A stretch of DNA of 64,000 nt from Prauserella flavalba (lineage in GTDB: Bacteria; Actinomycetota; Actinomycetes; Mycobacteriales; Pseudonocardiaceae), in assembly GCF_003202235.1 (NCBI RefSeq), contig NZ_MASU01000005.1, positions 372,001-436,000 on the forward strand, given 5' to 3'. Under the pieces are notes generated by a model that saw only the letters and a list, made by a program, of their open reading frames with translations, did not search any database and was not told where the DNA came from. Made by a program: the position numbers and the translations under genes. Below are positions 1-64,000 of this stretch, piece after piece. How positions within the stretch are numbered: the stretch's first letter is position 1; every line of letters starts with the position of its first letter.

Positions 1-1719
1 GGCAACGACGCTGCGACGGCGCATCAGCGGTTCCGCGAGGCGCGGGACTACCTCATCGCGCACCGCGAGGACTACGACACCGCGTACGCGAACTTCGCGT
101 GGCCGGAGTTCACCGAGTTCAACTGGGCGCTCGACTGGTTCGACCGGGTCGCCGCCGACCCCGCGAACGCCGAGCGCTACGCCTTGTGGATCGTCGAGGA
201 GGACGGCACCGAGGGCCGCTGGACCTACCCGGAGCTGGCGCGGCGGTCCAACCAGGTCGCCAACTGGCTGCGCGCGCGGGGCGTGCGCCGCGGTGACCGG
301 CTCATTCTCATGCTGGGCAACCAGGTCGAGCTGTGGGAGACGATCCTCGCGGCGATCAAGCTCGGCGCCGTGATCATCCCCGCGTCGACGCTGCTCGGCC
401 CTGCCGACCTGCGTGACCGCGTCGACCGCGGCGCCGCCCGGCACGTCGTGATCCGCGCCGCCGACGCGGAGAAGTTCGCCGACGTCGCCGGTGACTACAC
501 GCGGATCGCGGTGGGGGAGCCCGTCGACGGCGCCGCCGGCTGGTTGTCGTTCGCCGACGCCTACTCCGCCGACGGCGAGTTCACGCCCGACGGGCCGACC
601 GCGGCGACCGACCCGCTGCTGCTGTACTTCACCTCCGGCACCACGGCGCAGCCGAAGCTCGTGCAGCACACGCAGGTGTCCTACCCGGTGGGCCATCTGT
701 CCACGATGTACTGGATCGGTCTCGAACCGGGCGACGTGCACCTCAACATCTCGTCGCCGGGCTGGGCGAAACACGCGTGGAGCAACGTGTTCGCGCCGTG
801 GAACGCCGAGGCGACCGTGTTCCTCTACAACTACACGCGTTTCGATGCGAACGCGCTCATGGCGCAGCTGGACCGCTGCGGCATCACGAGCTTCTGCGCG
901 CCGCCCACCGTGTGGCGCATGCTGATCCAGGCCGACCTGACCGCGCTGCGCACGCCGCCCGTCAAGGTGGTCGGCGCGGGGGAGCCGCTCAACCCCGAGG
1001 TGATCGAGCAGGTCCGCAAGGCGTGGGGCGTGACCATCCGCGACGGCTTCGGGCAGACCGAGACGAGCGTGCAGATCGCCAACACGCCCGGGCAGGAGGT
1101 CAAGCCGGGCTCGATGGGCCGCGCGGTGCCGGGATTCTCGGTGGTGCTGGTCGATCCGGTCACCGGCGAGCGGGCCGACGAGGGTGAGATCTGCCTCGAC
1201 CTCTCGCACAGGCCCGCCGGGCTCATGGTGGGCTACGCCGACGACGAGGAGCGCACCGCGACCGCGTTCGAGGGCGGCTACTACCGCACCGGCGACGTGG
1301 GCTCGATCGACGAGCGCGGCTACATCACCTACGTCGGGCGCACCGACGACGTGTTCAAGGCGAGCGACTACCGGATCTCGCCCTTCGAGCTGGAGAGCGT
1401 GCTGCTGGAGCACGACGCCGTCGCCGAGGCCGCCGTGGTGCCCTCGCCGGACCCGATCAGGCTCGCGGTGCCCAAGGCCTACGTCGTGCTCGCGGCCGGC
1501 CACGAGCCGGATGCCACGACAGCGGAGAGCATCCTGGCTTTCTGCCGCGAGCACCTGGCTCCGTACAAGCGAATCCGCAGGCTCCAGTTCGCCGAGCTGC
1601 CCAAGACGATCTCGGGCAAGATCCGGCGCGTCGAGCTGCGTGGCAAGGAGGACGCGACCGGGCAGGAGCGGCCCGAGGGCGAGTTCCGCGAGGAGGACTT
1701 CCCGGGCCTCAAGGGCTAA
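1..1719 (+). CDS. Acyl-CoA synthetase (AMP-binding enzyme), 5' end outside window
   Basis: Adenylate-forming enzyme expected to activate a carboxylic acid to an acyl-AMP and then an acyl-CoA. The frame is open from base 1 to the TAA at 1717-1719, so the true start lies upstream; about 572 residues are visible. Motifs seen: the P-loop-like YFTSGTTAQPK (around residues 210-220), the A5-type DGFGQTE, the YRTGDVG hinge region, and the C-terminal PKTISGKIRR with the lysine used for adenylation. Opening residues such as NFAWPEFTEFNWALDWFD resemble medium-chain/acetyl-CoA synthetase relatives rather than long-chain FadD enzymes, but the substrate cannot be read from sequence. It is followed by 227 bases without a clear gene that hold one strong stem-loop. 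Confidence 0.9.
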   Translation, partial: GNDAATAHQRFREARDYLIAHREDYDTAYANFAWPEFTEFNWALDWFDRVAADPANAERYALWIVEEDGTEGRWTYPELARRSNQVANWLRARGVRRGDRLILMLGNQVELWETILAAIKLGAVIIPASTLLGPADLRDRVDRGAARHVVIRAADAEKFADVAGDYTRIAVGEPVDGAAGWLSFADAYSADGEFTPDGPTAATDPLLLYFTSGTTAQPKLVQHTQVSYPVGHLSTMYWIGLEPGDVHLNISSPGWAKHAWSNVFAPWNAEATVFLYNYTRFDANALMAQLDRCGITSFCAPPTVWRMLIQADLTALRTPPVKVVGAGEPLNPEVIEQVRKAWGVTIRDGFGQTETSVQIANTPGQEVKPGSMGRAVPGFSVVLVDPVTGERADEGEICLDLSHRPAGLMVGYADDEERTATAFEGGYYRTGDVGSIDERGYITYVGRTDDVFKASDYRISPFELESVLLEHDAVAEAAVVPSPDPIRLAVPKAYVVLAAGHEPDATTAESILAFCREHLAPYKRIRRLQFAELPKTISGKIRRVELRGKEDATGQERPEGEFREEDFPGLKG

Positions 1720-1873
1720 ACGCTACTCAGCGTGACGACTCACTGCTCCTCTAGGATCCACTGTAGACAATCGATGACCTGCGGCTCCCGGCCGGGTTCG
1801 CATCGGCCGGGTGACGTTTCGCCTTACCGGGTAACGAATCAGCCGCAGGTGCCGATGTAGCGGGTGAGTGACG

Positions 1874-1907
1874 AACCGGCGGGTTTGCACCACGGGACCC
1901 GCCGGTT
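1874..1907. other. Strong stem-loop in the gap after the acyl-CoA synthetase gene
   Basis: A perfect 11-bp inverted repeat (AACCGGCGGGT at 1874-1884, ACCCGCCGGTT at 1897-1907) with a 12-base loop. It lies 155 bases past the synthetase stop and about 40 bases before the small gene at 1947. It lacks a U-tract. It could end transcription from upstream or act in the 5' leader of the next gene; the sequence does not decide between them. Confidence 0.5.
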
Positions 1908-1946
1908 ACCCCCGGCACGTCACGAGGGATCCGACCACAGAGAGCG

Positions 1947-2207
1947 ATGAGTACCGAGAACGAGAACGGGACCCAGATCCCGGCCAGGACAGCCACGACG
2001 ACCAGGACGGCCACGACCTCGACCGAGCGGGCCGGCTCCCCGCCGACCACGCCGTGCACGGTCGTGTGGAGCCACGGCCGTCCCTACGTGCTCGAGAGCG
2101 GGCCGGGCAGGCCGCGCTGGATGGGCACCGACGACCACGGCAGGCCGCAGGCGCTGACCAGGGAGGACCTGCGCCGCCGGGGGTGGAGCTACCGGCGGCA
2201 CACCTGA
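1947..2207 (+). CDS. Small hypothetical protein, 86 aa
   Basis: Not recognised. The first 35 residues are Thr/Ala/Pro-rich and probably disordered. The remainder is a compact Trp/Arg/Gly-rich segment (VVWSHGRPYVLESG, then GRPRWMGTDDHGRP and LRRRGWSYRR) that looks like a small folded or nucleic-acid/ligand-binding unit. It starts at ATG 1947 with only a weak purine stretch (AGAGCG) ahead. It lies 35 bases before the phosphatidyltransferase gene on the same strand, so co-transcription is likely. A competing frame on the opposite strand covers part of it but has less protein-like composition. The main doubt is whether it is expressed. Confidence 0.55.
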   Translation: MSTENENGTQIPARTATTTRTATTSTERAGSPPTTPCTVVWSHGRPYVLESGPGRPRWMGTDDHGRPQALTREDLRRRGWSYRRHT

Positions 2208-2242
2208 GCACGCCGGACCGCTGAGCCGATACGGTTGACCGC

Positions 2243-2881
2243 GTGACCGAGTCGGCGAGACCCCGCGAGCACGCGGACATGCCGCAGACGGCCCCCGAGC
2301 CGTCGCTGGCAAGGCAGGCGCTCACCCTGCCGAACATCCTGTCGATCCTCCGGCTCGCCGGCGTGCCGGTGTTCCTGTGGCTGCTCCTCGGGCCGGAGGA
2401 GGACGGCTGGGCGCTGCTCGTGCTGGTCTTCGGTGCCCTCACCGACTGGCTCGACGGCAAGCTCGCCCGGTGGCTGGACCAGACGAGCAGGCTCGGCCAG
2501 CTGCTCGACCCCGCCGCCGACCGGCTCTACATCGTCGCCACGCTCGTGGCGTTCCTCGTCCGCGACATCATCCCGTGGTGGTTCGTCGCGGCGCTCGTCG
2601 CCAGGGAACTGATCGTCGGCGTCGCGCTGGTCGTCCTGCGCCGCAACGGTTTCGCGCCGCCCGAGGTCACCTACGTCGGCAAGGGCGCCACCTTCTGCCT
2701 GATGTACGCGCTGCCGTTGCTGCTCCTCATCCAGGGCGACTCGCTCACCGCCGGGATCCTGCGGCCCATCGCCTACGCCTTCACCATCTGGGGCGGCCTG
2801 CTCTACCTGTGGTCCGGCGCGCTCTACGTCGTGCAGACCGTCAAGGCCGTGTCCGGCCGCCCCGCCGGGCACCCCGGGTGA
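2243..2881 (+). CDS. CDP-alcohol phosphatidyltransferase (PgsA2-like)
   Basis: Integral membrane enzyme of the CDP-alcohol phosphatidyltransferase family, which moves a phosphatidyl group from CDP-diacylglycerol to an alcohol in phospholipid synthesis. The full catalytic signature is present: D68-x2-D71-G72-x2-A75-R76-x8-G85-x3-D89-x3-D93 (DWLDGKLARW ... GQLLDPAADR). Several hydrophobic helices follow, including ILRLAGVPVFLWLLLG and FCLMYALPLLLLI. Length 212 aa fits the family. It starts at GTG 2243. The position just upstream of gcvH-garA matches pgsA2 (Rv1822) of mycobacteria, but whether the acceptor is glycerol phosphate or another alcohol cannot be told from sequence. Confidence 0.88.
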   Translation: MTESARPREHADMPQTAPEPSLARQALTLPNILSILRLAGVPVFLWLLLGPEEDGWALLVLVFGALTDWLDGKLARWLDQTSRLGQLLDPAADRLYIVATLVAFLVRDIIPWWFVAALVARELIVGVALVVLRRNGFAPPEVTYVGKGATFCLMYALPLLLLIQGDSLTAGILRPIAYAFTIWGGLLYLWSGALYVVQTVKAVSGRPAGHPG

Positions 2882-2972
2882 CGGACTGCCGTGCTTTTCG
2901 CGATGCCACCTCGGCGCTGTGCGAAGATGCGCAGCACGCAGGCAGCGTGAGGAGCACGAAAGGGGAACGGGG

Positions 2973-3356
2973 TTGTCCACTCCGGAAGAGCTGCGCTACA
3001 CCGAGGAGCACGAGTGGGTCGCCGTCCGCGACGGCGGGACCGTGCGCGTCGGGATCACCGAGTACGCGCAGGACCAGCTCGGCGACGTCGTGTTCGTCGA
3101 TCTCCCCGAGGTCGGGCGCCAGGTCGACGCCGGTGACGTGTTCGGCGAGGTCGAGTCGACCAAGAGTGTCTCCGAGCTCTTCGCTCCGCTCGACGGTGAG
3201 ATCGTGGCGGTGAACGACGCGGTGTCCGAATCGCCCGAGCTCATCAACAGCGACCCCTACGGCGAGGGCTGGCTGATCGAGATCAAGCTCGACGACGCGA
3301 GCGCCGTCGAGAGCCTGCTGGACGCCGAGGCCTACCAGCGCGTGACCGAGGGCTGA
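2973..3356 (+). CDS. gcvH: Glycine cleavage system H protein
   Basis: Lipoyl carrier of the glycine cleavage complex, shuttling the aminomethyl group from GcvP to GcvT and then being reoxidised by lipoamide dehydrogenase. The protein opens STPEELRYTEEHEWV and carries the lipoylation motif GEVESTKSVSE, in which Lys is the attachment site. At 127 aa it is normal for GcvH. I chose TTG 2973 because AAAGGGGAACGG lies immediately ahead and homologues begin here; a longer frame from 2919 adds an unconserved Arg-rich leader. No gcvT or gcvP is in the window; the gene instead travels with garA and ftsR, as in mycobacteria. Confidence 0.95.
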   Translation: MSTPEELRYTEEHEWVAVRDGGTVRVGITEYAQDQLGDVVFVDLPEVGRQVDAGDVFGEVESTKSVSELFAPLDGEIVAVNDAVSESPELINSDPYGEGWLIEIKLDDASAVESLLDAEAYQRVTEG

Positions 3357-3451
3357 TCAGGGGAGCCCCGGCGCCTTCGGCCGACGTGGCACGGTACGTT
3401 GGCTACACCACGTTTTCGATGACGACACTTCAGTGCGTAAGGAGAGCTCAG

Positions 3452-3916
3452 GTGAGCACGAACGACGGGCCCGGCGTTCCCCCGGAGCAGTCTCCGGAGC
3501 GGACCTCCGTATTCCGGGCCGACTTCCTGTCGGAGATGGAGGGACAGGAGGCACCTGCGGTCGAGCCGCAGGAGACGGGCGTCGACGCCCTGCCGTCGGG
3601 CTCCGCACTGCTCGTGGTCAAGCGCGGCCCCAACGCGGGTTCCCGTTTCCTGCTCGATCGTGACACCACGAGCGCGGGCCGCCACCCGGACAGCGACATC
3701 TTCCTCGACGACGTCACCGTCTCGCGCCGCCACGCCGAGTTCCGCCGCGAGGGCGGCGAGTTCGTGGTGATCGACGTGGGCAGCCTCAACGGGACCTACG
3801 TCAACCGCGAGCCCGTGGACCAGGCGGTCCTCGCGGGCGGGGACGAGGTCCAGATCGGCAAGTTCCGCCTCGTCTTCCTGACCGGTCCCGGGCACGGGGG
3901 TCAGGGGGCACAGTGA
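3452..3916 (+). CDS. garA: GarA/OdhI-type FHA regulator of 2-oxoglutarate metabolism
   Basis: Small FHA-domain protein. In relatives it binds and inhibits 2-oxoglutarate dehydrogenase and glutamate dehydrogenase when unphosphorylated, and is switched off when Ser/Thr kinases phosphorylate an N-terminal Thr that then binds the protein's own FHA domain. The FHA core is complete (GRHPDSDIFLDD, SRRHAEFR, GSLNGTYVN at about residues 70-125). The switch segment here reads PERTSVFRADF (residues 15-25), so only one of the usual two adjacent threonines remains (Thr18; the preceding position is Arg17). GTG 3452 is preceded by AAGGAGAG; 154 aa. Its stop overlaps the ftsR start by GTGA. Confidence 0.93.
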   Translation: MSTNDGPGVPPEQSPERTSVFRADFLSEMEGQEAPAVEPQETGVDALPSGSALLVVKRGPNAGSRFLLDRDTTSAGRHPDSDIFLDDVTVSRRHAEFRREGGEFVVIDVGSLNGTYVNREPVDQAVLAGGDEVQIGKFRLVFLTGPGHGGQGAQ

Positions 3917-4668
3917 CGGCTGCCGGGCGGCCACAGCGTGACGGGTTGAGCATCGGGGTCGTGCTCGCGCAGCTGCGCAAGGACTTCCCCGACGTCACCA
4001 TCTCGAAGATCCGGTTCCTCGAGTCCGAGGGCCTGGTCCAGCCTGGCCGCACGCCGTCCGGCTATCGTCAGTTCACCCCCGCGGACGTGGAGCGGCTCCG
4101 GTTCGTCCTGGCGGCACAACGTGATCACTACCTGCCGCTCAAGGTCATCAAGGAGCAGCTCGACGCCGCCGACCGCGGTGCCGAGCCCGCCGCGCCGGCT
4201 CCCCGGCTGCCCCGCAAGCTCGTGCCGCTCGGCTCGCCCGAGTCCAACGGCGGCCCGGCGTCGTTGCCCAGCGCGGACGACTTCGCGACCGACCGCGAGG
4301 TGCGGCTGACGCGGGAGGAGCTGCTCGCCGAGGCCGGAATCGACGCCGCGATGCTGCAGGAGCTGCAGCAGTACGGGCTGATCCGCCCCGGTGCGGCCGG
4401 TTTCTACGACACCGACGCCGTGCAGATCGCGAAGACCGTCAAGACCATGACGGAATTCGGTATCGAGCCGAGACATCTGCGCGCGTTCCGCGCGTCCGCC
4501 GACCGGGAGGTCGGGTTGCTGGAGCAGATCGTGGCGCCCGTGTACCGGCACCACGACGCCGATGCGAAGGCGCGGGCGGACGAGCTGGTGCGGGAGCTGG
4601 CGGCGCTGTCGGTCACGCTTCACACGTTGCTGGTCAAGGCGGGCATCCGGGGTGTGACCGGCGGATAG
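3913..4668 (+). CDS. ftsR: MerR-family transcriptional regulator FtsR
   Basis: DNA-binding regulator of the FtsR/Rv1828 type; the Corynebacterium glutamicum homologue activates ftsZ and affects cell division. The N-terminal MerR winged helix is clear (SIGVVLAQLRKDFPDVTISK, then FLESEGLVQPGRTPSGYRQF, residues about 13-60). A linker leads to a second helical region (REELLAEAGIDAAMLQELQQYGLI) that resembles another MerR-like fold used for dimerisation. No metal-binding cysteines are seen. 251 aa. The GTG start at 3913 overlaps the garA stop, implying translational coupling of a metabolic switch and a division regulator. Confidence 0.9.
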   Translation: MTAAGRPQRDGLSIGVVLAQLRKDFPDVTISKIRFLESEGLVQPGRTPSGYRQFTPADVERLRFVLAAQRDHYLPLKVIKEQLDAADRGAEPAAPAPRLPRKLVPLGSPESNGGPASLPSADDFATDREVRLTREELLAEAGIDAAMLQELQQYGLIRPGAAGFYDTDAVQIAKTVKTMTEFGIEPRHLRAFRASADREVGLLEQIVAPVYRHHDADAKARADELVRELAALSVTLHTLLVKAGIRGVTGG

Positions 4669-4901
4669 GGCCGTATGTGGTCACCGGTGTTCCACGTGTC
4701 GCGTCTGTTACGCCACAGAGCGAACCCTCAACGATCTCACGTGGATGCCGTACGGTTAGTGCAAGGTTCGCGAAACCGAGCCGGGCAGAAGTAATTTCGA
4801 AGCGAGCACAGCGCCCGCATGACGGGTAGCGTCGACGGTGTCGATGCGAGATCCTCGTGAGAGCGCTGCAGCCCGCGCGCAGGAGAGGGAGGCGAAGCCC
4901 G

Positions 4902-5375
4902 ATGAGCGAGATGCGCGTCGTCGGCGTACGGGTCGAGCTACCCGCCAATCAGCCGATTCTGTTGCTGCGGGAAACCGAGGGCGAGCGGTACCTCCCGATC
5001 TGGATCGGCTCGGTCGAAGCCACCGCGATCGCGTTGGAGCAGCAAGGAGTCCGGCCCGCCCGTCCGCTGACCCACGACCTGCTCAAGGAAGTCATCGGCG
5101 CACTCGGCCGCGAGCTCCAGCAGGTCATCATCACCGACCTGCGTGAAGGCACGTTCTTCGCCGAGCTGGTGTTCGACGGGGACATCCGGGTGTCCGCGCG
5201 GCCCAGCGACTCCGTCGCGCTCGCCCTGCGCGTGGGAGTGCCGATCCACGCGGAGGAAGGCGTGCTCGAGGAGGCCGGGCTGATCATCCCGGACGAGCAG
5301 GAGGACGAAGTCGAGAAGTTCCGCGAGTTCCTCGACTCCGTTTCCCCCGAGGACTTCCGGGGCGCCGACACCTGA
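4902..5375 (+). CDS. Bifunctional nuclease family protein (DUF151, Rv1829-like)
   Basis: Small conserved protein of the bifunctional nuclease (BFN/DUF151) family. Plant members have DNase and RNase activity; bacterial roles are poorly defined. Conserved segments seen: LPIWIGSVEATAIALEQQG, RPLTHDLLKEVIGALG, EGTFFAELVFD and ARPSDSVALALR, ending in the acidic tail DEVEKFREFLDSVSPEDF. I placed the start at ATG 4902 (MSEMRVVGVRV), behind GGAGAGGGAGG; an upstream in-frame ATG at 4857 adds an Arg-rich unconserved leader. 158 aa. Same order (garA, ftsR, this gene, second merR) as in mycobacteria, suggesting shared control with growth functions. Confidence 0.88.
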   Translation: MSEMRVVGVRVELPANQPILLLRETEGERYLPIWIGSVEATAIALEQQGVRPARPLTHDLLKEVIGALGRELQQVIITDLREGTFFAELVFDGDIRVSARPSDSVALALRVGVPIHAEEGVLEEAGLIIPDEQEDEVEKFREFLDSVSPEDFRGADT

Positions 5376-5387
5376 CATCCTGAGGCC

Positions 5388-5595
5388 GCCCGGCTCTAGG
5401 CCGCGTCTGACAAACCCATTGCCGGCTGCGCGGGGCCAGCGCGGCGCTCGGTTCGTGCGGGGCACCCGCGCCCGGGGCATGGGTTGTCGGAAGGCCCGAG
5501 TACGCCCGGTACGGGGGCTTCCCTCCGCCTTGCGAGCCACCACGCTGATCCCGCTCGCACGGCAGAGGATTGTCAGACACGACCTAAGGCCGGGC
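5388..5595. repeat. 208-bp inverted-repeat element (MITE-like)
   Basis: Two 28-bp arms, 5388-5415 and 5568-5595, are inverted copies matching at 23 of 28 positions and sharing the stretch GTCTGACAA. Inside are a further hairpin (GGAAG at 5489-5493 with CTTCC at 5518-5522, and GTAC at 5500-5503 with GTAC at 5509-5512) and a 15-mer, CCTCCGCCTTGCGAG (5522-5536), that recurs at 22907-22921. The right arm runs over the tetR stop codon. There is no transposase. Terminal inverted repeats of this style are typical of non-autonomous transposable elements. The interior could also fold as one long RNA hairpin. Confidence 0.6.
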
Positions 5596-6216
5596 CGCCC
5601 TGGTGAACAACTCCGCCAGTTCCCTGCCGTAGGCGTCGATGTCCAGGTCCGGCTCCCTGGCGAGCTTGGCGGTGACGCCGTCGATGGCCTGCCTGATCGC
5701 CATCGCCATCACCTCGACGTCGAACTCGCCGAACACCCCTTCGTTCTGTCCCTGCTGGAGCTGCCGTTCCAGCCTGCCGGTGGCGACGCCCTTCAGGACG
5801 AGCGGCACCAGCGGCGCCTCGTCCCCGGCCGCCGTGCCGGTGGCGATTTCCAGCAGCGCCCGCGCGTGACGCGGGTGGCTGCCGAGGAAGGCGACCTCCG
5901 ACCGGATGTAGGCGCCGAGCATCGCGGCCCGGTCGGTCTCCTCGCCCAGCCGCTGCTGCAGGAACCGGTCCTGCAGGTCCACGATGGCGCCGATCGTGGC
6001 CATGATCAGCTCGTCCTTGGTGCCGAAGTGGTACGAGATCATCCGCGTGCTGCTGAGCCCGGCCCGCTCCACGATCCGGGCGAACGACGTCTTCCGGTAT
6101 CCCAGTTCCGCCATCGTGTCGATGGTCGCGTCGATGATCTGCGCCCGGCGCGCCTCCTCCGTGACCGTGAGGCCGAGTCCACCGCCGAACTCCCTCCCAG
6201 CGTTGTTTACCTGCAT
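5584..6216 (-). CDS. TetR-family transcriptional regulator
   Basis: One-component repressor with an N-terminal helix-turn-helix (ARRAQIIDATIDTMAELGYRKTSFARI, then AGLSSTRMISYHFGTKDELI, residues about 20-70) and a C-terminal ligand domain ending VDVEVMAMAIRQAIDG-like helices. 210 aa. Start ATG 6216. The stop codon falls inside the right arm of the inverted-repeat element at 5388-5595. No obvious target gene is adjacent; the next gene on the other strand is a MerR regulator 250 bases away. A short AT-rich dyad spans its start (6206-6243), so autoregulation is the simplest expectation. Ligand unknown. Confidence 0.85.
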   Translation of the reverse strand: MQVNNAGREFGGGLGLTVTEEARRAQIIDATIDTMAELGYRKTSFARIVERAGLSSTRMISYHFGTKDELIMATIGAIVDLQDRFLQQRLGEETDRAAMLGAYIRSEVAFLGSHPRHARALLEIATGTAAGDEAPLVPLVLKGVATGRLERQLQQGQNEGVFGEFDVEVMAMAIRQAIDGVTAKLAREPDLDIDAYGRELAELFTRAARP

Positions 6217-6243
6217 AAGTAAAAATTAACACGGTTGAGTAAA
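6206..6243. promoter_or_regulatory. AT-rich dyad at the tetR start, possible autoregulatory operator
   Basis: TTTAC at 6206-6210 is inverted as GTAAA at 6219-6223, with a further GTAAA at 6239-6243. The patch is strikingly AT-rich for this chromosome and covers the tetR start codon. This is a candidate operator/promoter only; the arms are 5 bases long. Confidence 0.35.
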
Positions 6244-6468
6244 TCAGGCAAGGAGCAGGGAAGTCTCGATATCGACTTGAGGGTGCCCGCGCGTCGCGTT
6301 GACCGGCCCGCTGAGCAGGCATACCGTCGAGGGGACGTTGAATCGCGCGGGTGTGATTAGGCCTGGCTGGGGCAGGTCCACGTCGCGTGACGGTCATACC
6401 GGTCGGTCCCGCCCCGGGGCCGGCGGTCTTGTTTCGCCGGTCGCCAGGCCGGGCGAGAGGAGGCATGC

Positions 6469-7035
6469 GTGGTCGAGGAGAGCCCGATCAGGGCCGCCGA
6501 CGGCGAGCAGGGAGAGCTGTTTCCCGACGCGTCGCTGCCGGACGAGCTGGTTGGCTACCGCGGTCCCGCTGCGTGCCAGATCGCCGGTATCACGTACCGG
6601 CAGCTCGACTACTGGGCCAGAACCAAGCTCGTGACGCCGAGCATCCGCACCGCCCACGGCTCCGGGTCCCAGAGGCTGTACTCGTTCAAGGACATCCTTG
6701 TCCTCAAGATCGTGAAGCGCCTGCTCGACACCGGTGTCTCGCTGCAGAACATCCGGGTCGCGGTGGATCACCTGCGGGCGCGCGGAGTACGCGACCTCGC
6801 GCGCGTCACGCTCTTCTCCGACGGCACCACGGTGTACGAGTGCACGTCGCCCGAGGAGATCGTCGATTTACTGCAGGGCGGGCAGGGCGTGTTCGGTATC
6901 GCCGTGAGCGGAGCCATGCAGGAGATCAGCGGAACGATCCACGAGTTCCCGGCGGAGCGCGCCGACGGCGGCGAACTGGAGCCCGTCGTGCCCGACGAGC
7001 TCTCCGAGCGCCGCAAGGCCCGCCGCACCGGCTGA
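6469..7035 (+). CDS. MerR-family regulator (Rv1830/ResR-like)
   Basis: Second MerR-type regulator of the block, corresponding by order and sequence to Rv1830 of M. tuberculosis, a regulator linked in the literature to growth and antibiotic resilience. The N-terminus (GYRGPAACQIAGITYRQLDYWART) is a MerR helix-turn-helix, followed by LYSFKDILVLKIVKRLLDTGVSLQNIR and a dimerisation helix. The C-terminal part holds a small domain (VTLFSDGTTVYECTSPEEIVDLLQGG). No effector cysteines. 188 aa. GTG 6469 sits 5 bases behind GAGAGGAGG. Upstream lie 250 bases of non-coding sequence shared with the leftward tetR. Confidence 0.87.
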   Translation: MVEESPIRAADGEQGELFPDASLPDELVGYRGPAACQIAGITYRQLDYWARTKLVTPSIRTAHGSGSQRLYSFKDILVLKIVKRLLDTGVSLQNIRVAVDHLRARGVRDLARVTLFSDGTTVYECTSPEEIVDLLQGGQGVFGIAVSGAMQEISGTIHEFPAERADGGELEPVVPDELSERRKARRTG

Positions 7036-7077
7036 CCCCTTCTCAAGCGCTGACAGCGCCTTGGGGGCGTTTCGTGC

Positions 7078-7440
7078 TCAGCCAGGGACCTTGTCGAGGA
7101 AGCCGTAGACGTTGCCGATGCGGTCGTCGCCCTCGGCGACGATCACGTCGAAGCCGATCACCACGGGTTCGGCGCCGTCCTGGCCGAGGTGCCAGGTGAA
7201 CCGGGCCGTGTCGTGGTGGCCGTCGACGGCCCCGCCGAGGCTGAACGTCAGCCCCGCGAACTGCTGCTGCGCACCCGCGACGAACGTGTCGACGCCGTCC
7301 CAGCCCCGGACGCTGCCGAGCGGGTCGGTGTAGGTCGCGTCCTCGGTGAACAGCCGCTCGATGAGAGCGCGGCGCCTGACGGCGTCCGTGGCGTTCCAGA
7401 TCTCCAGGTAGCGCTCGGCGAGAGTGGTGTACTCGGGCAT
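7078..7440 (-). CDS. NTF2-like/SnoaL-family protein
   Basis: Small alpha+beta-barrel protein of the NTF2/SnoaL superfamily, 120 aa. Typical features: N-terminal helix LAERYLEIWNATDAVRRRALIERLFTED, the strand ATYTDPLG, and the barrel strands ARFTWHL and PVVIGFDVIVAEGDDRIG. Members serve as small enzymes (isomerases, cyclases) or ligand binders; nothing here fixes the substrate. Start ATG 7440 with AAAGG ahead. It is divergent from an XRE regulator with 124 bases between the two starts, so the regulator may control it. Confidence 0.8.
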   Translation of the reverse strand: MPEYTTLAERYLEIWNATDAVRRRALIERLFTEDATYTDPLGSVRGWDGVDTFVAGAQQQFAGLTFSLGGAVDGHHDTARFTWHLGQDGAEPVVIGFDVIVAEGDDRIGNVYGFLDKVPG

Positions 7441-7564
7441 CGGCTGTCGCCTTTCTCGGGAGGTGACGGATTCGTGTCCCCCTCACCGTGCCCGGCCCGG
7501 TGCCGCCCGTCGATTACCTCCGGGGTCATGGCCACCACGAGGCCGCGTCCGTAGGTTGAGCCTC

Positions 7565-8380
7565 GTGACGACAGTGACGACCGTGACGACCGCGCGCAGG
7601 CCCCCGGTGGGCGAGCTGCTGCGCGAGTGGCGGGACCGCCGCCGGATCAGCCAGCTCGACCTCTCGATCGCGGCCGACATCTCCACCCGGCACCTCAGCT
7701 TCGTCGAGACCGGCCGGTCCGCCCCGAGCCGGGACATGGTGCTGCGCCTCGGCGAGCACCTCGACGTCCCGCTGCGCGAACGCAATCAGCTGCTGCTCGC
7801 CGCGGGCTTCGCCCCGGTGTACCCGGAGAGCTCGCTCGACGACCCCGAACTGGCCGCCGTGCGCGACGCCGTGCGCAGGCTCCTCGCAGGCCACGAGCCG
7901 TACCCCGCGGTGGTGATCGACCGCCGCTGGAACCTGCTCGAGGGCAACGCCGCCGTCGCCGTGCTGATCGAGGGGGTGGCGCCCGAGCTGATGGGCCCGC
8001 CCGCCAACGTGCTGCGCGTGACCCTGCACCCTGACGGGATGGCGCCCCGCATCGCGAACCTGGGGGAGTGGCGGGCGCATTTGCTCGGCAGGCTGCGCCG
8101 CGAGGTCGCCGTCACCGCCGACCCGGAGCTGACCGGCCTGCTGGAGGAACTGCGCGGCTACCCGTGCGACGACGAGGTGCCCGAGGTGGAGATCCCCGGC
8201 CCCGGCGACTTCCTCGTGCCGCTGCGGCTGCGCCACGAGGGTCGCGAGCTGGCGTTCTTCAGCACGGTCGCCACGTTCGGCACGCCGCTGGACGTGACGC
8301 TGGCGGAGCTGTCGATCGAGTCGTTCTACCCCGCCGACGCGGAGACCGCCGAGGTGCTGCGCGGCGTCACGGCCGGCTGA
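7565..8380 (+). CDS. XRE-family regulator with MmyB-like ligand domain
   Basis: Transcription factor with an N-terminal Cro/C1 helix-turn-helix (LLREWRDRRRISQLDLSIAADISTRHLSFVETGRSAPS, residues about 15-55) and a C-terminal MmyB-like PAS-type domain (YPAVVIDRRWNLLEGNAAVAVL ... FFSTVATFGTPLDVTLAELSIESFYPAD), which in relatives binds fatty-acid-like or small aromatic ligands. I place the start at GTG 7565 (VTTVTTVTTARRPP); two further in-frame GTGs follow at 7574 and 7583. 271 aa. Divergent from the NTF2-like gene, its probable target. Its 3' end overlaps the convergent gene at 8367-9032 by 14 bases. Confidence 0.87.
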   Translation: MTTVTTVTTARRPPVGELLREWRDRRRISQLDLSIAADISTRHLSFVETGRSAPSRDMVLRLGEHLDVPLRERNQLLLAAGFAPVYPESSLDDPELAAVRDAVRRLLAGHEPYPAVVIDRRWNLLEGNAAVAVLIEGVAPELMGPPANVLRVTLHPDGMAPRIANLGEWRAHLLGRLRREVAVTADPELTGLLEELRGYPCDDEVPEVEIPGPGDFLVPLRLRHEGRELAFFSTVATFGTPLDVTLAELSIESFYPADAETAEVLRGVTAG

Positions 8381-9032
8381 GGCCCGCCTCGTCGAAGTAC
8401 GCGCGCTGCTCGGGGGCGAGCAGGTAGGCACGGAACGACTGGGCCGCCCGCTGCTGCGTCGCGTCGACGCCGTCGCCGGCGAGCGCCACGTACGGGAAGT
8501 CGCCCTGCTTGCCGGTGGCCACGGACTCGCCCTGAGAGCCGACGACGCCGGGGCGGCCGGCGGCGAGCTTCTCGGCCCACGATGCCGACTCGGGCAGCCA
8601 CGCGGCGGGCGTGCCGTCACCCAGTGAGGCGGAGCTGCCTCGGCCGAGCAGCGCGTCGAGCACACGGTCGGACTTGGCGGCGTGAACGTCGACGGTGACG
8701 CAGTGGCCGTGGACGACCGTGCGGTCCTCGTTCCACCGCATCGCCGACTTCGTCACCGGCTCCGCCGCGGCGGGTGCCACCACGACGTGCAGCACGGCGT
8801 CGCCCTCCTGGCAGTCCGACGCCTGCGCCTCGGCCCGGCTCTGCACCATACCGTCGGCCCAGTTCCACCCGAACCAGCCGGCCACCACCAGGCCGGCCAG
8901 CACGAGGCACGCGATCGGCCACGCGGCCACCTTCCGCCGCGCTGCCTTGCCGACGGCGCGGTGGGTTCCGGTGGTGATCCGGGCATCAGGACGCTCAGTA
9001 GCGGGCTCCTCGACCCTGCTGTGCCGCCCCAT
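8367..9032 (-). CDS. Membrane-anchored, compact solute-binding-like protein
   Basis: 221-aa protein. Residues 1-37 are basic and cytoplasmic. One transmembrane helix follows (VAAWPIACLVLAGLVVAGWFGW, about 37-58), then an outside domain resembling the two ends of an extracellular solute-binding fold: LHVVVAPAAAEPV, VTVDVHAA and AAWLPESASW at the start, FPYVALAGDGVDATQQRAAQSFRAYLL at the end. In actinobacterial relatives these segments are usually separated by a larger central region, often with a VWA domain; here they are joined after only a few residues. ATG 9032. Last gene of the leftward run from 12390. Function unknown; a sensor or a shortened binding protein are both possible. Confidence 0.72.
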   Translation of the reverse strand: MGRHSRVEEPATERPDARITTGTHRAVGKAARRKVAAWPIACLVLAGLVVAGWFGWNWADGMVQSRAEAQASDCQEGDAVLHVVVAPAAAEPVTKSAMRWNEDRTVVHGHCVTVDVHAAKSDRVLDALLGRGSSASLGDGTPAAWLPESASWAEKLAAGRPGVVGSQGESVATGKQGDFPYVALAGDGVDATQQRAAQSFRAYLLAPEQRAYFDEAGLSRP

Positions 9033-9151
9033 CGATGTCCTCTCGCCTTCCGCACGGGCGCTGAACACGCTCCGTGTACGTAGCCAAAACGTTATCACTC
9101 TAACAGGCGAGAACCTGAGCGGAATGTGACGTCGGTCAGACCACGCGTCGA

Positions 9152-10024
9152 TCACGCGTCGTGCTCGGCGAGCAGCGTCCGGTAGTGCTCGACGAGCCGC
9201 GCCCGCAGTGGTGCGGCCCTGCGGGCGAACGCCGCCTGTTCGCGCGCGTACTCGGCCCGGCCCTCCGCGGTCTCGATCCGCACGGGAGAGTGGCCGAGGG
9301 AGGACAGGTCGTACGGGCTCGCGCGCATGTCCAGCAACCTGATGTCGGCGGCGAGCGCGAAGCAGTCGCCGAGCAGCTCCGACGGCACGAACGGGCCGAG
9401 CTTGTAGGCCCACTTGTAGAGATCCATGCCGACGTGGAGACAGCCCGGCTGGTCGAGATCGCGCTGCGTCTCGCGGGTGGGCCGCAGCTCGTTGCGCGGG
9501 CGGGCGGCGTCGGTGAAGAACCGGTAGGCGTCGAAGTGCCCGCACCGCACGCCCAGCGACTCCACCACCTCGTCGGTGCCGTCGGAGCCGAGGCGCAACG
9601 GCAACTGCGCGTGCCGGACGTCCCCCGCGGGAAGGCGGTAGACCATCGCCCACTCGTGCAGGCCGAAGCAGCTCAGCCGCGGCCGGCGCGACGCGGTGGC
9701 CTCCAGCAGCGACAGCACGTACCGGGAGGTCCGGACGTGCCGCTCGGTGAACGCGCGCGGGTCGAGCGTGATCCCGCCGCCGACCTCCTGGTAGCCCTTG
9801 CGGTCGAGGAACCGCCGCGCCGACGGCCCGCCGAGCACCACACCGGGCCCGGGCTGCCAGCGCTCCAGGTGCGACGGCGGATGCGAGTAGTAGGTGAACA
9901 GGAAGTCCAGCACCGGGTGCTTCTCGCCGAGCGAACGGCGCCGCTGGTGCGGCACCGTCCACTCGCGCATCCGCTCGACGTGCACGTCCTCGCGCGCCCG
10001 CCACTCCCGCTCGGCAAGCCACAT
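9152..10024 (-). CDS. Conserved protein commonly labelled 3-methyladenine DNA glycosylase
   Basis: 290-aa conserved actinobacterial protein. Database entries often call it a 3-methyladenine DNA glycosylase, but I see no helix-hairpin-helix or AAG-type catalytic pattern, so I treat that name as unsupported. Distinct segments: HPVLDFLFTYYSHPPSHLERW near residue 38, CFGLHEWAMVYR (about 120), GHFDAYRFFTDAARPRNELRPTRE and PGCLHVGMDLYKWAYKLGPF (about 195), and an Arg/Glu-rich C-terminal helix. Many His, Asp and Trp residues suggest an enzyme. Its ATG lies 3 bases after the stop of the second CNNM/CorC gene, so it is coupled to that membrane operon. Confidence 0.75.
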   Translation of the reverse strand: MWLAEREWRAREDVHVERMREWTVPHQRRRSLGEKHPVLDFLFTYYSHPPSHLERWQPGPGVVLGGPSARRFLDRKGYQEVGGGITLDPRAFTERHVRTSRYVLSLLEATASRRPRLSCFGLHEWAMVYRLPAGDVRHAQLPLRLGSDGTDEVVESLGVRCGHFDAYRFFTDAARPRNELRPTRETQRDLDQPGCLHVGMDLYKWAYKLGPFVPSELLGDCFALAADIRLLDMRASPYDLSSLGHSPVRIETAEGRAEYAREQAAFARRAAPLRARLVEHYRTLLAEHDA

Positions 10025-10027
10025 GGG

Positions 10028-11077
10028 TTACATGGTGACGTGCGTGCCGTCGCGGACGGTACCCACGTACTCCTCGACGAGGTCCTCCAGCGCCACGATG
10101 CCCACCACCCTGGCCGAGCTGTCGACCGCCTTCGCCAGATGGCTGCCCTCGCGGCGCATGGCGGAGAGCGCCTTGTCGAGCCGGGCGTAGAGCGGCAGCT
10201 CGGTCAGGTTGCGGGTCTTGGCCACCGGCACCGTGCTCGCCGGGTCGTCGCCGACCTGGTCGAGCACGTCCTTGACGTGGATGTAGCCGGTCAGCTCGCC
10301 GTTCCCGGCGCGCACGGGGTAGCGGGAGAACCCGGTCTCCGACACCGCCCGCTCGACGTCACCCACGGTCGGCGCGGGGTCCAGCGTGGTCAGCTCCTCC
10401 ACGGGCACGAGCACGTCGGCCACCGTCTTCTCCACCGACGACAGCGTCTGCGTGAGCCTGCGGTGCTCCGACTGCTCGAGCAGGCCCTCGCGGCGCGACT
10501 CGCTGAGCAGCTCGGCCAGCTCGTCGGAGGTGTAGCCGGTGTCGATCTCGTCCTTGGGCTCCACCCGCATCAGCCGCAGCACACCGTTGGCGAGGCCGTT
10601 GAGCAGCCAGATGAACGGCTTCACCAGCCGCACCCACGCGACGTGCACCGGCACAAGCCACAGCGCGAGGCGTTCGGGTTCGGCGATCGCGATGTTCTTC
10701 GGCACCATCTCGCCGATCAGCACGTGCAGCAGCGTGATCGCCACCAGCGTCACGGCGAACGCGATCGCGTGCACGACGTAGCTCGGCAGCGGCACGCCGA
10801 GCGCCGCCACCGCGGCCTCCAGCTGGTGGGCCACCGCCGGCTCGCCGAACTGCAGCAGGAGCAGGGAGCAGATCGTGATGCCCAGCTGCGCGCCCGCGAG
10901 CATGAGCGAGACGTGCTTGCCCGCGTTGATCACGATCCTGGCGCGGCCCTTGCCCTGCTCCAGCAGCGCCTCGAGCCGGTCGTGCCGGGAGGAGATGAGC
11001 GAGAACTCGGCCCCGACGAAGAAGGCGTTGCACAGCAGCAGAACACCGATGAGCGAGATCGCTACCCAGTCGTTCAC
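10028..11077 (-). CDS. CNNM/CorC family membrane protein (DUF21 plus CBS)
   Basis: Integral membrane protein of the hemolysin-C/CNNM family, associated in other organisms with divalent cation (Mg/Co) export. Residues about 1-150 form the DUF21 membrane domain (AISLIGVLLLCNAFFVGAEFSLISS; then SYVVHAIAFAVTLVAITLLHVLIGEMVPKNIAI). A paired CBS domain follows (VPVEELTTLDPAPTVGDVER ... SGYIHVKDVL-like, ending VVGIVALEDLVEEYVG). At 349 aa it lacks the C-terminal CorC_HlyC domain found in its neighbour. The start overlaps the upstream gene's stop by 4 bases. The pair matches Rv1841c-Rv1842c in mycobacteria and may form a hetero-dimer. Confidence 0.88.
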   Translation of the reverse strand: MNDWVAISLIGVLLLCNAFFVGAEFSLISSRHDRLEALLEQGKGRARIVINAGKHVSLMLAGAQLGITICSLLLLQFGEPAVAHQLEAAVAALGVPLPSYVVHAIAFAVTLVAITLLHVLIGEMVPKNIAIAEPERLALWLVPVHVAWVRLVKPFIWLLNGLANGVLRLMRVEPKDEIDTGYTSDELAELLSESRREGLLEQSEHRRLTQTLSSVEKTVADVLVPVEELTTLDPAPTVGDVERAVSETGFSRYPVRAGNGELTGYIHVKDVLDQVGDDPASTVPVAKTRNLTELPLYARLDKALSAMRREGSHLAKAVDSSARVVGIVALEDLVEEYVGTVRDGTHVTM

Positions 11078-12390
11078 GCGGTCACCTCGCGGCGCTGCAC
11101 GTTGACCTCGGCGATGCGGTGCCGGTCCATGCTCGTCACGACCAGCCGCCAGCCGTCGAGGTCGAGGGCGTCACCGACGTCCGGGATCCGGCCGAGGCGC
11201 TCCAGCAGCAGCCCGGCGATGGTCTCGTAGTCGCCCTCGGGCATACGGAACCCGGTGACGTCGAGGACCTCGTCGTCGCGCAGCTGCCCGGACACCATCC
11301 AGGAGTCGGCCGTGAGCTGCTGCGACGCGGGCTGCTCGCGCTCGTCGTGCTCGTCGCGGACGTCGCCGATGATCTCCTCGACCACGTCCTCGAGCGTCAC
11401 CAGCCCGGCGCTGCCGCCGTACTCGTCGACGACGATCGCGAGCTGGAAGCGGGAGTCCCGCAGCCGGTTGAGCAGTGAGTCGCCGGGCAGCGACTCGGGC
11501 ACCGTCGGCACCGGCCGCATCACCGACGAGATCGGCACGGTGCGGCGCTCGGTGGCGGGCACGGTGAACGCCTGCTTGACGTGCACGGCGCCCTGCACGT
11601 CGTCGAGATCCTCCCGGTACACGGGGAAGCGCGAGAAACCGGTGCGGCGCGACAGCTCCACGAGGTCGTGGACGGTGTCGTCCATGCGCAGCGACTCCAG
11701 GCGCACGCGCGGCGTCATCAGCTCGCCTGCCGTGCGCTCGCCGAACCGCAGCGAGCGGTCGAGCAGCTGCGCGGTGGAGACGTCGAGCGTCCCGGTCTGC
11801 GCACTCGTGCGCACGATCGAGCCGAGCTCCTGCGGGGAGCGCGCCGAGCGCAGCTCCTCCTGCGGCTCGATGCCGAGCTTGCGGACGACCCAGTTGGCGC
11901 TGTTGTTCATGAGTGCGATGAGCCAGCGGAACAGAGCCGAGAACCGGGAGTGGTAGCCGGCGACGGCGCGGGCCGTCTGCAGCGGACGGGCCACGGCGAG
12001 GTTCTTCGGCACCATCTCGCCGATCACCATCGACAGCGTGGTCGCCAGCAGCATCGCGATGACGAGCGACGTCCCGGCCGCGGCGCCGTCGGAGAGGCCG
12101 ATGCCGGTGAGCCAGGGCCTGATGATCCCGCCCAGCAGCGGCTCGGCGACGTAACCGGTGACGAGCGTGGTCAGCGTGATGGCGACCTGTGCGCCGGACA
12201 GCTGGAACGACAGCGTGCGGTGGGCTTTCAGCAGGGTCTTCGACCTGCGGTCGCCCACCTGGCGGACGTTGGACTCGATGGTGCTGCGCTCGAGCGTGGT
12301 CAGCGAGAACTCCGCGGCCACGGCCAGGCCGGTTCCGACGGTGAGCAAGAGGACGAACAGGACGCCGAGGACGGTGAGCACGACTTCCAT
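11074..12390 (-). CDS. CNNM/CorC family membrane protein (DUF21, CBS, CorC_HlyC)
   Basis: Full-length member of the CNNM/CorC family, 438 aa. The membrane domain spans about residues 1-190 (VLTVLGVLFVLLLTVGTGLA, LSMVIGEMVPKNLAVARPL). Next come a CBS pair (LMTPRVRLESLRMDDTVHDLV; RFSRFPVYRE-like; ISSVMRPVPTVPESLPGDSLLNRL, through VTLEDVVEEIIGDVRDEHD) and a C-terminal CorC_HlyC domain (WMVSGQLRDDEVLDVTGFRMPEGDYETIAG). ATG 12390. First gene of a four-gene leftward run. The 203 bases upstream contain a hairpin (12435-12453) and a 13-bp palindrome (GTCACC at 12462-12467, GGTGAC at 12469-12474) that could be control sites. Confidence 0.9.
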   Translation of the reverse strand: MEVVLTVLGVLFVLLLTVGTGLAVAAEFSLTTLERSTIESNVRQVGDRRSKTLLKAHRTLSFQLSGAQVAITLTTLVTGYVAEPLLGGIIRPWLTGIGLSDGAAAGTSLVIAMLLATTLSMVIGEMVPKNLAVARPLQTARAVAGYHSRFSALFRWLIALMNNSANWVVRKLGIEPQEELRSARSPQELGSIVRTSAQTGTLDVSTAQLLDRSLRFGERTAGELMTPRVRLESLRMDDTVHDLVELSRRTGFSRFPVYREDLDDVQGAVHVKQAFTVPATERRTVPISSVMRPVPTVPESLPGDSLLNRLRDSRFQLAIVVDEYGGSAGLVTLEDVVEEIIGDVRDEHDEREQPASQQLTADSWMVSGQLRDDEVLDVTGFRMPEGDYETIAGLLLERLGRIPDVGDALDLDGWRLVVTSMDRHRIAEVNVQRREVTA

Positions 12391-12593
12391 CAGCGCGCAC
12401 CGTCCTCACGGGCGCGGGCGGAAGAAATCAGGCAGCCGGGCCGGTCACCCGGCCGACTACTGTCACCAGGTGACTGCGCATCGCGCACGAAAGATGTCAC
12501 TCCTCATAGGAACCAGCTGAAAAGGAAGTCGGCGTCATCTTAACCAGGTGAAACGCCTCGGGTGTGCGGCATGTTCCGCCCGGGGGCAGCCGC

Positions 12594-13181
12594 TCAGGCC
12601 GGGTTGAGCCCCCGGTGGCGCCGCACGCTCTCCTCGACCAGGTTCAGCACCGGTTCGAGGTCGTCGGCGGGCAGGCCCATCGCCAGGTGGGAGACCAGTC
12701 CCTCCAGGACCAGCTCGAGGTAGGCGGCGAGCACCTCGATGCTGATGTCGTCGCGGAGGTTGCCTGCCTGGCGCTGCCACGAGAGGCGCTTGCGGGTGGC
12801 GGTGGTGAGCTGTTCGGAGCGTTCCGCCCATCTGGCCCGGAACTCCGGGTCGGTCCGCAGCCTCCGGGAGACCTCCAGCCGCGTGCCGAGCCAGTCGGCC
12901 GGGTGCTGGCTGCGGCCGGAGAGCAGGTCGCGCATCACCTGCACGAGACCCTGCTCCGCCACGACGTCGGCCATCCTCGCCGCGTCGTCCTCCGCGAGGG
13001 CGAGGAACAGCGACTCCTTGTCGCGGAAGTGATGGAAGATGGCGCCGCGGGAGAGCTGCGTGGCTTCCTCGAGGCGCCTGACCGTGGCACCCTCGTACCC
13101 GTAGCGCCCGAAACACGCACGCGCGCCGTCGAGGATCTGTCGCCTGCGCGCGTCGAGGTGGTCCTGGCTGACCCGTGGCAT
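12594..13181 (-). CDS. acnR: TetR-type aconitase repressor AcnR
   Basis: Repressor of the aconitase gene by homology to Corynebacterium AcnR, which senses citrate and iron. The DNA-binding region is nearly identical in pattern to known AcnR proteins (ARACFGRYGYEGATVRRLEE, then SRGAIFHHFRDKESLFLALA, residues about 17-63), and the C-terminal half keeps EVLAAYLELVLEGLVSHLAMG. 195 aa, ATG 13181. In most actinobacteria acnR sits directly beside acn; here acn lies about 10.6 kb away (23758-26568), with the ergothioneine and transport genes between them. An AcnR-like box 37 bases upstream of the start (13218-13233) points to autoregulation. It is divergent from egtA. Confidence 0.87.
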   Translation of the reverse strand: MPRVSQDHLDARRRQILDGARACFGRYGYEGATVRRLEEATQLSRGAIFHHFRDKESLFLALAEDDAARMADVVAEQGLVQVMRDLLSGRSQHPADWLGTRLEVSRRLRTDPEFRARWAERSEQLTTATRKRLSWQRQAGNLRDDISIEVLAAYLELVLEGLVSHLAMGLPADDLEPVLNLVEESVRRHRGLNPA

Positions 13182-13217
13182 CCCCCGATCTTGACACCGG
13201 GGCTACGCCGATGCAAT

Positions 13218-13233
13218 CCGTACGTACGTACTG
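13218..13233 (-). promoter_or_regulatory. AcnR-like operator upstream of acnR
   Basis: On the minus strand this reads CAGTACGTACGTACGG. From memory, the Corynebacterium AcnR site is an imperfect palindrome of the form CAGnAC-n4-GTACTG; this sequence departs from it at one defined position. It lies between the acnR and egtA starts (37 bases ahead of acnR, 93 ahead of egtA), so it could also influence egtA. A related box overlaps the acn promoter at 26670-26685. Confidence 0.6.
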
Positions 13234-13325
13234 AAAAGAGCCGCGAGCGAGCCGCCTGCGATTGTCGGACCCCTTGTGTAGCGTCGCCAACGCATGGTCG
13301 GTGCGAGTGGATGGCTGGTGATCCG

Positions 13326-14612
13326 ATGACTGCGGTCCGCATTCCTCCCTATGCCAGAAGTGCCAAGCAGGACGGCGCCGGAGCCGCCGCCGCCGACGTC
13401 GCCGCCCGCGTGGTGGCCAGCCGCGCCGAGGGCGAGGCATACGTGGCGTCCGTCTGTTTCAAGCACGGGCCGCCGAAGCTGCTCGGCGTCGAACTGGAGT
13501 ACATCGTCCACGACGCCGAGGACCCCGGCCTGCCGCTCGACCCAGGACGGCTCGCCGCCGCGCTCGGCCCGCACACTCCCCGAACCCTCCGTCAGGACAG
13601 CCCGGCGCTGCCGCTGCCAGGCGGATCGTCTCTCAGCCTCGAACCCGGCTGCCAGGTGGAGATCTCCACCGCGCCCCAGAGCTCCCTCCGCGAGCTGGCC
13701 TCCGTCGCCGGCCTCGATCTCGCCTACGTCACCGATCTGCTGACACTGAGCGGCCTTCGCCTTCATCCCCACGCGATCGACGCGTTCCGCACGCCGGTGC
13801 GGCTGCTGCCGACCGAGCGCTACGCGGCGATGGAGCGCCGTTTCACGCCGCTGGGCCCCGGCGGGCTGACGATGATGTGCAGCACCGCGGCGGTGCACGT
13901 GTGCCTCGACGTGGGCGAGGCGCCCGAGCTGGCGGCCCGCTGGGCCGCGGTGCACGCGCTCGGGCCCGTCCTGGTCGCCCTCTTCGCCAACTCGCGCACC
14001 CACGCCGGTGCCGACACCGGGCTCGCGTCGGCGCGCTGGCAGGCCGTGATGGACACCGAGAACGCCCGCACCTACGCGGCCGGGCCGTGCGACGACCCCG
14101 CCGCGGCGTGGGCCACGCGGGTGCTCGACACCCCGCTGATGGTGGTGCCCAGGGCCGACGGCCCGTGGGACGCACCGGCGGGGTTCACCTTCGCCGACTG
14201 GATCACGGGCGGCGGGCCTGCTGACGTGCCGGGGCCGCCGACGTTCGCCGACCTCGACTACCACCTCACCACGATGTTCACGCCGGTGCGGCCGCACGGC
14301 TACCTCGAGGTGCGCTACCTCGACGCGCAGCCGCCCGGCACGTGGCTGCACCCGGTGGCGCTGCTGACGGCGCTGCTGCGCCGGCCATCCACAGTGGACA
14401 AAGTGCTGGAGATCTGCGAACCCGCGGCCCATCGCTGGGCCGACGCCGCGCGGCGGGGGCTCGCCGATCCCGGCCTGCTGCGGGCCGCCCGCGCCGTGGC
14501 CGATCTCGGCTGCGCCGAGCTCACCGCATTCGACCTGCCCGCCGACACCATCGCCGACATCGCGTACGCCGTGCAGCGGCGCGTGCGGCGCCGAGGAGGG
14601 GACCGAGCATGA
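13326..14612 (+). CDS. egtA: Glutamate-cysteine ligase of ergothioneine synthesis
   Basis: Makes gamma-glutamylcysteine, the sulfur donor used by EgtB. The glutamate-cysteine ligase fold is indicated by GVELEYIVHD (metal-binding Glu residues near residue 58), LSLEPGCQVEISTAPQSS, MMCSTAAVHVCLDVG and RPHGYLEVRYLDAQPPGTW. 428 aa. I chose ATG 13326, preceded by GGTGATC; an in-frame ATG at 13311 would add five residues. Its stop overlaps the egtB start (ATGA), beginning a tightly packed egtABCD operon that diverges from acnR across 144 bases. Confidence 0.92.
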   Translation: MTAVRIPPYARSAKQDGAGAAAADVAARVVASRAEGEAYVASVCFKHGPPKLLGVELEYIVHDAEDPGLPLDPGRLAAALGPHTPRTLRQDSPALPLPGGSSLSLEPGCQVEISTAPQSSLRELASVAGLDLAYVTDLLTLSGLRLHPHAIDAFRTPVRLLPTERYAAMERRFTPLGPGGLTMMCSTAAVHVCLDVGEAPELAARWAAVHALGPVLVALFANSRTHAGADTGLASARWQAVMDTENARTYAAGPCDDPAAAWATRVLDTPLMVVPRADGPWDAPAGFTFADWITGGGPADVPGPPTFADLDYHLTTMFTPVRPHGYLEVRYLDAQPPGTWLHPVALLTALLRRPSTVDKVLEICEPAAHRWADAARRGLADPGLLRAARAVADLGCAELTAFDLPADTIADIAYAVQRRVRRRGGDRA

Positions 14613-15958
14613 CCAGTACCGAATCGCCCAACCCGCTGCGGGAACTCGCCCCGCGGGACCTGCGGGAGCACACGGCGAGCACGCTCGCGCGGGCGAGGGA
14701 GCGCAGCGTCGCGCTCACCGACGCCGTCGACGACGAGGACCTCACCCGCCAGCATTCGAAGCTCATGTCGCCGCTGGTCTGGGACCTCGCCCACATCGGC
14801 AGCCAGGAGGAGCTGTGGCTGGTGCGCGACGTGGGCGGCCGGGAGCCGCTGCGCCCCGACATCGACGACCTCTACGACGCCTTCCAGCACCCGAGGGCCG
14901 ACCGGCCGTCGCTGCCCCTGCTGGGGCCCGCCGAGGCGAGGGCCTACGTGCGCGAGGTGCGGTCGAAGGCGTTCGACGTGCTGGAGCGGGCGCCGCTGGA
15001 GGGCCGGAAGCTCACCGAGGCCGCGTTCGCGTTCGGCATGATCGCCCAGCACGAGCAGCAGCACGACGAGACGATGCTCGCCACCCATCAGCTGCGTCAG
15101 GGCGAGCCGGTGCTGCACGCCCCGGAGCCGCCGCCGCGCCGGATCGGGAACGTCGCGCCCGAGGTCCTCGTGCCCGGGGGCCCGTTCCTGATGGGCACGT
15201 CCGTGGAGCCGTGGGCGCTGGACAACGAGCGGCCCGCCCATGAGGTGCACGTCGGCGCGTTCGTCATCGACACCTTCCCGGTCACGTGCGGCCAGTACGT
15301 CGCGTTCCTGGAGGCGGGCGGCTACGACGAGCCCAGGTGGTGGAGCGAGGCCGGCTGGGCCTACCGCAGCGAGCACGCCATCACCGCGCCCCGGTTCTGG
15401 CGGCGCGAGGCGGACGGCTGGTGGCGGACCCGGTTCGGCGTGCACGAGCCGGTGCCCGCCGACGAGCCGGTGGTGCATGTGTCGTTCCACGAGGCCGAGG
15501 CCTACGCCGCATGGGCGGGAAAGCGGCTGCCGACCGAGGCCGAGTGGGAGAAGGCCGCCCGGCACGATCCCGCCACCGGCCGGTCGCTGCGGTACCCGTG
15601 GGGCGACGAGGAGCCGGCCGCCCAGCACGCCAACCTCGGCCAGCGGCACCTGCGGCCCGCCGTCACCGGCGCCTACCCGGCCGGGGCGTCGCCGCTGGGC
15701 GTGCACCAGCTGATCGGCGACGTCTGGGAGTGGACCAGCAGCGACTTCGCCGGCTACCCCGGGTTCACGGCGTTCCCGTACCGGGAGTACTCGGAGGTCT
15801 TCTTCGGGCCGGAGTACAAGGTGCTGCGCGGCGGCTCGTTCGGCACCGACGCCGTGGCGATCCGGGGCACGTTCCGCAACTGGGACTATCCGATCCGCAG
15901 GCAGATCTTCTCCGGGTTCCGGTGCGCCCGTGACCCGCGGCCGGACGAGCGGGCCTGA
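14609..15958 (+). CDS. egtB: Hercynine oxygenase (sulfoxide synthase) EgtB
   Basis: Non-heme iron enzyme joining hercynine and gamma-glutamylcysteine with O2 to form the C-S sulfoxide bond. It has an N-terminal DinB-like domain with the iron ligands His62 (LVWDLAHIGSQEELW) and His148/His152 (AQHEQQHDE), and a C-terminal formylglycine-generating-enzyme-type domain (FLMGT, LPTEAEWEKAARHD, GDVWEWTSSDFAGY, LRGGSFGT, IFSGFRCAR). 449 aa. ATG 14609 overlaps the egtA stop by 4 bases and is preceded by GAGGAGGGGA. All expected iron ligands are present, so the enzyme should be active. Confidence 0.95.
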   Translation: MTSTESPNPLRELAPRDLREHTASTLARARERSVALTDAVDDEDLTRQHSKLMSPLVWDLAHIGSQEELWLVRDVGGREPLRPDIDDLYDAFQHPRADRPSLPLLGPAEARAYVREVRSKAFDVLERAPLEGRKLTEAAFAFGMIAQHEQQHDETMLATHQLRQGEPVLHAPEPPPRRIGNVAPEVLVPGGPFLMGTSVEPWALDNERPAHEVHVGAFVIDTFPVTCGQYVAFLEAGGYDEPRWWSEAGWAYRSEHAITAPRFWRREADGWWRTRFGVHEPVPADEPVVHVSFHEAEAYAAWAGKRLPTEAEWEKAARHDPATGRSLRYPWGDEEPAAQHANLGQRHLRPAVTGAYPAGASPLGVHQLIGDVWEWTSSDFAGYPGFTAFPYREYSEVFFGPEYKVLRGGSFGTDAVAIRGTFRNWDYPIRRQIFSGFRCARDPRPDERA

Positions 15959-15960
15959 CG

Positions 15961-16728
15961 GTGTGCCGTCATCTGGCCTACCTGGGTGAGCCGTGCTCGC
16001 CCTCGGAGGCGGTGTTCACGGCGCCGCACTCGCTGCTCGTGCAGTCCTACGCGCCGAAGGACATGCGCCGGGGCGGCACGGTCAACGCCGACGGCTTCGG
16101 CCTCGGCTGGTTCGCGGGCGACGGCAGGCCCGCCCGGTACCGCCGTGCCAGTCCGTTGTGGACGGACGAGAACCTGCCGAGGCTCGCGGAGACGGTGCGC
16201 GCCGGCACGTTCGTCGCGGCGGTGCGCTCGGGCACCACCGGCATGCCCGTGACGGAGGCGGCGTGCGCGCCGTTCGCCGGCGAGCGGTGGTTGTTCAGCC
16301 ACAACGGCGTGGTGCGCGGCTGGCCGGCCTCGGTCGCGGGGCTCGCGGAGAAGCTGCCCGTCACCGAGCTGCTCCGGCTGGAGGCGCCCACCGACTCGGC
16401 GCTGCTGTGGGCGCTGCTGCGCGACCGGCTGCGCGGCGGTGCCGACCCGGTGGGCGTGGTCGCCGGGCTCGTCACCGACGTGGAGCGGGCGGCACCCGGC
16501 TCGCGGCTGAACCTGTTGCTGGCGGGCGAGGACGTGGTGATCGGCACGGCGTGGACCCACGCGCTCTCCGTCCGGACGACGGGGGCGGGCGTGCTGCTGG
16601 CGTCGGAGCCACCGGACGACGACCCGGGCTGGCGCCCGGTACCCGACCGCCACCTGGTGGTCGCGCGGCGGGGCACGCCGCACACGGTGGAAGTGCTTTC
16701 ACTCGACGAGGATCGGAGTCAGGCGTGA
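15961..16728 (+). CDS. egtC: Ergothioneine-pathway glutamine amidotransferase-fold hydrolase EgtC
   Basis: Class-II glutamine-amidotransferase-fold (Ntn) hydrolase that removes the gamma-glutamyl group from the EgtB product. The catalytic Cys2 follows the initiator Met directly (MCRHLAYLGEP), as the N-terminal nucleophile mechanism requires. NADGFGLGWF, FVAAVRSGTTGMPV and FSHNGVV are the conserved substrate-binding elements. 255 aa. GTG 15961 lies 2 bases after the egtB stop; its own stop overlaps the egtD start by GTGA. Confidence 0.93.
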   Translation: MCRHLAYLGEPCSPSEAVFTAPHSLLVQSYAPKDMRRGGTVNADGFGLGWFAGDGRPARYRRASPLWTDENLPRLAETVRAGTFVAAVRSGTTGMPVTEAACAPFAGERWLFSHNGVVRGWPASVAGLAEKLPVTELLRLEAPTDSALLWALLRDRLRGGADPVGVVAGLVTDVERAAPGSRLNLLLAGEDVVIGTAWTHALSVRTTGAGVLLASEPPDDDPGWRPVPDRHLVVARRGTPHTVEVLSLDEDRSQA

Positions 16729-17699
16729 GCGACGTGGATCTCGACGTGCACCGCAGCACCGAGGACGTCATCGAGGCGCTGCGCGAGGACGTGCGCGAGG
16801 GGCTGTCGGCGGCGCGGAAGTGGCTGCCCTCCAAGTGGTTCTACGACGCGCGGGGCAGCGAGCTGTTCGAGCGCATCACCGAGCTGCCCGAGTACTACCC
16901 GACCCGTTCCGAGCGCGAGGTCCTGCGCCGCGAGGCGCCCGAGATCGCGGCGGTCACGGGCGCGCGCACGCTCGTGGAGCTCGGGTCAGGGTCGAGCGAG
17001 AAGACCCGGCTGCTGCTCGACGCGCTCGGCGCGCACGGCACACTGGAGGAGTTCGTGCCGCTCGACGTGTCGGAGGCGGCGCTGGCCGAGGCCGCCGACG
17101 CGATCGCGCGCGACTACCCGGCGCTCACCGTGCGCGGAGTGGTCGGCGACTTCACCGAGCACCTCGGCCTGCTGCCCGGCGAGCGGCCCAGGATCGTGGC
17201 CTTCCTCGGCGGCACGATCGGCAACTTCCTGCCCACCGACCGCGCGAAGTTCCTGCGCTCGGTGCGCGACGTGCTGGCCGAGGGGGAGTGGCTGCTGCTC
17301 GGCACGGATCTCGTCAAGGACGCGGGCACGCTCGTGCGCGCCTACGACGACGCGCAGGGCGTGACCGCCGAGTTCAACCGCAACGTGCTGCGGGTGCTCA
17401 ACGAGCGGCTCGGTGCGGACTTCGACCCGGCGGCGTTCGAGCACGTGTCCCACTGGGACGCGGAGAACGAGTGGATCGAGATGCGCCTGCGCGCGCGTGC
17501 CGGCACCCGCGTGCACATTCCCGGCGCGGGCATGGAGGTGACGTTCGCGGCGGGGGAGTACGTGCGCACGGAGATCTCGGCGAAGTTCCGGCCCGAGGGC
17601 GTGCGCGCCGAGCTGGCCGACGCGGGGCTCGCCGTCGAGCGCTGGTGGACCGACGCGAAGGGACTGTTCGGCGTGTCGCTCTCGCGCGCGGTCGCCTGA
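16725..17699 (+). CDS. egtD: Histidine N-alpha-methyltransferase EgtD
   Basis: SAM-dependent enzyme that trimethylates histidine to hercynine, the first step of ergothioneine synthesis. Motifs: PSKWFYDARGSELFERITELPEYYPTR-type N-terminus (Tyr residues for histidine binding), the SAM motif LVELGSGSSEKTRLLLDAL (about residue 88), FLGGTIGNF, and the C-terminal VRTEISAKF. 324 aa, normal for EgtD. I used GTG 16725 because of the GTGA overlap with egtC and the usual MSDVDLDVH-like opening. No egtE (C-S lyase) follows; the next gene is unrelated. Confidence 0.94.
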   Translation: MSDVDLDVHRSTEDVIEALREDVREGLSAARKWLPSKWFYDARGSELFERITELPEYYPTRSEREVLRREAPEIAAVTGARTLVELGSGSSEKTRLLLDALGAHGTLEEFVPLDVSEAALAEAADAIARDYPALTVRGVVGDFTEHLGLLPGERPRIVAFLGGTIGNFLPTDRAKFLRSVRDVLAEGEWLLLGTDLVKDAGTLVRAYDDAQGVTAEFNRNVLRVLNERLGADFDPAAFEHVSHWDAENEWIEMRLRARAGTRVHIPGAGMEVTFAAGEYVRTEISAKFRPEGVRAELADAGLAVERWWTDAKGLFGVSLSRAVA

Positions 17700-17724
17700 G
17701 CGCCCCTCATGATCGAATAGGAGC

Positions 17725-18219
17725 ATGCGCAACCCACTGCCGGTGCTCGCCCGTGCCCTGGGCAGGCGCCCGTGGCTGATGAAGCTCGCCTCCGCGATCG
17801 TCTGGGCGGATCATCGGCTGTACCAGGTGTCGCGGGGGCGGGTCAGCCTCGTCGGGATCGCGGGCCTGCCGTCGCTGCGGCTCACGACCCTCGGCCGGAG
17901 GTCGGGCCTGCCCCGCGACACCAACCTGCTCTACTTCCCGCGCGGCTCCGACTACGTGGTGACCGGGTCCAACTGGGGCAGGGAGCGCGATCCGGCGTGG
18001 ACGTTCAACCTCCGCGCCCACCCGGAGGCGACGGTGCTCGTACGCGGCCGGGAGGTCGCCGTCAAGGCCAGGGAACTGAAGGGCCCCGAGCGCGACGCGA
18101 TGTGGCGCGCACTGCTCGCCTTCTGGCCCGGCTACGAGATGGAGCGCGCCGAAGCGGGCCGGGAGCTGCCGATCTTCGTCCTCTCGCCGGGTGACCCACC
18201 AACGGGCGAACAACCCTGA
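17725..18219 (+). CDS. Nitroreductase-family deazaflavin-dependent (Ddn-like) protein
   Basis: Member of the split-barrel family related to mycobacterial Ddn, whose members use coenzyme F420 or flavins to reduce quinones and nitro compounds. The segment LTTLGRRSGLPRDTNLLYFPRGSDYVVTGSNWGRERDPAWTFNLRAHPEATV is diagnostic of the family, with GRRSG and NWG contacting the phosphate and deazaflavin. 164 aa. ATG 17725, with AGGAG just ahead. It lies 25 bases after egtD on the same strand and may be co-transcribed, but it is not an EgtE replacement by fold. F420 rather than FMN use is inferred from the family. Confidence 0.85.
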   Translation: MRNPLPVLARALGRRPWLMKLASAIVWADHRLYQVSRGRVSLVGIAGLPSLRLTTLGRRSGLPRDTNLLYFPRGSDYVVTGSNWGRERDPAWTFNLRAHPEATVLVRGREVAVKARELKGPERDAMWRALLAFWPGYEMERAEAGRELPIFVLSPGDPPTGEQP

Positions 18220-18304
18220 ACCAGCCCTTCGGGTAGCACCCCGGCGCCGCGCGCTGTGCCATTCTTCGCCGTGGTCACCGGCGAGGGCGAGCGAAGGGGA
18301 ACGG

Positions 18305-19882
18305 GTGCGTAAGGCAAGTCGAGCCGCGGCTGGAGTCGGCACACTGCTCGTGGGGATGACGCTCGCGGTCGTCCCGGCGACGGCGTCCGCGCAGGGACCG
18401 CCGAAGGTCGCCTGGGAACCGTGCGAGCAGGCGCGGGTGGAGCAGGCGCAGGGAACGTACAGCTGTGCGACCTACCGCGTGCCGATCGACCACGACAACG
18501 CCGCGCTCGGCACGATGGATCTCGCGCTCATGCGCCGGGAGGCGAACAAACCGGACCAGAAGCTCGGGTCGCTGTTCCTCAACCCCGGCGGTCCCGGCGC
18601 CTCCGGCCTCACGATGCCGATGTCGGCCGACCAGTTCTTCGAACCCGCCGTGCTCGACCGGTTCGACATCATCGGCTTCGACCCGCGCGGCGTCGGCGAC
18701 TCCAGCCCGCTGCGCTGTTTCACCACCTCCGAGGACGCCGACGACGTCCAGGCCAGGCTCGTCTCCGTGCCCTCCACCCGGCGGCAGATCTCCGACGCGC
18801 TGAGCACCTACCGCGACTACGGCGAGTTCTGCCAGCGCAACGCGGGCTCGCTGCTGCAGCACATGTCCACAGAGGACGTGGCGAGGGACCTCGACCTGCT
18901 GCGCGGTGCGGTCGGTGACGAGAAGCTGAACTACGTCGGGTTCTCCTACGGCACACTGCTCGGCGCCACCTACGCGAACCTGTTCCCCGAGAAGGTCCGC
19001 ACGATGGTGCTCGACGGCAACGTCGATCCGGCGCTGCGCACCACGGACGGGCTGCGCTACGACCGGCAGCGCGCCGAGGGCTTCGAGCACGCGCTGGAGG
19101 CGTTCCTGACCGAATGCGCCAAGGCGCGGCCGCAGTGTGCCTTCGGCGACGGCAACCCGAGGCAGAAGTTCGACGAGTTGCTGCGCAGCATCCGGCAGCA
19201 GCCGGTGAACCTGCCGGACGGCTCGTCGGTGGACCTCAACGCGTTCATCAGCGGCATCGGCGGCACGCTGTACTCGCCGAGCTCGTTCTCGGGGCTGGCC
19301 GAGGACCTCCAGCAGCTCTACGGCGTCGTCAAGCCGCCGCCGAACACGACGCCGAAGGTGGTGAACGCGCGCGATCTCGGGACGCTGCTCAACCCGAAGC
19401 AGAAGCCGCACCACGACGTCCGGCCGGAGAGCGAGTACAGCTCCGACGACTCGTACTTCGCCGTCAACTGCGCCGACAAGCCGTTCGGCTACCCGTCAGG
19501 GCAGCTGCCGGAGATCGCGGCCCGCTGGGAGAAGTCCTCGCCCGCGTTCGGGCGGTACCAGGCGTTCGCGGACCCGGCCGCGTGCCCGCTGTGGAAGGGC
19601 GGCAAGGAGACCTACCGGGGTCCGTGGAACGCGGCCACCGAGAATCCGGTGCTCGTGGTCGGCAACTACTACGACCCCGCGACGCGGTACGAGTTCTCCC
19701 AGCGCATGGCCGACGAGCTCGGCTACTCGCGGCTGCTGTCGGTCAACGCCTTCGGCCACTGCATCCTCGGCGATTCCGGGGGCGTCGACCGTGCCGTGTC
19801 GGACTACCTGGTGAACCTCACGGTGCCGCCACGCGGCAAGGTCTACCAGCCGGACACGCGACCTTTCGACGCCCCGCAGTAG
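18305..19882 (+). CDS. Secreted alpha/beta-hydrolase with TAP-like C-terminus
   Basis: Exported serine hydrolase of the tripeptidyl-aminopeptidase-like family. A signal peptide is evident (KASRAAAGVGTLLVGMTLAV ... ATASAQ, cleavage near residue 30). The catalytic domain has FLNPGGPGASG (oxyanion region), GFDPRGVGDS and the nucleophile elbow GFSYGT with Ser214. The TAP C-terminal segment includes NPVLVVGNYYDPATRYEF (Asp) and NAFGHCIL (His). 525 aa. GTG 18305 follows GAAGGGGAACG; a longer frame from 18191 lacks a signal and overlaps the preceding gene. Substrates are probably peptides or esters outside the cell. Confidence 0.88.
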   Translation: MRKASRAAAGVGTLLVGMTLAVVPATASAQGPPKVAWEPCEQARVEQAQGTYSCATYRVPIDHDNAALGTMDLALMRREANKPDQKLGSLFLNPGGPGASGLTMPMSADQFFEPAVLDRFDIIGFDPRGVGDSSPLRCFTTSEDADDVQARLVSVPSTRRQISDALSTYRDYGEFCQRNAGSLLQHMSTEDVARDLDLLRGAVGDEKLNYVGFSYGTLLGATYANLFPEKVRTMVLDGNVDPALRTTDGLRYDRQRAEGFEHALEAFLTECAKARPQCAFGDGNPRQKFDELLRSIRQQPVNLPDGSSVDLNAFISGIGGTLYSPSSFSGLAEDLQQLYGVVKPPPNTTPKVVNARDLGTLLNPKQKPHHDVRPESEYSSDDSYFAVNCADKPFGYPSGQLPEIAARWEKSSPAFGRYQAFADPAACPLWKGGKETYRGPWNAATENPVLVVGNYYDPATRYEFSQRMADELGYSRLLSVNAFGHCILGDSGGVDRAVSDYLVNLTVPPRGKVYQPDTRPFDAPQ

Positions 19883-19894
19883 TGCGGGGTACGG

Positions 19895-19927
19895 GGCCCG
19901 TGCGGTGAGGGACGCACCGCACGGGCC
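19895..19927. terminator. Bidirectional terminator hairpin between convergent genes
   Basis: Perfect 12-bp stem (GGCCCGTGCGGT at 19895-19906, ACCGCACGGGCC at 19916-19927) with a 9-base loop, placed between the stops of the secreted hydrolase and the mmpL gene. U-tracts are absent, which is common in high-GC actinobacteria. Confidence 0.75.
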
Positions 19928-19939
19928 TCCTCGTGTGCG

Positions 19940-22165
19940 CTACCTCCCGGCGGCGGCCACGGGCTCGCGCCGCCCCTGCGGTGCGTCCGGTTCCGCCTCG
20001 GAGATCCCGAAGCGCTCGTGCACGCGGCGCAGCACCGGCGGCGCCCACCAGTTCGCGCCGCCGGCCAGCCGCATGAACGCGGGCAGCAGGACGCCCCGGA
20101 TCAGCAGCGCGTCCACCAGCACCGCCACGGCCATGCCGACGCCGATCATCTTCAGGTAGACGACACCGCCCGTGGCGTACACCGCGAACGACGCCGCCAG
20201 GATCACGGCCGCCGTGGTGATGAGCGGCGCGCTGCGCTGCAGGCCGAGCGGCACCGCGGCGCGGCTGTCCCCGGTGCGCAGGTACTCCTCGCGGATGCGG
20301 GAGACGATGAACACCTCGTAGTCCATCGACAGCCCGTAGACGATGCAGAACATCAGGATCGGGATGCTGGACTCGAGGGTGCCGGTCGCGGTGAAGCCGA
20401 GCGCCCCGGAGAGGTTGCCGTCCTGGAAGACCCACACCAGGACGCCGAACATCACGCCCATGCTGAGCAGGTTCAGCACGGTCGCCTTCAGCGGCAGCAG
20501 CACGCTGCCGGTCATCAGGAACAGGATCACGAACGTCAGCACGAGGATCGTCGCGAGCACCAGCGGCATCCGCTCGGTCATGTCGGTGCGCCAGTCGACC
20601 ATCTCCGCGGGCGTGCCGCCGATCAGCACGTCGAACGGCGCCGCGACCGCGCGCACGCTCGCGACGAGGTCCACCGGGTCGCCTTCGAGGGCCTGCTGGG
20701 ACGGGATGGCGACGAGGAACGTCCCGCCGTCCGCGGTGAACCGGCCCGGGTCGGCGGCGGCCGCGATCCGGTCGCCGTCCACGAAGGACCCCTCGGCGCT
20801 GTCGACCTGCGTGATCCCGTCCACTTCGGACAGTGCGGCGGCGTAGCCGGAGACCTCGCCGCCGCCGGGGGCGACGAGGTAGAGCGCGTCGGATTCCTCC
20901 TGCGCGAACCCGGCCCTGATCTCGTCGGCGGTGGCCCGGCTGGCGGAGTCGGAGGGCAGGATCCGCGCGTCGGGCATCCCGAAGCGCAGCCCGGTGACGG
21001 GGGCCGAGAGCACGAGCACGAGCACGAGCATCAGGCCGCCGGTGAGCGCGGGACGCCGCATCACGGCGTTCGCGAGGCGGTACCAGCCCCCGCGTTCGGT
21101 GTGCCTCGGTTCGCGGCCCGGCCGGTACGCGGCGCGCGTGCCGAGCGTGGCGAGCGCCGCGGGCAGCAGCACCAGCGCTCCCCCGACCGCGGTGAGCACC
21201 ACGAACGCGCCGCCGTAGCCGAACGACTGCAGGAAGGGCAGCGGGAACAGCATCAGCGACAGCAGCGAGATCGCCACGGTCAGTCCGCTGAAGAGCACCG
21301 TGCGGCCCGCCGTCCGCACGGCGACGGTGACGGCGTCGCCGACGTCGTGGCCGCGCGCGAGCTCCTCCCGGAAGCGCGCGATGAGGAACATGCAGTAGTC
21401 CACGCCCAGCGCGAGCCCCATGACGAGCGCGATGTTGGCGGCGAACGTGGAGACCGTGGTGACGGAGGCGACGCCGCGCAGCGCGGCGAGCGTGCCGACG
21501 ATCGAGAAGACGCCGATGCCGAGCGTCACGAGCGCGAGGGTCACGCGCCGGTAGAACAGCATCAGCAGTACGAACACCAGCGGGATCACGATGATCTCGG
21601 CGCGCAGGAAGTCCTGCCGGGACTCGGCGCCGATCTCGCGGAAGACCTCGTCCTGGCCGCCTGCCCTGACGTCGATCACGGTGCCGTCGCGGGCGTAGCG
21701 CTCGGCGAGCTCGCCGACGCGTTCGCGGGCCTCGTTGACGTCGCCGGGGACGCGGACCAGCACCAGCGCCTGCGTGCCGTCCTCGCTGCGCAGTGCCGGG
21801 CTGCCGCCGCGCGACCAGTAGGACCCGGCCTCGGCGACGCCGGGCTCGGCGGCGATCGCGCGGGTGAGCTCCTCGCCCGCGGCGCGCACGCCCGCGTCGT
21901 CGACGGTGCCCTCGTTCGCGGTGACGAGGAACGTCAGGTTGGGGTAGCCGGTGCCGAACTGCTCGGTGAGTGCGGCGCGTGCCCGGTCGGACTCGGAGCC
22001 CGGCGCGTCGATCCGGGACAGTGACAGTGCGTTCAGCGCACCGGCGCCGACAACGCCGAACAGCACGGTGACGAGGACGCCGATGGTGAGCACCCATCGT
22101 CGGCGGCGCACGGTGAACCGGCCGAGCCGCTCGAGGGCGGACGGGCGGGGGGACGGTCTGGACAC
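19940..22165 (-). CDS. MMPL-family RND transporter
   Basis: Large inner-membrane transporter of the MMPL/RND type, 741 aa, with two repeats of one N-terminal helix, a periplasmic loop and a five-helix bundle. Helix regions seen include WVLTIGVLVTVLFGVVGAGA (first), EIIVIPLVFVLLMLFYRRV, the proton-relay helix region FAANIALVMGLALGVDYCMFLIARFREE (Asp-Tyr) and its second-half counterpart IPILMFCIVYGLSMDYEVFIVSRIREEY. Substrates in relatives are lipids or hydrophobic drugs. GTG 22165 follows AAGGAGA. It is divergent from a tetR across 113 bases holding twin operators, so it is probably an inducible exporter. Confidence 0.92.
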   Translation of the reverse strand: MSRPSPRPSALERLGRFTVRRRRWVLTIGVLVTVLFGVVGAGALNALSLSRIDAPGSESDRARAALTEQFGTGYPNLTFLVTANEGTVDDAGVRAAGEELTRAIAAEPGVAEAGSYWSRGGSPALRSEDGTQALVLVRVPGDVNEARERVGELAERYARDGTVIDVRAGGQDEVFREIGAESRQDFLRAEIIVIPLVFVLLMLFYRRVTLALVTLGIGVFSIVGTLAALRGVASVTTVSTFAANIALVMGLALGVDYCMFLIARFREELARGHDVGDAVTVAVRTAGRTVLFSGLTVAISLLSLMLFPLPFLQSFGYGGAFVVLTAVGGALVLLPAALATLGTRAAYRPGREPRHTERGGWYRLANAVMRRPALTGGLMLVLVLVLSAPVTGLRFGMPDARILPSDSASRATADEIRAGFAQEESDALYLVAPGGGEVSGYAAALSEVDGITQVDSAEGSFVDGDRIAAAADPGRFTADGGTFLVAIPSQQALEGDPVDLVASVRAVAAPFDVLIGGTPAEMVDWRTDMTERMPLVLATILVLTFVILFLMTGSVLLPLKATVLNLLSMGVMFGVLVWVFQDGNLSGALGFTATGTLESSIPILMFCIVYGLSMDYEVFIVSRIREEYLRTGDSRAAVPLGLQRSAPLITTAAVILAASFAVYATGGVVYLKMIGVGMAVAVLVDALLIRGVLLPAFMRLAGGANWWAPPVLRRVHERFGISEAEPDAPQGRREPVAAAGR

Positions 22166-22204
22166 GGGTTGGTCTCCTTGGGGAGGCGCTAAGCTGGAGA
22201 AAAC

Positions 22205-22246
22205 ACGAGTGATCGCTCGCTTTCGAAATTACGAGTGATCGCTCGC
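22205..22246. promoter_or_regulatory. Two tandem TetR operators between mmpL and tetR
   Basis: ACGAGTGATCGCTCGC occurs twice, at 22205-22220 and 22231-22246, 26 bases apart. Each copy is a near-perfect palindrome (GAG-y-GATC-r-CTC). They fill the divergent promoter region, where a repressor dimer on each would block both mmpL and tetR. The identity of the copies over 16 bases in non-coding sequence is strong evidence of a functional site. Confidence 0.82.
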
Positions 22247-22278
22247 ATTTGTCAACCAGTGCGGGAGGCGATGCCGGG

Positions 22279-22893
22279 GTGGCGGGTCAGCAACCGGAGC
22301 GCAAGCGGCAGGAACGCGGCCGGCGCAGGATGGAACAGCTCGCGGACGCGGCGGCGGAGGTGTTCGCCGAGACCGGGTACGCCAAGGCGACGACCAACGC
22401 CATCGCGGCGAGGGCGGGCGTCTCGCCCGGCACGCTCTACCAGTTCTTCACCAACAAGGAGGCGATCGCCGAGGCGCTGGCGCAGCGGTACCGCACGGCG
22501 CTGCAGGCCGCGCACGACAAGGCGTTCGACCCCGGGTTCGCGACGCTGCCACTGGCGGAGCTGATCGACCGGATGATCGGGCCGATGATCGAGGTGAACG
22601 TCGCCAACCCGGGCTTCAAGGCGCTGTTCAACGCCGCCGACATGCCCGAGCGCCTCGCGGCGCCGACCCGGCAGCTGCACCAGGCGGTGGTGGGCAGGAT
22701 CGCGGAGGTGCTCGCCGCGCGAGCGCCCGGGCTTCCCGGGGAGAGCGTGCGGACCACGGCGGTGGTCGCGACGCAGATCTTCGGCGCACTGCTCAACACG
22801 GTCGTCGCCGCGCCGGAGCGGGAGCGGGAGGTCTGGATCGCCGAGCTGAAACGCGCCCTGCGCGGCTACCTGGAACCGATCATCGGCGCGTGA
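22279..22893 (+). CDS. TetR-family regulator of the adjacent mmpL
   Basis: Repressor with a canonical N-terminal helix-turn-helix (LADAAAEVFAETGYAKATTNAIA, then GVSPGTLYQFFTNKEAIAEAL, residues about 22-70) and a C-terminal domain of the tetracyclin_repressor_C type. 204 aa from GTG 22279, which has GGGAGG 10 bases ahead; an in-frame TTG at 22249 would lie within the operator region and is less likely. Divergent from the MMPL exporter, with two identical palindromes between them, so it very probably represses both. Inducer unknown. Confidence 0.88.
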   Translation: MAGQQPERKRQERGRRRMEQLADAAAEVFAETGYAKATTNAIAARAGVSPGTLYQFFTNKEAIAEALAQRYRTALQAAHDKAFDPGFATLPLAELIDRMIGPMIEVNVANPGFKALFNAADMPERLAAPTRQLHQAVVGRIAEVLAARAPGLPGESVRTTAVVATQIFGALLNTVVAAPEREREVWIAELKRALRGYLEPIIGA

Positions 22894-22906
22894 GCGACCC
22901 TGGAAT

Positions 22907-22974
22907 CCTCCGCCTTGCGAGGTCGCCGTCTGGATCGCCGCTCGCGGCGGGCGGGGTCGTTCAGCACGCTCCTA
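22907..22974 (-). repeat. Intergenic repeat, copy A, starting at the permease stop codon
   Basis: On the minus strand the sequence from the TAG stop of the TauE-type gene (22974 downward) reads TAGGAGCGTGCTGAACGACC and continues for 39 bases that match copy B (45943-45981) at 35 positions. The far end (22907-22921) holds the 15-mer CCTCCGCCTTGCGAG also found in the element at 5388-5595, and CCGCTCGC follows at nearly the same spacing in both. It occupies the gap between convergent tetR and permease genes. Confidence 0.65.
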
Positions 22975-23682
22975 GCCGACGGCGGCGCGGACGAGCAGGG
23001 CCAGTGCGCTGGCCCCGGAGATCGTGAGCACCGCGACGCGCATGCGGCCGCCGTCGAGGAAGCGGCGCGCCGGGCCGGAGAGCAGGAACCCCGCCAGCAG
23101 GAACGGCAGCAGCCACGCCGCGAACACGAAGTGCGTGAGGTGCACCTGGCCGCCGACGCCGAGCCCGGCCAGGGAGAGCAGGGTGCCGAGCCCGAAGGTC
23201 GCGGCGAGCGTCGCGCGGATCGTCGGCCCCGGAGAGTGCTGGTACAGCAGGGCGATCGGGGGACCGCCGATCGAGGCCGCGGTGCTGAACGCGCCGCTCG
23301 CGACCCCGGCGACCAGCAGCGGACCCCGGGTCGGCCGGGGCCGCCACGACAGCACCGACAGCACCACGCACGCGAGCACGGCCGCGCCCACGACCACCGA
23401 GAACGGGCGTTCGGCGAGCGTCGCCACCGCGAGCACGCCGAGCGCCGTGCCGGGGACCCTGCCGAGCATCGCCCAGCCCACGCCGCTCCAGTCGGTGTCG
23501 CCGTACTCCCGGACCAGCGCCAGCAGTCCGTGCGCGCTGGCGATCAGCAGCAGCGGCACCGGCAGGAACCTCGGGTCGATCAGTGCGACCAGCGGAACCG
23601 CGACGAGGTTCATGCCGTAACCGGCCGCGCCCTGCACCACAGCGCCGACGAGCACCACCAGGCCCACGAGCAGATCGGGCAC
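22972..23682 (-). CDS. TauE/SafE-family membrane permease
   Basis: Polytopic membrane protein of the TauE/SafE (DUF81) family, thought to export sulfite or sulfur-containing organic anions. About eight hydrophobic helices are visible; the two-half repeat starts with LLVGLVVLVGAVVQGAAGYGMNLVAVPLV and the second half with LVAGVASGAFSTAASIGGPPIALLY, both with the family's Gly-rich turn. 236 aa from GTG 23682, which follows GGAGGCGACAAC; longer frames run into the upstream terminator. The stop codon TAG is the first triplet of the intergenic repeat. It lies downstream of acn but is separated from it by a strong terminator. Confidence 0.85.
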   Translation of the reverse strand: MPDLLVGLVVLVGAVVQGAAGYGMNLVAVPLVALIDPRFLPVPLLLIASAHGLLALVREYGDTDWSGVGWAMLGRVPGTALGVLAVATLAERPFSVVVGAAVLACVVLSVLSWRPRPTRGPLLVAGVASGAFSTAASIGGPPIALLYQHSPGPTIRATLAATFGLGTLLSLAGLGVGGQVHLTHFVFAAWLLPFLLAGFLLSGPARRFLDGGRMRVAVLTISGASALALLVRAAVG

Positions 23683-23703
23683 GTTGTCGCCTCCGTATTC
23701 AGT

Positions 23704-23741
23704 GAGACGGCCCGGCTCCCCGAGGGGAACCGGGCCGTCTC
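23704..23741. terminator. Terminator after aconitase gene
   Basis: Long hairpin: GAGACGGCCCGG (23704-23715) pairs with CCGGGCCGTCTC (23730-23741), and the stem continues inward through TCCCC/GGGGA. It lies just past the acn stop on the minus strand and before the permease start. Confidence 0.85.
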
Positions 23742-23757
23742 CCGACGCTGGCACCGC

Positions 23758-26664
<2,907 letters not shown>

Positions 26665-26668
26665 CTAA

Positions 26669-26697
26669 ACAGTACGCGTGTCCTTTTTTCTGTTCAA
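26669..26697 (-). promoter_or_regulatory. acn promoter with AcnR-like box on the -10 element
   Basis: On the minus strand TTGAAC (26697-26692) and TACTGT (26674-26669) are separated by exactly 17 bases, a good vegetative promoter about 100 bases ahead of the acn start. The plus-strand sequence 26670-26685 (CAGTACGCGTGTCCTT) resembles the AcnR site, and its CAGTAC half lies over the -10 hexamer, where bound repressor would block polymerase. Both the promoter and the box are read by eye. Confidence 0.65.
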
Positions 26698-26709
26698 GGG
26701 GAGGTGGCG

Positions 26710-26744
26710 AAGGGCCCGGCACCACGACGTGGTACCGGGCCCTT
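26710..26744. terminator. Terminator hairpin upstream of acn, downstream of the membrane-protein operon
   Basis: AAGGGCCCGGCACCAC (26710-26725-region) pairs with GTGGTACCGGGCCCTT (26729-26744), giving a stem of about 15 bp with one mismatch. It follows the stop of the gene ending at 26760 on the minus strand. Confidence 0.82.
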
Positions 26745-26759
26745 TCCCGCGCGCGAAGG

Positions 26760-28271
26760 TCAGTTCGCGTTCTCGAGGATCGTCCTCAGGTCCTCCGGCT
26801 GCATGCTGCGCAGGAACGTCATGCCGAACTCGGTGAACGTGCGGATCGGGCTGACGTAGTGCTTGCCGTCGACCTCCGTGGTGACCACCCCGAGGCCCTG
26901 CTCCATGATGCCGCCGCCGACGTTGGTGAGGATCTGCTGCAGCTCCGGCGGCAGGTCGCCGTCGGCCTCACCCGCCGCCAGTGCCGCGAGCTGATCGGCG
27001 CAGAGCCGGTCGGACTGGCCCTGGACGGTCATCGCGTAGCAGTCGCCGTCCTTGGTCAGCTCGAACGTGCCCTGACCCTCGACGTCCAGTTCCAGCGCGG
27101 TGATGGTGGCCCGGGTGCCTCCGGTGACCTCGCTGTTCTCGGTCTCCAGCCGGGTGATCTCCACGCCGGCGGGGGAGGGCTCGCCGAGTGCGTCGAGCAG
27201 GACGGGGCCGACGTCGTGCAGCACGCCCATCTCGTCCGGCGGCAGCAGCTCCACCACGCGCCGCAGGTCGCCGTCGAGCGCGGCCTGCACGGTCGCGCGC
27301 ACGGCCTCGTCCGGCGAGCCGGCGCCGTTCGCCGGGATCGCCTGCTGCGGCCACTCCGCGTCCGCCTCGAGCAGCGCGTAGTCGGCGATGCTGTAGAGCA
27401 GGCTCGGGTACCACTCGTCGCCGACCTTGACCGTCGCGATGCGGATCGGCTCGCCGGTCTCGCGCACCACCTCGGCGATGTCGATCGTCTCCGTCTCGGG
27501 CTCCGTCGAGGGGCCGCCGAGGTCGGCGCTCTCGAGCGCCAGGTCCCGGTACTCCCCGGCGAGCGGCACCTGGCTCAGGTCCGACGTGAGGGTGAGCGTG
27601 CCGCCGGTGAGCTTGGTGATGGTCACGTGGTCGTTGACCTGCTCGGCCTGCGACTCGTCGAACTTCAGGTTCTCCGTCTCGATCCGCAGCCCGGTGATCT
27701 GCTCCGGGTTCGCGTCCTGCGTCACCACGCCGAGCCGCTTCAGCTCGCCGGTGACGTCGCCGATCGGGTCGGTGAACAGCGAGGCCTCGGCGGGCGTGAG
27801 CGTGCCGAGCAGGCCGACGACGTCACCACTGCCCAGCGCGGTCGCGAAGTTCATCGCCGCCTCGTCCGGCGTCGCCGCGCCGGAGGCCACGGAGTCGCTC
27901 TGCCAGAACGCGAACCAGCTGGCGACCCCGCCGCCCGCCACCACGAGCGCGGCGACGAGCGCGATGATCAGCCCGCGCTTGCGCTTGGCAGGCGGGCCCG
28001 CCGGTGGCGGGACCGGGAAGGACTGCTGCTGCCCGGGGAAGGCGCCGTAGCCGCCGTAGCCGTGTTGCTGGGCGGCGGCCGGGTCGAACGGCTGCGGGTG
28101 CGGCTGCTGCGGGTACTGGTACTGCTGGCCGGGGTACTGGGCGTGCGGGTCCCGCGGGTACTGCTGGCCCGGGTACTGCTGCGGGTACTGCTGGCCGCCG
28201 TGCGGCTGGCCAGGCGGATAGCCGCCCGGTTGCTGCGGGGACCACTGGTCCCCCTGGCCTGGACTGGTCAC
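26760..28271 (-). CDS. Proline/glutamine-rich membrane protein with duplicated NTF2-like outside domains
   Basis: 503-aa single-pass protein. Residues 1-92 are a Pro/Gln/Gly/Tyr-rich cytoplasmic tail with repeated QQYPGQQYP-type units. KRKRGLIIALVAALVVAGGGVASWFAFW (about 93-120) is the membrane anchor. Two outside segments look like tandem copies of one domain: GAATPDEAAMNFATALGSGD (about 133) and GAGSPDEAVRATVQAALDGD (about 300) align closely, each followed by an ITGL/ITRL strand pattern. The domain recalls DUF4878/NTF2-like lipoprotein domains; automated names such as FliL are misleading. GTG 28271 overlaps the upstream gene's stop by 4 bases. Function unknown. Confidence 0.78.
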   Translation of the reverse strand: MTSPGQGDQWSPQQPGGYPPGQPHGGQQYPQQYPGQQYPRDPHAQYPGQQYQYPQQPHPQPFDPAAAQQHGYGGYGAFPGQQQSFPVPPPAGPPAKRKRGLIIALVAALVVAGGGVASWFAFWQSDSVASGAATPDEAAMNFATALGSGDVVGLLGTLTPAEASLFTDPIGDVTGELKRLGVVTQDANPEQITGLRIETENLKFDESQAEQVNDHVTITKLTGGTLTLTSDLSQVPLAGEYRDLALESADLGGPSTEPETETIDIAEVVRETGEPIRIATVKVGDEWYPSLLYSIADYALLEADAEWPQQAIPANGAGSPDEAVRATVQAALDGDLRRVVELLPPDEMGVLHDVGPVLLDALGEPSPAGVEITRLETENSEVTGGTRATITALELDVEGQGTFELTKDGDCYAMTVQGQSDRLCADQLAALAAGEADGDLPPELQQILTNVGGGIMEQGLGVVTTEVDGKHYVSPIRTFTEFGMTFLRSMQPEDLRTILENAN

Positions 28272-28774
28272 GGTCGCACACCTGCTCTTCCCTCTAGCGC
28301 GCTCTGCCGGTGCGGCGGGCTGCCGCCGCGGGTGCCCCGGGCGGCGACGAGCACGCCGAGAGCCCCGCACAGCGCGATGGCCATGCCTGTGGTGGTGGTG
28401 ATCGGGCCGGTGGTCGTCACGCCGACGAACCGGCTCGCGGTGCCGCCTTGGACGGCGGCGAGCAGCGAGACGGTTCCCACGACGAGCGCGACGACCAGGG
28501 CCAGCGCCGCTCCCGTGCGCGGCAGCCGCAGGGCGAACAGCCCGGCGGCCACCGCGGACAGCAGCGGCACCGCGATCCACCCGGTGAGCAGCGCGGTGAC
28601 GAGCGCGTTGTCCAGCAGGTCGAAGTGCCCGGCCAGGCCCACCGCCTGGTAGCTGCTGCGCTCGACCGTGCCCGAGTGGAACCACGGCAGGAACGTCCCC
28701 GTGACGGCCACCGCCAGGCCCAGCGAGCAGAGCACCGCGAACGAGGTCGCGGCGACGCGCCGAGTGGCCGGCAT
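28268..28774 (-). CDS. Small polytopic membrane protein
   Basis: Not recognised. 168 aa with four hydrophobic helices (SFAVLCSLGLAVAVTGTFL, LLTGWIAVPLLSAVAAGLFAL, ALALVVALVVGTVSLLA, GMAIALCGALGVLVAA) and a short outside loop with LPWFHSGTVERSSYQAVGL after the first. The N-terminus is basic (MPATRRVA) and inside. Translationally coupled (GTGA) to the larger single-pass membrane protein that follows, suggesting the two form a complex. It diverges from ripA over 220 bases. Confidence 0.72.
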   Translation of the reverse strand: MPATRRVAATSFAVLCSLGLAVAVTGTFLPWFHSGTVERSSYQAVGLAGHFDLLDNALVTALLTGWIAVPLLSAVAAGLFALRLPRTGAALALVVALVVGTVSLLAAVQGGTASRFVGVTTTGPITTTTGMAIALCGALGVLVAARGTRGGSPPHRQSALEGRAGVRP

Positions 28775-28921
28775 GCGGTACCCCCAGTGAGACGAACGAT
28801 CCAGTGGTGAGACGCGGCTCGGCGCGTCCTCGTTTCCCCGGCGTGGTCACCGCCGCATCACGAATCGGCCACGCCCGATATCCCCCGTTGTGGGGAAATG
28901 TAACGCACGATGACGAAGTTT

Positions 28922-28936
28922 CAGGTGTGACACCTG
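28922..28936. promoter_or_regulatory. 15-bp palindrome upstream of ripA-like gene
   Basis: CAGGTGT-G-ACACCTG is a perfect odd palindrome located 58 bases ahead of the ripA-like start, in the divergent intergenic region. It is a candidate binding site for a dimeric regulator; no cognate regulator is encoded next to it. Confidence 0.5.
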
Positions 28937-28994
28937 GTGTGGCTGTGCTCCGAGTGGCACAGTTTCTACTGGACCAGAAGGGGAGGTGGAGTCT

Positions 28995-30359
28995 GTGCCG
29001 GACGGGCGGAACGGGTCGCAGCGGCCGTGGGGCGGATACGGCGCGGGACTGCGCCGTGGCGTCGTGGTGGGTGCGCTGGCGCTGGTCGCCCTGCTCGGCA
29101 CGGCGGGCGGCGGGCTCGCGGTGCCGCCGCCCCCGCCGAACCCGAGTGACTCCGAGCTGGAGGCCAGCCGCGACCACGCCAACGCCAGGGCGGGCGAGGT
29201 CGGCGAGCTCACCAACCAGCTCGCCGAGGCGGAGTCCCGCCTGACGGCGCTGCAGTCCGAGGTCGAGCTTAAGATGGAGCAGGCCAACAAGGCCCGCGTC
29301 GACATGCAGCTCGCGCGCGACGCCGCCGACCAGGCCGAGCGCGACGCGGCCGCGGCGCGGACCGAGGCGGACGCCGCCGCCGGCGCGATCGAGGCCGCGA
29401 GGGCGGACCTCGACCAGTTCGTGGCGGGCAGCTACCGGCAGGGCAGCACGATCGGCTCGATCGGCGCCTACCTCGGCTCCGACAGCCCCGACGACCTGCT
29501 CGCCCGCGCGCAGCTGCTGGAGGCCGTGAGCGGCAGCCAGCTGGACGCGCTCGAGGGCATGCAACGCGCGCAGGTCGAGAAGTCCAACAAGGACGCCGCG
29601 GCGCGCGAGGCGCTGCAGCTCGCGCAGCAGCGGCGCACCGAGGCCGAGCAGGCGAAGGCCGCCGCCGACCAGGCACAGACCGCCGCGATCGAGGCCCAGC
29701 AGGGCCAGGCCGCCCGCACCAGCGAGATCGAGGCCGAGAAGTCGCGGGTCGAGCAGCTGCTCTACGACGCTCAGTCCCGGGTCGACGGGCTCGAGGGCCA
29801 GCGCGCGCGGTACGAGGACTGGCTCGCCCAGAAGGAGGCCGAGGAGGCCGAGCGCGCCCGCCAGGCGGCACTCGCCGCGGGCTCGTCGGGCTCGGGTTCC
29901 TCGGCCCCGGTCACCTCGCGGCCGTCGTCGGCCCCCGCCGGGGCCACCGTCGAGGCGGTGATCGCGCGGGCGATGTCGCAGCTCGGCGTGCAGTACGCGT
30001 GGGGTGGCGGCAACGCCTACGGCCCGACCTACGGCATCCGCGACGGCGGCGTCGCCGACAGCTACGGCGACTACAACAAGATCGGCTTCGACTGCTCCGG
30101 CTTGATGATCTACGCCTTCGCCGGGGTCAAAGCGCTGCCGCACTACAGCGGCTACCAGTACGAGGCCGGCTACAAGGTGCCGCTGTCGCAGATGCGGCGC
30201 GGCGACATGCTCTTCTGGGGCACGAGCGGGATCCATCACGTGGCGCTCTACCTGGGCGGCGGCCAGATGATCGAGGCGCCGTACTCGGGTGGGTACGTCC
30301 GGGTGGTCCCGGTACGCTACGGCGACATCATGCCGTACGCGACCCGCTTGATCGGGTGA
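28995..30359 (+). CDS. RipA-like peptidoglycan endopeptidase (NlpC/P60)
   Basis: Secreted cell-wall hydrolase cleaving the stem peptide between D-Glu and m-DAP, needed for daughter-cell separation in relatives. Signal/anchor helix RRGVVVGALALVALLGTAGGGLAV (about 20-44); long coiled coil (about 50-290, rich in Ala/Glu/Gln heptads); Ser/Pro linker; C-terminal NlpC/P60 domain from about 318 with catalytic Cys367 (GFDCSGL) and His415 (IHHVALYLGGG). 454 aa. GTG 28995 is 8 bases behind GGGGAGG. Placement after acn and before moxR matches ripA (Rv1477), but no ripB follows. The coiled coil probably blocks the active site until released. Confidence 0.9.
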   Translation: MPDGRNGSQRPWGGYGAGLRRGVVVGALALVALLGTAGGGLAVPPPPPNPSDSELEASRDHANARAGEVGELTNQLAEAESRLTALQSEVELKMEQANKARVDMQLARDAADQAERDAAAARTEADAAAGAIEAARADLDQFVAGSYRQGSTIGSIGAYLGSDSPDDLLARAQLLEAVSGSQLDALEGMQRAQVEKSNKDAAAREALQLAQQRRTEAEQAKAAADQAQTAAIEAQQGQAARTSEIEAEKSRVEQLLYDAQSRVDGLEGQRARYEDWLAQKEAEEAERARQAALAAGSSGSGSSAPVTSRPSSAPAGATVEAVIARAMSQLGVQYAWGGGNAYGPTYGIRDGGVADSYGDYNKIGFDCSGLMIYAFAGVKALPHYSGYQYEAGYKVPLSQMRRGDMLFWGTSGIHHVALYLGGGQMIEAPYSGGYVRVVPVRYGDIMPYATRLIG

Positions 30360-30901
30360 CCCCGCCGCTCGCGGGCATCGTGCTCGCCGGCGGCGCCGCG
30401 CGCAGGCTCGCCGGCGTGGACAAACCGATGCTCGAGGTCGGCGGCATGCCCCTGCTGCTGCGTGCCGTCGCGGCGCTGCACGCGGCCGACGACGTCGTGG
30501 TCGTCGGCCCGCGCAGAGAGGGCGTGCCCGGAGTGCGCTGGACCAGGGAGGATCCGCCGGGCTCCGGTCCGGTCGCCGCGCTCGCCGCCGGACTCGACCT
30601 GGTCACCGCCGACGTCGTGGCCGTGCTCGCCGCCGACCTCTCCGCCGTCACCTCCCGGACCATCGGACGGCTGCGGTCGGCCCTCGGCGACGCCGACGGG
30701 GCCGTGCTCGTGGACGACGAGGGACGGCGGCAGTGGCTCCTGGGCGTGTGGCGGACCGGCGCGCTGCGGTCGGTCCTGCCCGCCGACCCTGCGGGCGCGT
30801 CACTGCGGCGCACGCTCGGCGGGCTGTCCATAGTGGACGTCCCGGCGCTGCCGGGAGAGGCCGCCGACGTGGACACTCCGGAGGATCTGCCCGGCGGGTA
30901 A
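30356..30901 (+). CDS. MobA-like nucleotidyltransferase
   Basis: NTP-transferase of the MobA family, which adds GMP to molybdopterin to make the guanine dinucleotide cofactor. The Rossmann-type N-terminus holds the nucleotide loop LAGGAARRLAGVDKPMLEVGG (residues about 8-28). Then come VVVVGPRREGVPG, the metal-binding region VVAVLAADLSAVT (a MobA-type DxP/DxD site is here Asp-Leu-Ser) and the C-terminal DVDTPEDL. 181 aa. The GTG start overlaps the ripA-like stop (GTGA), an odd coupling of a cofactor enzyme to a cell-wall hydrolase. A related NTP-transferase role cannot be excluded. Confidence 0.83.
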   Translation: MTPPLAGIVLAGGAARRLAGVDKPMLEVGGMPLLLRAVAALHAADDVVVVGPRREGVPGVRWTREDPPGSGPVAALAAGLDLVTADVVAVLAADLSAVTSRTIGRLRSALGDADGAVLVDDEGRRQWLLGVWRTGALRSVLPADPAGASLRRTLGGLSIVDVPALPGEAADVDTPEDLPGG

Positions 30902-31035
30902 CGCCCCCGCGGGCCTTCACAGTGGTCATACCGGTCAGCGGGTTTGCTGGAGCGATACGGTCGCGAACAACCGTGCCCGGCACTGAGGGTACGGTCACAC
31001 GGCGTAGAGGAAGATCACCAGCGAGGAGGTTAGGT

Positions 31036-32103
31036 GTGACCGAGCCCGGCTACTCCGACGGCGCCGCCCCGGCCCAGCCAGGCACCCCGGCCCGTGACGC
31101 GCAGCTGCTGGAGCGCACGGTGTTCGAGGTGAAACGGGTCATCGTCGGTCAGGACCGGCTCGTGGAGCGCATGCTGGTGGGCCTGCTGGCTAAGGGGCAC
31201 CTGCTGCTGGAGGGCGTGCCCGGCGTGGCGAAGACCCTCGCGGTGGAGACGTTCGCCCGGGTGGTCGGCGGCTCGTTCTCCCGCGTGCAGTTCACGCCCG
31301 ACCTCGTGCCGGCCGACATCCTCGGCACCCGCATCTACCGGCAGGCCAGCGAGAAGTTCGACGTCGAGCTCGGCCCCGTCGTCGCGAACTTCGTCCTCGC
31401 CGACGAGATCAACCGCGCGCCGGCGAAGGTGCAGTCGGCGATGCTCGAGGTGATGGCCGAGCGGCACGTCTCGATCGGCGGCCAGACCTTCCCGATGCCC
31501 GACCCGTTCCTGGTGCTCGCCACCCAGAACCCCATCGAGAACGAGGGTGTCTACCCGCTGCCGGAGGCCCAGCGCGACCGGTTCCTCTTCAAGATCGTGG
31601 TCGAGTACCCGACCGCGGAGGAGGAGCGCGAGATCGTCTACCGCATGGGCGTGACCCCGCCCGAGCCGCACGAGGTGCTCAGCCCGGCCGAACTGGTGCG
31701 GCTGCAGGGCGTGGCCTCGCAGGTGTTCGTCCACCACGCGCTCGTGGACTACGTCGTGCGGCTCGTGCTCGCCACGCGCACGCCCGGCGAGCACGGGCTC
31801 ACCGACGTCGCCGGCTGGGTGTCCTACGGTGCCTCGCCGCGCGCGAGCCTCGGCATCATCGCCGCCGCGCGGGCGCTCGCGCTCGTGCGCGGCCGCGACT
31901 ACGTGCTCCCGCAGGACGTGGTCGACGTCGTCCCCGACGTGCTGCGGCACCGGCTCGTGCTGTCCTACGACGCGCTCGCCGACGGCGTGCCGCTCGACCA
32001 CATCGTGACCAGGATCCTGCAGACGGTCCCGCTGCCCCAGGTCTCGGCCCGGCCGCAGGGCGGGCCTGGTCAGCCGCTCGCGGCAGGTGCGCCCGGCAGG
32101 TAA
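31036..32103 (+). CDS. MoxR-family AAA+ ATPase
   Basis: Chaperone-like AAA+ ATPase that remodels or matures partner proteins, usually with VWA-domain partners. Walker A is GVPGVAKT (about residues 60-67), Walker B is VLADEINRAP, and sensor 1 is LATQNPIENEGVYPLPEAQRDRF; the lid domain has YGASPRASLGI. 355 aa. I used GTG 31036, behind GGAGG; the longer open frame begins in unrelated upstream sequence. First gene of a moxR-DUF58-VWA set (10-base gap, then ATGA overlap), equivalent to Rv1479-Rv1481 downstream of ripA. Confidence 0.93.
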   Translation: MTEPGYSDGAAPAQPGTPARDAQLLERTVFEVKRVIVGQDRLVERMLVGLLAKGHLLLEGVPGVAKTLAVETFARVVGGSFSRVQFTPDLVPADILGTRIYRQASEKFDVELGPVVANFVLADEINRAPAKVQSAMLEVMAERHVSIGGQTFPMPDPFLVLATQNPIENEGVYPLPEAQRDRFLFKIVVEYPTAEEEREIVYRMGVTPPEPHEVLSPAELVRLQGVASQVFVHHALVDYVVRLVLATRTPGEHGLTDVAGWVSYGASPRASLGIIAAARALALVRGRDYVLPQDVVDVVPDVLRHRLVLSYDALADGVPLDHIVTRILQTVPLPQVSARPQGGPGQPLAAGAPGR

Positions 32104-32112
32104 CGCGCGGTC

Positions 32113-33063
32113 ATGGGTCCCATCAACGACGACAAGGGCGGGCGGCCCGGCTGGGCGCCACCGGTGCTGCGCGGCGACCGGCTCGAGGCCGGGCTGCGCA
32201 CGCTGGAGCTCGACGTGCGCCGCCGCCTCGACGGCCTGCTCCAGGGCAACCACCTCGGCCTCGTGCCGGGGCCCGGCTCCGAGCCCGGGGAGGCGCGGCC
32301 CTACCAGCCCGGCGACGACGTGCGCCGGATGGACTGGGCGGTCACGGCGCGCACGACCACGCCGCACATCCGCGAGAGCATCGCCGACCGCGAGCTGGAG
32401 ACGTGGGTGGTCGCCGACCTCTCCGCGAGCCTCGACTTCGGCACCGCCGTGTGCGAGAAGCGGGACCTCGTGGTGTGCGCCGTCGCCGCGGTCGCGCACC
32501 TGACCCGCGGTGGCGGCAACCGGATCGGCGCACTGCTGTCCAACGGCGCCGAGACCGTGCGGCTCCCGCCACGCGGCGGGCTCGCCCACGCCCGCAACCT
32601 CATCCGCAAGGTCGCCGAGCTGCCCCGCGCCGCCGAGGGGACGCGGGGCGACCTCGCCCAGCTCATCGAGCAGCTGCGCCGGCCGCCCCGGCGGCGCGGG
32701 CTCGCCGTGGTGATCTCCGACTTCCTCGGCGACACCAACTGGGAGCGTCCGCTGCGGGCGCTCTCGGCACGTCACGACCTGGTGGGCATCGAGGTGCTCG
32801 ACCCGCGCGACGTCGACCTGCCCGAGGTGGGCACCGTCGTGCTCGCCGATCCCGAGACCGGGAAACAGCGCGAGGTCAACGCGTCGGCGTTGCTGCGCAA
32901 GGAGTTCGCCGCCGCCGCGCACGCCCACCGCACCGAGGTGGCCCGCGCGCTGCGTCAGGCCGGGGCCGGTCACCTCGTGCTGCGCACCGACTCCGACTGG
33001 ATCGCCGACGTCGTGCGGTTCGTGGTGGCGCGCAAGCGCGGCTGGTCCGGAGCCGCCTCATGA
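32113..33063 (+). CDS. DUF58 domain protein (MoxR partner)
   Basis: Partner protein of the MoxR ATPase, 316 aa. The DUF58 signature PYQPGDDVRRMDWAVTART is present at about residues 64-82. The C-terminal part resembles a degenerate VWA fold (TWVVADLSASLDFG, GLAVVISDFLGD, IEVLDPRDVDLPEVGTV), with DxSxS in ADLSASLD. No membrane helix is seen, so it probably works at the cytoplasmic face. ATG 32113. Its stop overlaps the following VWA gene's start (ATGA). Confidence 0.9.
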   Translation: MGPINDDKGGRPGWAPPVLRGDRLEAGLRTLELDVRRRLDGLLQGNHLGLVPGPGSEPGEARPYQPGDDVRRMDWAVTARTTTPHIRESIADRELETWVVADLSASLDFGTAVCEKRDLVVCAVAAVAHLTRGGGNRIGALLSNGAETVRLPPRGGLAHARNLIRKVAELPRAAEGTRGDLAQLIEQLRRPPRRRGLAVVISDFLGDTNWERPLRALSARHDLVGIEVLDPRDVDLPEVGTVVLADPETGKQREVNASALLRKEFAAAAHAHRTEVARALRQAGAGHLVLRTDSDWIADVVRFVVARKRGWSGAAS

Positions 33064-34040
33064 GCCTCACCGGATTCGCCTCCCCCTGGTGGTTCCTGCT
33101 CCTGATCGTGGTCGGCCTCGTGGTGGCGGGTTACGTTTACGCGATGCGCGCGCGCCGCAGGCGCGTCATGCGGTTCTCCAACCTGGCGTTGCTGGAGCGG
33201 GTGGCGCCGCGCAGCCAGGGCTGGACCCGGCACGTGCCCGCGTCGCTGCTGATCGTGTCGCTGATTCTGCTGACCTTCGCGCTCGCGGGCCCGACGGCCG
33301 AGCAGAAGGTGCCGCGCAACCGCGCCACCGTGATGCTCGTGATCGACGTGTCGCTGTCGATGGAGGCCACCGACGTCGAGCCGACCCGGCTCAAGGCCGC
33401 GCAGGACGCGGCGAGGTCGTTCGCGGAGGGGCTGACGCCGGGCGTGAACCTGGGGCTGATCTCGTTCGCGGGCACCGCCACTGTGCTCGTGGCACCCACC
33501 ACCGAACGCGACGGCGTGGTGCACGCGATCGACAACCTCAAGCTGGCGCAGTCGACGGCCACCGGCGAGGGGATCTTCGCCGCCCTGCAGTCGGTGGAGA
33601 GCTTCTCCTCGGTGGTCGGCGGTGCCGACGGGCCGCCGCCGGCCCGGATCGTGCTGATGACCGACGGCAAGCAGACCGTGCCGCAGGACGAGTACGCGCC
33701 GAGGGGAGCGTTCACCGCCGCCGGAGTCGCCAAGCAGAAGGACATCCCGGTCACCACGATCTCGTTCGGCACCTCCCACGGCTCGGTGGAGATCGAGGGC
33801 AAGGAGGTCCCCGTCGAGGTGGACGACGCCTCGATGCGGGAGATCGCGCGCCTCTCCGGCGGCGACTTCTACAAGGCCGCGACGGCCGACGAGCTCAAGC
33901 AGGTCTACGCCAGCCTCGGCGAGCAGATCGGCTACGAGACCAAGAACGTGGACGCCAGCAGGCCGTGGGTGGTGCTCGGCACGATCGTGCTCATCGGCGC
34001 GGCGGGCAGCTCGCTGTTCATCGGCCAGCGGCTCCCTTAG
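33060..34040 (+). CDS. Membrane VWA-domain protein (BatA-like, Rv1481-like)
   Basis: Membrane-anchored von Willebrand A protein, 326 aa. Helices at the N-terminus (WWFLLLIVVGLVVAGYVYAM, about 10-29; then VPASLLIVSLILLTFALAG, about 60-78) and one at the C-terminus (WVVLGTIVLIGAAGSSLFI) flank a VWA domain with an intact MIDAS (VIDVSLSM, a Thr in the middle loop, and LMTDGKQT), so it should bind Mg2+ and a protein ligand outside. Third gene of the moxR operon. Mutants of the M. tuberculosis homologue were reported with stress and envelope phenotypes; the substrate of the MoxR system here is unknown. Its stop is 3 bases from that of trmL. Confidence 0.9.
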   Translation: MSLTGFASPWWFLLLIVVGLVVAGYVYAMRARRRRVMRFSNLALLERVAPRSQGWTRHVPASLLIVSLILLTFALAGPTAEQKVPRNRATVMLVIDVSLSMEATDVEPTRLKAAQDAARSFAEGLTPGVNLGLISFAGTATVLVAPTTERDGVVHAIDNLKLAQSTATGEGIFAALQSVESFSSVVGGADGPPPARIVLMTDGKQTVPQDEYAPRGAFTAAGVAKQKDIPVTTISFGTSHGSVEIEGKEVPVEVDDASMREIARLSGGDFYKAATADELKQVYASLGEQIGYETKNVDASRPWVVLGTIVLIGAAGSSLFIGQRLP

Positions 34041-34043
34041 GGC

Positions 34044-34505
34044 TCAGGAGCCCGCGAAGCCGAGCTGGCGCCAGGCCTCGTACACCACGATCGAGGCGGT
34101 GTTGGTGAGGTTCAGTGAGCGCGACGTGGGCAGCATCGGCAGGCGCAGCCGGTCGGTCACCGCCTCGTCGGCCAGCACCTCCTCCGGCAGCCCCACCGAT
34201 TCGGGCCCGAAGAGCAGCACGTCGCCTTCGGCGTAGGTGACGTCGGTGTAGCGGCGCGTCGCCTTGGTGGTGAAGGCATAGACCGCGCGCGGTGCCAGTG
34301 CCTTCCACGCGCTCGCCAGGTCGGCGTGCACGTGGACCTCGGCGAGGTCGTGGTAGTCGAGTCCCGCGCGGCGCAGGTACTTGTCCTCCAGCGAGAAGCC
34401 GAGCGGCTCGATCAGGTGCAGCTCGCAGCCGGTGTTGGCGGCGAGCCGGATCGCGTTGCCCGTGTTGGGCGGGATCTCGGGGTGGTAGAAGACGATCCGG
34501 AACAC
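34044..34505 (-). CDS. trmL: tRNA (cytidine(34)-2'-O)-methyltransferase
   Basis: SPOUT-class methyltransferase that 2'-O-methylates the wobble base of certain leucine tRNAs. The opening FRIVFYHPEIPPNTGNAIRL is diagnostic of TrmL, and the trefoil-knot SAM site is formed by LLFGPESVGLPEEVL and LPMLPTSRSLNLTNTASIVVYE. 153 aa, the normal length for TrmL. I chose GTG 34505 because the protein begins here in homologues and GGGAGAAG is upstream. It is the only tRNA-modification gene of the region, convergent with the VWA gene, and diverges from phoD. Confidence 0.92.
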   Translation of the reverse strand: MFRIVFYHPEIPPNTGNAIRLAANTGCELHLIEPLGFSLEDKYLRRAGLDYHDLAEVHVHADLASAWKALAPRAVYAFTTKATRRYTDVTYAEGDVLLFGPESVGLPEEVLADEAVTDRLRLPMLPTSRSLNLTNTASIVVYEAWRQLGFAGS

Positions 34506-34616
34506 AGTGTTGATCTTCTCCCGTTCACTCGCGCGTCGGTTCCGCGCCCCGCCGTGGCCATGTCGGCGAACAACGATTCTGCCGATCCCGTTTCCCCACC
34601 ACAGGAGGACCCCCCT

Positions 34617-36196
34617 ATGGTCGCGCGCCCTTCCGCCGTGTCCCGCCGCCGGTTCCTCGGCTACGGCGGCGCCGGAGCCGCCGCGGTACTGCTCGGCACC
34701 GGCGCCTGGAGCGCGGCGAGCTCGTACGCCGCGCCCGCGCTGAAGGCCAACCCGTTCTCGCTCGGCGTGGCCTCCGGCGACCCGCTGCCCGGCGGTGTCG
34801 TGCTCTGGACCCGCGTGGCGCCCGACCCGTTCGCCGCCGACGGCTCCGGCGGCATGCCGGCGAAGCCGGTCAGGGTGGAGTACGAGGTGGCCGTGGACGA
34901 ACGCTTCCGCGGCGTCGTCCGCAGAGGCAGCGTCGTCGCCACCCCGGAACTGGGGCACTCGGTGCACCCCGAGGTCCACGGCCTCGCGCCCGACCGCGAG
35001 TACTTCTACCGCTTCCGCACCGGCGGCGAGATCTCGATGACGGGCCGCACCAGGACGACGCCGGCCGTGTGGTCGAACCCGCGCGAGCTGAACTTCGCGT
35101 TCGCGTCGTGCCAGGCGTGGCAGGACGGCTACTACACCGCCTACGAGCACATGGCGCGGGAGGATCTCGACCTCGTCGTGCACCTCGGCGACTACCTGTA
35201 CGAGTACAGCGTCGCGAACAACCGGCGCGGCGTCACCACCGACCCGAAGTTCCACACCGAGACCGTCGGCCTCGCCCGTTACCGCCTGCAGTACGGCCTC
35301 TACAAGGCGGAGGCCCCGCTGCAGCAGGCCCACGCCCGCTTCCCGTGGATCATGACGATCGACGACCACGAGGTGGAGAACAACTGGGCCGGCGACATCT
35401 CGGAGAACAACGAGGACCCGGTGACGTTCCGGGCCCGCAGGGCCGCCGCCTTCCAGGCGATGTACGAGCACATGCCGTTCCGCATCGCGCAGCTGCCGTC
35501 CGGCCCGGAGGTGCACCTGCACCGCAGGCTCACCTACGGCACGCTCGCCGATTTCACGATGCTCGACACCCGCCAGTACCGCGACGACCAGCCGTGCGGC
35601 GACGGCGCGTCGGCGGTCTGCACCGACCGGCTCGACCCCGGCCGCACCATCCTCGGCGAGGCGCAGCGCGACTGGGTGCTCGACGGCTTCAGCTCGTCGA
35701 GCGCGCGGTGGCAGGTGCTCGGCAACCAGGCCCCGATGGGGCAGACCGACCGTGACCCCGGCCCCGCCACGGAGGTCTGGATGGATCCGTGGGACGGCTA
35801 CGCCGCCGAGCGCGACCGGATGCTGGCCGAGGCGCAGGACCGCGGTGTCCGCAACCTCGTGGTGATCACCGGCGACCGGCACCAGAACTACGCGTGGGAC
35901 CTCAAGCGCGACTTCACCGACCCCGGCTCGGCCACGGTCGGCAGCGAGTTCGTCGGCACGTCGATCACCAGTGGCGGCAATGGTGCGGACCTGACCGATC
36001 AGGGCCGCGCGTTCCTGGCCGCGAACCCGCACCTGAAGTTCTTCAACTCCCAGCGCGGGTACGTGCGCGTGAACGTGAACCGGCAGCGCTGGCGCAGCGA
36101 CTTCCGGGTGCTGCCCTACGTGACCACGCCGGGCGCTCCGATCAGCACCCGAGCCAGCTACGTCGTCGAGGACGGCAGGCCGGGCGTCCAGAAGGG

Positions 36197-36200
<4 letters not shown>
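34617..36200 (+). CDS. phoD: Alkaline phosphatase D (PhoD-like), Tat-exported
   Basis: Secreted metallophosphoesterase hydrolysing phosphodiesters/monoesters, used for phosphate scavenging. Twin-arginine signal SRRRFLGYGGAG (residues 9-20) followed by a hydrophobic stretch, so it is folded in the cytoplasm with its metals. PhoD N-terminal domain about 45-130; catalytic domain with LGDYLYEY, TIDDHEVENNW and VITGDRHQNYAWD. 527 aa. ATG 34617 with AGGAGG ahead. Its stop overlaps the convergent thioesterase stop by 4 bases. No clear Pho box was identified in the short upstream region. Confidence 0.92.
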
Positions 36201-37463
<1,263 letters not shown>

Positions 37464-37501
37464 TCTTTTCCCACCTACCGACTTTCTTTGTGGAGGACTC
37501 G

Positions 37502-38269
37502 TTGTCCGGACTGCTCGAAGGCAAGCGGCTGCTGATCACGGGCGTGATCACCGACGCGTCGATCGCGTTCCACGCGGCCAGGGTCGCGCAGGAGCAGGGT
37601 GCGAAGGTGGTGCTCACCGGTTTCGGGCGGCTGTCGCTCGTCGAGCGCATCGCCAAGCGGCTGCCCGAGCCCGCGCCCGTGATCGAGCTGGACGTGCAGA
37701 ACCAGGAGCACCTGGCCACGCTGGCCGACCGCGTGCGGGAGCACGTCGACGGCCTCGACGGGGTGCTGCACTCGATCGCCTTCGCCCCGGCGAGCTGCCT
37801 CGGCGCGCCGTTCCTGGACGCGCCGTCCGAGGACGTCGGCAAGGCGGTGGACGTGTCGGCGTACTCGTACAAGGCGGTGGCGAAGGCCGTGCTGCCGCTG
37901 CTCGGGCCGGGTTCGTCGATCGTCGGCATGGACTTCGACGCGCGCGTGGCGTGGCCCGCCTACAACTGGATGGGTGTCGCGAAGGCCGCGCTGGAGTCGG
38001 TGAACCGCTACCTGGCCCGTGACCTCGGGCCGCAGGGCATCCGCGTCAACCTCGTCTCCGCCGGCCCGGTGAAGACGATGGCGGCGAAGTCGATTCCCGG
38101 CTTCAGCGAGCTGGAGGAGGGCTGGGGCGACCGCGCCCCGCTCGGCTGGGACACCACCGACCCGACGCCGGTCGCCAAGAGCATCTGCGCGGTGCTCTCG
38201 GACTGGCTGCCCGCCACCACCGGCTCGATGATCATGGTCGACGGCGGGGTCCACGCCACCGGCCAGTAG
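37502..38269 (+). CDS. inhA: Enoyl-ACP reductase InhA
   Basis: NADH-dependent enoyl reductase of type II fatty-acid synthesis; in mycobacteria the isoniazid target. [23 protein letters not shown] binds NADH; Ser91 (HSIAFAP) corresponds to Ser94 of the M. tuberculosis enzyme, and Tyr154/Lys161 ([10 protein letters not shown]) to Tyr158/Lys165. 255 aa against 269 in M. tuberculosis: about ten residues are missing in the substrate-binding loop between [10 protein letters not shown] and [11 protein letters not shown]. Start TTG 37502 with GGAGG five bases ahead. The gene ends at a palindromic repeat, and hemH, its usual downstream neighbour, is 2.4 kb further on. Confidence 0.93.
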
Positions 38270-38280
38270 CCCTGTCACGT

Positions 38281-38334
38281 GGCCCCAAGGCCACCTTGGT
38301 TGCGTTGAGCGCAACCAAGGTGGCCTTGGGGGCC
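38281..38334. repeat. Palindromic intergenic repeat, copy 1
   Basis: Near-perfect inverted repeat: 22-base arms at 38283-38304 and 38310-38331 with loop TTGAG, and extra pairing at the outer ends. The arm begins CCCCAAGGCCACCTTGGTTG. The same element occurs at 50823-50873 with a base change that is matched in the opposite arm. It lies between the convergent inhA and SnoaL-type genes and may serve as a bidirectional terminator. Confidence 0.85.
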
Positions 38335-38343
38335 GTTGCGCTG

Positions 38344-38742
38344 TCAGCGGGGGCGGGCCGCTTCGGCGACGGCGTGGCTGTCCTCGAGGATCAGGTAGCG
38401 GGTGATGCGGCCGCCGACGACGGTCAGCTGGATCGTGAACGGCGTCTCGATCACCCTGCCCGTGGTCCGGACCACCGACCGGAGGTGGCCGGTGGCCACG
38501 GCGTGCTCGCCGTCGACGAAGACGCGCTCGACCTCGAAGATGTCGCGTTCCAGGTGCTCGTCGAGCGTGGCGTAGAACGCGGCGGCCTCATCGCCGGTGC
38601 GCCTGCGGCCGATCCACGGCACGATGCCGGTGGCGCCGGGGATGTCCCAGTCGACGTGGTCGGCGAACAGCGCGCGCGTGCCCGCCAGATCACCCCGCGC
38701 CAGCCGGGCGAACAGCGCGTCGACGGTCTCTCTCGTGGTCAT
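38344..38742 (-). CDS. SnoaL-like/NTF2-fold protein
   Basis: Small barrel-fold protein, 132 aa, of the SnoaL-like group. Helical start VDALFARLARGDLAGTRALFADHVDWDIPGATG, then strands VERVFVDGEHAVATGHLRSVVRTTGR and FTIQLTVVGGRITRYLILED, all typical. ATG 38742 with AAAGG six bases ahead. It is the last gene of the tetR-MFS-SnoaL block on the minus strand, beginning 27 bases after the MFS gene ends. It may detoxify or modify the compound exported by the MFS protein, but that is inference. Confidence 0.8.
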   Translation of the reverse strand: MTTRETVDALFARLARGDLAGTRALFADHVDWDIPGATGIVPWIGRRRTGDEAAAFYATLDEHLERDIFEVERVFVDGEHAVATGHLRSVVRTTGRVIETPFTIQLTVVGGRITRYLILEDSHAVAEAARPR

Positions 38743-38768
38743 GTGGTTCCTTTCCGTGGGTTGCGGGT

Positions 38769-39941
38769 TCACCGGACGAGTGCGGGGACGGGGGCGCGGC
38801 GGGCGAGTGCGGCCGCGAGCGCGACCCCGGCGAGTGCGGCGACCCCGAGCGCGACGCTGACCCACGCGACGCCCGCGTAGCCGGACCCGGCCTCGATCGC
38901 GAGCCCGCCGAGCCAGGGCGCCACGACGATGCCGACGTTGAACGCCGTCACGTTCGTCGCCCCGGCGAGCGTGGGTGCGTCGCCGGCGAGCGTGAACACC
39001 CTCGTGTTGAGGGACGGGTTGGTGACGAAGCCGAGCAGGCCGAGCAGGAAGATCGCCACGACGGTCACCGGCGCGCTCGACGCGGCGAGCCCGATCAGCA
39101 CCAGCACGACGAGCGTCCCGCCGAGTGCGGCGGCCAGCGTGGTGAGCGGTCTCGTGTCGGCGAGGCGCCCACCGAGGGTGACGCCGGTGAGCGCGCCGAC
39201 GCCGTAGACGCCGAGCAGCACCGGGATCCAGCCCGGCGCGAGACCGGTGACGTCGGTCAGCAGGGGAGCGAGGTAGCTGAACGTGGCCATGCTCGTCGCG
39301 ACCGTCAGCGCGCTGATCACGAGTGCGAGCCACACCTCGCGGTCGCGGTAGGCGCGCAGTTCCGCGCGCAGCCTCGGCCGCTCGCCCGTGCGGCCCGCCG
39401 AGGCGGGGATCAGCGCGAGGACACCGGCGAACGCGACGATCGCGAGCCCGCCGACGGCCCAGAAGGCCGTCCGCCAGCCGCCGTGCTGGCCGACGAACGT
39501 GCCCGCGGGCACGCCCAGCACGTTGGCCGTGGTGAGCCCGCCGACCACCACGGCCATCGCGCGGCCCCGGCGGCCGGCCGGCACGAGGCTCATGGCGGTC
39601 ACCGCCGCGACGGCCCAGAAACCCGCGCACGCGAGCGCGCAGACGAGACGGCTGGCGAACAGCACCTCGTAGGTCGGCGCGAGCGCGCCACCGGCGTGCC
39701 CGAGCGCGAACACGGCCAGCATCGCGAGCATCGTCAGCTTGCGCGGCAGGCGCAGCGTGGCGGCGGCGAGCAGGGGAGCGCCGACGATCATGCCGGCCGC
39801 GAACGCGGACACGAGCAGGCCGGCGTCGGGGATCGACACGCCGAGATCGGCGGCGATCGACGGCAGCAGCCCGGCGATCATGAACTCCGAGGTGCCGAGC
39901 GCGAAGACGCTCAGCCCCAGTACGTAGATGGCCAGTGGCAA
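38769..39941 (-). CDS. MFS drug-type exporter (DHA1 family)
   Basis: Twelve-helix major facilitator of the Cmx/AraJ-like DHA1 group, 390 aa. Diagnostic opening GLSVFALGTSEFMIAGLLPSIAADLGVS, then the motif-A-like region around RLPRKLTML and motif C in GGWRTAFWAVGG. I place the start at TTG 39941, since GGGAG precedes it by five bases; the frame stays open to a TTG at 39953 that would overlap the operator. An inverted repeat with the same half-sites and spacing as that in front of the neighbouring tetR lies just upstream (39953-39976). Related proteins export chloramphenicol and similar drugs. Confidence 0.88.
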   Translation of the reverse strand: MPLAIYVLGLSVFALGTSEFMIAGLLPSIAADLGVSIPDAGLLVSAFAAGMIVGAPLLAAATLRLPRKLTMLAMLAVFALGHAGGALAPTYEVLFASRLVCALACAGFWAVAAVTAMSLVPAGRRGRAMAVVVGGLTTANVLGVPAGTFVGQHGGWRTAFWAVGGLAIVAFAGVLALIPASAGRTGERPRLRAELRAYRDREVWLALVISALTVATSMATFSYLAPLLTDVTGLAPGWIPVLLGVYGVGALTGVTLGGRLADTRPLTTLAAALGGTLVVLVLIGLAASSAPVTVVAIFLLGLLGFVTNPSLNTRVFTLAGDAPTLAGATNVTAFNVGIVVAPWLGGLAIEAGSGYAGVAWVSVALGVAALAGVALAAALARRAPVPALVR

Positions 39942-39952
39942 CGCTTCTCCCA

Positions 39953-39976
39953 ATTTTGTATCAGTCGGTTCAAAAT
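39953..39976. promoter_or_regulatory. TetR operator upstream of the MFS gene
   Basis: ATTTTG (39953-39958) and CAAAAT (39971-39976) are inverted with a 12-base spacer. The same TTTTG-N12-CAAAA layout, with 8 of 12 spacer bases also matching when one site is reversed, occurs at 40598-40627 before the tetR gene. Confidence 0.75.
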
Positions 39977-40013
39977 GCGGGCAGGCGGAACGTCCGGCGC
40001 GGGGCCGGAGGGG

Positions 40014-40586
40014 TCAGAGTGCGGCGAGGGCGACCTCGGCGACGTTCTCGAGCGCGGCGCGGCCGGCGCCGCTGCGGGCCATCACGCGCAGGCCGCCCGC
40101 CGTGGTGTGCACGAACCGGGCCAGCGCGAGCGGATCCTTGTCCTTCGCGATCTCGCCGGTGCGCCTGCCCACCTCGATCGCGTCGCGGATCGCGGCGGTC
40201 AGGCGCTCGGTGTCGCGGCGGAGGTCCTCGCTGATCTCGGCGTCGCGCCCGCCCAGCTCCGCGGCCGTGTTCACGACCAGGCAGCCACGCGGTGAGCGGT
40301 ACTCGTCGTCGATGGTCTGGGCGAACAGGTCCCTGATCTTGTCCCGGACGGGACGGTCCTCGGCGAGCTGGTCGAGCCTGCGCTGCGTCGCGCTGTCCAT
40401 GTAGTGCCGCAGCGACAGGCGGAACAGCGCGTGCTTGCTGCTGAAGGTGTTGTAGATGCTGCTGCGGCTCAGTCCGGTCGCCTCGCACAGCTGCGCGGTG
40501 GAGGTGCCTTCGTAGCCGTGGTCCCAGAAAGCGTGCATGGCCTTCTCGACGGCGACGGCCTCGTCGAACTCCCGTGGACGTGGCAT
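40014..40586 (-). CDS. TetR-family regulator of the MFS exporter
   Basis: TetR repressor, 190 aa. Helix-turn-helix [27 protein letters not shown], then [19 protein letters not shown] (about residues 8-53). The C-terminal domain has [17 protein letters not shown], as in the YcdC/AcrR-like subgroup (TetR_C_16/LmrA-type). ATG 40586. Matching operators in front of this gene and of the MFS gene indicate that it controls itself and the exporter. The operator also lies in the hemH promoter region, so hemH expression could be touched. Confidence 0.87.
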
Positions 40587-40597
40587 GGGCTCACCGT

Positions 40598-40627
40598 AGC
40601 GTTTTGGACCGATCGATGCAAAACGCT
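40598..40627. promoter_or_regulatory. TetR operator between tetR and hemH
   Basis: Perfect 9-base inverted arms AGCGTTTTG (40598-40606) and CAAAACGCT (40619-40627) around a 12-base spacer that is itself partly palindromic (CCGATCGATG). It lies 12 bases upstream of the tetR start and 37 bases upstream of hemH. Confidence 0.8.
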
Positions 40628-40663
40628 GACCCGGTCCTGCGTGGGGGCGGCCACAGCGAGAAG

Positions 40664-41713
40664 ATGAACGTCGTGAACTACGACGCGCTGCTGTGGTTGT
40701 CCTTCGGCGGTCCGGAGGGGCCGGACGACGTCATGCCGTTCCTCGAGAACGTCACGCGGGGCAGGGGCGTGCCGCCCGAGCGGCTCGCCGAGGTCGCCGA
40801 GCACTACCACCACTTCGGCGGGGTGTCGCCGATCAACCGGCTCAACCGCGAAGCCATCGCCGCCGTCGAGAAGGAGCTCGCCGCGCAGGGCATCGAGCTG
40901 CCGGTGTACTTCGGCAACCGCAACTGGCACCCGATGGTCGAGGACACCGTCGCCACGATGAAGGCCGACGGCGTCCGCCGCGCGCTCGTGTTCCCCACCA
41001 GCGCCTACGGCGGGTACTCCGCGTGCCGCCAGTACGACGAGGACATCGCCCGCGCCAGGGCCGCGGTCGGCGACGGGGCACCCGAACTGGTGAAACTGCG
41101 GCAGTTCTTCGACCACCCGCTGTTCGTGTCCTCCTTCGCCGACGCCGTGCGCGCCGCCCACGCCCAGCTCGGCGACGCCGAGGGCACGCGCACCGTGTTC
41201 ACCGCGCACTCGGTGCCGCTGTCGGCCGACGTGACCTCCGGCCCGCCCGCCGAGGGCGGCAACCGCTACTCCCGCCAGATCGCCGAGGCGGCCAGGCTCG
41301 TCGCCGCCGAGGCCGGGGTGGAGGGCTACGACGTGGTGTGGCAGTCGCGGTCGGGCCCGCCGCAGGTGCCGTGGCTGGAGCCGGACATCGTCGACCACCT
41401 CGACGCGCTGCACGCCGAGGGCGTCACGTCCGTCGTGGTGTGCCCGGTGGGCTTCGTCTCCGACCACCTCGAGGTGATCTGGGACCTCGACAACGAGGCC
41501 GCCGACCGCGCGGGCGAGCTCGGCATGCGCTTCGCGCGCGCCGCCACACCCAACGGCGACCCGCGGTTCGCGGAGCTGGTGGCGGAGCTGGTCAGGGAGC
41601 ACACCGCGGGCGCACAGGCCCGCAAGCTCTCGGCGTTCCCGGCCTCGGGTGGCACGGCCAACGGCGAGCCGTGCGCCGCCGGCTGCTGCGAAGCGGTGAA
41701 GCGGCCTTCCTAG
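40664..41713 (+). CDS. hemH: Ferrochelatase (coproporphyrin ferrochelatase type)
   Basis: Inserts Fe2+ into a porphyrin near the end of heme synthesis. Actinobacterial enzymes act on coproporphyrin III in the coproporphyrin-dependent route (CpfC). [23 protein letters not shown] at the start, HFGGVSPIN, and [15 protein letters not shown] with the catalytic His. A [2Fe-2S] cluster is predicted from the C-terminal Cys337, Cys341 and Cys342 ([10 protein letters not shown]) plus the internal Cys of GGYSACRQY. 349 aa from ATG 40664; GTG 40673 is an alternative start. It is normally co-operonic with inhA in mycobacteria; here a three-gene block separates them. It shares a CTAG stop overlap with the next gene. 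Confidence 0.95.
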
Positions 41714-42540
41714 GAGCGGCTGGCCTGGTCGGCGAAGACGCGCACCGCCTCGTTCACGGCCGCGCACCGTGCGGTGCGAACCGCCTCGGACAGCGGGCGC
41801 AGCGCGTCGGCCCTGCGCGTGGCCGCGGACGCCGACAGCGCGCCCCCCGGTTCGTCGGCGCAGGCCAGTGCGAGGATCGCGCCGATCTCCTCGGCCCGCT
41901 GCAGCACGCGCAGCGCGCGGCCGGGGGTACCGGGCGGCCAGTCGGGCGCGGGCCGCGAACGGAGCTTCGCCGACAGCTCGGCGCGCACGCCCGGCCGGTC
42001 GCTGGCGACGTCGAGCGACTGCAGCGCGCCCGCGCTGTCCCTGATCGCGTCGGTGAGACCGTGCTCGGCGTCGGCGATGCCGACGTGGCCGAGCGGCGAC
42101 TCCGTCGCCACGGGATACACGGTCCAGCGCACGAGTCCCTCCGCGATCGCGTGCGGCACGAGGCCGTAGCCGAGGCCGGGGAACACGACGGCCTCACCGG
42201 CGCGGAGCGCGGCGTCGGTGAACGCACCGCCTCCGCCGAGGCCGCGAACGTCACCGGGAACGGGGAGCACGAGCCGGGCGGCCGTGGCGCCGAGCTTGCG
42301 CAGCGCGGCGAGCAGCTGCGCGGGGGTCGCGGGGAAGTCACCCGTCACCGGCAGGTCGAAGACGTCGGCCACGGCCTGCTCCGCCGCCACCACCTCGTGC
42401 GCCTCGCCCCACGCGAGCAGGGCGTCGAGCGCGTTGTCGGAGGCGGCGGCGCCGTGCAGCCACGCCGAGGACCAGACGGCAAGGGTCGCGCTGGGACAAC
42501 ACACAGAGATCGAGAGTACCCGGGGCTGGAGCTGGTCCAC
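41710..42540 (-). CDS. Conserved hypothetical protein (Rv1486c-like)
   Basis: 276-aa conserved actinobacterial protein with no recognised fold. Readable features: an Ala/Leu-rich helical N-terminus ([30 protein letters not shown]), the motif [29 protein letters not shown], and [28 protein letters not shown] in the middle. The same kind of gene sits beside hemH in mycobacteria. The start is uncertain: GTG 42540 is used; GTG 42504 is the alternative; neither has a good ribosome site. Divergent from the AAA+/VWA pair. Confidence 0.7.
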
Positions 42541-42577
42541 GTCGACGCCGGGCGGAACCGGCAGTAGCGTCGAGGCC

Positions 42578-43978
42578 GTGACCCAGTCTCCACCCGCTGA
42601 CCTGCCCCGTACCGCAGGCGAGCTGCGCGCCGCCGGGTACGCCCCCAAGGGCATCAAGACCGAGATCCACGACAACCTCCTCGCGGCACTGCGGGAGGGC
42701 GCCGATCCGTGGCCCGGCATCGTCGGCTTCTCGCGCACGGTGCTGCCGCAGTTCGAGCGGGCCCTGCTCGCCGGGCACGACGTGGTGTTGCTGGGCGAGC
42801 GCGGCCAGGGCAAGACCCGCCTGCTGCGCACGCTGGCCGGGCTGCTCGACGAGTGGACCCCCGTGATCGAGGGCTCCGAGCTGGCCGAGCACCCGCTCCA
42901 GCCGATCACCCCAGCGTCGCAGCGCCGCGCCGCCGAACTCGGCGACGACCTGCCCGTCGCGTGGCTGCACCGGGATCTGCGCTACACCGAGAAGCTCGCC
43001 ACGCCCGACACCTCCGTCGGCGACCTCATCGGCGACGTCGACCCCGTGAAGGTCGCCGAGGGCCGCAGCCTCGGCGACCCCGAGACGATCCACTTCGGCC
43101 TCGTGCCGCGCGCCCACCGCGGCATCGTGGCGATCAACGAGCTGCCCGACCTCGCCGAGCGGATCCAGGTCGCGCTGCTCAACGTGATGGAGGAACGCGA
43201 CATCCAGGTCCGCGGCTACACGCTGCGGCTGCCGCTGGACGTGCTGCTGGTCGCCACGGCCAACCCCGAGGACTACACCAACCGCGGCCGGATCATCACG
43301 CCGCTCAAGGACCGCTTCGGCGCCGAGATCCGCACGCACTACCCGCTCGATGTCGCCGCCGAGGTCGGCGTCGTCAAGCAGGAGGCCGACCTCAAGGCGG
43401 AGGTCGGTGACCCGCTGCTGGAGGTGCTGGCCCGTTTCGTGCGGAACCTGCGCGAGTCCAGCGTCGTCGACCAGCGTTCCGGCGTGTCGGCCCGGTTCGC
43501 CGTGGCGGCGGCCGAGACCGTGGCGGCCGCCGCGCTACGGCGCTCGGCGCTGACCGGCGAGCACCCCGCCGTGGCCAGGCCGGTCGATCTCGACGCCGTG
43601 CCCGCCGTGCTGCGCGGCAAGATCGAGTTCGAGCCGGGGGAGGAGGGGCGCGAGACCGAGCACCTCGTGCACCTGCTGCGCCTGGCGATCGCCGAGACCG
43701 CCCGTGACCGGTTCGCCGGACTGGACCTGCGGCCGCTGGCCGAGGCCGTCGCGGACGGGCACCTGGTGGCCACGGGCGAGCGGGTGCCCGGCCGGGACGT
43801 GCTGTCCGCGCTGCCGGAGCTGCCCGTGCTGCACGAGGTCGCCCAGCGCGCGGGCGTCTCGTCGGACGACGCGCCGGGCCGCATCGCCTCGGCCGTCGAG
43901 CTCGCCCTGGAGTCGCTCTACCTGGCCCGCAGGCTCGCGAAGGACGCCGACGACGCGACGACGGTGTACGGGCCGTGA
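42578..43978 (+). CDS. AAA+ ATPase of the Mg-chelatase ChlI/MoxR type
   Basis: AAA+ ATPase, 466 aa, related to magnesium-chelatase subunit I but in an organism without bacteriochlorophyll; Rv0958 is a similar protein. Walker A is LLGERGQGKT (about residues 67-76), Walker B is GIVAINELPDL, sensor is LLVATANPEDYTNRGRIITPLKDRFGAEI, and an arginine-rich lid follows. GTG 42578 has no strong ribosome site. Its GTGA overlap with the following VWA gene means the two are made together, as ChlI and ChlD are. Confidence 0.88.
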   Translation: MTQSPPADLPRTAGELRAAGYAPKGIKTEIHDNLLAALREGADPWPGIVGFSRTVLPQFERALLAGHDVVLLGERGQGKTRLLRTLAGLLDEWTPVIEGSELAEHPLQPITPASQRRAAELGDDLPVAWLHRDLRYTEKLATPDTSVGDLIGDVDPVKVAEGRSLGDPETIHFGLVPRAHRGIVAINELPDLAERIQVALLNVMEERDIQVRGYTLRLPLDVLLVATANPEDYTNRGRIITPLKDRFGAEIRTHYPLDVAAEVGVVKQEADLKAEVGDPLLEVLARFVRNLRESSVVDQRSGVSARFAVAAAETVAAAALRRSALTGEHPAVARPVDLDAVPAVLRGKIEFEPGEEGRETEHLVHLLRLAIAETARDRFAGLDLRPLAEAVADGHLVATGERVPGRDVLSALPELPVLHEVAQRAGVSSDDAPGRIASAVELALESLYLARRLAKDADDATTVYGP

Positions 43979-45945
43979 GTGCCCGGCCGCCGGAGAACCC
44001 GGAGAGCTACGCCTACGGGCCCTACCACGACGGGCCCGACCCGCTCGCGCCTCCGGTGGATCTGCGTGACGCCGTGGACGAGATCGGCCGCGACGTCATG
44101 GCGGGCTCCTCGCCGCGTTCGGCGCTGGAGGAGCTGCTGCGCCGGGGCACCCGGCGCACGGCGGGGCTGGACGAGCTGACCCGGCGGGTCTGGCAGCGGC
44201 GCTCGGAGATCCAGCGGCGGCACCGGCTCGACGGCACGCTGCAGGAGGTGCGCCGCCTGCTCGACGAGGCGCTCGACGCCGAACGCCGCGCGCTGTTCCC
44301 GGACCCGTCCGACGACGCGCGCTTCCGTGAGGCGCAGCTCGACGCGCTGCCGCCCGGCACGGCGGCCGCCGTGAGCGATCTCGCGAACTACGAGTGGACC
44401 TCGGAGACCGGGCGGGAGAACTACGAGCGGATCCGCGAGCTGCTCGGCAAGGAGCTGCTCGAGTCGCGCTTCGAGGGCATGAAGCAGGCCCTGCAGTCCA
44501 CGAGCCCCGAGGACGTCGAGCGGGTCAACCAGATGCTCGCCGACCTCAACGCGCTGCTGTCGGCGCACGCGCAGGGGTTCTCCGACATCGACGAGCGCTT
44601 CGCGGAGTTCATGCGCAGGCACGGCGAGTTCTTCCCGGAGAACCCCCAGAACGTGGAGGAGCTGATCGACGTGCTCGCCGCGCGCGCCGCGGCGGCACAG
44701 CGGATGCTCAACTCGATGACGCCGGAGCAGCGCGCCGAGCTGGCACAGTTGTCGCAGCAGGCGTTCGGCGACCCGCGCATCGCGCAGCAACTGTCCACAC
44801 TGGACCAGCAGCTGCGCGGCCTTCGTCCCGGTGAGGACTGGACGTCCTCGGCCCGCTTCCGGGGCGACGACCCGCTGGGGCTGGGCGAGGGCGCGCGGGC
44901 GATGACCGACCTCGCCGAGCTGGACGCGCTCGCCGAGCAGCTGTCGCAGGCCTATCCGGGCGCACGGCTGGAGGACATCGACCTCGACGCGCTGGAGCGT
45001 CAGCTCGGGGAGGAGGCCGGCGTGGACGCCCGCAGGCTCGCGGAGCTGGAACGGGAGCTGCGCGCGCAGGGCCTGTTCGAGCGTGCGCCCGACGGCTCGC
45101 TGCGCCTGTCGCCGAAGGCGTTGCGGCGCCTCGGGGAGACGGCGCTGGCCGAGGTGGTGCGTGCCCTGCGCGGGCGCAGCGGCGACCGGGACACGACGTC
45201 GGCGGGTGCGGCGGGGGAGCCGGACGGCTCCACCCGGCCGTGGCGGTTCGGCGACACCCAGCCGTGGGCGGTGTCGCGCACCGTGCGCAACGCGGTGCTG
45301 CGCACGGCCGCGAGCCGGCATTCGGGCGCCGTGCGGCTCGACGTGTCCGACGTCGAGGTGGTGGAGACCGAGCACCGGTCCCGCGCCGCCGTGGCGCTGT
45401 GCGTGGACACGTCGTGGTCGATGGTGCAGGAGGACCGCTGGCTGCCGATGAAGCGCACCGCGCTCGCGCTGCACCAGCTGATCTCCACGCGGTTCCGCAA
45501 CGACGCGCTGCAGCTCATCACGTTCGGCCGCTACGCCGCACCGGTGGAGCTGGCCGAGCTGGTGGGCCTGGAGGGCGCGTGGGAACAGGGCACCAACGCC
45601 CACCACGCGCTGCTGCTCGCGGGCAGGCACCTGCGCAGGCATCCGGACGCGCAGCCGGTGGTGCTGATGGTGACCGACGGCGAGCCGACCGCCCACCTGG
45701 AGCAGGACGGCGTGGCCGAGTTCGACTACCCGCCGAGCCCGCGCACGCTGCTCAAGACACTGTCCGAAGTGGACAGGCTGGCGAAGCTGGGCGCGGCGGT
45801 GTCGGTGTTCCGGCTCGGCGACGACCCTCGGCTGGCGGCGTTCGTCGACCTGCTGGCGCGCCGCGCGGGTGGCCGCGTGCTCGCTCCGGACCTCGACGGG
45901 CTCGGCGCCGCGGTGGTCGGCGACTACCTCCGCAACCGCCGCTAG
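43975..45945 (+). CDS. Large VWA-domain protein, partner of the ChlI-like ATPase
   Basis: 656-aa soluble protein. The N-terminal two-thirds are helical and charged (repeated RRxxEL and Glu/Arg-rich helices, residues about 60-400). The C-terminal VWA domain has a MIDAS (LCVDTSWSMVQEDRWLPMKR, about residue 475) and LMVTDGEPTAH. Related to Rv0959. Expected to form a complex with the AAA+ protein and act on an unknown client. The TAG stop at 45943-45945 is also the first triplet of an intergenic repeat. Confidence 0.87.
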   Translation: MSARPPENPESYAYGPYHDGPDPLAPPVDLRDAVDEIGRDVMAGSSPRSALEELLRRGTRRTAGLDELTRRVWQRRSEIQRRHRLDGTLQEVRRLLDEALDAERRALFPDPSDDARFREAQLDALPPGTAAAVSDLANYEWTSETGRENYERIRELLGKELLESRFEGMKQALQSTSPEDVERVNQMLADLNALLSAHAQGFSDIDERFAEFMRRHGEFFPENPQNVEELIDVLAARAAAAQRMLNSMTPEQRAELAQLSQQAFGDPRIAQQLSTLDQQLRGLRPGEDWTSSARFRGDDPLGLGEGARAMTDLAELDALAEQLSQAYPGARLEDIDLDALERQLGEEAGVDARRLAELERELRAQGLFERAPDGSLRLSPKALRRLGETALAEVVRALRGRSGDRDTTSAGAAGEPDGSTRPWRFGDTQPWAVSRTVRNAVLRTAASRHSGAVRLDVSDVEVVETEHRSRAAVALCVDTSWSMVQEDRWLPMKRTALALHQLISTRFRNDALQLITFGRYAAPVELAELVGLEGAWEQGTNAHHALLLAGRHLRRHPDAQPVVLMVTDGEPTAHLEQDGVAEFDYPPSPRTLLKTLSEVDRLAKLGAAVSVFRLGDDPRLAAFVDLLARRAGGRVLAPDLDGLGAAVVGDYLRNRR

Positions 45946-46015
45946 GAGTGTGCTGAACGACCCCGCCCGTAGCGAGCGTCGCGCAGTAGGGCAGTGGTTG
46001 TTCAGCGCGCTCCTA
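45943..46015 (+). repeat. Intergenic repeat, copy B, starting at a stop codon
   Basis: Begins with the VWA gene's TAG: TAGGAGTGTGCTGAAC (45943-45958) recurs inverted as GTTCAGCGCGCTCCTA (46000-46015), matching at 14 of 16 positions. The first 39 bases match copy A (minus strand, from 22974) at 35 positions. It fills the space between two convergent genes. Confidence 0.7.
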
Positions 46016-46025
46016 GGCGGCGACG

Positions 46026-46241
46026 TCAGGACGGCCGGACGTCCCGTTGCAGCTCGACGTCGGCCACGCCCGGCACGTCCTGCAGCGCGGCGAGGACGGT
46101 GTCGGCGTCGACGGAACCGGTGACGGTGCCGAGGAGCTCCTGCACACCGTCGACGGACATCCCAGCCTGCCGCAGGTCCGACACCACGTCGTCGAGCGTG
46201 CCGAGGTTCTCGTCGGCGACGGACACGATCACCCTGGTCAC
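46026..46241 (-). CDS. 71-aa I9/propeptide-like protein next to a subtilase
   Basis: Tiny protein with a beta-alpha-beta-beta-alpha-beta pattern: RVIVSVA, LDDVVSDLRQAGM, VDGVQELLGTVTGSVD, ADTVLAALQDVPGV, VADVELQRDVRP. This is the layout of peptidase-inhibitor I9 (subtilisin propeptide) domains, although databases often call such sequences ketohydroxyglutarate aldolase, a name that cannot fit 71 residues. GTG 46241 follows GGGAGG. It starts 32 bases after the stop of the subtilase gene on the same strand. I infer a stand-alone inhibitor or folding chaperone for that protease; no signal peptide is present in either. Confidence 0.72.
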   Translation of the reverse strand: MTRVIVSVADENLGTLDDVVSDLRQAGMSVDGVQELLGTVTGSVDADTVLAALQDVPGVADVELQRDVRPS

Positions 46242-46273
46242 GATGCACCTCCCGTCGGGGTCGGGCGGCGCGG

Positions 46274-47452
46274 TCAGGGTGCCTGCACCAGCCCCGCGCC
46301 GACATCCGTCGAGGGTAGCGGCAATCGGCGGGCCGACTGGGAAAGCCGTGCCCACAGCTCCCAGCCGCGGGCCCCGTGCCGCTGCGCGGCGAGCGCGGCG
46401 GCGCCCGCGACGTGCGGCGTGGCCATGCTGGTGCCGCTGATGGTGTTGTACCGCTCGGGCATCGTCCAGCTGGAGTAGACGTCCACGCCGGGGCCCGCGA
46501 GGTCGACCGCGTTGCCGGGATCGACCGTGCCGCACGAGAAGTCGGCGACCGCGCGGTGCACGTCGATCGCGCCGACGGCCAGTATCGACGGGCAGTTGGC
46601 GGGGTGGCCGACCGGCGCGATGTGCCCGTCGGCGCGCCTGCTCTCGTTCCCGGCCGCCGCGACGATCAGCGTGCCCTGCCGCAGCGCCCTGCTCGCGATG
46701 GTCTCGAAGATCCGCGAGTGCGGGTCGCCGGGCTGCGTGGCGGCGCCGAGCGACATCGATACCACCGCGCAGCGGTTGCTGATCGCCCACTGGATGCCGG
46801 AGAGGATGCCGCCGTCGGTGCCCGATCCGGCGTTGCTCAGCACCTTGCCCGCGTAGATCTCCGCCTCGTAGGCGACGCCGTAGCCGCGCCCGGTCGACGG
46901 CGTGCGCGGCCCGCACGCGGTGCCGACGCAGTGCGTGCCGTGCCCGTGCTCGTCGTCCACCGGCTCGCCGTCGACGAACGAGCTGGTGACGAGCGTGCGC
47001 CCGGCGAGGTCGGGGTGGTCCACGACCACGCCGGTGTCGAGCACGGCCACGCGGACGCCCTTTCCGGTGGCCGTGCTCCGCGGCGCGCCGAGCGCCTGGA
47101 GGCCCCACGTGAACGTGGTCTCGTCGACGGTGTCCTCCGGCTCGACGGCCGGTGCCGCGTAGGCGTGCACGGTGCGCTCGGGTTCCACGAGCGCGAGCGG
47201 GCCCTGCCCGGCGGCGCGGGTGAGCGCGTCGGCCTGGTCGGCGGCCGCGGTCACCACGGCGACACCGAGTTCGTGCAGCAGGAGCCCGTCGGGGGCGGAC
47301 AGCAGGCTGATCGCGGTGGTCCCCAGCACGTCGGCGGTACTGGCGGGATGCAGGCCGGCGACGCTGGCGAAGGTGCTCACCGCCGCGGCCGAGGAGTCCT
47401 CCTCGAGAAGTACGAGATACCGTCTGGTCCCGCTGTCAGCGCCACTGGTCAT
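46274..47452 (-). CDS. Subtilisin-like serine protease (S8), no signal peptide
   Basis: Serine protease of 392 aa with a complete triad: Asp139 (VAVLDTGV), His171 (HGHGTHCVGT), Ser342 (SGTSMATPHVAG), plus the oxyanion Asn269 (AAAGNES). Residues 1-95 (RRYLVLLEED through VEPERTVHAY) look like an I9-type prodomain. No signal sequence or membrane anchor is seen, so it is probably intracellular or exported by an unusual route. ATG 47452 with AAGGTGG upstream; an in-frame GTG at 47461 adds three residues. It is followed by the 71-aa I9-like gene. Confidence 0.9.
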   Translation of the reverse strand: MTSGADSGTRRYLVLLEEDSSAAAVSTFASVAGLHPASTADVLGTTAISLLSAPDGLLLHELGVAVVTAAADQADALTRAAGQGPLALVEPERTVHAYAAPAVEPEDTVDETTFTWGLQALGAPRSTATGKGVRVAVLDTGVVVDHPDLAGRTLVTSSFVDGEPVDDEHGHGTHCVGTACGPRTPSTGRGYGVAYEAEIYAGKVLSNAGSGTDGGILSGIQWAISNRCAVVSMSLGAATQPGDPHSRIFETIASRALRQGTLIVAAAGNESRRADGHIAPVGHPANCPSILAVGAIDVHRAVADFSCGTVDPGNAVDLAGPGVDVYSSWTMPERYNTISGTSMATPHVAGAAALAAQRHGARGWELWARLSQSARRLPLPSTDVGAGLVQAP

Positions 47453-47496
47453 GGCCGCCACCTTCTGTCTTCAGTTGGGGAGTGGGAGGAAACCTC

Positions 47497-48852
47497 CTAT
47501 GTTACGAGCCGGGTACGCGGCGTGACAATCACGCGGGCGCCACGACTCGGCACCATCGTGATGTTGCGGGCCTTCGCGGGTTCGGGACGGGCGCGGTCGG
47601 GCGTCAGGTGGAAGCGGGAGAGCACCGCCCGCAGCACGACCGTGGCCTCCAGCAACGAGAATCCGGCCCCGAGGCAGCGGCGGACCCCGCCGCCGAACGG
47701 GAACCACGTGCCCGCGGGCGGGCCGTCACCGAGGAAGCGCTCGGGGCGGAACGCGCCGGGCCCGGGGTGGTGCGCCGGGTCGGCCTGCACGAGGGCGATC
47801 GAGGGCATCACCGTGTGCCCCGCCGGGATGCGGTAGCCGCCGACCTCGATGTCGCGGGTGAGCTTGCGGGCGACCTCCGAGATCACCGGGTGCAGCCGCA
47901 TCGACTCCTTCGCCACCGCCTCCAGGTACTTCTCGTCGCCGTCGTCGGCGGCGCGCGTGGCGGCGGCCAGCTGCGCGGGCTCGCGGGCCAGTTCATGGAA
48001 CGCCCACGCCAGCGCGGTCGCGGTCGTCTCGTGCCCCGCCAGCAGCAGGGTGATGAGCTGGTCGCGCAGCTCCGCATCGGTGAGCCCCTCGCCGTCGGTG
48101 CCCTCGACGGCGAGCAGCCGGGACAGCACGTCGTGGCGCTCGCCGAGGTCACCCGCGCGCCTGCGCTCGGCGATCTCGGCGTAGAGCAGCTCGTCGGTGC
48201 GCCGCTGGGCGATCGCGTAGCGCTTCCACGGCCCGTACCGCTGCAGCTTCGGGTTGTGCCAGCCGAGCAGGTCGACCGGCCCGACGTCGACGATCCGGCG
48301 CAGCAGGGTCCGCAGCTCCTCCAGCCGGGGTCCCTCCGCGACGCCGAACACGACGCGCAGGATGATCTCCAGCGTCAGCGCCTGCATGCGCGGGTGGGAG
48401 GAGAACGGCGTGCCCGGCCGCCAGCGCTGCACCTCCCGCTCGGTGAGCTCGGTGACGAGGCCGCGGTAGCCGCGCAGCGCGGCGCCGTTGAACGCGGGCA
48501 TCAACAGCTTGCGGGCACGCAGGTGCACGTCCTCGTCGGTCAGCAGCACCGAGTGCTCGCCCATCGCCGGCTTGAGGATCACGTTGCCCTCGCCCGCGTG
48601 GAAGACCGAGGCGGGGCCCGCGAAGACGGCGCGGATGTGGTCGACGTCGGCGAGCTGCACGACGTGGCGCTCCGGGTAGATGCGCAGCCGCACGACATCG
48701 CCGTGTCGGCGGCGCAGCCTCGGCATCCAGCGGTGCCGGTAGGAGCCGAACAGCACGGTCTGGACGGCCAGCGGGAGCCGTGGCCCCGGCGGCGGGGCGG
48801 TGGCGGTGAGGTTCTCGATGCGCACGCCGGGCGTCGTCGTCTCGGTCGTCAC
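47497..48852 (-). CDS. Cytochrome P450
   Basis: Heme-thiolate monooxygenase, 451 aa, soluble. I-helix oxygen motif LLLAGHETTATALAW (about residue 265), K-helix ExxR in KESMRLHP, and the heme-binding loop FPFGGGVRRCLGAGF with the cysteine ligand. The N-terminus (PPGPRLPLAVQTVLF) and overall pattern resemble CYP138/CYP110-like enzymes that take fatty acids or terpenoids; the substrate is not predictable. ATG 48852. No ferredoxin gene is adjacent, so electrons come from elsewhere. Divergent from a tetR, with a 35-base dyad between them. Confidence 0.93.
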   Translation of the reverse strand: MTTETTTPGVRIENLTATAPPPGPRLPLAVQTVLFGSYRHRWMPRLRRRHGDVVRLRIYPERHVVQLADVDHIRAVFAGPASVFHAGEGNVILKPAMGEHSVLLTDEDVHLRARKLLMPAFNGAALRGYRGLVTELTEREVQRWRPGTPFSSHPRMQALTLEIILRVVFGVAEGPRLEELRTLLRRIVDVGPVDLLGWHNPKLQRYGPWKRYAIAQRRTDELLYAEIAERRRAGDLGERHDVLSRLLAVEGTDGEGLTDAELRDQLITLLLAGHETTATALAWAFHELAREPAQLAAATRAADDGDEKYLEAVAKESMRLHPVISEVARKLTRDIEVGGYRIPAGHTVMPSIALVQADPAHHPGPGAFRPERFLGDGPPAGTWFPFGGGVRRCLGAGFSLLEATVVLRAVLSRFHLTPDRARPEPAKARNITMVPSRGARVIVTPRTRLVT

Positions 48853-48870
48853 AGGTGCTCCTTCGCCAGT

Positions 48871-48905
48871 GATCTACACGTGCGTTTTATACGCGCGTAT
48901 AGATC
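48871..48905. promoter_or_regulatory. 35-base dyad operator between P450 and tetR
   Basis: Arms 48871-48885 (GATCTACACGTGCGT) and 48891-48905 (ACGCGCGTATAGATC) are inverted copies matching at 13 of 15 positions around a 5-base centre. Nested in the right side is a perfect 14-base palindrome, TATACGCGCGTATA (48888-48901). It lies 19 bases from the P450 start and 42 from the tetR start. Confidence 0.75.
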
Positions 48906-48946
48906 GGGTGTCCAGGGTCACGCCCGCGGCCGGGTACGCTGCGGGC

Positions 48947-49558
48947 GTGGGCCATCGGGAAGACCTCCTCGTCGCGGCCCGGCGGCTGCTGGAGGACAAG
49001 GGCTACGCGCACATCACGACGCGTGACCTGGTCGCGGCCTCCGGCACGAACCTCGCGTCGATCGGCTACCACTTCGGCTCCAAGGCCGGGCTGCTCAACG
49101 CCGCCATCGGCCAGGTCTTCGAGGAGTGGACCGACCAGCTGGCCGACCTCGCGATGGCCGACCCGTCGGCCTCGCCCGTCGAACGCGGGCACGTCACGTG
49201 GGCGGCGCTGCTCGGCAGCCTCACCAGCAAACGCAAGCTGCTGCTCTCCTACGTCGAGGCGCTCGCGCAGGCGGAGCGGACCCCCGACCTGCGCAGCCAG
49301 TTCGCGGAGCAGTACCGGCGCTGCCGCGAGCGCGTCGCAGGCCTGGTCGCGGAGTCCCTCGGCGACGGTACCCCGCCCGACGACCCCCGCTGTCTCGCCG
49401 TCGCGAGCTTCGTGATCGCGATCTGCGACGGGCTGTCCGTCCAGTGGCTGCTCGACCCCGAGGCGGCCCCCACGGCGGAGGAGCTGCTCGCCGGTCTCGG
49501 GGCGATGTGGTCGGCGTCGTTCCCACCACGCGGGAAGGCGGACGACGTTTCCGCTTAG
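48947..49558 (+). CDS. TetR-family regulator beside the P450
   Basis: TetR repressor, 203 aa. Helix-turn-helix EDLLVAARRLLEDKGYAHITTRDL, then SGTNLASIGYHFGSKAGLLNAA (about residues 4-50). The C-terminal domain has FVIAICDGLSVQWLLDPEAAPT, as in TetR_C_6-type proteins. GTG 48947 chosen as the first start after the operator; in-frame upstream codons lie within the non-coding dyad. It probably represses the divergent P450 and itself. It ends 9 bases before mshC, so mshC may be read from this promoter too. Confidence 0.86.
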   Translation: MGHREDLLVAARRLLEDKGYAHITTRDLVAASGTNLASIGYHFGSKAGLLNAAIGQVFEEWTDQLADLAMADPSASPVERGHVTWAALLGSLTSKRKLLLSYVEALAQAERTPDLRSQFAEQYRRCRERVAGLVAESLGDGTPPDDPRCLAVASFVIAICDGLSVQWLLDPEAAPTAEELLAGLGAMWSASFPPRGKADDVSA

Positions 49559-49567
49559 TGTTGGGGT

Positions 49568-50806
49568 ATGCAGACTTGGTCATCGGTTGCCGTGCCCCGT
49601 ATCCCCGGAACGCCCCGCCCGTTACGCCTCCACGACACCGCGACCGGTCAGCTGCGGCCCACGGCGCCCGGCCGCGTCGCCAGGATGTACGTCTGCGGCA
49701 TCACCCCCTACGACGCCACGCACCTCGGGCACGCCGCGACCTACCTCGCCTTCGACCTCGTCCACCGGCTGTGGCTCGACGCGGGCCACGAGGTGCACTA
49801 CGTCCAGAACGTCACCGACATCGACGATCCCCTGCTGGAGCGTGCCGAGCGCGACCAGGACGACTGGGTGGTGCTCGGCATGCGGGAGACCGCGCTGTTC
49901 CGGGAGGACATGGAGGCGCTGCGCGTGCTGCCGCCCCGCGACTTCGTGGGCGCGGTGGAGAGCATCCCCGAGATCGTCGAGGTGATCGGCAAGCTGCTCG
50001 CGAGCGGTGCGGCGTACCGTGCGGACGACCCGGAGTACCCGGACGTGTATTTCGACCGCTCGTTCACGGGCCACTTCGGCTACGAGTCGAACTACAACGC
50101 CGAGACGATGGCGCGGTTCTTCGCCGAACGGGGCGGCGACCCCGAGCGCAAGGGCAAGCGCGACCCGCTCGACGCGCTGCTATGGCGGATGGCGCGGCCC
50201 GGCGAGCCGTCGTGGGAGTCGGACCTGGGGGAGGGGCGCCCCGGCTGGCACATCGAGTGCAGCGCGATCGCGCTCGGCCGCCTCGGCATGGGCTTCGACG
50301 TCCAGGGCGGCGGCTCCGACCTGGCGTTCCCGCACCACGAGTACAGCGCGGCCCACGCCGAGGCGCTGGCGGGGGAGCGTCCGTTCGCCCGCCACTACGT
50401 GCACGCCGGGATGATCGGCCTCGACGGCGAGAAGATGTCGAAGTCGAAGGGCAACCTGGTGTTCGTGTCGCGGCTGCGGGCCGACGGCGTGGACCCGGCG
50501 GCCATCCGGCTGGCGCTGTTCGCCGGGCACTACCGCGACGACCGCGCGTGGACCGACGGGCTGCTCGCCGCGGCGCGGGAGCGGCTCGCCCGCTGGCGTG
50601 AGGCCGTGTCGCTGGAGGCGGGCCCCGCCGTCGACGACACCGTGGCCCGGCTGCGTGACCACCTCGCCGACGACCTCGACACCCCGAAGGCGCTCGCCGC
50701 CGTCGACGCGTGGGTGACCGAGGCGCTGGGCCGCCGCGGCACCGACACCGAGGCGCCCGCCCGGCTCCGCGCCGCCGTCGACGCCCTCCTCGGCGTCGCC
50801 CTCTAG
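49568..50806 (+). CDS. mshC: L-cysteine:GlcN-Ins ligase of mycothiol synthesis
   Basis: ATP-dependent ligase joining cysteine to glucosaminyl-inositol, the third step towards mycothiol. It resembles cysteinyl-tRNA synthetase without the anticodon domain: HIGH-like motif YDATHLGHA within [18 protein letters not shown] (about residue 42), zinc-type residues in [10 protein letters not shown] and FPHHEYS, and the KMSKS loop [12 protein letters not shown]. 412 aa, right for MshC and shorter than CysRS. ATG 49568. Neighbours further on (PAC2, metH, hisE, hisG) are those of Rv2130c. Confidence 0.95.
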
Positions 50807-50822
50807 CGCCCTCGCCGTCCGT

Positions 50823-50873
50823 CCCCCAAGGCCACCTTTGTTGCGTTGAACGCAACAAAGGTGGCCTTGGGGG
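50823..50873. repeat. Palindromic intergenic repeat, copy 2
   Basis: A perfect 51-base odd palindrome: 25-base arms at 50823-50847 and 50849-50873 around one G. It opens CCCCCAAGGCCACCTTTGTT. Compared with copy 1 (38281-38334), TTGG in one arm is TTTG here and CCAA in the other is CAAA, so pairing is kept. It lies between the convergent mshC and ABC-F genes. Confidence 0.88.
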
Positions 50874-50881
50874 CAGGTGGG

Positions 50882-52483
50882 TCAGCCGGCCGGCAGGGCG
50901 AGTTCGATGCCCTGCCAGGAGCGGCGGAGCCAGCGGTCGTGGGAGGCGACCACCACCGCACCCGGTGCGCTTTCCAGCGCCTCCGAGAGTTCCTCGGCGA
51001 GGGTGAGCGAGATGTGGTTGGTGGGCTCGTCGAGCAGGAGCACGTGCGGCGGGCTCGCCAGCAGCATCGCCAGCGCAAGCCGCCGTCGCTGCCCCACCGA
51101 CAGCCTCCCCACCTCCCGGTCGAGGTCCCTCGGCGCGATCAGCCCGAGTGACGACAGCGCCGGCGCCGCCTCACCGGCCGCCCCGGCGTAGAGCCGCCGG
51201 GGCGTCGGCGTGGGATCGGCGAACGTGACGTCCTGCTCCAGCAGCCCCACCCGCAGGCCACGGGCCCGGTGCACGGTGCCGCCCGCCGGGGCGAGCCTGC
51301 CCGCGAGCACCGCCAGCAGCGTCGACTTCCCGGTGCCGTTGCCGCCGGTCACCAGCAGCCGCGCCGACGTGCCGACGTCCAGCTCGCCCAGCCGCAGCCT
51401 GCCGGGCACGTCGAGGTCCCGCACCGACAGGGCCAGCCGCTGCTCGGCGGGCCTGCCGGTGAGCGGCGCCGCGAACCGCAGCGGCCGCGGCGGCCTGCGC
51501 ACCTGGTCGCGCTCGAGCTCCGCCAGCCGCAGCTGGGCGTTGCGCACCCGGCGGGAGATCTGCTTCTGCACCCGGCCGGTCTTGAAGTCGTACGCCATCT
51601 TCGCGTTGTCGCGGGCGGGACGGTTGTGGTTGATGTCCCGCGCCGTCACCGCGACGGAGTGCCGCAGCTGCTTGAGCTCCTCCTGCTCCTCGGCGTACCG
51701 CTGCTCCCAGCGCGCCCGCTCCGCCCGTTTGGCCTCCAGGTAGTCCGAGTAGCGCCCGCCGTAGCGGGCCGGCCCGCCGAGCGCGGGGTCGAGGTCCACG
51801 ATGTCCGTGCACACCGCGTCGAGGAACACCCGGTCGTGCGAGGAGACGACCACGATCCCGGACAACGCCGACAGGTGCCGTTCGAGGAACTCCATCGCCG
51901 CGTCGTCGAGGTGGTTGGTCGGCTCGTCCAGCAGCAGCGTCTCGGGCTGCCGGACGAGCAGCGCCGCGAGCGCGAGCCGCGAGCGCTGCCCGCCCGACAG
52001 GCTGCCGAGCGGGCGCTCCGGCTCGATCCCGCCGAGCCCGAGCCCCGCGCAGACGAGCTTCGCCCGCCGGTCGGCGTCCCACAGCTCGTGGGCCTGTGCC
52101 CACTCCAGCACGCGGCCGTACTCCTCCAGCGCGGCCGCGTCCCCGGGATCCTCGGCCAGCCGCTCGCTCAGCACGTCGAGCCGCGCGGCGGCCGCCCGGA
52201 TCTCGGCGAGCGCGTCGTCGAGCACGTCGGCGACGCGGGCCGTGTCCGGGAACGGCAGCTCCTGGCGGAGGAAGCCGAGGTCCCCGCCGCCGACCACCGA
52301 ACCGGCCTGCGGCCGTTCGAGCCCGGCGAGCAGGCGCAGCAGCGTGGACTTGCCGACGCCGTTCTCGCCGACGAGGCCGAGCCGCTGGCCCGCGCTCGCG
52401 GTGAGGTCGACGCCCCGGAACACGACGCGATCGCCGTAGGCGAACGCGAGGTCGCGGGCACGCAGGGAAAGGGAAGTGGACAT
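50882..52483 (-). CDS. ABC-F ATPase, antibiotic-resistance or translation-factor type
   Basis: Soluble protein of 533 aa with two ABC domains and no membrane part. First Walker A GENGVGKSTLLRLL, signature LSGGQRSRLALAALL, Walker B LLLDEPTNHLD; second Walker A GGNGTGKSTLLAVL, signature LSVGQRRRLALAMLL, Walker B LLLDEPTNHIS. The inter-domain linker (about residues 235-330, KRAERARWEQRYAEEQEELKQLR and onwards) is the ribosome-reaching arm. Such proteins eject macrolide, lincosamide or pleuromutilin-type drugs from the ribosome, or act as housekeeping factors. The second Walker B lacks the usual Asp after NH (NHIS rather than NHLD). ATG 52483; a structured leader lies upstream. Confidence 0.9.
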   Translation of the reverse strand: MSTSLSLRARDLAFAYGDRVVFRGVDLTASAGQRLGLVGENGVGKSTLLRLLAGLERPQAGSVVGGGDLGFLRQELPFPDTARVADVLDDALAEIRAAAARLDVLSERLAEDPGDAAALEEYGRVLEWAQAHELWDADRRAKLVCAGLGLGGIEPERPLGSLSGGQRSRLALAALLVRQPETLLLDEPTNHLDDAAMEFLERHLSALSGIVVVSSHDRVFLDAVCTDIVDLDPALGGPARYGGRYSDYLEAKRAERARWEQRYAEEQEELKQLRHSVAVTARDINHNRPARDNAKMAYDFKTGRVQKQISRRVRNAQLRLAELERDQVRRPPRPLRFAAPLTGRPAEQRLALSVRDLDVPGRLRLGELDVGTSARLLVTGGNGTGKSTLLAVLAGRLAPAGGTVHRARGLRVGLLEQDVTFADPTPTPRRLYAGAAGEAAPALSSLGLIAPRDLDREVGRLSVGQRRRLALAMLLASPPHVLLLDEPTNHISLTLAEELSEALESAPGAVVVASHDRWLRRSWQGIELALPAG

Positions 52484-52568
52484 GAAGCATCACCGGCCCG
52501 GGTGAGAAGGGGACACCCGCCGGGCGAACGGCCTCGGACGCGGGTGAGGGCTCGGGTCAGCTCTTCAT
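52484..52568 (-). promoter_or_regulatory. Attenuator-like leader of the ABC-F gene with a 3-codon uORF
   Basis: On the minus strand a Met-Lys-Ser-stop mini-ORF (52568-52557) precedes three segments: A CACCCGC (plus-strand 52540-52546), B GCGGGTG (52514-52520) and C CACCCG (plus-strand 52499-52504). A and B pair perfectly, B and C pair as an alternative. In addition CATGAAG of the uORF can pair with CTTCATG at the gene's start (plus-strand 52563-52569 and 52481-52487). Mutually exclusive helices after a tiny ORF are the design of ribosome-stalling attenuators used by ABC-F resistance genes. Only the pairing is observed; regulation is inferred. Confidence 0.5.
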
Positions 52569-52658
52569 GATGCGTCCAGGCTAGCCACCCGGGCCGCGGG
52601 CGCGCCACCGAATTAGCGGCCACCGGGTGATCGGCTTCGGCGGGATACGGTGGTCGGC

Positions 52659-53498
52659 GTGCCCAACCTGTACGCCACCAGCGACCTGCACGTCACGCAC
52701 AACGGCAACGAGCCCTTCGTCGACCAGATCCGCCCCGGCTCCCCGGAGGACTGGCTGCTCGTCGCTGGTGACGTCGGGGAGCGGATGTCGGCGGTGGTGG
52801 ACACGCTGGCGAGGCTGCGCGAGCGGTTCGCCACCGTGGTGTGGGTCCCGGGCAACCACGAGCTGTGGACGACTGGGAAGGACCCCGACCAGCACCGCGG
52901 CCAGGACCGCTACGACGAGCTGGTGCGCCGCTGCCGCGACGTCGGCGTGCTCACCCCCGAGGACGAGTACCCGGTGTGGCCCTACGCCGAGCGCCCGCTG
53001 ACCATCGCGCCGCTGTTCCTGCTCTACGACTACAGCTGGCGCACCCCGGCGGCCGAGGGGGAGCCGCTGGACGTGGCGATGGAGCAGGCCAGGGAAGCCG
53101 GCGTGGTCTGCACCGACGAGTTCCTGCTGCACCACGAGCCCTTCCCGAGCCGCTCCGCGTGGTGCGCGCGGCGGCTGGAGGTCACCGGGAAGCGGCTCGA
53201 CGCCGTCCCCGCCGACCACGGCACGGTGCTGATGTCGCACTGGCCGCTGCACCGGCATCCCACCGAGCCGCTGCACTACCCGGAGTTCGCCATGTGGTGC
53301 GGCACCACCGCGACCGCCGACTGGCACGTGCGCTACCGCGCCGAGGTCGCCGTGTACGGCCACCTGCACATTCCGCGCACGACGCGGCGCGACGGGGTGC
53401 GCTTCGAGGAGGTCTCGCTCGGCTACCCACGCGAATGGCGCAAGCGCGCGAGGGGAGCGGTGCCGGTGCGGATCATCCTCGGGAACGGGTTCGCCTGA
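52659..53498 (+). CDS. Metallophosphoesterase
   Basis: Calcineurin-like phosphoesterase, 279 aa. Dimetal site motifs in order: ATSDLHVTH (D-x-H), LLVAGDVGE (GDx), VPGNHELW (GNHE), SHWPLHRHP and YGHLHIPRT (GHxH). No signal or membrane segment. Substrate could be nucleotides, phosphoproteins or phosphodiesters. GTG 52659 (PNLYATSDLHV) is used; GTG 52650 is an alternative, and no clear ribosome site precedes either, so a leaderless message is possible. Its 3' end overlaps the convergent MFS gene by 26 bases. Confidence 0.87.
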   Translation: MPNLYATSDLHVTHNGNEPFVDQIRPGSPEDWLLVAGDVGERMSAVVDTLARLRERFATVVWVPGNHELWTTGKDPDQHRGQDRYDELVRRCRDVGVLTPEDEYPVWPYAERPLTIAPLFLLYDYSWRTPAAEGEPLDVAMEQAREAGVVCTDEFLLHHEPFPSRSAWCARRLEVTGKRLDAVPADHGTVLMSHWPLHRHPTEPLHYPEFAMWCGTTATADWHVRYRAEVAVYGHLHIPRTTRRDGVRFEEVSLGYPREWRKRARGAVPVRIILGNGFA

Positions 53499-54618
53499 GC
53501 ACCACCGTCAACGGCGTGACGAGCAGCAGCAACGCGGCGGGCAGGCCGAACCCGAGCGCGGCGGCGTGGTGGTAGGGCGCCGTGAACGCCGCCGGGGCGG
53601 CCGCCATGCCCACGAAGCGCATGGCCTGCACCACCGAGATCGCGCCGCCCCGGCCCCGCTCCCCGCCGGAGAGCACGCTCGAGTTGATCGCCACCATGAT
53701 CAGCTGGCCGCAGAAGCCGGCCACCGCCCAGCACGCCGCCGCGACGGCCAGTGAGTCGACGAACCCGATGGCCGCGAGCAGCAGCGCGCCCGCGACGAGG
53801 CCCGTCACCGCGGAGGGCCGGGGCCCGTACCGGTCGTTCACCCCGCCCACCACGCGCGCGGTGAGGATGCCCGCGACACCGAAGCCGGTCAGCACCAGGC
53901 CCCGGAGCCCCGACGACAGCCCGAAGGCGTCCTCCAGCCGGAACGCCACCAGGAACGAGACGCCGGACAGGCAGGCCCAGCCGACCAGTCCGACGAGCCC
54001 GGGCAGCAGGACGTCCCGCCGCCAGGAGTCGCGCAGGCGCGTCGGCCGCGAGGCGTCCTGGGCCTGGTCGGGCGGCAGCGGGCACGCCGCGAGCACGGCG
54101 CCGACCAGCGCGATCCCGGCGAACGCCCACCGCCACGACGCCTCGGCGGCCAGCCCGCCGACCAGCGGCGCCGACGTCTGGCCCACCGCCTGCATGGCCC
54201 CGAACAGGCCCAGCGCCCTGCCGAGGCGCGCCTGCGGGGTTCCCTCGGCGAGCTTGGCCATCAGCAGTGGCAGCGTGAACGCGTTCGCGCAGCCCTGTAC
54301 CCCGCGCGTGACCTGGAACAGCCAGAACCACGGAGCCAGCGCCGCGCCCACGGCCGCCACCGCGTAGACCACGTAGGCGAGGCGGATGGTCCGCGCCTGC
54401 CCCCAGCGTTCCCCGAGCGTGCCGGACACGAGCATGAGTGCCGCGAACGGCACCAGGTAGGCGGTGAGCGCCGACGCCGCGACGGACGGGGACACGGCGA
54501 AGCTCGCGCCGATCTCGGGCAGGATCGCGGCGACCACACCGCCCCCGAACGGCCCCAGCAGCGCACCGACGTACAGCGAGCCCCTGGTCAGGCGGGCTCG
54601 CGCGGACGCCGCGGTCAG
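53473..54618 (-). CDS. MFS transporter with probable CTG start
   Basis: Major facilitator of 381 aa with twelve predicted helices; the opening LTRGSLYVGALLGPFGGGVVAAILPEIGASF and the motif LGERWGQARTIRL fit drug/solute antiporters. No ATG, GTG or TTG exists in frame between the PAC2 coding sequence and residue 28; the first is a GTG at 54537 inside helix 1. The best start is CTG 54618, which overlaps the PAC2 stop exactly as CTGA and gives a natural N-terminus. Translational coupling to PAC2 would make such a start workable. Substrate unknown. Confidence 0.8.
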   Translation of the reverse strand: MTAASARARLTRGSLYVGALLGPFGGGVVAAILPEIGASFAVSPSVAASALTAYLVPFAALMLVSGTLGERWGQARTIRLAYVVYAVAAVGAALAPWFWLFQVTRGVQGCANAFTLPLLMAKLAEGTPQARLGRALGLFGAMQAVGQTSAPLVGGLAAEASWRWAFAGIALVGAVLAACPLPPDQAQDASRPTRLRDSWRRDVLLPGLVGLVGWACLSGVSFLVAFRLEDAFGLSSGLRGLVLTGFGVAGILTARVVGGVNDRYGPRPSAVTGLVAGALLLAAIGFVDSLAVAAACWAVAGFCGQLIMVAINSSVLSGGERGRGGAISVVQAMRFVGMAAAPAAFTAPYHHAAALGFGLPAALLLLVTPLTVVLRRTRSRG

Positions 54619-55496
54619 CGACCCGAGGAGCCGGGCCCGTCGGGCCTGCGGCGTCGCAGGTAGCGCTCGAACTCGGCGGCGATCCGGTCGCCGCTGCCCT
54701 CGTCGACGGTGATCTCGGCGTCGCCGCGCTCCTCGAGGGTGCGCACGTAGTCGCTGATCTCCTCGTCCTCGTCGGCCATCTCGGAGACGGTGCGCTGCCA
54801 CTCCTCGGCCTGCTCGGGTAGCGCGCCGAGCGGGATGCCGACGTCGAGGATGTCCTCGAGCTTGTGCAGCAGCGCCAGCGTCGCCTTGGGCGAGGGCGGG
54901 TGTGACACGTAGTGGGGCACGGCCGCCCACACGGACACGGCCGGGATGCCGGCCTGCACGCACAGGTCCTGCAGGACCCCCGTGATGCCGGTGGCGCCCT
55001 GGTAGCGGCTGCGTTCCAGGCCGAACCGGGCCGCGGCCTCCGCGTCGTAGGCGGTCCCGGTGACCGGGACGGGTCTGGTGTGCGCGGTGTCGGCCAGCAG
55101 CGCCCCCAGCGTCACGACCGTCGAGACCTCGAGCTGCTCGATGTGCTCCAGCAGCTCGGCGCAGAACGCCCGCCAGCGCATGTTGGGCTCGGGCCCCTGC
55201 ACCAGCACGATGTCCCGGTCGAAGCCCTCGGGACGGCACACGGAGAGCCGCGTCGTCGGCCACTCGACCCGGCGGGTCACGCCGTCCACCATGCGGACGG
55301 TGGGCCTGCTCACCTGGAAGTCGTAGTAGTCGTCGGGGTCGAGCTCGGCCAGCGGCTTGGCATCCCAGTTGAGCTGCAGGTGCTCGAGGGCCGTGCTCGC
55401 GGCGTCCCCCGCGTCGTTCCAGCCTTCGAACGCCACCACCATCACCGGTTTCGGCGGGGGCCGGTTGTCTGTTGCTTCGTCGAAGGGCTTGCTCAC
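54615..55496 (-). CDS. PAC2-family protein (Rv2125-like)
   Basis: Member of the proteasome-assembly-chaperone-2 superfamily, 293 aa. MVVAFEGWNDAGDAASTALEHL near the N-terminus, VVTLGALLADTAHTRPVPVTGTA and YQGATGITGVLQDLCVQAGIPAVSVWAAVPHYVSHPPSPKATLALL in the core. In archaea and eukaryotes relatives help build proteasomes; actinobacteria have 20S proteasomes, so a role in assembly is possible but unproven. ATG 55496. Divergent from metH with 62 bases between starts, and followed by the MFS gene (CTGA overlap). Confidence 0.87.
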   Translation of the reverse strand: MSKPFDEATDNRPPPKPVMVVAFEGWNDAGDAASTALEHLQLNWDAKPLAELDPDDYYDFQVSRPTVRMVDGVTRRVEWPTTRLSVCRPEGFDRDIVLVQGPEPNMRWRAFCAELLEHIEQLEVSTVVTLGALLADTAHTRPVPVTGTAYDAEAAARFGLERSRYQGATGITGVLQDLCVQAGIPAVSVWAAVPHYVSHPPSPKATLALLHKLEDILDVGIPLGALPEQAEEWQRTVSEMADEDEEISDYVRTLEERGDAEITVDEGSGDRIAAEFERYLRRRRPDGPGSSGR

Positions 55497-55558
55497 ACAG
55501 TCAGCCTACGGCCCGGCGGCATCCCCTGTGGACCGCGCTGGCCCGTAGGCTGTCACCC

Positions 55559-58500
55559 ATGCCCACCCCTCTCTCTTCGCCGCTGCTGGACGCGCTCTCG
55601 ACCCGGGTCGTGGTCGCCGACGGCGCGATGGGTACCGCGCTTCAGGCCCACGACCTCTCGCTCGACGACTTCGCCGGGCTGGAGGGCTGTAACGAGATCC
55701 TGAACGTGACCAGGCCGGACGTGGTGCGGGGCATCCACCGCGGTTACCTGGAGGCTGGCGCCGACGCGGTCGAGACCAACACGTTCGGGGCGAACTTCGC
55801 GAACCTGGCCGAATACGACATCGCGGACCGGATCTTCGAGCTGTCGGAGGCGGGCGCGCGGCTGGCGAGGGAGGCCGCCGACGAGTTCGCCGAGCCGGGC
55901 AGGCCGCGGTTCGTGCTGGGCTCGGTGGGTCCGGGCACGAAGCTGCCGACGCTGGGGCACGCGCCGTTCACGACGCTGCGCGACGCCTACATGGAAGAGG
56001 TCAGGGGCCTGCTCGCGGGCGGGGTGGACGCGGTGATCGTAGAGACCACCCAGGACATCCTGCAGACGAAGGCCTCGATCGTGGCGGCCCACCGCGCGAT
56101 GGCCGCGGAGGGTCGGCGCGTGCCGGTGATCGCGTCGATCACCGTGGAGACCACGGGCACGATGCTGCTGGGCACCGAGGTGGGTGCGGCGCTGACGGCG
56201 CTGGAGCCGCTGGGCATCGACGTGATCGGGCTGAACTGCGCCACGGGTCCCGCCGAGATGAGCGAGCATCTGCGGACGCTGTCGCGGCACGCGCGGGTGC
56301 CGCTGTCGGTGATGCCGAACGCGGGCCTGCCGGAGCTGGGCCCGGACGGCGCGGTGTACCCGCTGAGCCCGGAAGGGCTGGCCGAGGCGCTGTCGGGGTT
56401 CGTGCGCGAGTTCGGGGTGGGCCTGGTCGGCGGCTGCTGCGGGACCACGGACGAGCACGTGCGGCAGCTGGTGGCCGCGGTGCGGGAGGTGGAGACGCCG
56501 TCGAGGACTCCGCGCCCTGAGCAGGGCGTGTCGTCGCTGTACCAGGCGGTGCCGTTCGAGCAGGACGCGAGTGTGCTCGTGATCGGCGAGCGCACCAACG
56601 CCAACGGGTCGAAGGCGTTCCGCGAGGCGATGCTGGAGGGCCGCTACGAGGACTGCGTGGAGATCGCCCGCGGCCAGACCCGCGACGGTGCCCACATGCT
56701 GGACCTGTGCGTCGACTACGTGGGCCGCGATGGCGCCGCCGACATGGCCGAGCTGGCGGGCAGGCTCGCGACGGCGTCCACGCTGCCAATCATGCTGGAC
56801 TCCACCGAGCCCGACGTGATCAAGGCCGGGCTCGAGCGTCTGGGCGGGCGGTGCGCGGTCAACTCCGTCAACTACGAGGACGGCGACGGGCCGGGCTCGC
56901 GGTACCGCCGGATGATGGAGCTGGTGCGGGAGCACGGCGCCGCGGTGGTGGTGATGTGCATCGACGAGGAGGGCCAGGCCCGCACCGCCGAGGCGAAGGT
57001 CCGCATCGCGAGCCGGATCATCGACGATCTCACCGCGAACTGGGGCATGGCCGTCGGCGACATCATCGTCGACTGCCTGACGTTCCCGATCTCCACCGGC
57101 CAGGAGGAGGTGCGCCGCGACGGGCTGGAGACCATCGAGGCGATCCGCGAGCTCAAGCGCCGCTACCCGGGCGTGCGTACCACACTGGGCGTCTCCAACA
57201 TCTCCTTCGGGCTCAACCCGGCCGCGCGGCAGGTACTGAACTCGGTGTTCCTGCACGAGTGCGTGCAGGCGGGGCTGGACACGGCGATCGTGCACGCGTC
57301 GAAGATCCTGCCGATGGCGCGGATCCCCGACGAACAGCGGGAGGTCGCGCTCGACCTGGTCTACGACCGCAGGCGCGAAGGATACGACCCGCTGCAGACG
57401 CTGATGTCGCTGTTCGAGGGCAAGACCGCCGCGTCGTCGCGGGCCTCGCGGGCCGAGGAGCTGGCGAAGCTGCCGCTGTTCGAACGGCTGGAGCGGCGCA
57501 TCGTCGACGGCGACCGCAACGGGCTGGAGGCCGACCTCGACGCCGCGATGGCAGAGAAGCCGCCGCTGGAGATCATCAACGACACACTGCTGGCCGGCAT
57601 GAAGACCGTCGGCGAGCTGTTCGGCTCCGGGCAGATGCAGCTGCCCTTCGTGCTCCAGTCGGCCGAGGTGATGAAGACCGCGGTCGCGTACCTCGAACCG
57701 CACATGGAAAAGGACGACTCCGGCGGCAAGGGCCGGATCGTGCTGGCCACGGTCAAGGGCGACGTGCACGACATCGGCAAGAACCTGGTCGACATCATCC
57801 TCTCCAACAACGGCTACGACGTGGTCAACCTCGGCATCAAGCAGCCGATCACCACGATCCTGGACGCCGCGCGGGAGCACCGGGCCGACGCGATCGGCAT
57901 GTCGGGCCTGCTCGTCAAGTCCACGGTGATCATGAAGGAGAACCTGGAGGAGATGAACTCCCGCGGCGTGGCAGGCCAGTGGCCCGTGCTGCTCGGCGGC
58001 GCCGCGCTGACCCGCTCCTACGTCGAGAACGACCTGACCGAGATCTACCAGGGCGACGTCCGCTACGCCCGTGACGCGTTCGAGGGTCTGCGCCTGATGG
58101 ACACGATCATGGCCGTCAAACGTGGCGAGGGTCCCGCCGTCGACCCCGAGGAGGAGGCCAGGCGCGCCGAGCGCAAGGCCCGCCGCGAGCGGTCCCTGCG
58201 CATCGCCGAGGCCCGCAAGGCCCGGCAGGAGCCCGAACCGCAGGACGGGCCCGCCCGCTCGGACGTGGCCACCGACGTCGCGCTGCCCACACCGCCGTTC
58301 TGGGGCACCCGCGTGGTCAAGGGCGTCCCGGTGGCCGACTACTCTGCCTACCTCGACGAACGCGCCACCTTCCTCGGCCAGTGGGGGCTCAAGGGGGCCC
58401 GCGGCGGCTCCGGGCCCAGCTACGAGGAACTGGTGGAGACCGAGGGCAGGCCGAGGCTGCGGGCCTGGCTGGAGCGGCTCGCCACCGACGGCATCCTCGC

Positions 58501-59116
58501 CCACGCCGCCGTCGTCTACGGGTACTTCCCGGCGGTGGCCGAGGGCGAGGACCTGGTCGTGCTCGCCGAGCCGCGCCCGGACGCGGCGGAGGTGACCCGG
58601 TTCACCTTCCCCCGGCAGCGGCGCGACCGCCGCCTGTGCCTTTCGGACTTCTACCGGCCCCGTGACCTGGCCGAACAGGCCGGCGAGGTGGACGTGCTGC
58701 CGTTGACGCTGGTCACGATGGGCCAGCCGATCGCCGACTACGCCAACGACCTGTTCGCGCGCGACGCCTACCGCGACTACCTCGAGGTCCACGGCCTCGG
58801 CGTCCAGCTCACCGAGGCGCTCGCCGAGTACTGGCACCGCCGCATCCGCCAGGAACTGCGTTTCGCCACCGGAAACCCCGTTTCCGAAGAAGACCCCGCG
58901 GACGTCGAGGAATTCTTCAAGCTCGGTTACCGTGGCGCGCGGTTCTCGCTCGGTTACGGCGCGTGCCCCAATCTGGAGGATCGTGCGAAAATCGTCGAAC
59001 TTCTCCAGCCGGAGCGCATCGGCGTGAAGCTCTCCGAGGAATTCCAGCTGCACCCCGAACAATCCACCGACGCCATTGTGGCGCACCACCCCGAAGCCAA
59101 ATACTTCAACACCTAG
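55559..59116 (+). CDS. metH: Cobalamin-dependent methionine synthase
   Basis: Transfers a methyl group from methyl-tetrahydrofolate through cobalamin to homocysteine. All four modules are present in 1185 aa: homocysteine domain with zinc ligands Cys227 (GLNC), Cys293 and Cys294 (GGCCGT); folate domain (VIGERTNANGSKAFREAM); B12 domain with Asp735-x-His737-x-x-Gly740 (KGDVHDIGKN); and the SAM-dependent reactivation domain (YRGARFSLGYGACPNLEDRAKI). ATG 55559. The 62-base gap to the divergent PAC2 gene is too short for a cobalamin riboswitch. Confidence 0.97.
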   Translation: MPTPLSSPLLDALSTRVVVADGAMGTALQAHDLSLDDFAGLEGCNEILNVTRPDVVRGIHRGYLEAGADAVETNTFGANFANLAEYDIADRIFELSEAGARLAREAADEFAEPGRPRFVLGSVGPGTKLPTLGHAPFTTLRDAYMEEVRGLLAGGVDAVIVETTQDILQTKASIVAAHRAMAAEGRRVPVIASITVETTGTMLLGTEVGAALTALEPLGIDVIGLNCATGPAEMSEHLRTLSRHARVPLSVMPNAGLPELGPDGAVYPLSPEGLAEALSGFVREFGVGLVGGCCGTTDEHVRQLVAAVREVETPSRTPRPEQGVSSLYQAVPFEQDASVLVIGERTNANGSKAFREAMLEGRYEDCVEIARGQTRDGAHMLDLCVDYVGRDGAADMAELAGRLATASTLPIMLDSTEPDVIKAGLERLGGRCAVNSVNYEDGDGPGSRYRRMMELVREHGAAVVVMCIDEEGQARTAEAKVRIASRIIDDLTANWGMAVGDIIVDCLTFPISTGQEEVRRDGLETIEAIRELKRRYPGVRTTLGVSNISFGLNPAARQVLNSVFLHECVQAGLDTAIVHASKILPMARIPDEQREVALDLVYDRRREGYDPLQTLMSLFEGKTAASSRASRAEELAKLPLFERLERRIVDGDRNGLEADLDAAMAEKPPLEIINDTLLAGMKTVGELFGSGQMQLPFVLQSAEVMKTAVAYLEPHMEKDDSGGKGRIVLATVKGDVHDIGKNLVDIILSNNGYDVVNLGIKQPITTILDAAREHRADAIGMSGLLVKSTVIMKENLEEMNSRGVAGQWPVLLGGAALTRSYVENDLTEIYQGDVRYARDAFEGLRLMDTIMAVKRGEGPAVDPEEEARRAERKARRERSLRIAEARKARQEPEPQDGPARSDVATDVALPTPPFWGTRVVKGVPVADYSAYLDERATFLGQWGLKGARGGSGPSYEELVETEGRPRLRAWLERLATDGILAHAAVVYGYFPAVAEGEDLVVLAEPRPDAAEVTRFTFPRQRRDRRLCLSDFYRPRDLAEQAGEVDVLPLTLVTMGQPIADYANDLFARDAYRDYLEVHGLGVQLTEALAEYWHRRIRQELRFATGNPVSEEDPADVEEFFKLGYRGARFSLGYGACPNLEDRAKIVELLQPERIGVKLSEEFQLHPEQSTDAIVAHHPEAKYFNT

Positions 59117-59124
59117 GAGCGAAC

Positions 59125-59817
59125 GTGAACCGACCGTCCGCAATGGACGGCCCCGCCGCCGTGCTGTGGGACATGGACGGCACGCTCGTCGATTCCGAGA
59201 AGCTCTGGGACGTCGCGCTCTACGAGGCCGCGAGCTGGCTCGGCGGTGACCTCACGACGGAGCAGCGTGCCTCCCTCGTCGGGTCCAACATGGACACCAC
59301 GACGCGCTTTCTGCTGTCCGTCGCGGGCAGGGAGGTGACGCCGGAGGCCGTCGGCGAGGTCGCCCAGTGGATCCGGGAGCGTACCGCCACGCTGTTCGCC
59401 GACGAGCTGCCCTGGCGTCCCGGGGCACGCGAGGCGCTCGCCGCGATCTCCTCGGCGGGCATCCCGTGCGCGCTGGTCACCTCCACCGAGCGCGCGCTGA
59501 CCGAGCTGGCGCTCAACACGATCGGCCGCGAGTTCTTCACCGTCACCGTGTGCGGCGACGAGGTGGGCGGGCTCAACAAGCCGCACCCCGAGCCCTACCT
59601 GCGCGCCGCCCGGCTGCTGGACCTCGACCCGGAGTCGTGTGTCGCGGTGGAGGACTCGCCGGTGGGCACCGAGTCGGCGGTCGCGGCGGGCTGCACGGTG
59701 CTCGTCGTGCCCAACGACGTACCGGTGGAGCCCGGGGTGCGGCGGACGTTCCGCTCCTCGCTCGTCGGCCTCGACGCGCGCGCGGTCGCGGAGATCGCGT
59801 CCGCGCGCGAGCGCTGA
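59125..59817 (+). CDS. HAD-superfamily phosphatase
   Basis: Haloacid dehalogenase-type hydrolase, 230 aa, of the beta-phosphoglucomutase/phosphatase subgroup. Motif I LWDMDGTLVDSEKLW (nucleophile and acid Asp at about residues 16 and 18), cap domain to about 95, motif II ALVTSTERA, motif III Lys in GLNKPHPEPY, motif IV CVAVEDSPVGTESA. GTG 59125 is five bases behind AGGAG, just 8 bases past the metH stop, so the two are co-transcribed. Substrate unknown; a repair or sugar-phosphate role is typical. Confidence 0.9.
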   Translation: MNRPSAMDGPAAVLWDMDGTLVDSEKLWDVALYEAASWLGGDLTTEQRASLVGSNMDTTTRFLLSVAGREVTPEAVGEVAQWIRERTATLFADELPWRPGAREALAAISSAGIPCALVTSTERALTELALNTIGREFFTVTVCGDEVGGLNKPHPEPYLRAARLLDLDPESCVAVEDSPVGTESAVAAGCTVLVVPNDVPVEPGVRRTFRSSLVGLDARAVAEIASARER

Positions 59818-59831
59818 ACCCGCGCGCGGCG

Positions 59832-60635
59832 TCAGCGCACGAGCTCGGCGGGGATGTCGGCGTGCTTCACGCCGACGAGCGCCACGTAGTACAGCGGCTC
59901 GCCACAGATGTTGAGGCGGTGCCGGTAGCGCTCGGAGGAGCGCACCTCGAGCACCCCGGCCTCCTGGCAGCGCTTGATCAGCCGCGCGAAGCCGGACGTG
60001 TCCTCGTCGCCGAGGAACCGGTCCTTGATGGTGAACGCGATCCAGCCGCCGTCACTCACGAGGTTGTACGCGGCACGGAACGCCGCGGGCGGGATGTCGC
60101 CGTAGCCGAGAGCGGCCACGCAGGACAGCGTGTTGAAGCCGTACCCGGCCAGCGTGCGGCTGTCCTGCTCGGACAGCGCGGTCAGGTCCGCGACGTGATA
60201 GGCGTCGTAGACCTCGGGCCGGTCGCGCAGCGCGGCGTCCCGCGCCTCCGGGATGATGTCCACGCCGACCAGTGTGCCCGCGCCCACGGTGCGCAACTGC
60301 TCACCGACGAGTCCGTTGCCCGCGCCCAGATCGAGGACGCGCAGTGACGAGGCGACCACGTTGTCCCGCTGGATCTGTTCTTTCAGCAGCTTTCCGACCA
60401 CGTCGGGTGAGCGACAGTCCAGAATGTCGTGGAAGAGTTGTTCGTAGAGTCCGGGAATTGCGAAGATCCGGTGGTAGTCGTGGAAGCGGATCTTCTGCCA
60501 TGAGCCGTCCAGCTGGACCAGACAGTACTCGGAGTCCTGGTCGATTCGCTCCGGGTCGTCCGGCAGTCGTATTCGCAGTTCGTTGTGCTTCATCGAAGGG
60601 CCGCCGTTTTCGTCGGGTAACCTCCTGTTTGCCAT
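59832..60635 (-). CDS. Class I SAM-dependent methyltransferase
   Basis: Methyltransferase of 267 aa with Rossmann fold: motif [18 protein letters not shown] (about residue 98), motif [16 protein letters not shown], motif IV-region [19 protein letters not shown]. The N-terminal 90 residues are distinctive ([32 protein letters not shown]). ATG 60635 has AAAGGTGGGG ahead; an internal ATG at 60593 has none. Substrate unknown. Convergent with the HAD gene and divergent from hisE, with a 147-base gap that is AT-richer than average and probably carries both promoters. Confidence 0.84.
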
Positions 60636-60782
60636 ACCCCACCTTTCTGTTCTCGATTCGTTCCCGGCCTCTGCAATTCAGCAAAGTGGATTTCCGTGGC
60701 CAAGTCAACCGGCCGACAGCGGGATCGTGCGGGAGAAGGCCCGCCCGCCACCGTGCCGACGGTGGATGGAAGGATTCAGCCC

Positions 60783-61046
60783 GTGAAGACCTTCGATGAG
60801 CTGTACGCCGAGCTTGCCGAACGCGCCCGTTCGCGGCCCGAGGGCTCCGGCACCGTGGCCGCGCTGGACGCCGGAGTGCACGCGCAGGGCAAGAAGGTGC
60901 TGGAGGAGGCCGGCGAGGTCTGGATCGCGGCGGAGCACGAGTCCGACGAGCGGCTGGCCGAGGAGGTCTCCCAGCTGCTCTACCGGGTTCAGGTGCTGCT
61001 GCTGGGCCGGGGCGTCCCGCTCGAGGACGTCTACCGGTATCTGTGA
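60783..61046 (+). CDS. hisE: Phosphoribosyl-ATP pyrophosphohydrolase
   Basis: Second step of histidine synthesis, hydrolysing PR-ATP to PR-AMP. MazG-like helical protein of 87 aa: [60 protein letters not shown]-type sequence, with the EExxE/ExxD metal site in EEAGEVWIA and the downstream Glu/Asp residues. GTG 60783 chosen, with GGAAGGA ahead; upstream in-frame GTG 60696 would add an unconserved leader. It is followed 17 bases later by hisG. Confidence 0.94.
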
Positions 61047-61063
61047 GGAGGAAAGGAAACACC

Positions 61064-61909
61064 ATGCTGCGTGTCGCGGTGCCGAACAAGGGTGCGCTGG
61101 CCGGGCCGGCGTCGGAGATGCTCGGTGAGGCGGGCTACCGCCAGCGACATGAGCAGCGCGACCTCACCGTGCTCGACCCGGTGAACGACGTCGAGTTCTT
61201 CTTCCTCCGGCCCAAGGACATCCCGATCTACGTCGGTTCCGGGGAGCTGGACCTGGGCATCACGGGCCGCGACCTGGCGCTGGACTCCGGCGCGCCGGTG
61301 GAGGAGACGCTCGCGCTCGGCTTCGGCGGCTCCACGTTCCGCTACGCGGCGCCCGCGGGCAGGGACTGGAAGACGGAGGACCTGCACGGCAGGCGGCTCG
61401 CCACGTCCTACCCGAAGCTCGTGCGCGACGATCTCGCCAAGCAGGGCGTGGAGGCGGAGGTGATCCGGCTCGACGGCGCCGTGGAGATCTCGGTGCAGCT
61501 CGGCGTCGCCGACGCGATCGCCGACGTCGTGGGCTCCGGCCGGACGCTGCGCCAGCACAACCTCGTCGCGTTCGGTGACCCGATCTGCGTGTCGGAGGCG
61601 GTGCTGGTGCACCGGGCGGGCAACGCCGACTCGAAGCCCATCGCGCAGCTGGCCGCGCGGCTGCAGGGCGTGGTGTTCGCGCAGCAGTACATGATGCTCG
61701 ACTACGACTGCCCGCGCACGCTGCTCGAACAGGCGATGGCCATCACGCCCGGCCTCGAGTCGCCCACCGTCGCGCCGCTCGCGCACGCCGACTGGGTGGC
61801 CGTGCGGGCGATGGTGCCGCGCAAGCAGGTCAACTCGATCATGGACGAGCTGGCCGCCGTGGGCGCCCGCGCCATCCTGGCGTCGGACATCCGCTCCTGC
61901 CGGCTCTGA
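61064..61909 (+). CDS. hisG: ATP phosphoribosyltransferase (long form)
   Basis: First, feedback-controlled step of histidine synthesis, joining ATP and PRPP. 281 aa: periplasmic-binding-like catalytic halves ([31 protein letters not shown]; the PRPP loop region [21 protein letters not shown]) and a C-terminal regulatory domain ([30 protein letters not shown]), so it should be inhibited directly by histidine and need no HisZ. ATG 61064 with GGAGGAAAGG. A hairpin terminator follows the stop. Confidence 0.96.
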
Positions 61910-61914
61910 GCCCG

Positions 61915-61946
61915 GTGCCGCTGGGGCCTTCGTGCTCCAGCGGCAC
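61915..61946. terminator. Terminator between hisG and parA
   Basis: GTGCCGCTGG (61915-61924) and CCAGCGGCAC (61937-61946) form a perfect 10-bp stem with a 12-base loop, exactly filling the gap between the convergent hisG and parA-like stops. Confidence 0.82.
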
Positions 61947-62876
61947 TCAGCGCGGGCGCTGGCGCTTCGGCAGCAGGTCGTAGAGCTTGCGGCGGGCGCC
62001 GTTGTCGTTGGCGGCCCTGGTGTCCGACAGCTCGGCGATGAAGTCCTCGAACACGAACTCCTGCTCGGCCACCGGCGGCGCCGGCGCCGCCGGTGCGGTC
62101 ATGGTGTCGAGCACGGTGGCGATCTGCCGGAACGCCACCGCCTGGATGGTCTCCGGCGCGAACGTCGTCACCGGCACGCCCCGCGCCGCGGCCTCGTTCA
62201 TCACCACGCCGAGCGGCACGTGGGGCAGGATCGGGATGCCGAACGTGTGCAGCTCGCTCAGTGCCGCCGCCGCGTACGCCGAGATCGGCCGCCGGTACAG
62301 CCCGGGAACGAGCCCGTAGTAGGCCACCGGCTGACGGTCCACGGCGGACTCGACGTAGCGGATCTGCTCCTGCATCAGGCGCAGCGCGCGGATGCTCGTG
62401 CGGTCGGGCTGCACCGGCACGAGGATGCCGTGCGTGGCGGCGAGCGCGTTGTTGGTGAGCACGTCCAGCGCGGGCGGGCAGTCGATGATCACGTGGTCGT
62501 AGTTGGCGAACTGGATCACCCTGGCCAGCTGCCAGCCGGGCACGCGGAACTGGTCGAGTCTGCGCACCAGGTCGAACATCCCCGGCGACGTGGGGATCAC
62601 GTCGAACGCGCCGCCCGCGCCGATGTTGCTGCGGGGGTGGGGGACCACCAGCTCCTCGATCGCGCCCCGCCACGTCTTGGTGAGCGCCTTGGCGAGGCTG
62701 GGCGCCTCGGCGGGAACCTCGGGCAGCCCCAGGAGCTCCGTGGTCGCGTGACCCTGCGGGTCGAGGTCGATCAGCAGCACCCTGCGGCCGCGCTCGGCGA
62801 GCGCGGCGGCGGCGCCGACACTGAGCGCGGTCTTGCCGACCCCGCCTTTCTGGTTGACCACCGAGGTGATCTGCAC
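61947..62876 (-). CDS. ParA-family ATPase without ParB partner
   Basis: Deviant Walker A ATPase, 309 aa. VVNQKGGVGKTALSVGAAAAL carries the signature lysine pair, with LLIDLDPQGHATTELLG (A') and VIIDCPPALDVLTNNAL (Walker B) following. The C-terminal tail (about residues 255-309) is Ala/Pro-rich, then charged. GTG 62876 with AGGAG 11 bases ahead. No parB, CobQ or plasmid gene lies near, so it is an orphan that may position a cellular complex rather than partition DNA. It is followed upstream on the strand by the thioesterase gene. Confidence 0.9.
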   Translation of the reverse strand: MQITSVVNQKGGVGKTALSVGAAAALAERGRRVLLIDLDPQGHATTELLGLPEVPAEAPSLAKALTKTWRGAIEELVVPHPRSNIGAGGAFDVIPTSPGMFDLVRRLDQFRVPGWQLARVIQFANYDHVIIDCPPALDVLTNNALAATHGILVPVQPDRTSIRALRLMQEQIRYVESAVDRQPVAYYGLVPGLYRRPISAYAAAALSELHTFGIPILPHVPLGVVMNEAAARGVPVTTFAPETIQAVAFRQIATVLDTMTAPAAPAPPVAEQEFVFEDFIAELSDTRAANDNGARRKLYDLLPKRQRPR

Positions 62877-62922
62877 TGTGCGCCAGCTCCTGGATCTCGT
62901 GGTTTGGGAGCAGGTTAGTGGA

Positions 62923-63735
62923 TCAGGACCGGTCCTGCCCCGCGGCCGGTCGCCTGTCCGGGCGGGCCCGCACCAGCAGCGCCTGCGCACCGGTCCCGAC
63001 CTGCCCGCTCGTGTCGTGCAGCCTGCTGGTCGCCGTGCCGACGCCCTGCGGGCCGAGCACCGTGTCGGCGTCGAGCCCGATCCACTCGCCGACCGGCTCG
63101 CGGTGCACGTGGACGGTGAGCTCCGCGTTGATGAACAGCCACTCGCGCATGTCGAGGCGGTTGGACGTGCCGTTGCCGGAGTCGGCGACCGTGAACAGCC
63201 GCTGCAGCGGGCTCGGCTTCTCGCCGTCGACGAGCGGCACGCGCTGCCGCGCCCACACGGCCGCGGGCCCCGGCTCGGTGATCCGGCCGCTGATCTTGCG
63301 CCACTCCATCGCCTTGAGGTAGCCGTCGTTCCACGTCGCCGGCCAGTCGGCGGGCGGGCAGTCCTCGACCGGGGTGAGCGGCGCGGCGAAGCCTTCGGCG
63401 ACCTCCGTGGTGTCCGAGGTCGCGAACCGCCAGCCGGAGGCCTTCGCCACCACCCGGCCGCCCGCCGACAGCTCCGCCGACAGCAGCTCCACCGAGCGGC
63501 CCGGCCGCTCCAGCCCGGCCCGCACCGTGAGCTCGGTCAGCGGGGCGGGGCCGAGGATCTCCACGGTCACCCGGCCCAGCAGCATCTCGCGCTCGGCGGG
63601 AATGCCCTCCAGCTCGCGCACCAGCAGCGCCGACGGCGGGCCGAAGTGCTGCGAGTCCGGTGACCACGGGCCGGCCGTGTGCTCGGTGGGCCGGTACCGC
63701 CCGTCTCCCCGGGGCAGGTAGAACGCTTCGGACAC
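62923..63735 (-). CDS. Acyl-CoA thioesterase family protein (double hot-dog, TesB-like)
   Basis: 270-aa protein of the thioesterase-like superfamily with two hot-dog halves: WSPDSQHFGPPSALLVRELEG and VTVEILGPAPLTELTVRAGLERPGRSVELLSAEL in the first, LQRLFTVADSGNGTSNRLDMREWLFINAELTVHVHREPVGEWIGLDADTV-type sequence in the second, where the conserved Asp and Gly lie. GTG 63735 has GAGGAG ahead. It lies 10 bases after the stop of the RecB-like gene and is therefore in the same transcript. Substrate not predictable. Confidence 0.82.
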   Translation of the reverse strand: MSEAFYLPRGDGRYRPTEHTAGPWSPDSQHFGPPSALLVRELEGIPAEREMLLGRVTVEILGPAPLTELTVRAGLERPGRSVELLSAELSAGGRVVAKASGWRFATSDTTEVAEGFAAPLTPVEDCPPADWPATWNDGYLKAMEWRKISGRITEPGPAAVWARQRVPLVDGEKPSPLQRLFTVADSGNGTSNRLDMREWLFINAELTVHVHREPVGEWIGLDADTVLGPQGVGTATSRLHDTSGQVGTGAQALLVRARPDRRPAAGQDRS

Positions 63736-63745
63736 GGGAGGCTCC

Positions 63746-64000
63746 TCAGTCGGCGCGGTCGAGGACGGACTCCTCGCCGGGATCGGGCTCAGGCCAGCCA
63801 GGATATTCCGGGGGAGTGCCGCCGAACGACGGGCACAGCGCCTGGTGCGAGCACCAGCCGCACAGCTTGCTCGGATTGGGCCGGAAGTCACCGGTCTTTC
63901 CCGCCCGCAGGATCGCCTGCCAGATCGCCTCCAGGGTGCGTTCGAAGCGGACCAGCTCGCCCTCGTCTGGCGTGTAGGCCAGTGCCTGCCCGTCGCTGAG
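63746..64000 (-). CDS. RecB-family exonuclease, C-terminal fragment (runs off window)
   Basis: An open frame entering from base 64000 encodes the last 84 residues of a protein ending LDRAD. It contains the C-terminal Fe-S cysteine cluster pattern CGWCSHQALCP, characteristic of RecB/Cas4/AddB-type PD-(D/E)XK exonucleases, preceded by RFERTLEAIWQAILRAG. Its catalytic domain is outside the window. The same kind of gene (Rv2119) lies near hisG in mycobacteria. The stop at 63746-63748 precedes the thioesterase start by 10 bases. Confidence 0.8.
   Translation of the reverse strand, partial: LSDGQALAYTPDEGELVRFERTLEAIWQAILRAGKTGDFRPNPSKLCGWCSHQALCPSFGGTPPEYPGWPEPDPGEESVLDRAD

Follow-up and report, generated by a model that had tools for sequence, protein, structure and literature searches.

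Strong terminators with a U-tract are described as rare in high-GC actinomycetes (PMC12207403), and in Streptomyces clavuligerus 353 of the 535 highly structured 3′ ends reported in PMC8269248 are U-less. U-less ('I-shaped') terminators and the HS-U-lack ends of actinomycetes, as presented in these two sources, have a long GC-rich hairpin soon after the stop codon with few or no U residues behind it, in a high-GC host. A second group of described elements – REP, BIME and REPIN sequences – consists of palindromes that lie between genes, at gene ends, in many copies; some have a second inverted unit, and the sequence is specific to the species, according to accounts in PMC3733652 and PMC3116915. 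In Neisseria and Haemophilus, inverted pairs of DNA uptake words form hairpins that PMC2267715 describes as thought to be terminators.

U-less hairpin ends and REP-like repeats are thus both known; what we describe here is a hairpin family of one sequence located at gene ends. Its host, Prauserella flavalba, is a soil bacterium. The Prauserella hairpins have the length, GC-richness, position and scarcity of U residues of the U-less ends, but those are defined singly by structure, whereas the Prauserella copies, in their hundreds, share one sequence, have a different core in a congener, and are known from sequence alone. They resemble the uptake-sequence terminators in being built from one repeated word in inverted pairs that form a hairpin, but they have no known uptake role and the word varies between congeners. 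TRIT, from the RNIE paper, is reportedly a terminator motif that recurs in Mycobacterium tuberculosis and would be another example of a sequence-conserved terminator repeated in one actinobacterial genome. A TRIT model is named in PMC3526491. No description of the palindrome family was found in the passages searched, mainly from open-access literature.

Two palindromes between convergent genes

The window – the whole 64,000-nucleotide stretch of the P. flavalba genome that was analysed – contains two copies of the palindrome, as the initial annotation had recognized (Table 1), one near-perfect and one perfect. Copy 1 can be read either with perfect 22-bp arms around a 5-nt centre or with 24-bp arms, a 1-nt centre and one mismatch, and copy 2 has a perfect 25+1+25 layout. 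The difference between them that had been pointed out, TTGG/CCAA in copy 1 and TTTG/CAAA in copy 2, is real in the sequence, and both copies do lie between convergent genes, inhA/fabI-type with SnoaL-like and mshC with ABC-F. Both fold into hairpins on either strand with z values of -9.0 to -11.2, and none of 200 shuffles folded equally well. Inspection of the sequence beside the two copies revealed no T-run on either side and a terminator scan flagged neither copy, so that a canonical Rho-independent terminator, of which only the hairpin is present, was rejected. A search of the window against Rfam gave no match at the gathering score, and seven family loci gave three miRNA-hairpin matches, all below it.

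Table 1. Positions of the two palindromes and their flanking genes in the window
Feature	Position	Strand	Remarks
inhA/fabI-type enoyl-ACP reductase gene	37490..38269	+	stop codon to copy 1, 13 nt
Copy 1, subfamily A short form	38283..38331	.	24-bp arms, one mismatch adjoining centre
SnoaL-like gene	38344..38772	-	converges on copy 1
mshC (mycothiol cysteine ligase)	49568..50806	+	stop codon to copy 2, 16 nt
Copy 2, subfamily A short form	50823..50873	.	perfect 51-base palindrome
ABC-F ATPase gene	50882..52483	-	converges on copy 2

A high-copy family with species-specific cores

Counted by exact outer 11-mers, the family has at least 217 copies in the P. flavalba genome and 175 in P. endophytica; it is the spread family that the initial annotation had proposed, and the case of two copies only is excluded. 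A 41-mer pattern with up to three mismatches has 111 matches on one strand of the P. flavalba genome and 112 on the other but, when reversed, none at all, and this zero together with the shuffle folding rules out a chance origin. Two subfamilies, A and B, are set apart by their outer arms. The hairpins are roughly 50 to 59 bp long with a stem of 24 to 29 bp, and a long form has a centre longer by about 58 bp, with 25 examples in the full readout and 44 candidate starts. Partial tandem units also occur among the copies. The congener G053 has 117 copies of a family with a different core.

Syntenic sites were available for some of these elements in related genomes. Among 94 P. flavalba copies tried, 20 have a syntenic site in the available sequence of the sister species G084, and family sequence is present at all 20, with subfamily A exchanged for B or the reverse at three of them. 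For 16 P. flavalba elements, syntenic sites were located for seven in G053 and for five in G014, none of which carries a family copy. No target duplication was recognized in seven alignments at six of the G053 and G014 sites, where the flanks have diverged and several alignments are poor. In the lineage that comprises P. flavalba and P. endophytica, the family has come to occupy further gene ends, and at some sites it has altered where it stands, between A and B or between long and short forms.

Gene-end placement and its explanations

The context of 138 copies, mostly chosen by exact outer arms, is strongly skewed: 93 lie between convergent genes, 36 between tandem genes and only two between divergent genes, with five within a called gene and two at the end of a locus; because orthologous pairs are included, these copies are not independent. 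The facing stop codon is a median of 11 nt from the start of the element (n=130), and in 32 of the 36 tandem gaps the element is closer to the stop codon than to the next start. Intergenic DNA in 464 kb of the P. flavalba genome amounts to 34.8 kb, of which divergent gaps make up 13.2 kb and convergent gaps 4.9 kb. The proposed bias toward 3′ ends and convergent gene pairs is thus upheld, and it recurs in G053 with its other core, where 30 copies comprise 20 convergent and 10 tandem cases at a median of 11.5 nt from the stop codon. The family occupies 10 of the 80 convergent gene pairs in the same 464 kb, and therefore does not serve the genome as its general terminator. Behind mshC, at loci that include other genera, a stem score of at least 18 was found in 8 of 80 cases compared with 0 of 3200 random windows, the other 72 loci having no hairpin of that score; the hairpins behind mshC in some other genera are mostly unlike in sequence, as judged by eye.

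We infer that the palindromes act in termination or 3′-end formation, and on sequence grounds they are most likely two-way stop signals for transcription behind stop codons. More generally, this lineage-specific, high-copy family of two-way hairpins, which seems to have spread in the manner of REP elements, probably forms the 3′ ends of RNAs, whether as terminators or as protectors of those ends. Transcription of either flanking gene would yield a 24- to 29-bp hairpin about 11 nt past the stop codon, which, lacking a U-tract, could halt RNA polymerase as a U-less intrinsic terminator; alternatively, it may fix and protect a 3′ end made by Rho. A stable hairpin soon after the stop codon with few U residues behind it, the hallmark of the U-less type, is what is found.

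The elements could instead be mobile repeats of REP/REPIN or MITE type with no host role, tolerated behind genes and harmful elsewhere, an explanation that we consider unlikely. It would account for the high copy number, the partial tandem units, and the lineage-specific sites seen against G053 and G014. The long form, with inverted arms around about 58 bp, is roughly the size of a REPIN. As with REPs, which PMC3733652 also places mainly between convergent and tandem genes, this is a high-copy palindrome concentrated in those two settings. However, no Y1/RAYT-type transposase (PF01797) was found in P. flavalba or in eight relatives, with a positive E. coli control, and no regular end tag is present: within 12 nt on either strand, GTAG occurs at 6 and CGTC at 28 of 276 flanks, and the listed copies have no fixed tag at their ends. 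A REP with its RAYT was accordingly rejected. Among solitary arms in 1.1 Mb of contiguous sequence, none formed an autonomous element with family arms 0.3-4 kb apart. Moreover, the 24- to 29-bp stems are bound to stop codons, at that 11-nt median and with near absence from divergent gaps, apparently more tightly than tolerance alone would produce, and this too sets them apart from REP, BIME and REPIN sequences.

It is improbable that the palindromes are primarily DNA targets of a binding protein (nucleoid, gyrase or a recombination site) for which gene ends are merely convenient: the outer 11-mers AAGGCCACCTT are nearly invariant, with AAGGGCACCTT as the set in G053, but such a site leaves unexplained both the closeness to stop codons and why other lineages have strong hairpins of unlike sequence at the ends of the same genes. 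The outer 11-mers are indeed more conserved than a terminator requires, an indication of homogenization, of a recent spread or of a protein that binds there.

The outer 11 bp of the arms, being almost invariable, are uninformative on covariation, and are better put down to sequence constraint, homogenization or a recent spread than to pairing by itself. Single-genome counts for the stem positions that do vary give matched arms in 40, 27, 32 and 30 copies where 33.7, 19.6, 27.6 and 23.4 are expected, a modest excess for which full independence of the arms was dropped. The pooled sample shows no clear excess, with 44 of 71 matched in subfamily A (40.4 expected) and 32 of 67 in subfamily B (29.2 expected). 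In G053, arm triplets match in 89 of 100 copies (77.7 expected), with covariation at three positions and one near-loop position paired less than expected; covariation is stronger there than in P. flavalba. The claim that pairing is preserved across copies stands in part. Copy 1 has G-C at the flagged position and its P. endophytica ortholog has T-A, a true two-arm change, but this is one of only two compensated stem changes in 22 orthologous pairs, against 26 one-arm changes, and at positions 12-14 the arms are unmatched in 33 of 100 P. flavalba and 38 of 100 G084 copies. On the counts within genomes, in the pooled sample and between orthologs, the idea that strict covariation proves selection for pairing was rejected as a general rule.

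Arm-to-arm correction by template switching at the replication fork, a mechanism described in PMC8794818, could maintain pairing largely without selection, so that palindromy would say little about function. It would fit the two-arm change in copy 1 and the rare haplotypes found on both arms – GGT/GGT and CCC/CCC twice each in P. flavalba (0.1 expected for each) and CCG/CCG three times in G053 (0.2 expected) – but as the principal explanation it has very little probability, because the unmatched arms and the excess of one-arm changes indicate that correction is slow or rare, and placement at gene ends is left unexplained.

Implications for transcript ends

Beyond the reading as hairpins that form RNA 3′ ends, a broader one is conceivable, if rather doubtful, in which these are 'house terminators' of the Pseudonocardiaceae: self-propagating, RAYT-free AAGG-N3-CCTT ... 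AAGG-N3-CCTT palindromes with congener-specific cores that would colonize gene 3′ ends almost exclusively, replace unrelated hairpins as stop signals and overwrite each other in place, their arms partly equalized by arm-to-arm copying.

How transcripts end in high-GC actinomycetes is poorly known. A family that places near-identical hairpins by the hundred at gene ends, whose core differs between congeners and whose subfamilies are swapped at orthologous sites in sister species, constitutes a natural experiment that allows one to ask whether a hairpin alone ends transcription, by what route such repeats arrive at gene ends when no transposase for them is known, and at what rate arms are corrected.

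A palindrome family spread through two Prauserella genomes

Both palindromes reported in the initial annotation are present in the window sequence, and gene calls place each facing a convergent gene (Table). The MshC encoded in the window has its closest named match in Prauserella endophytica MshC (97%). The spread family that was proposed is also borne out by a genome-wide search. A 41-mer pattern, allowing up to three mismatches, has 111 + 112 matches by strand in the P. flavalba genome and 88 + 88 in G084 – taken as the sister species P. endophytica – and at most five per strand in each of the remaining 295 genomes examined, with any match at all in six of 297. Because the palindrome has a one-base centre, the purine-centred pattern AAGGCCACCTT-N9-R-N9-AAGGTGGCCTT counts each copy once; it returns 217 copies in P. 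flavalba and 175 in G084, both lower bounds because the exact outer 11-mers are required.

The copies form two subfamilies, A and B, with a common core and different outer arms. From the sequence examined we read out 140 matches and kept 138 after discarding two whose length was not 41 (94 from P. flavalba and 44 from G084; 71 A and 67 B). Selection was mostly by exact outer arms, and the set includes some copies with imperfect 11-mers, which are not counted in the 217 and 175, as well as some that are mutually orthologous. None of the 138 joins an A outer arm to a B inner triplet, or the converse. There is also a long form, in which A and B palindromes carry, exactly at their centre, a block of approximately 58 bp (CCCACCCGTCTCCC...GGAGACGCTGCGCGCCGC). 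Its start occurs at 57 places in P. flavalba at up to two mismatches and 44 at up to one (reversed control, two matches). Both arms were found by a loose pattern in 26 of 30 loci fetched, and 25 were extractable whole; their consensus fold is the same outer stem closed over small inner hairpins, and because the left arm is mostly ATGCC and the right mostly GTGAA, the arms are usually unequal. G084 has the block without palindrome arms at two places, one of them a tandem pair.

Positions and arm sequences of palindromes and other features (G000, P. flavalba, with the window at G000:C5:372001-436000; G114 and G131, other Pseudonocardiaceae genomes; L numbers, comparison loci in other genera)
Feature	Position	Description
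Copy 1	window 38283-38331	13 nt 3′ of inhA/fabI-type gene stop codon; convergent gene on other side
Copy 2	window 50823-50873	16 nt 3′ of mshC stop codon; convergent gene on other side
Subfamily A arm		CCCCC-AAGGCCACCTT-TGT-TGCG-TTGAA...
Subfamily B arm		CAGTG-AAGGCCACCTT-CAC or GCC-TGCG-TTGAA...
Long form	G000:C5:253698, 345134, 368643, 462508, among further places	all outside the window
Other hairpins	window 26710-26744, 23704-23741	near-perfect, with arms of 17 and 18 bp; flanked by tandem genes; outside the family; present in P. endophytica too
ABC-F ATPase	window 50882-52483 (-)	best NCBIfam match TlrC/CarA/OleB/SrmB producer-type ribosomal protection model, below model cut-off
AAGG-N3-CCTT head-to-tail arrays	G114:C1:121-281, 106049-106299; G131:C1:126094-126164	another genus; 30-base period
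Long palindromes of other genera	L021 893-1286, 16388-16448; L048 8838, 11241; L058 11247, 15974

Placement and turnover

The convergent setting noted for copies 1 and 2 is shared by 93 of the 138 copies, with 36 in tandem gaps, two in divergent gaps, five inside a called gene and two at a locus end, according to our own uncurated, hexamer-based gene calls. The nearest facing stop codon lies at a median of 11 nt (10th-90th percentile 3-22, n=130), and the upstream stop is closer than the downstream start for 32 of the 36 tandem copies. Of the intergenic bases in 464 kb of P. flavalba, 4,871 lie in convergent gaps, 16,721 in tandem gaps and 13,215 in divergent gaps; this sequence contains 16 family elements, and 10 of its 80 convergent gene pairs have one. 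Long forms (n=30) are similarly placed: 18 convergent, six tandem, one divergent and five unmatched by the script. A version with core AAGGGCACCTT is present 117 times in the congener G053; the first 30 copies are convergent (20) or tandem (10), at a median of 11.5 nt from the stop.

In the G084 sequence examined, syntenic sites were found for 20 of the 94 P. flavalba copies, and all 20 contain family sequence (one with a single recognisable arm and one loosely placed). Subfamily is swapped at three of the 20, including the mshC site; a fourth flagged difference pairs two neighbours of one locus and is excluded. Two of the 20 have the long form in G084 and the short form in P. flavalba, and one additional site has the reverse. 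Of 16 P. flavalba elements, seven have a syntenic site in G053 and five in a second congener, G014, with a family copy at none; one site has its own strong palindrome in each congener (22 and 19 bp), and the G053 inhA site has a 16-bp hairpin with a AAGGCCGCC core. Of three G053 copies sought in the P. flavalba sequence, one has a syntenic site, there without a 10-bp hairpin. With mean flank identity of 94.2% at orthologous P. flavalba and G084 sites, family sites are stable at approximately 6% flank divergence and look lineage-specific beyond it, each from few sites.

Pairing between arms

Matched arms are modestly above expectation at positions 12-14. Among the matches listed (100 copies per genome), they number 40/57 (expected 33.7) for A and 27/43 (19.6) for B in P. 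flavalba, and 32/52 (27.6) and 30/48 (23.4) in G084, with permutation p of 0.0015 to 0.04, although permutation assumes independent copies and family copies are not independent. G053 has 89/100 (expected 77.7). The pooled 138 copies give no clear excess; within them, B position 10 is paired in 58 of 67 (expected 45.8) and B outer position -7 in 44 (31.5). Two G053 positions speak against pairing: position 18, which lies close to the loop, is paired in 37/100 (expected 53.1), and position 15 has no arm association (73 versus 71.1 expected).

Twenty-two same-subfamily orthologous pairs have 26 one-arm changes, two two-arm changes that keep pairing, and two other two-arm changes. Copy 1 is one of the two compensated cases, G-C in P. 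flavalba and T-A in P. endophytica. The compensatory arm change originally flagged is thus real at that position but untypical of the family.

Related hairpins and a possible 3′-end signal

A looser pattern, AAGG-N3-CCTT-N9-R-N9-AAGG-N3-CCTT, matches in 114 of 297 Pseudonocardiaceae genomes and 22 of 46 genera, reaching 483 in one genome (G245; 247 + 236 by strand), and interiors vary between genomes among the matches listed. Hairpins 3′ of mshC scoring at least 18 occur at 8 of 80 loci versus 0 of 3200 random windows, and at least 14 at 14 of 80 versus 5 of 3200, a lenient null because random windows are mostly coding. Strong mshC hairpins are found in some other genera; by eye, their sequences are mostly dissimilar to one another, and that of Kutzneria is similar to the Prauserella family. 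Amycolatopsis, Pseudonocardia and Rhodococcus loci each have their own long palindromes, some of which recur inside a single 20-kb locus and lie 3′ of mshC.

The Y1 transposase of REP elements (RAYT, PF01797) was not found in P. flavalba or in eight relatives, so the family would have spread without it. A 3′-end signal serving both convergent genes is consistent with the hairpin itself, with its symmetry in both directions and with how far it lies from stop codons. Lacking a U-tract, the hairpin could act like the U-less RNA ends that PMC8269248 reports in Streptomyces; alternatively, it may protect an end made by Rho. As a 3′-end signal, a hairpin of approximately 51 nt starting 11 nt 3′ of the stop would place the RNA end near 60-70 nt, a predicted distance that appears to agree with the Streptomyces medians of 66-76 nt reported in PMC12207403.
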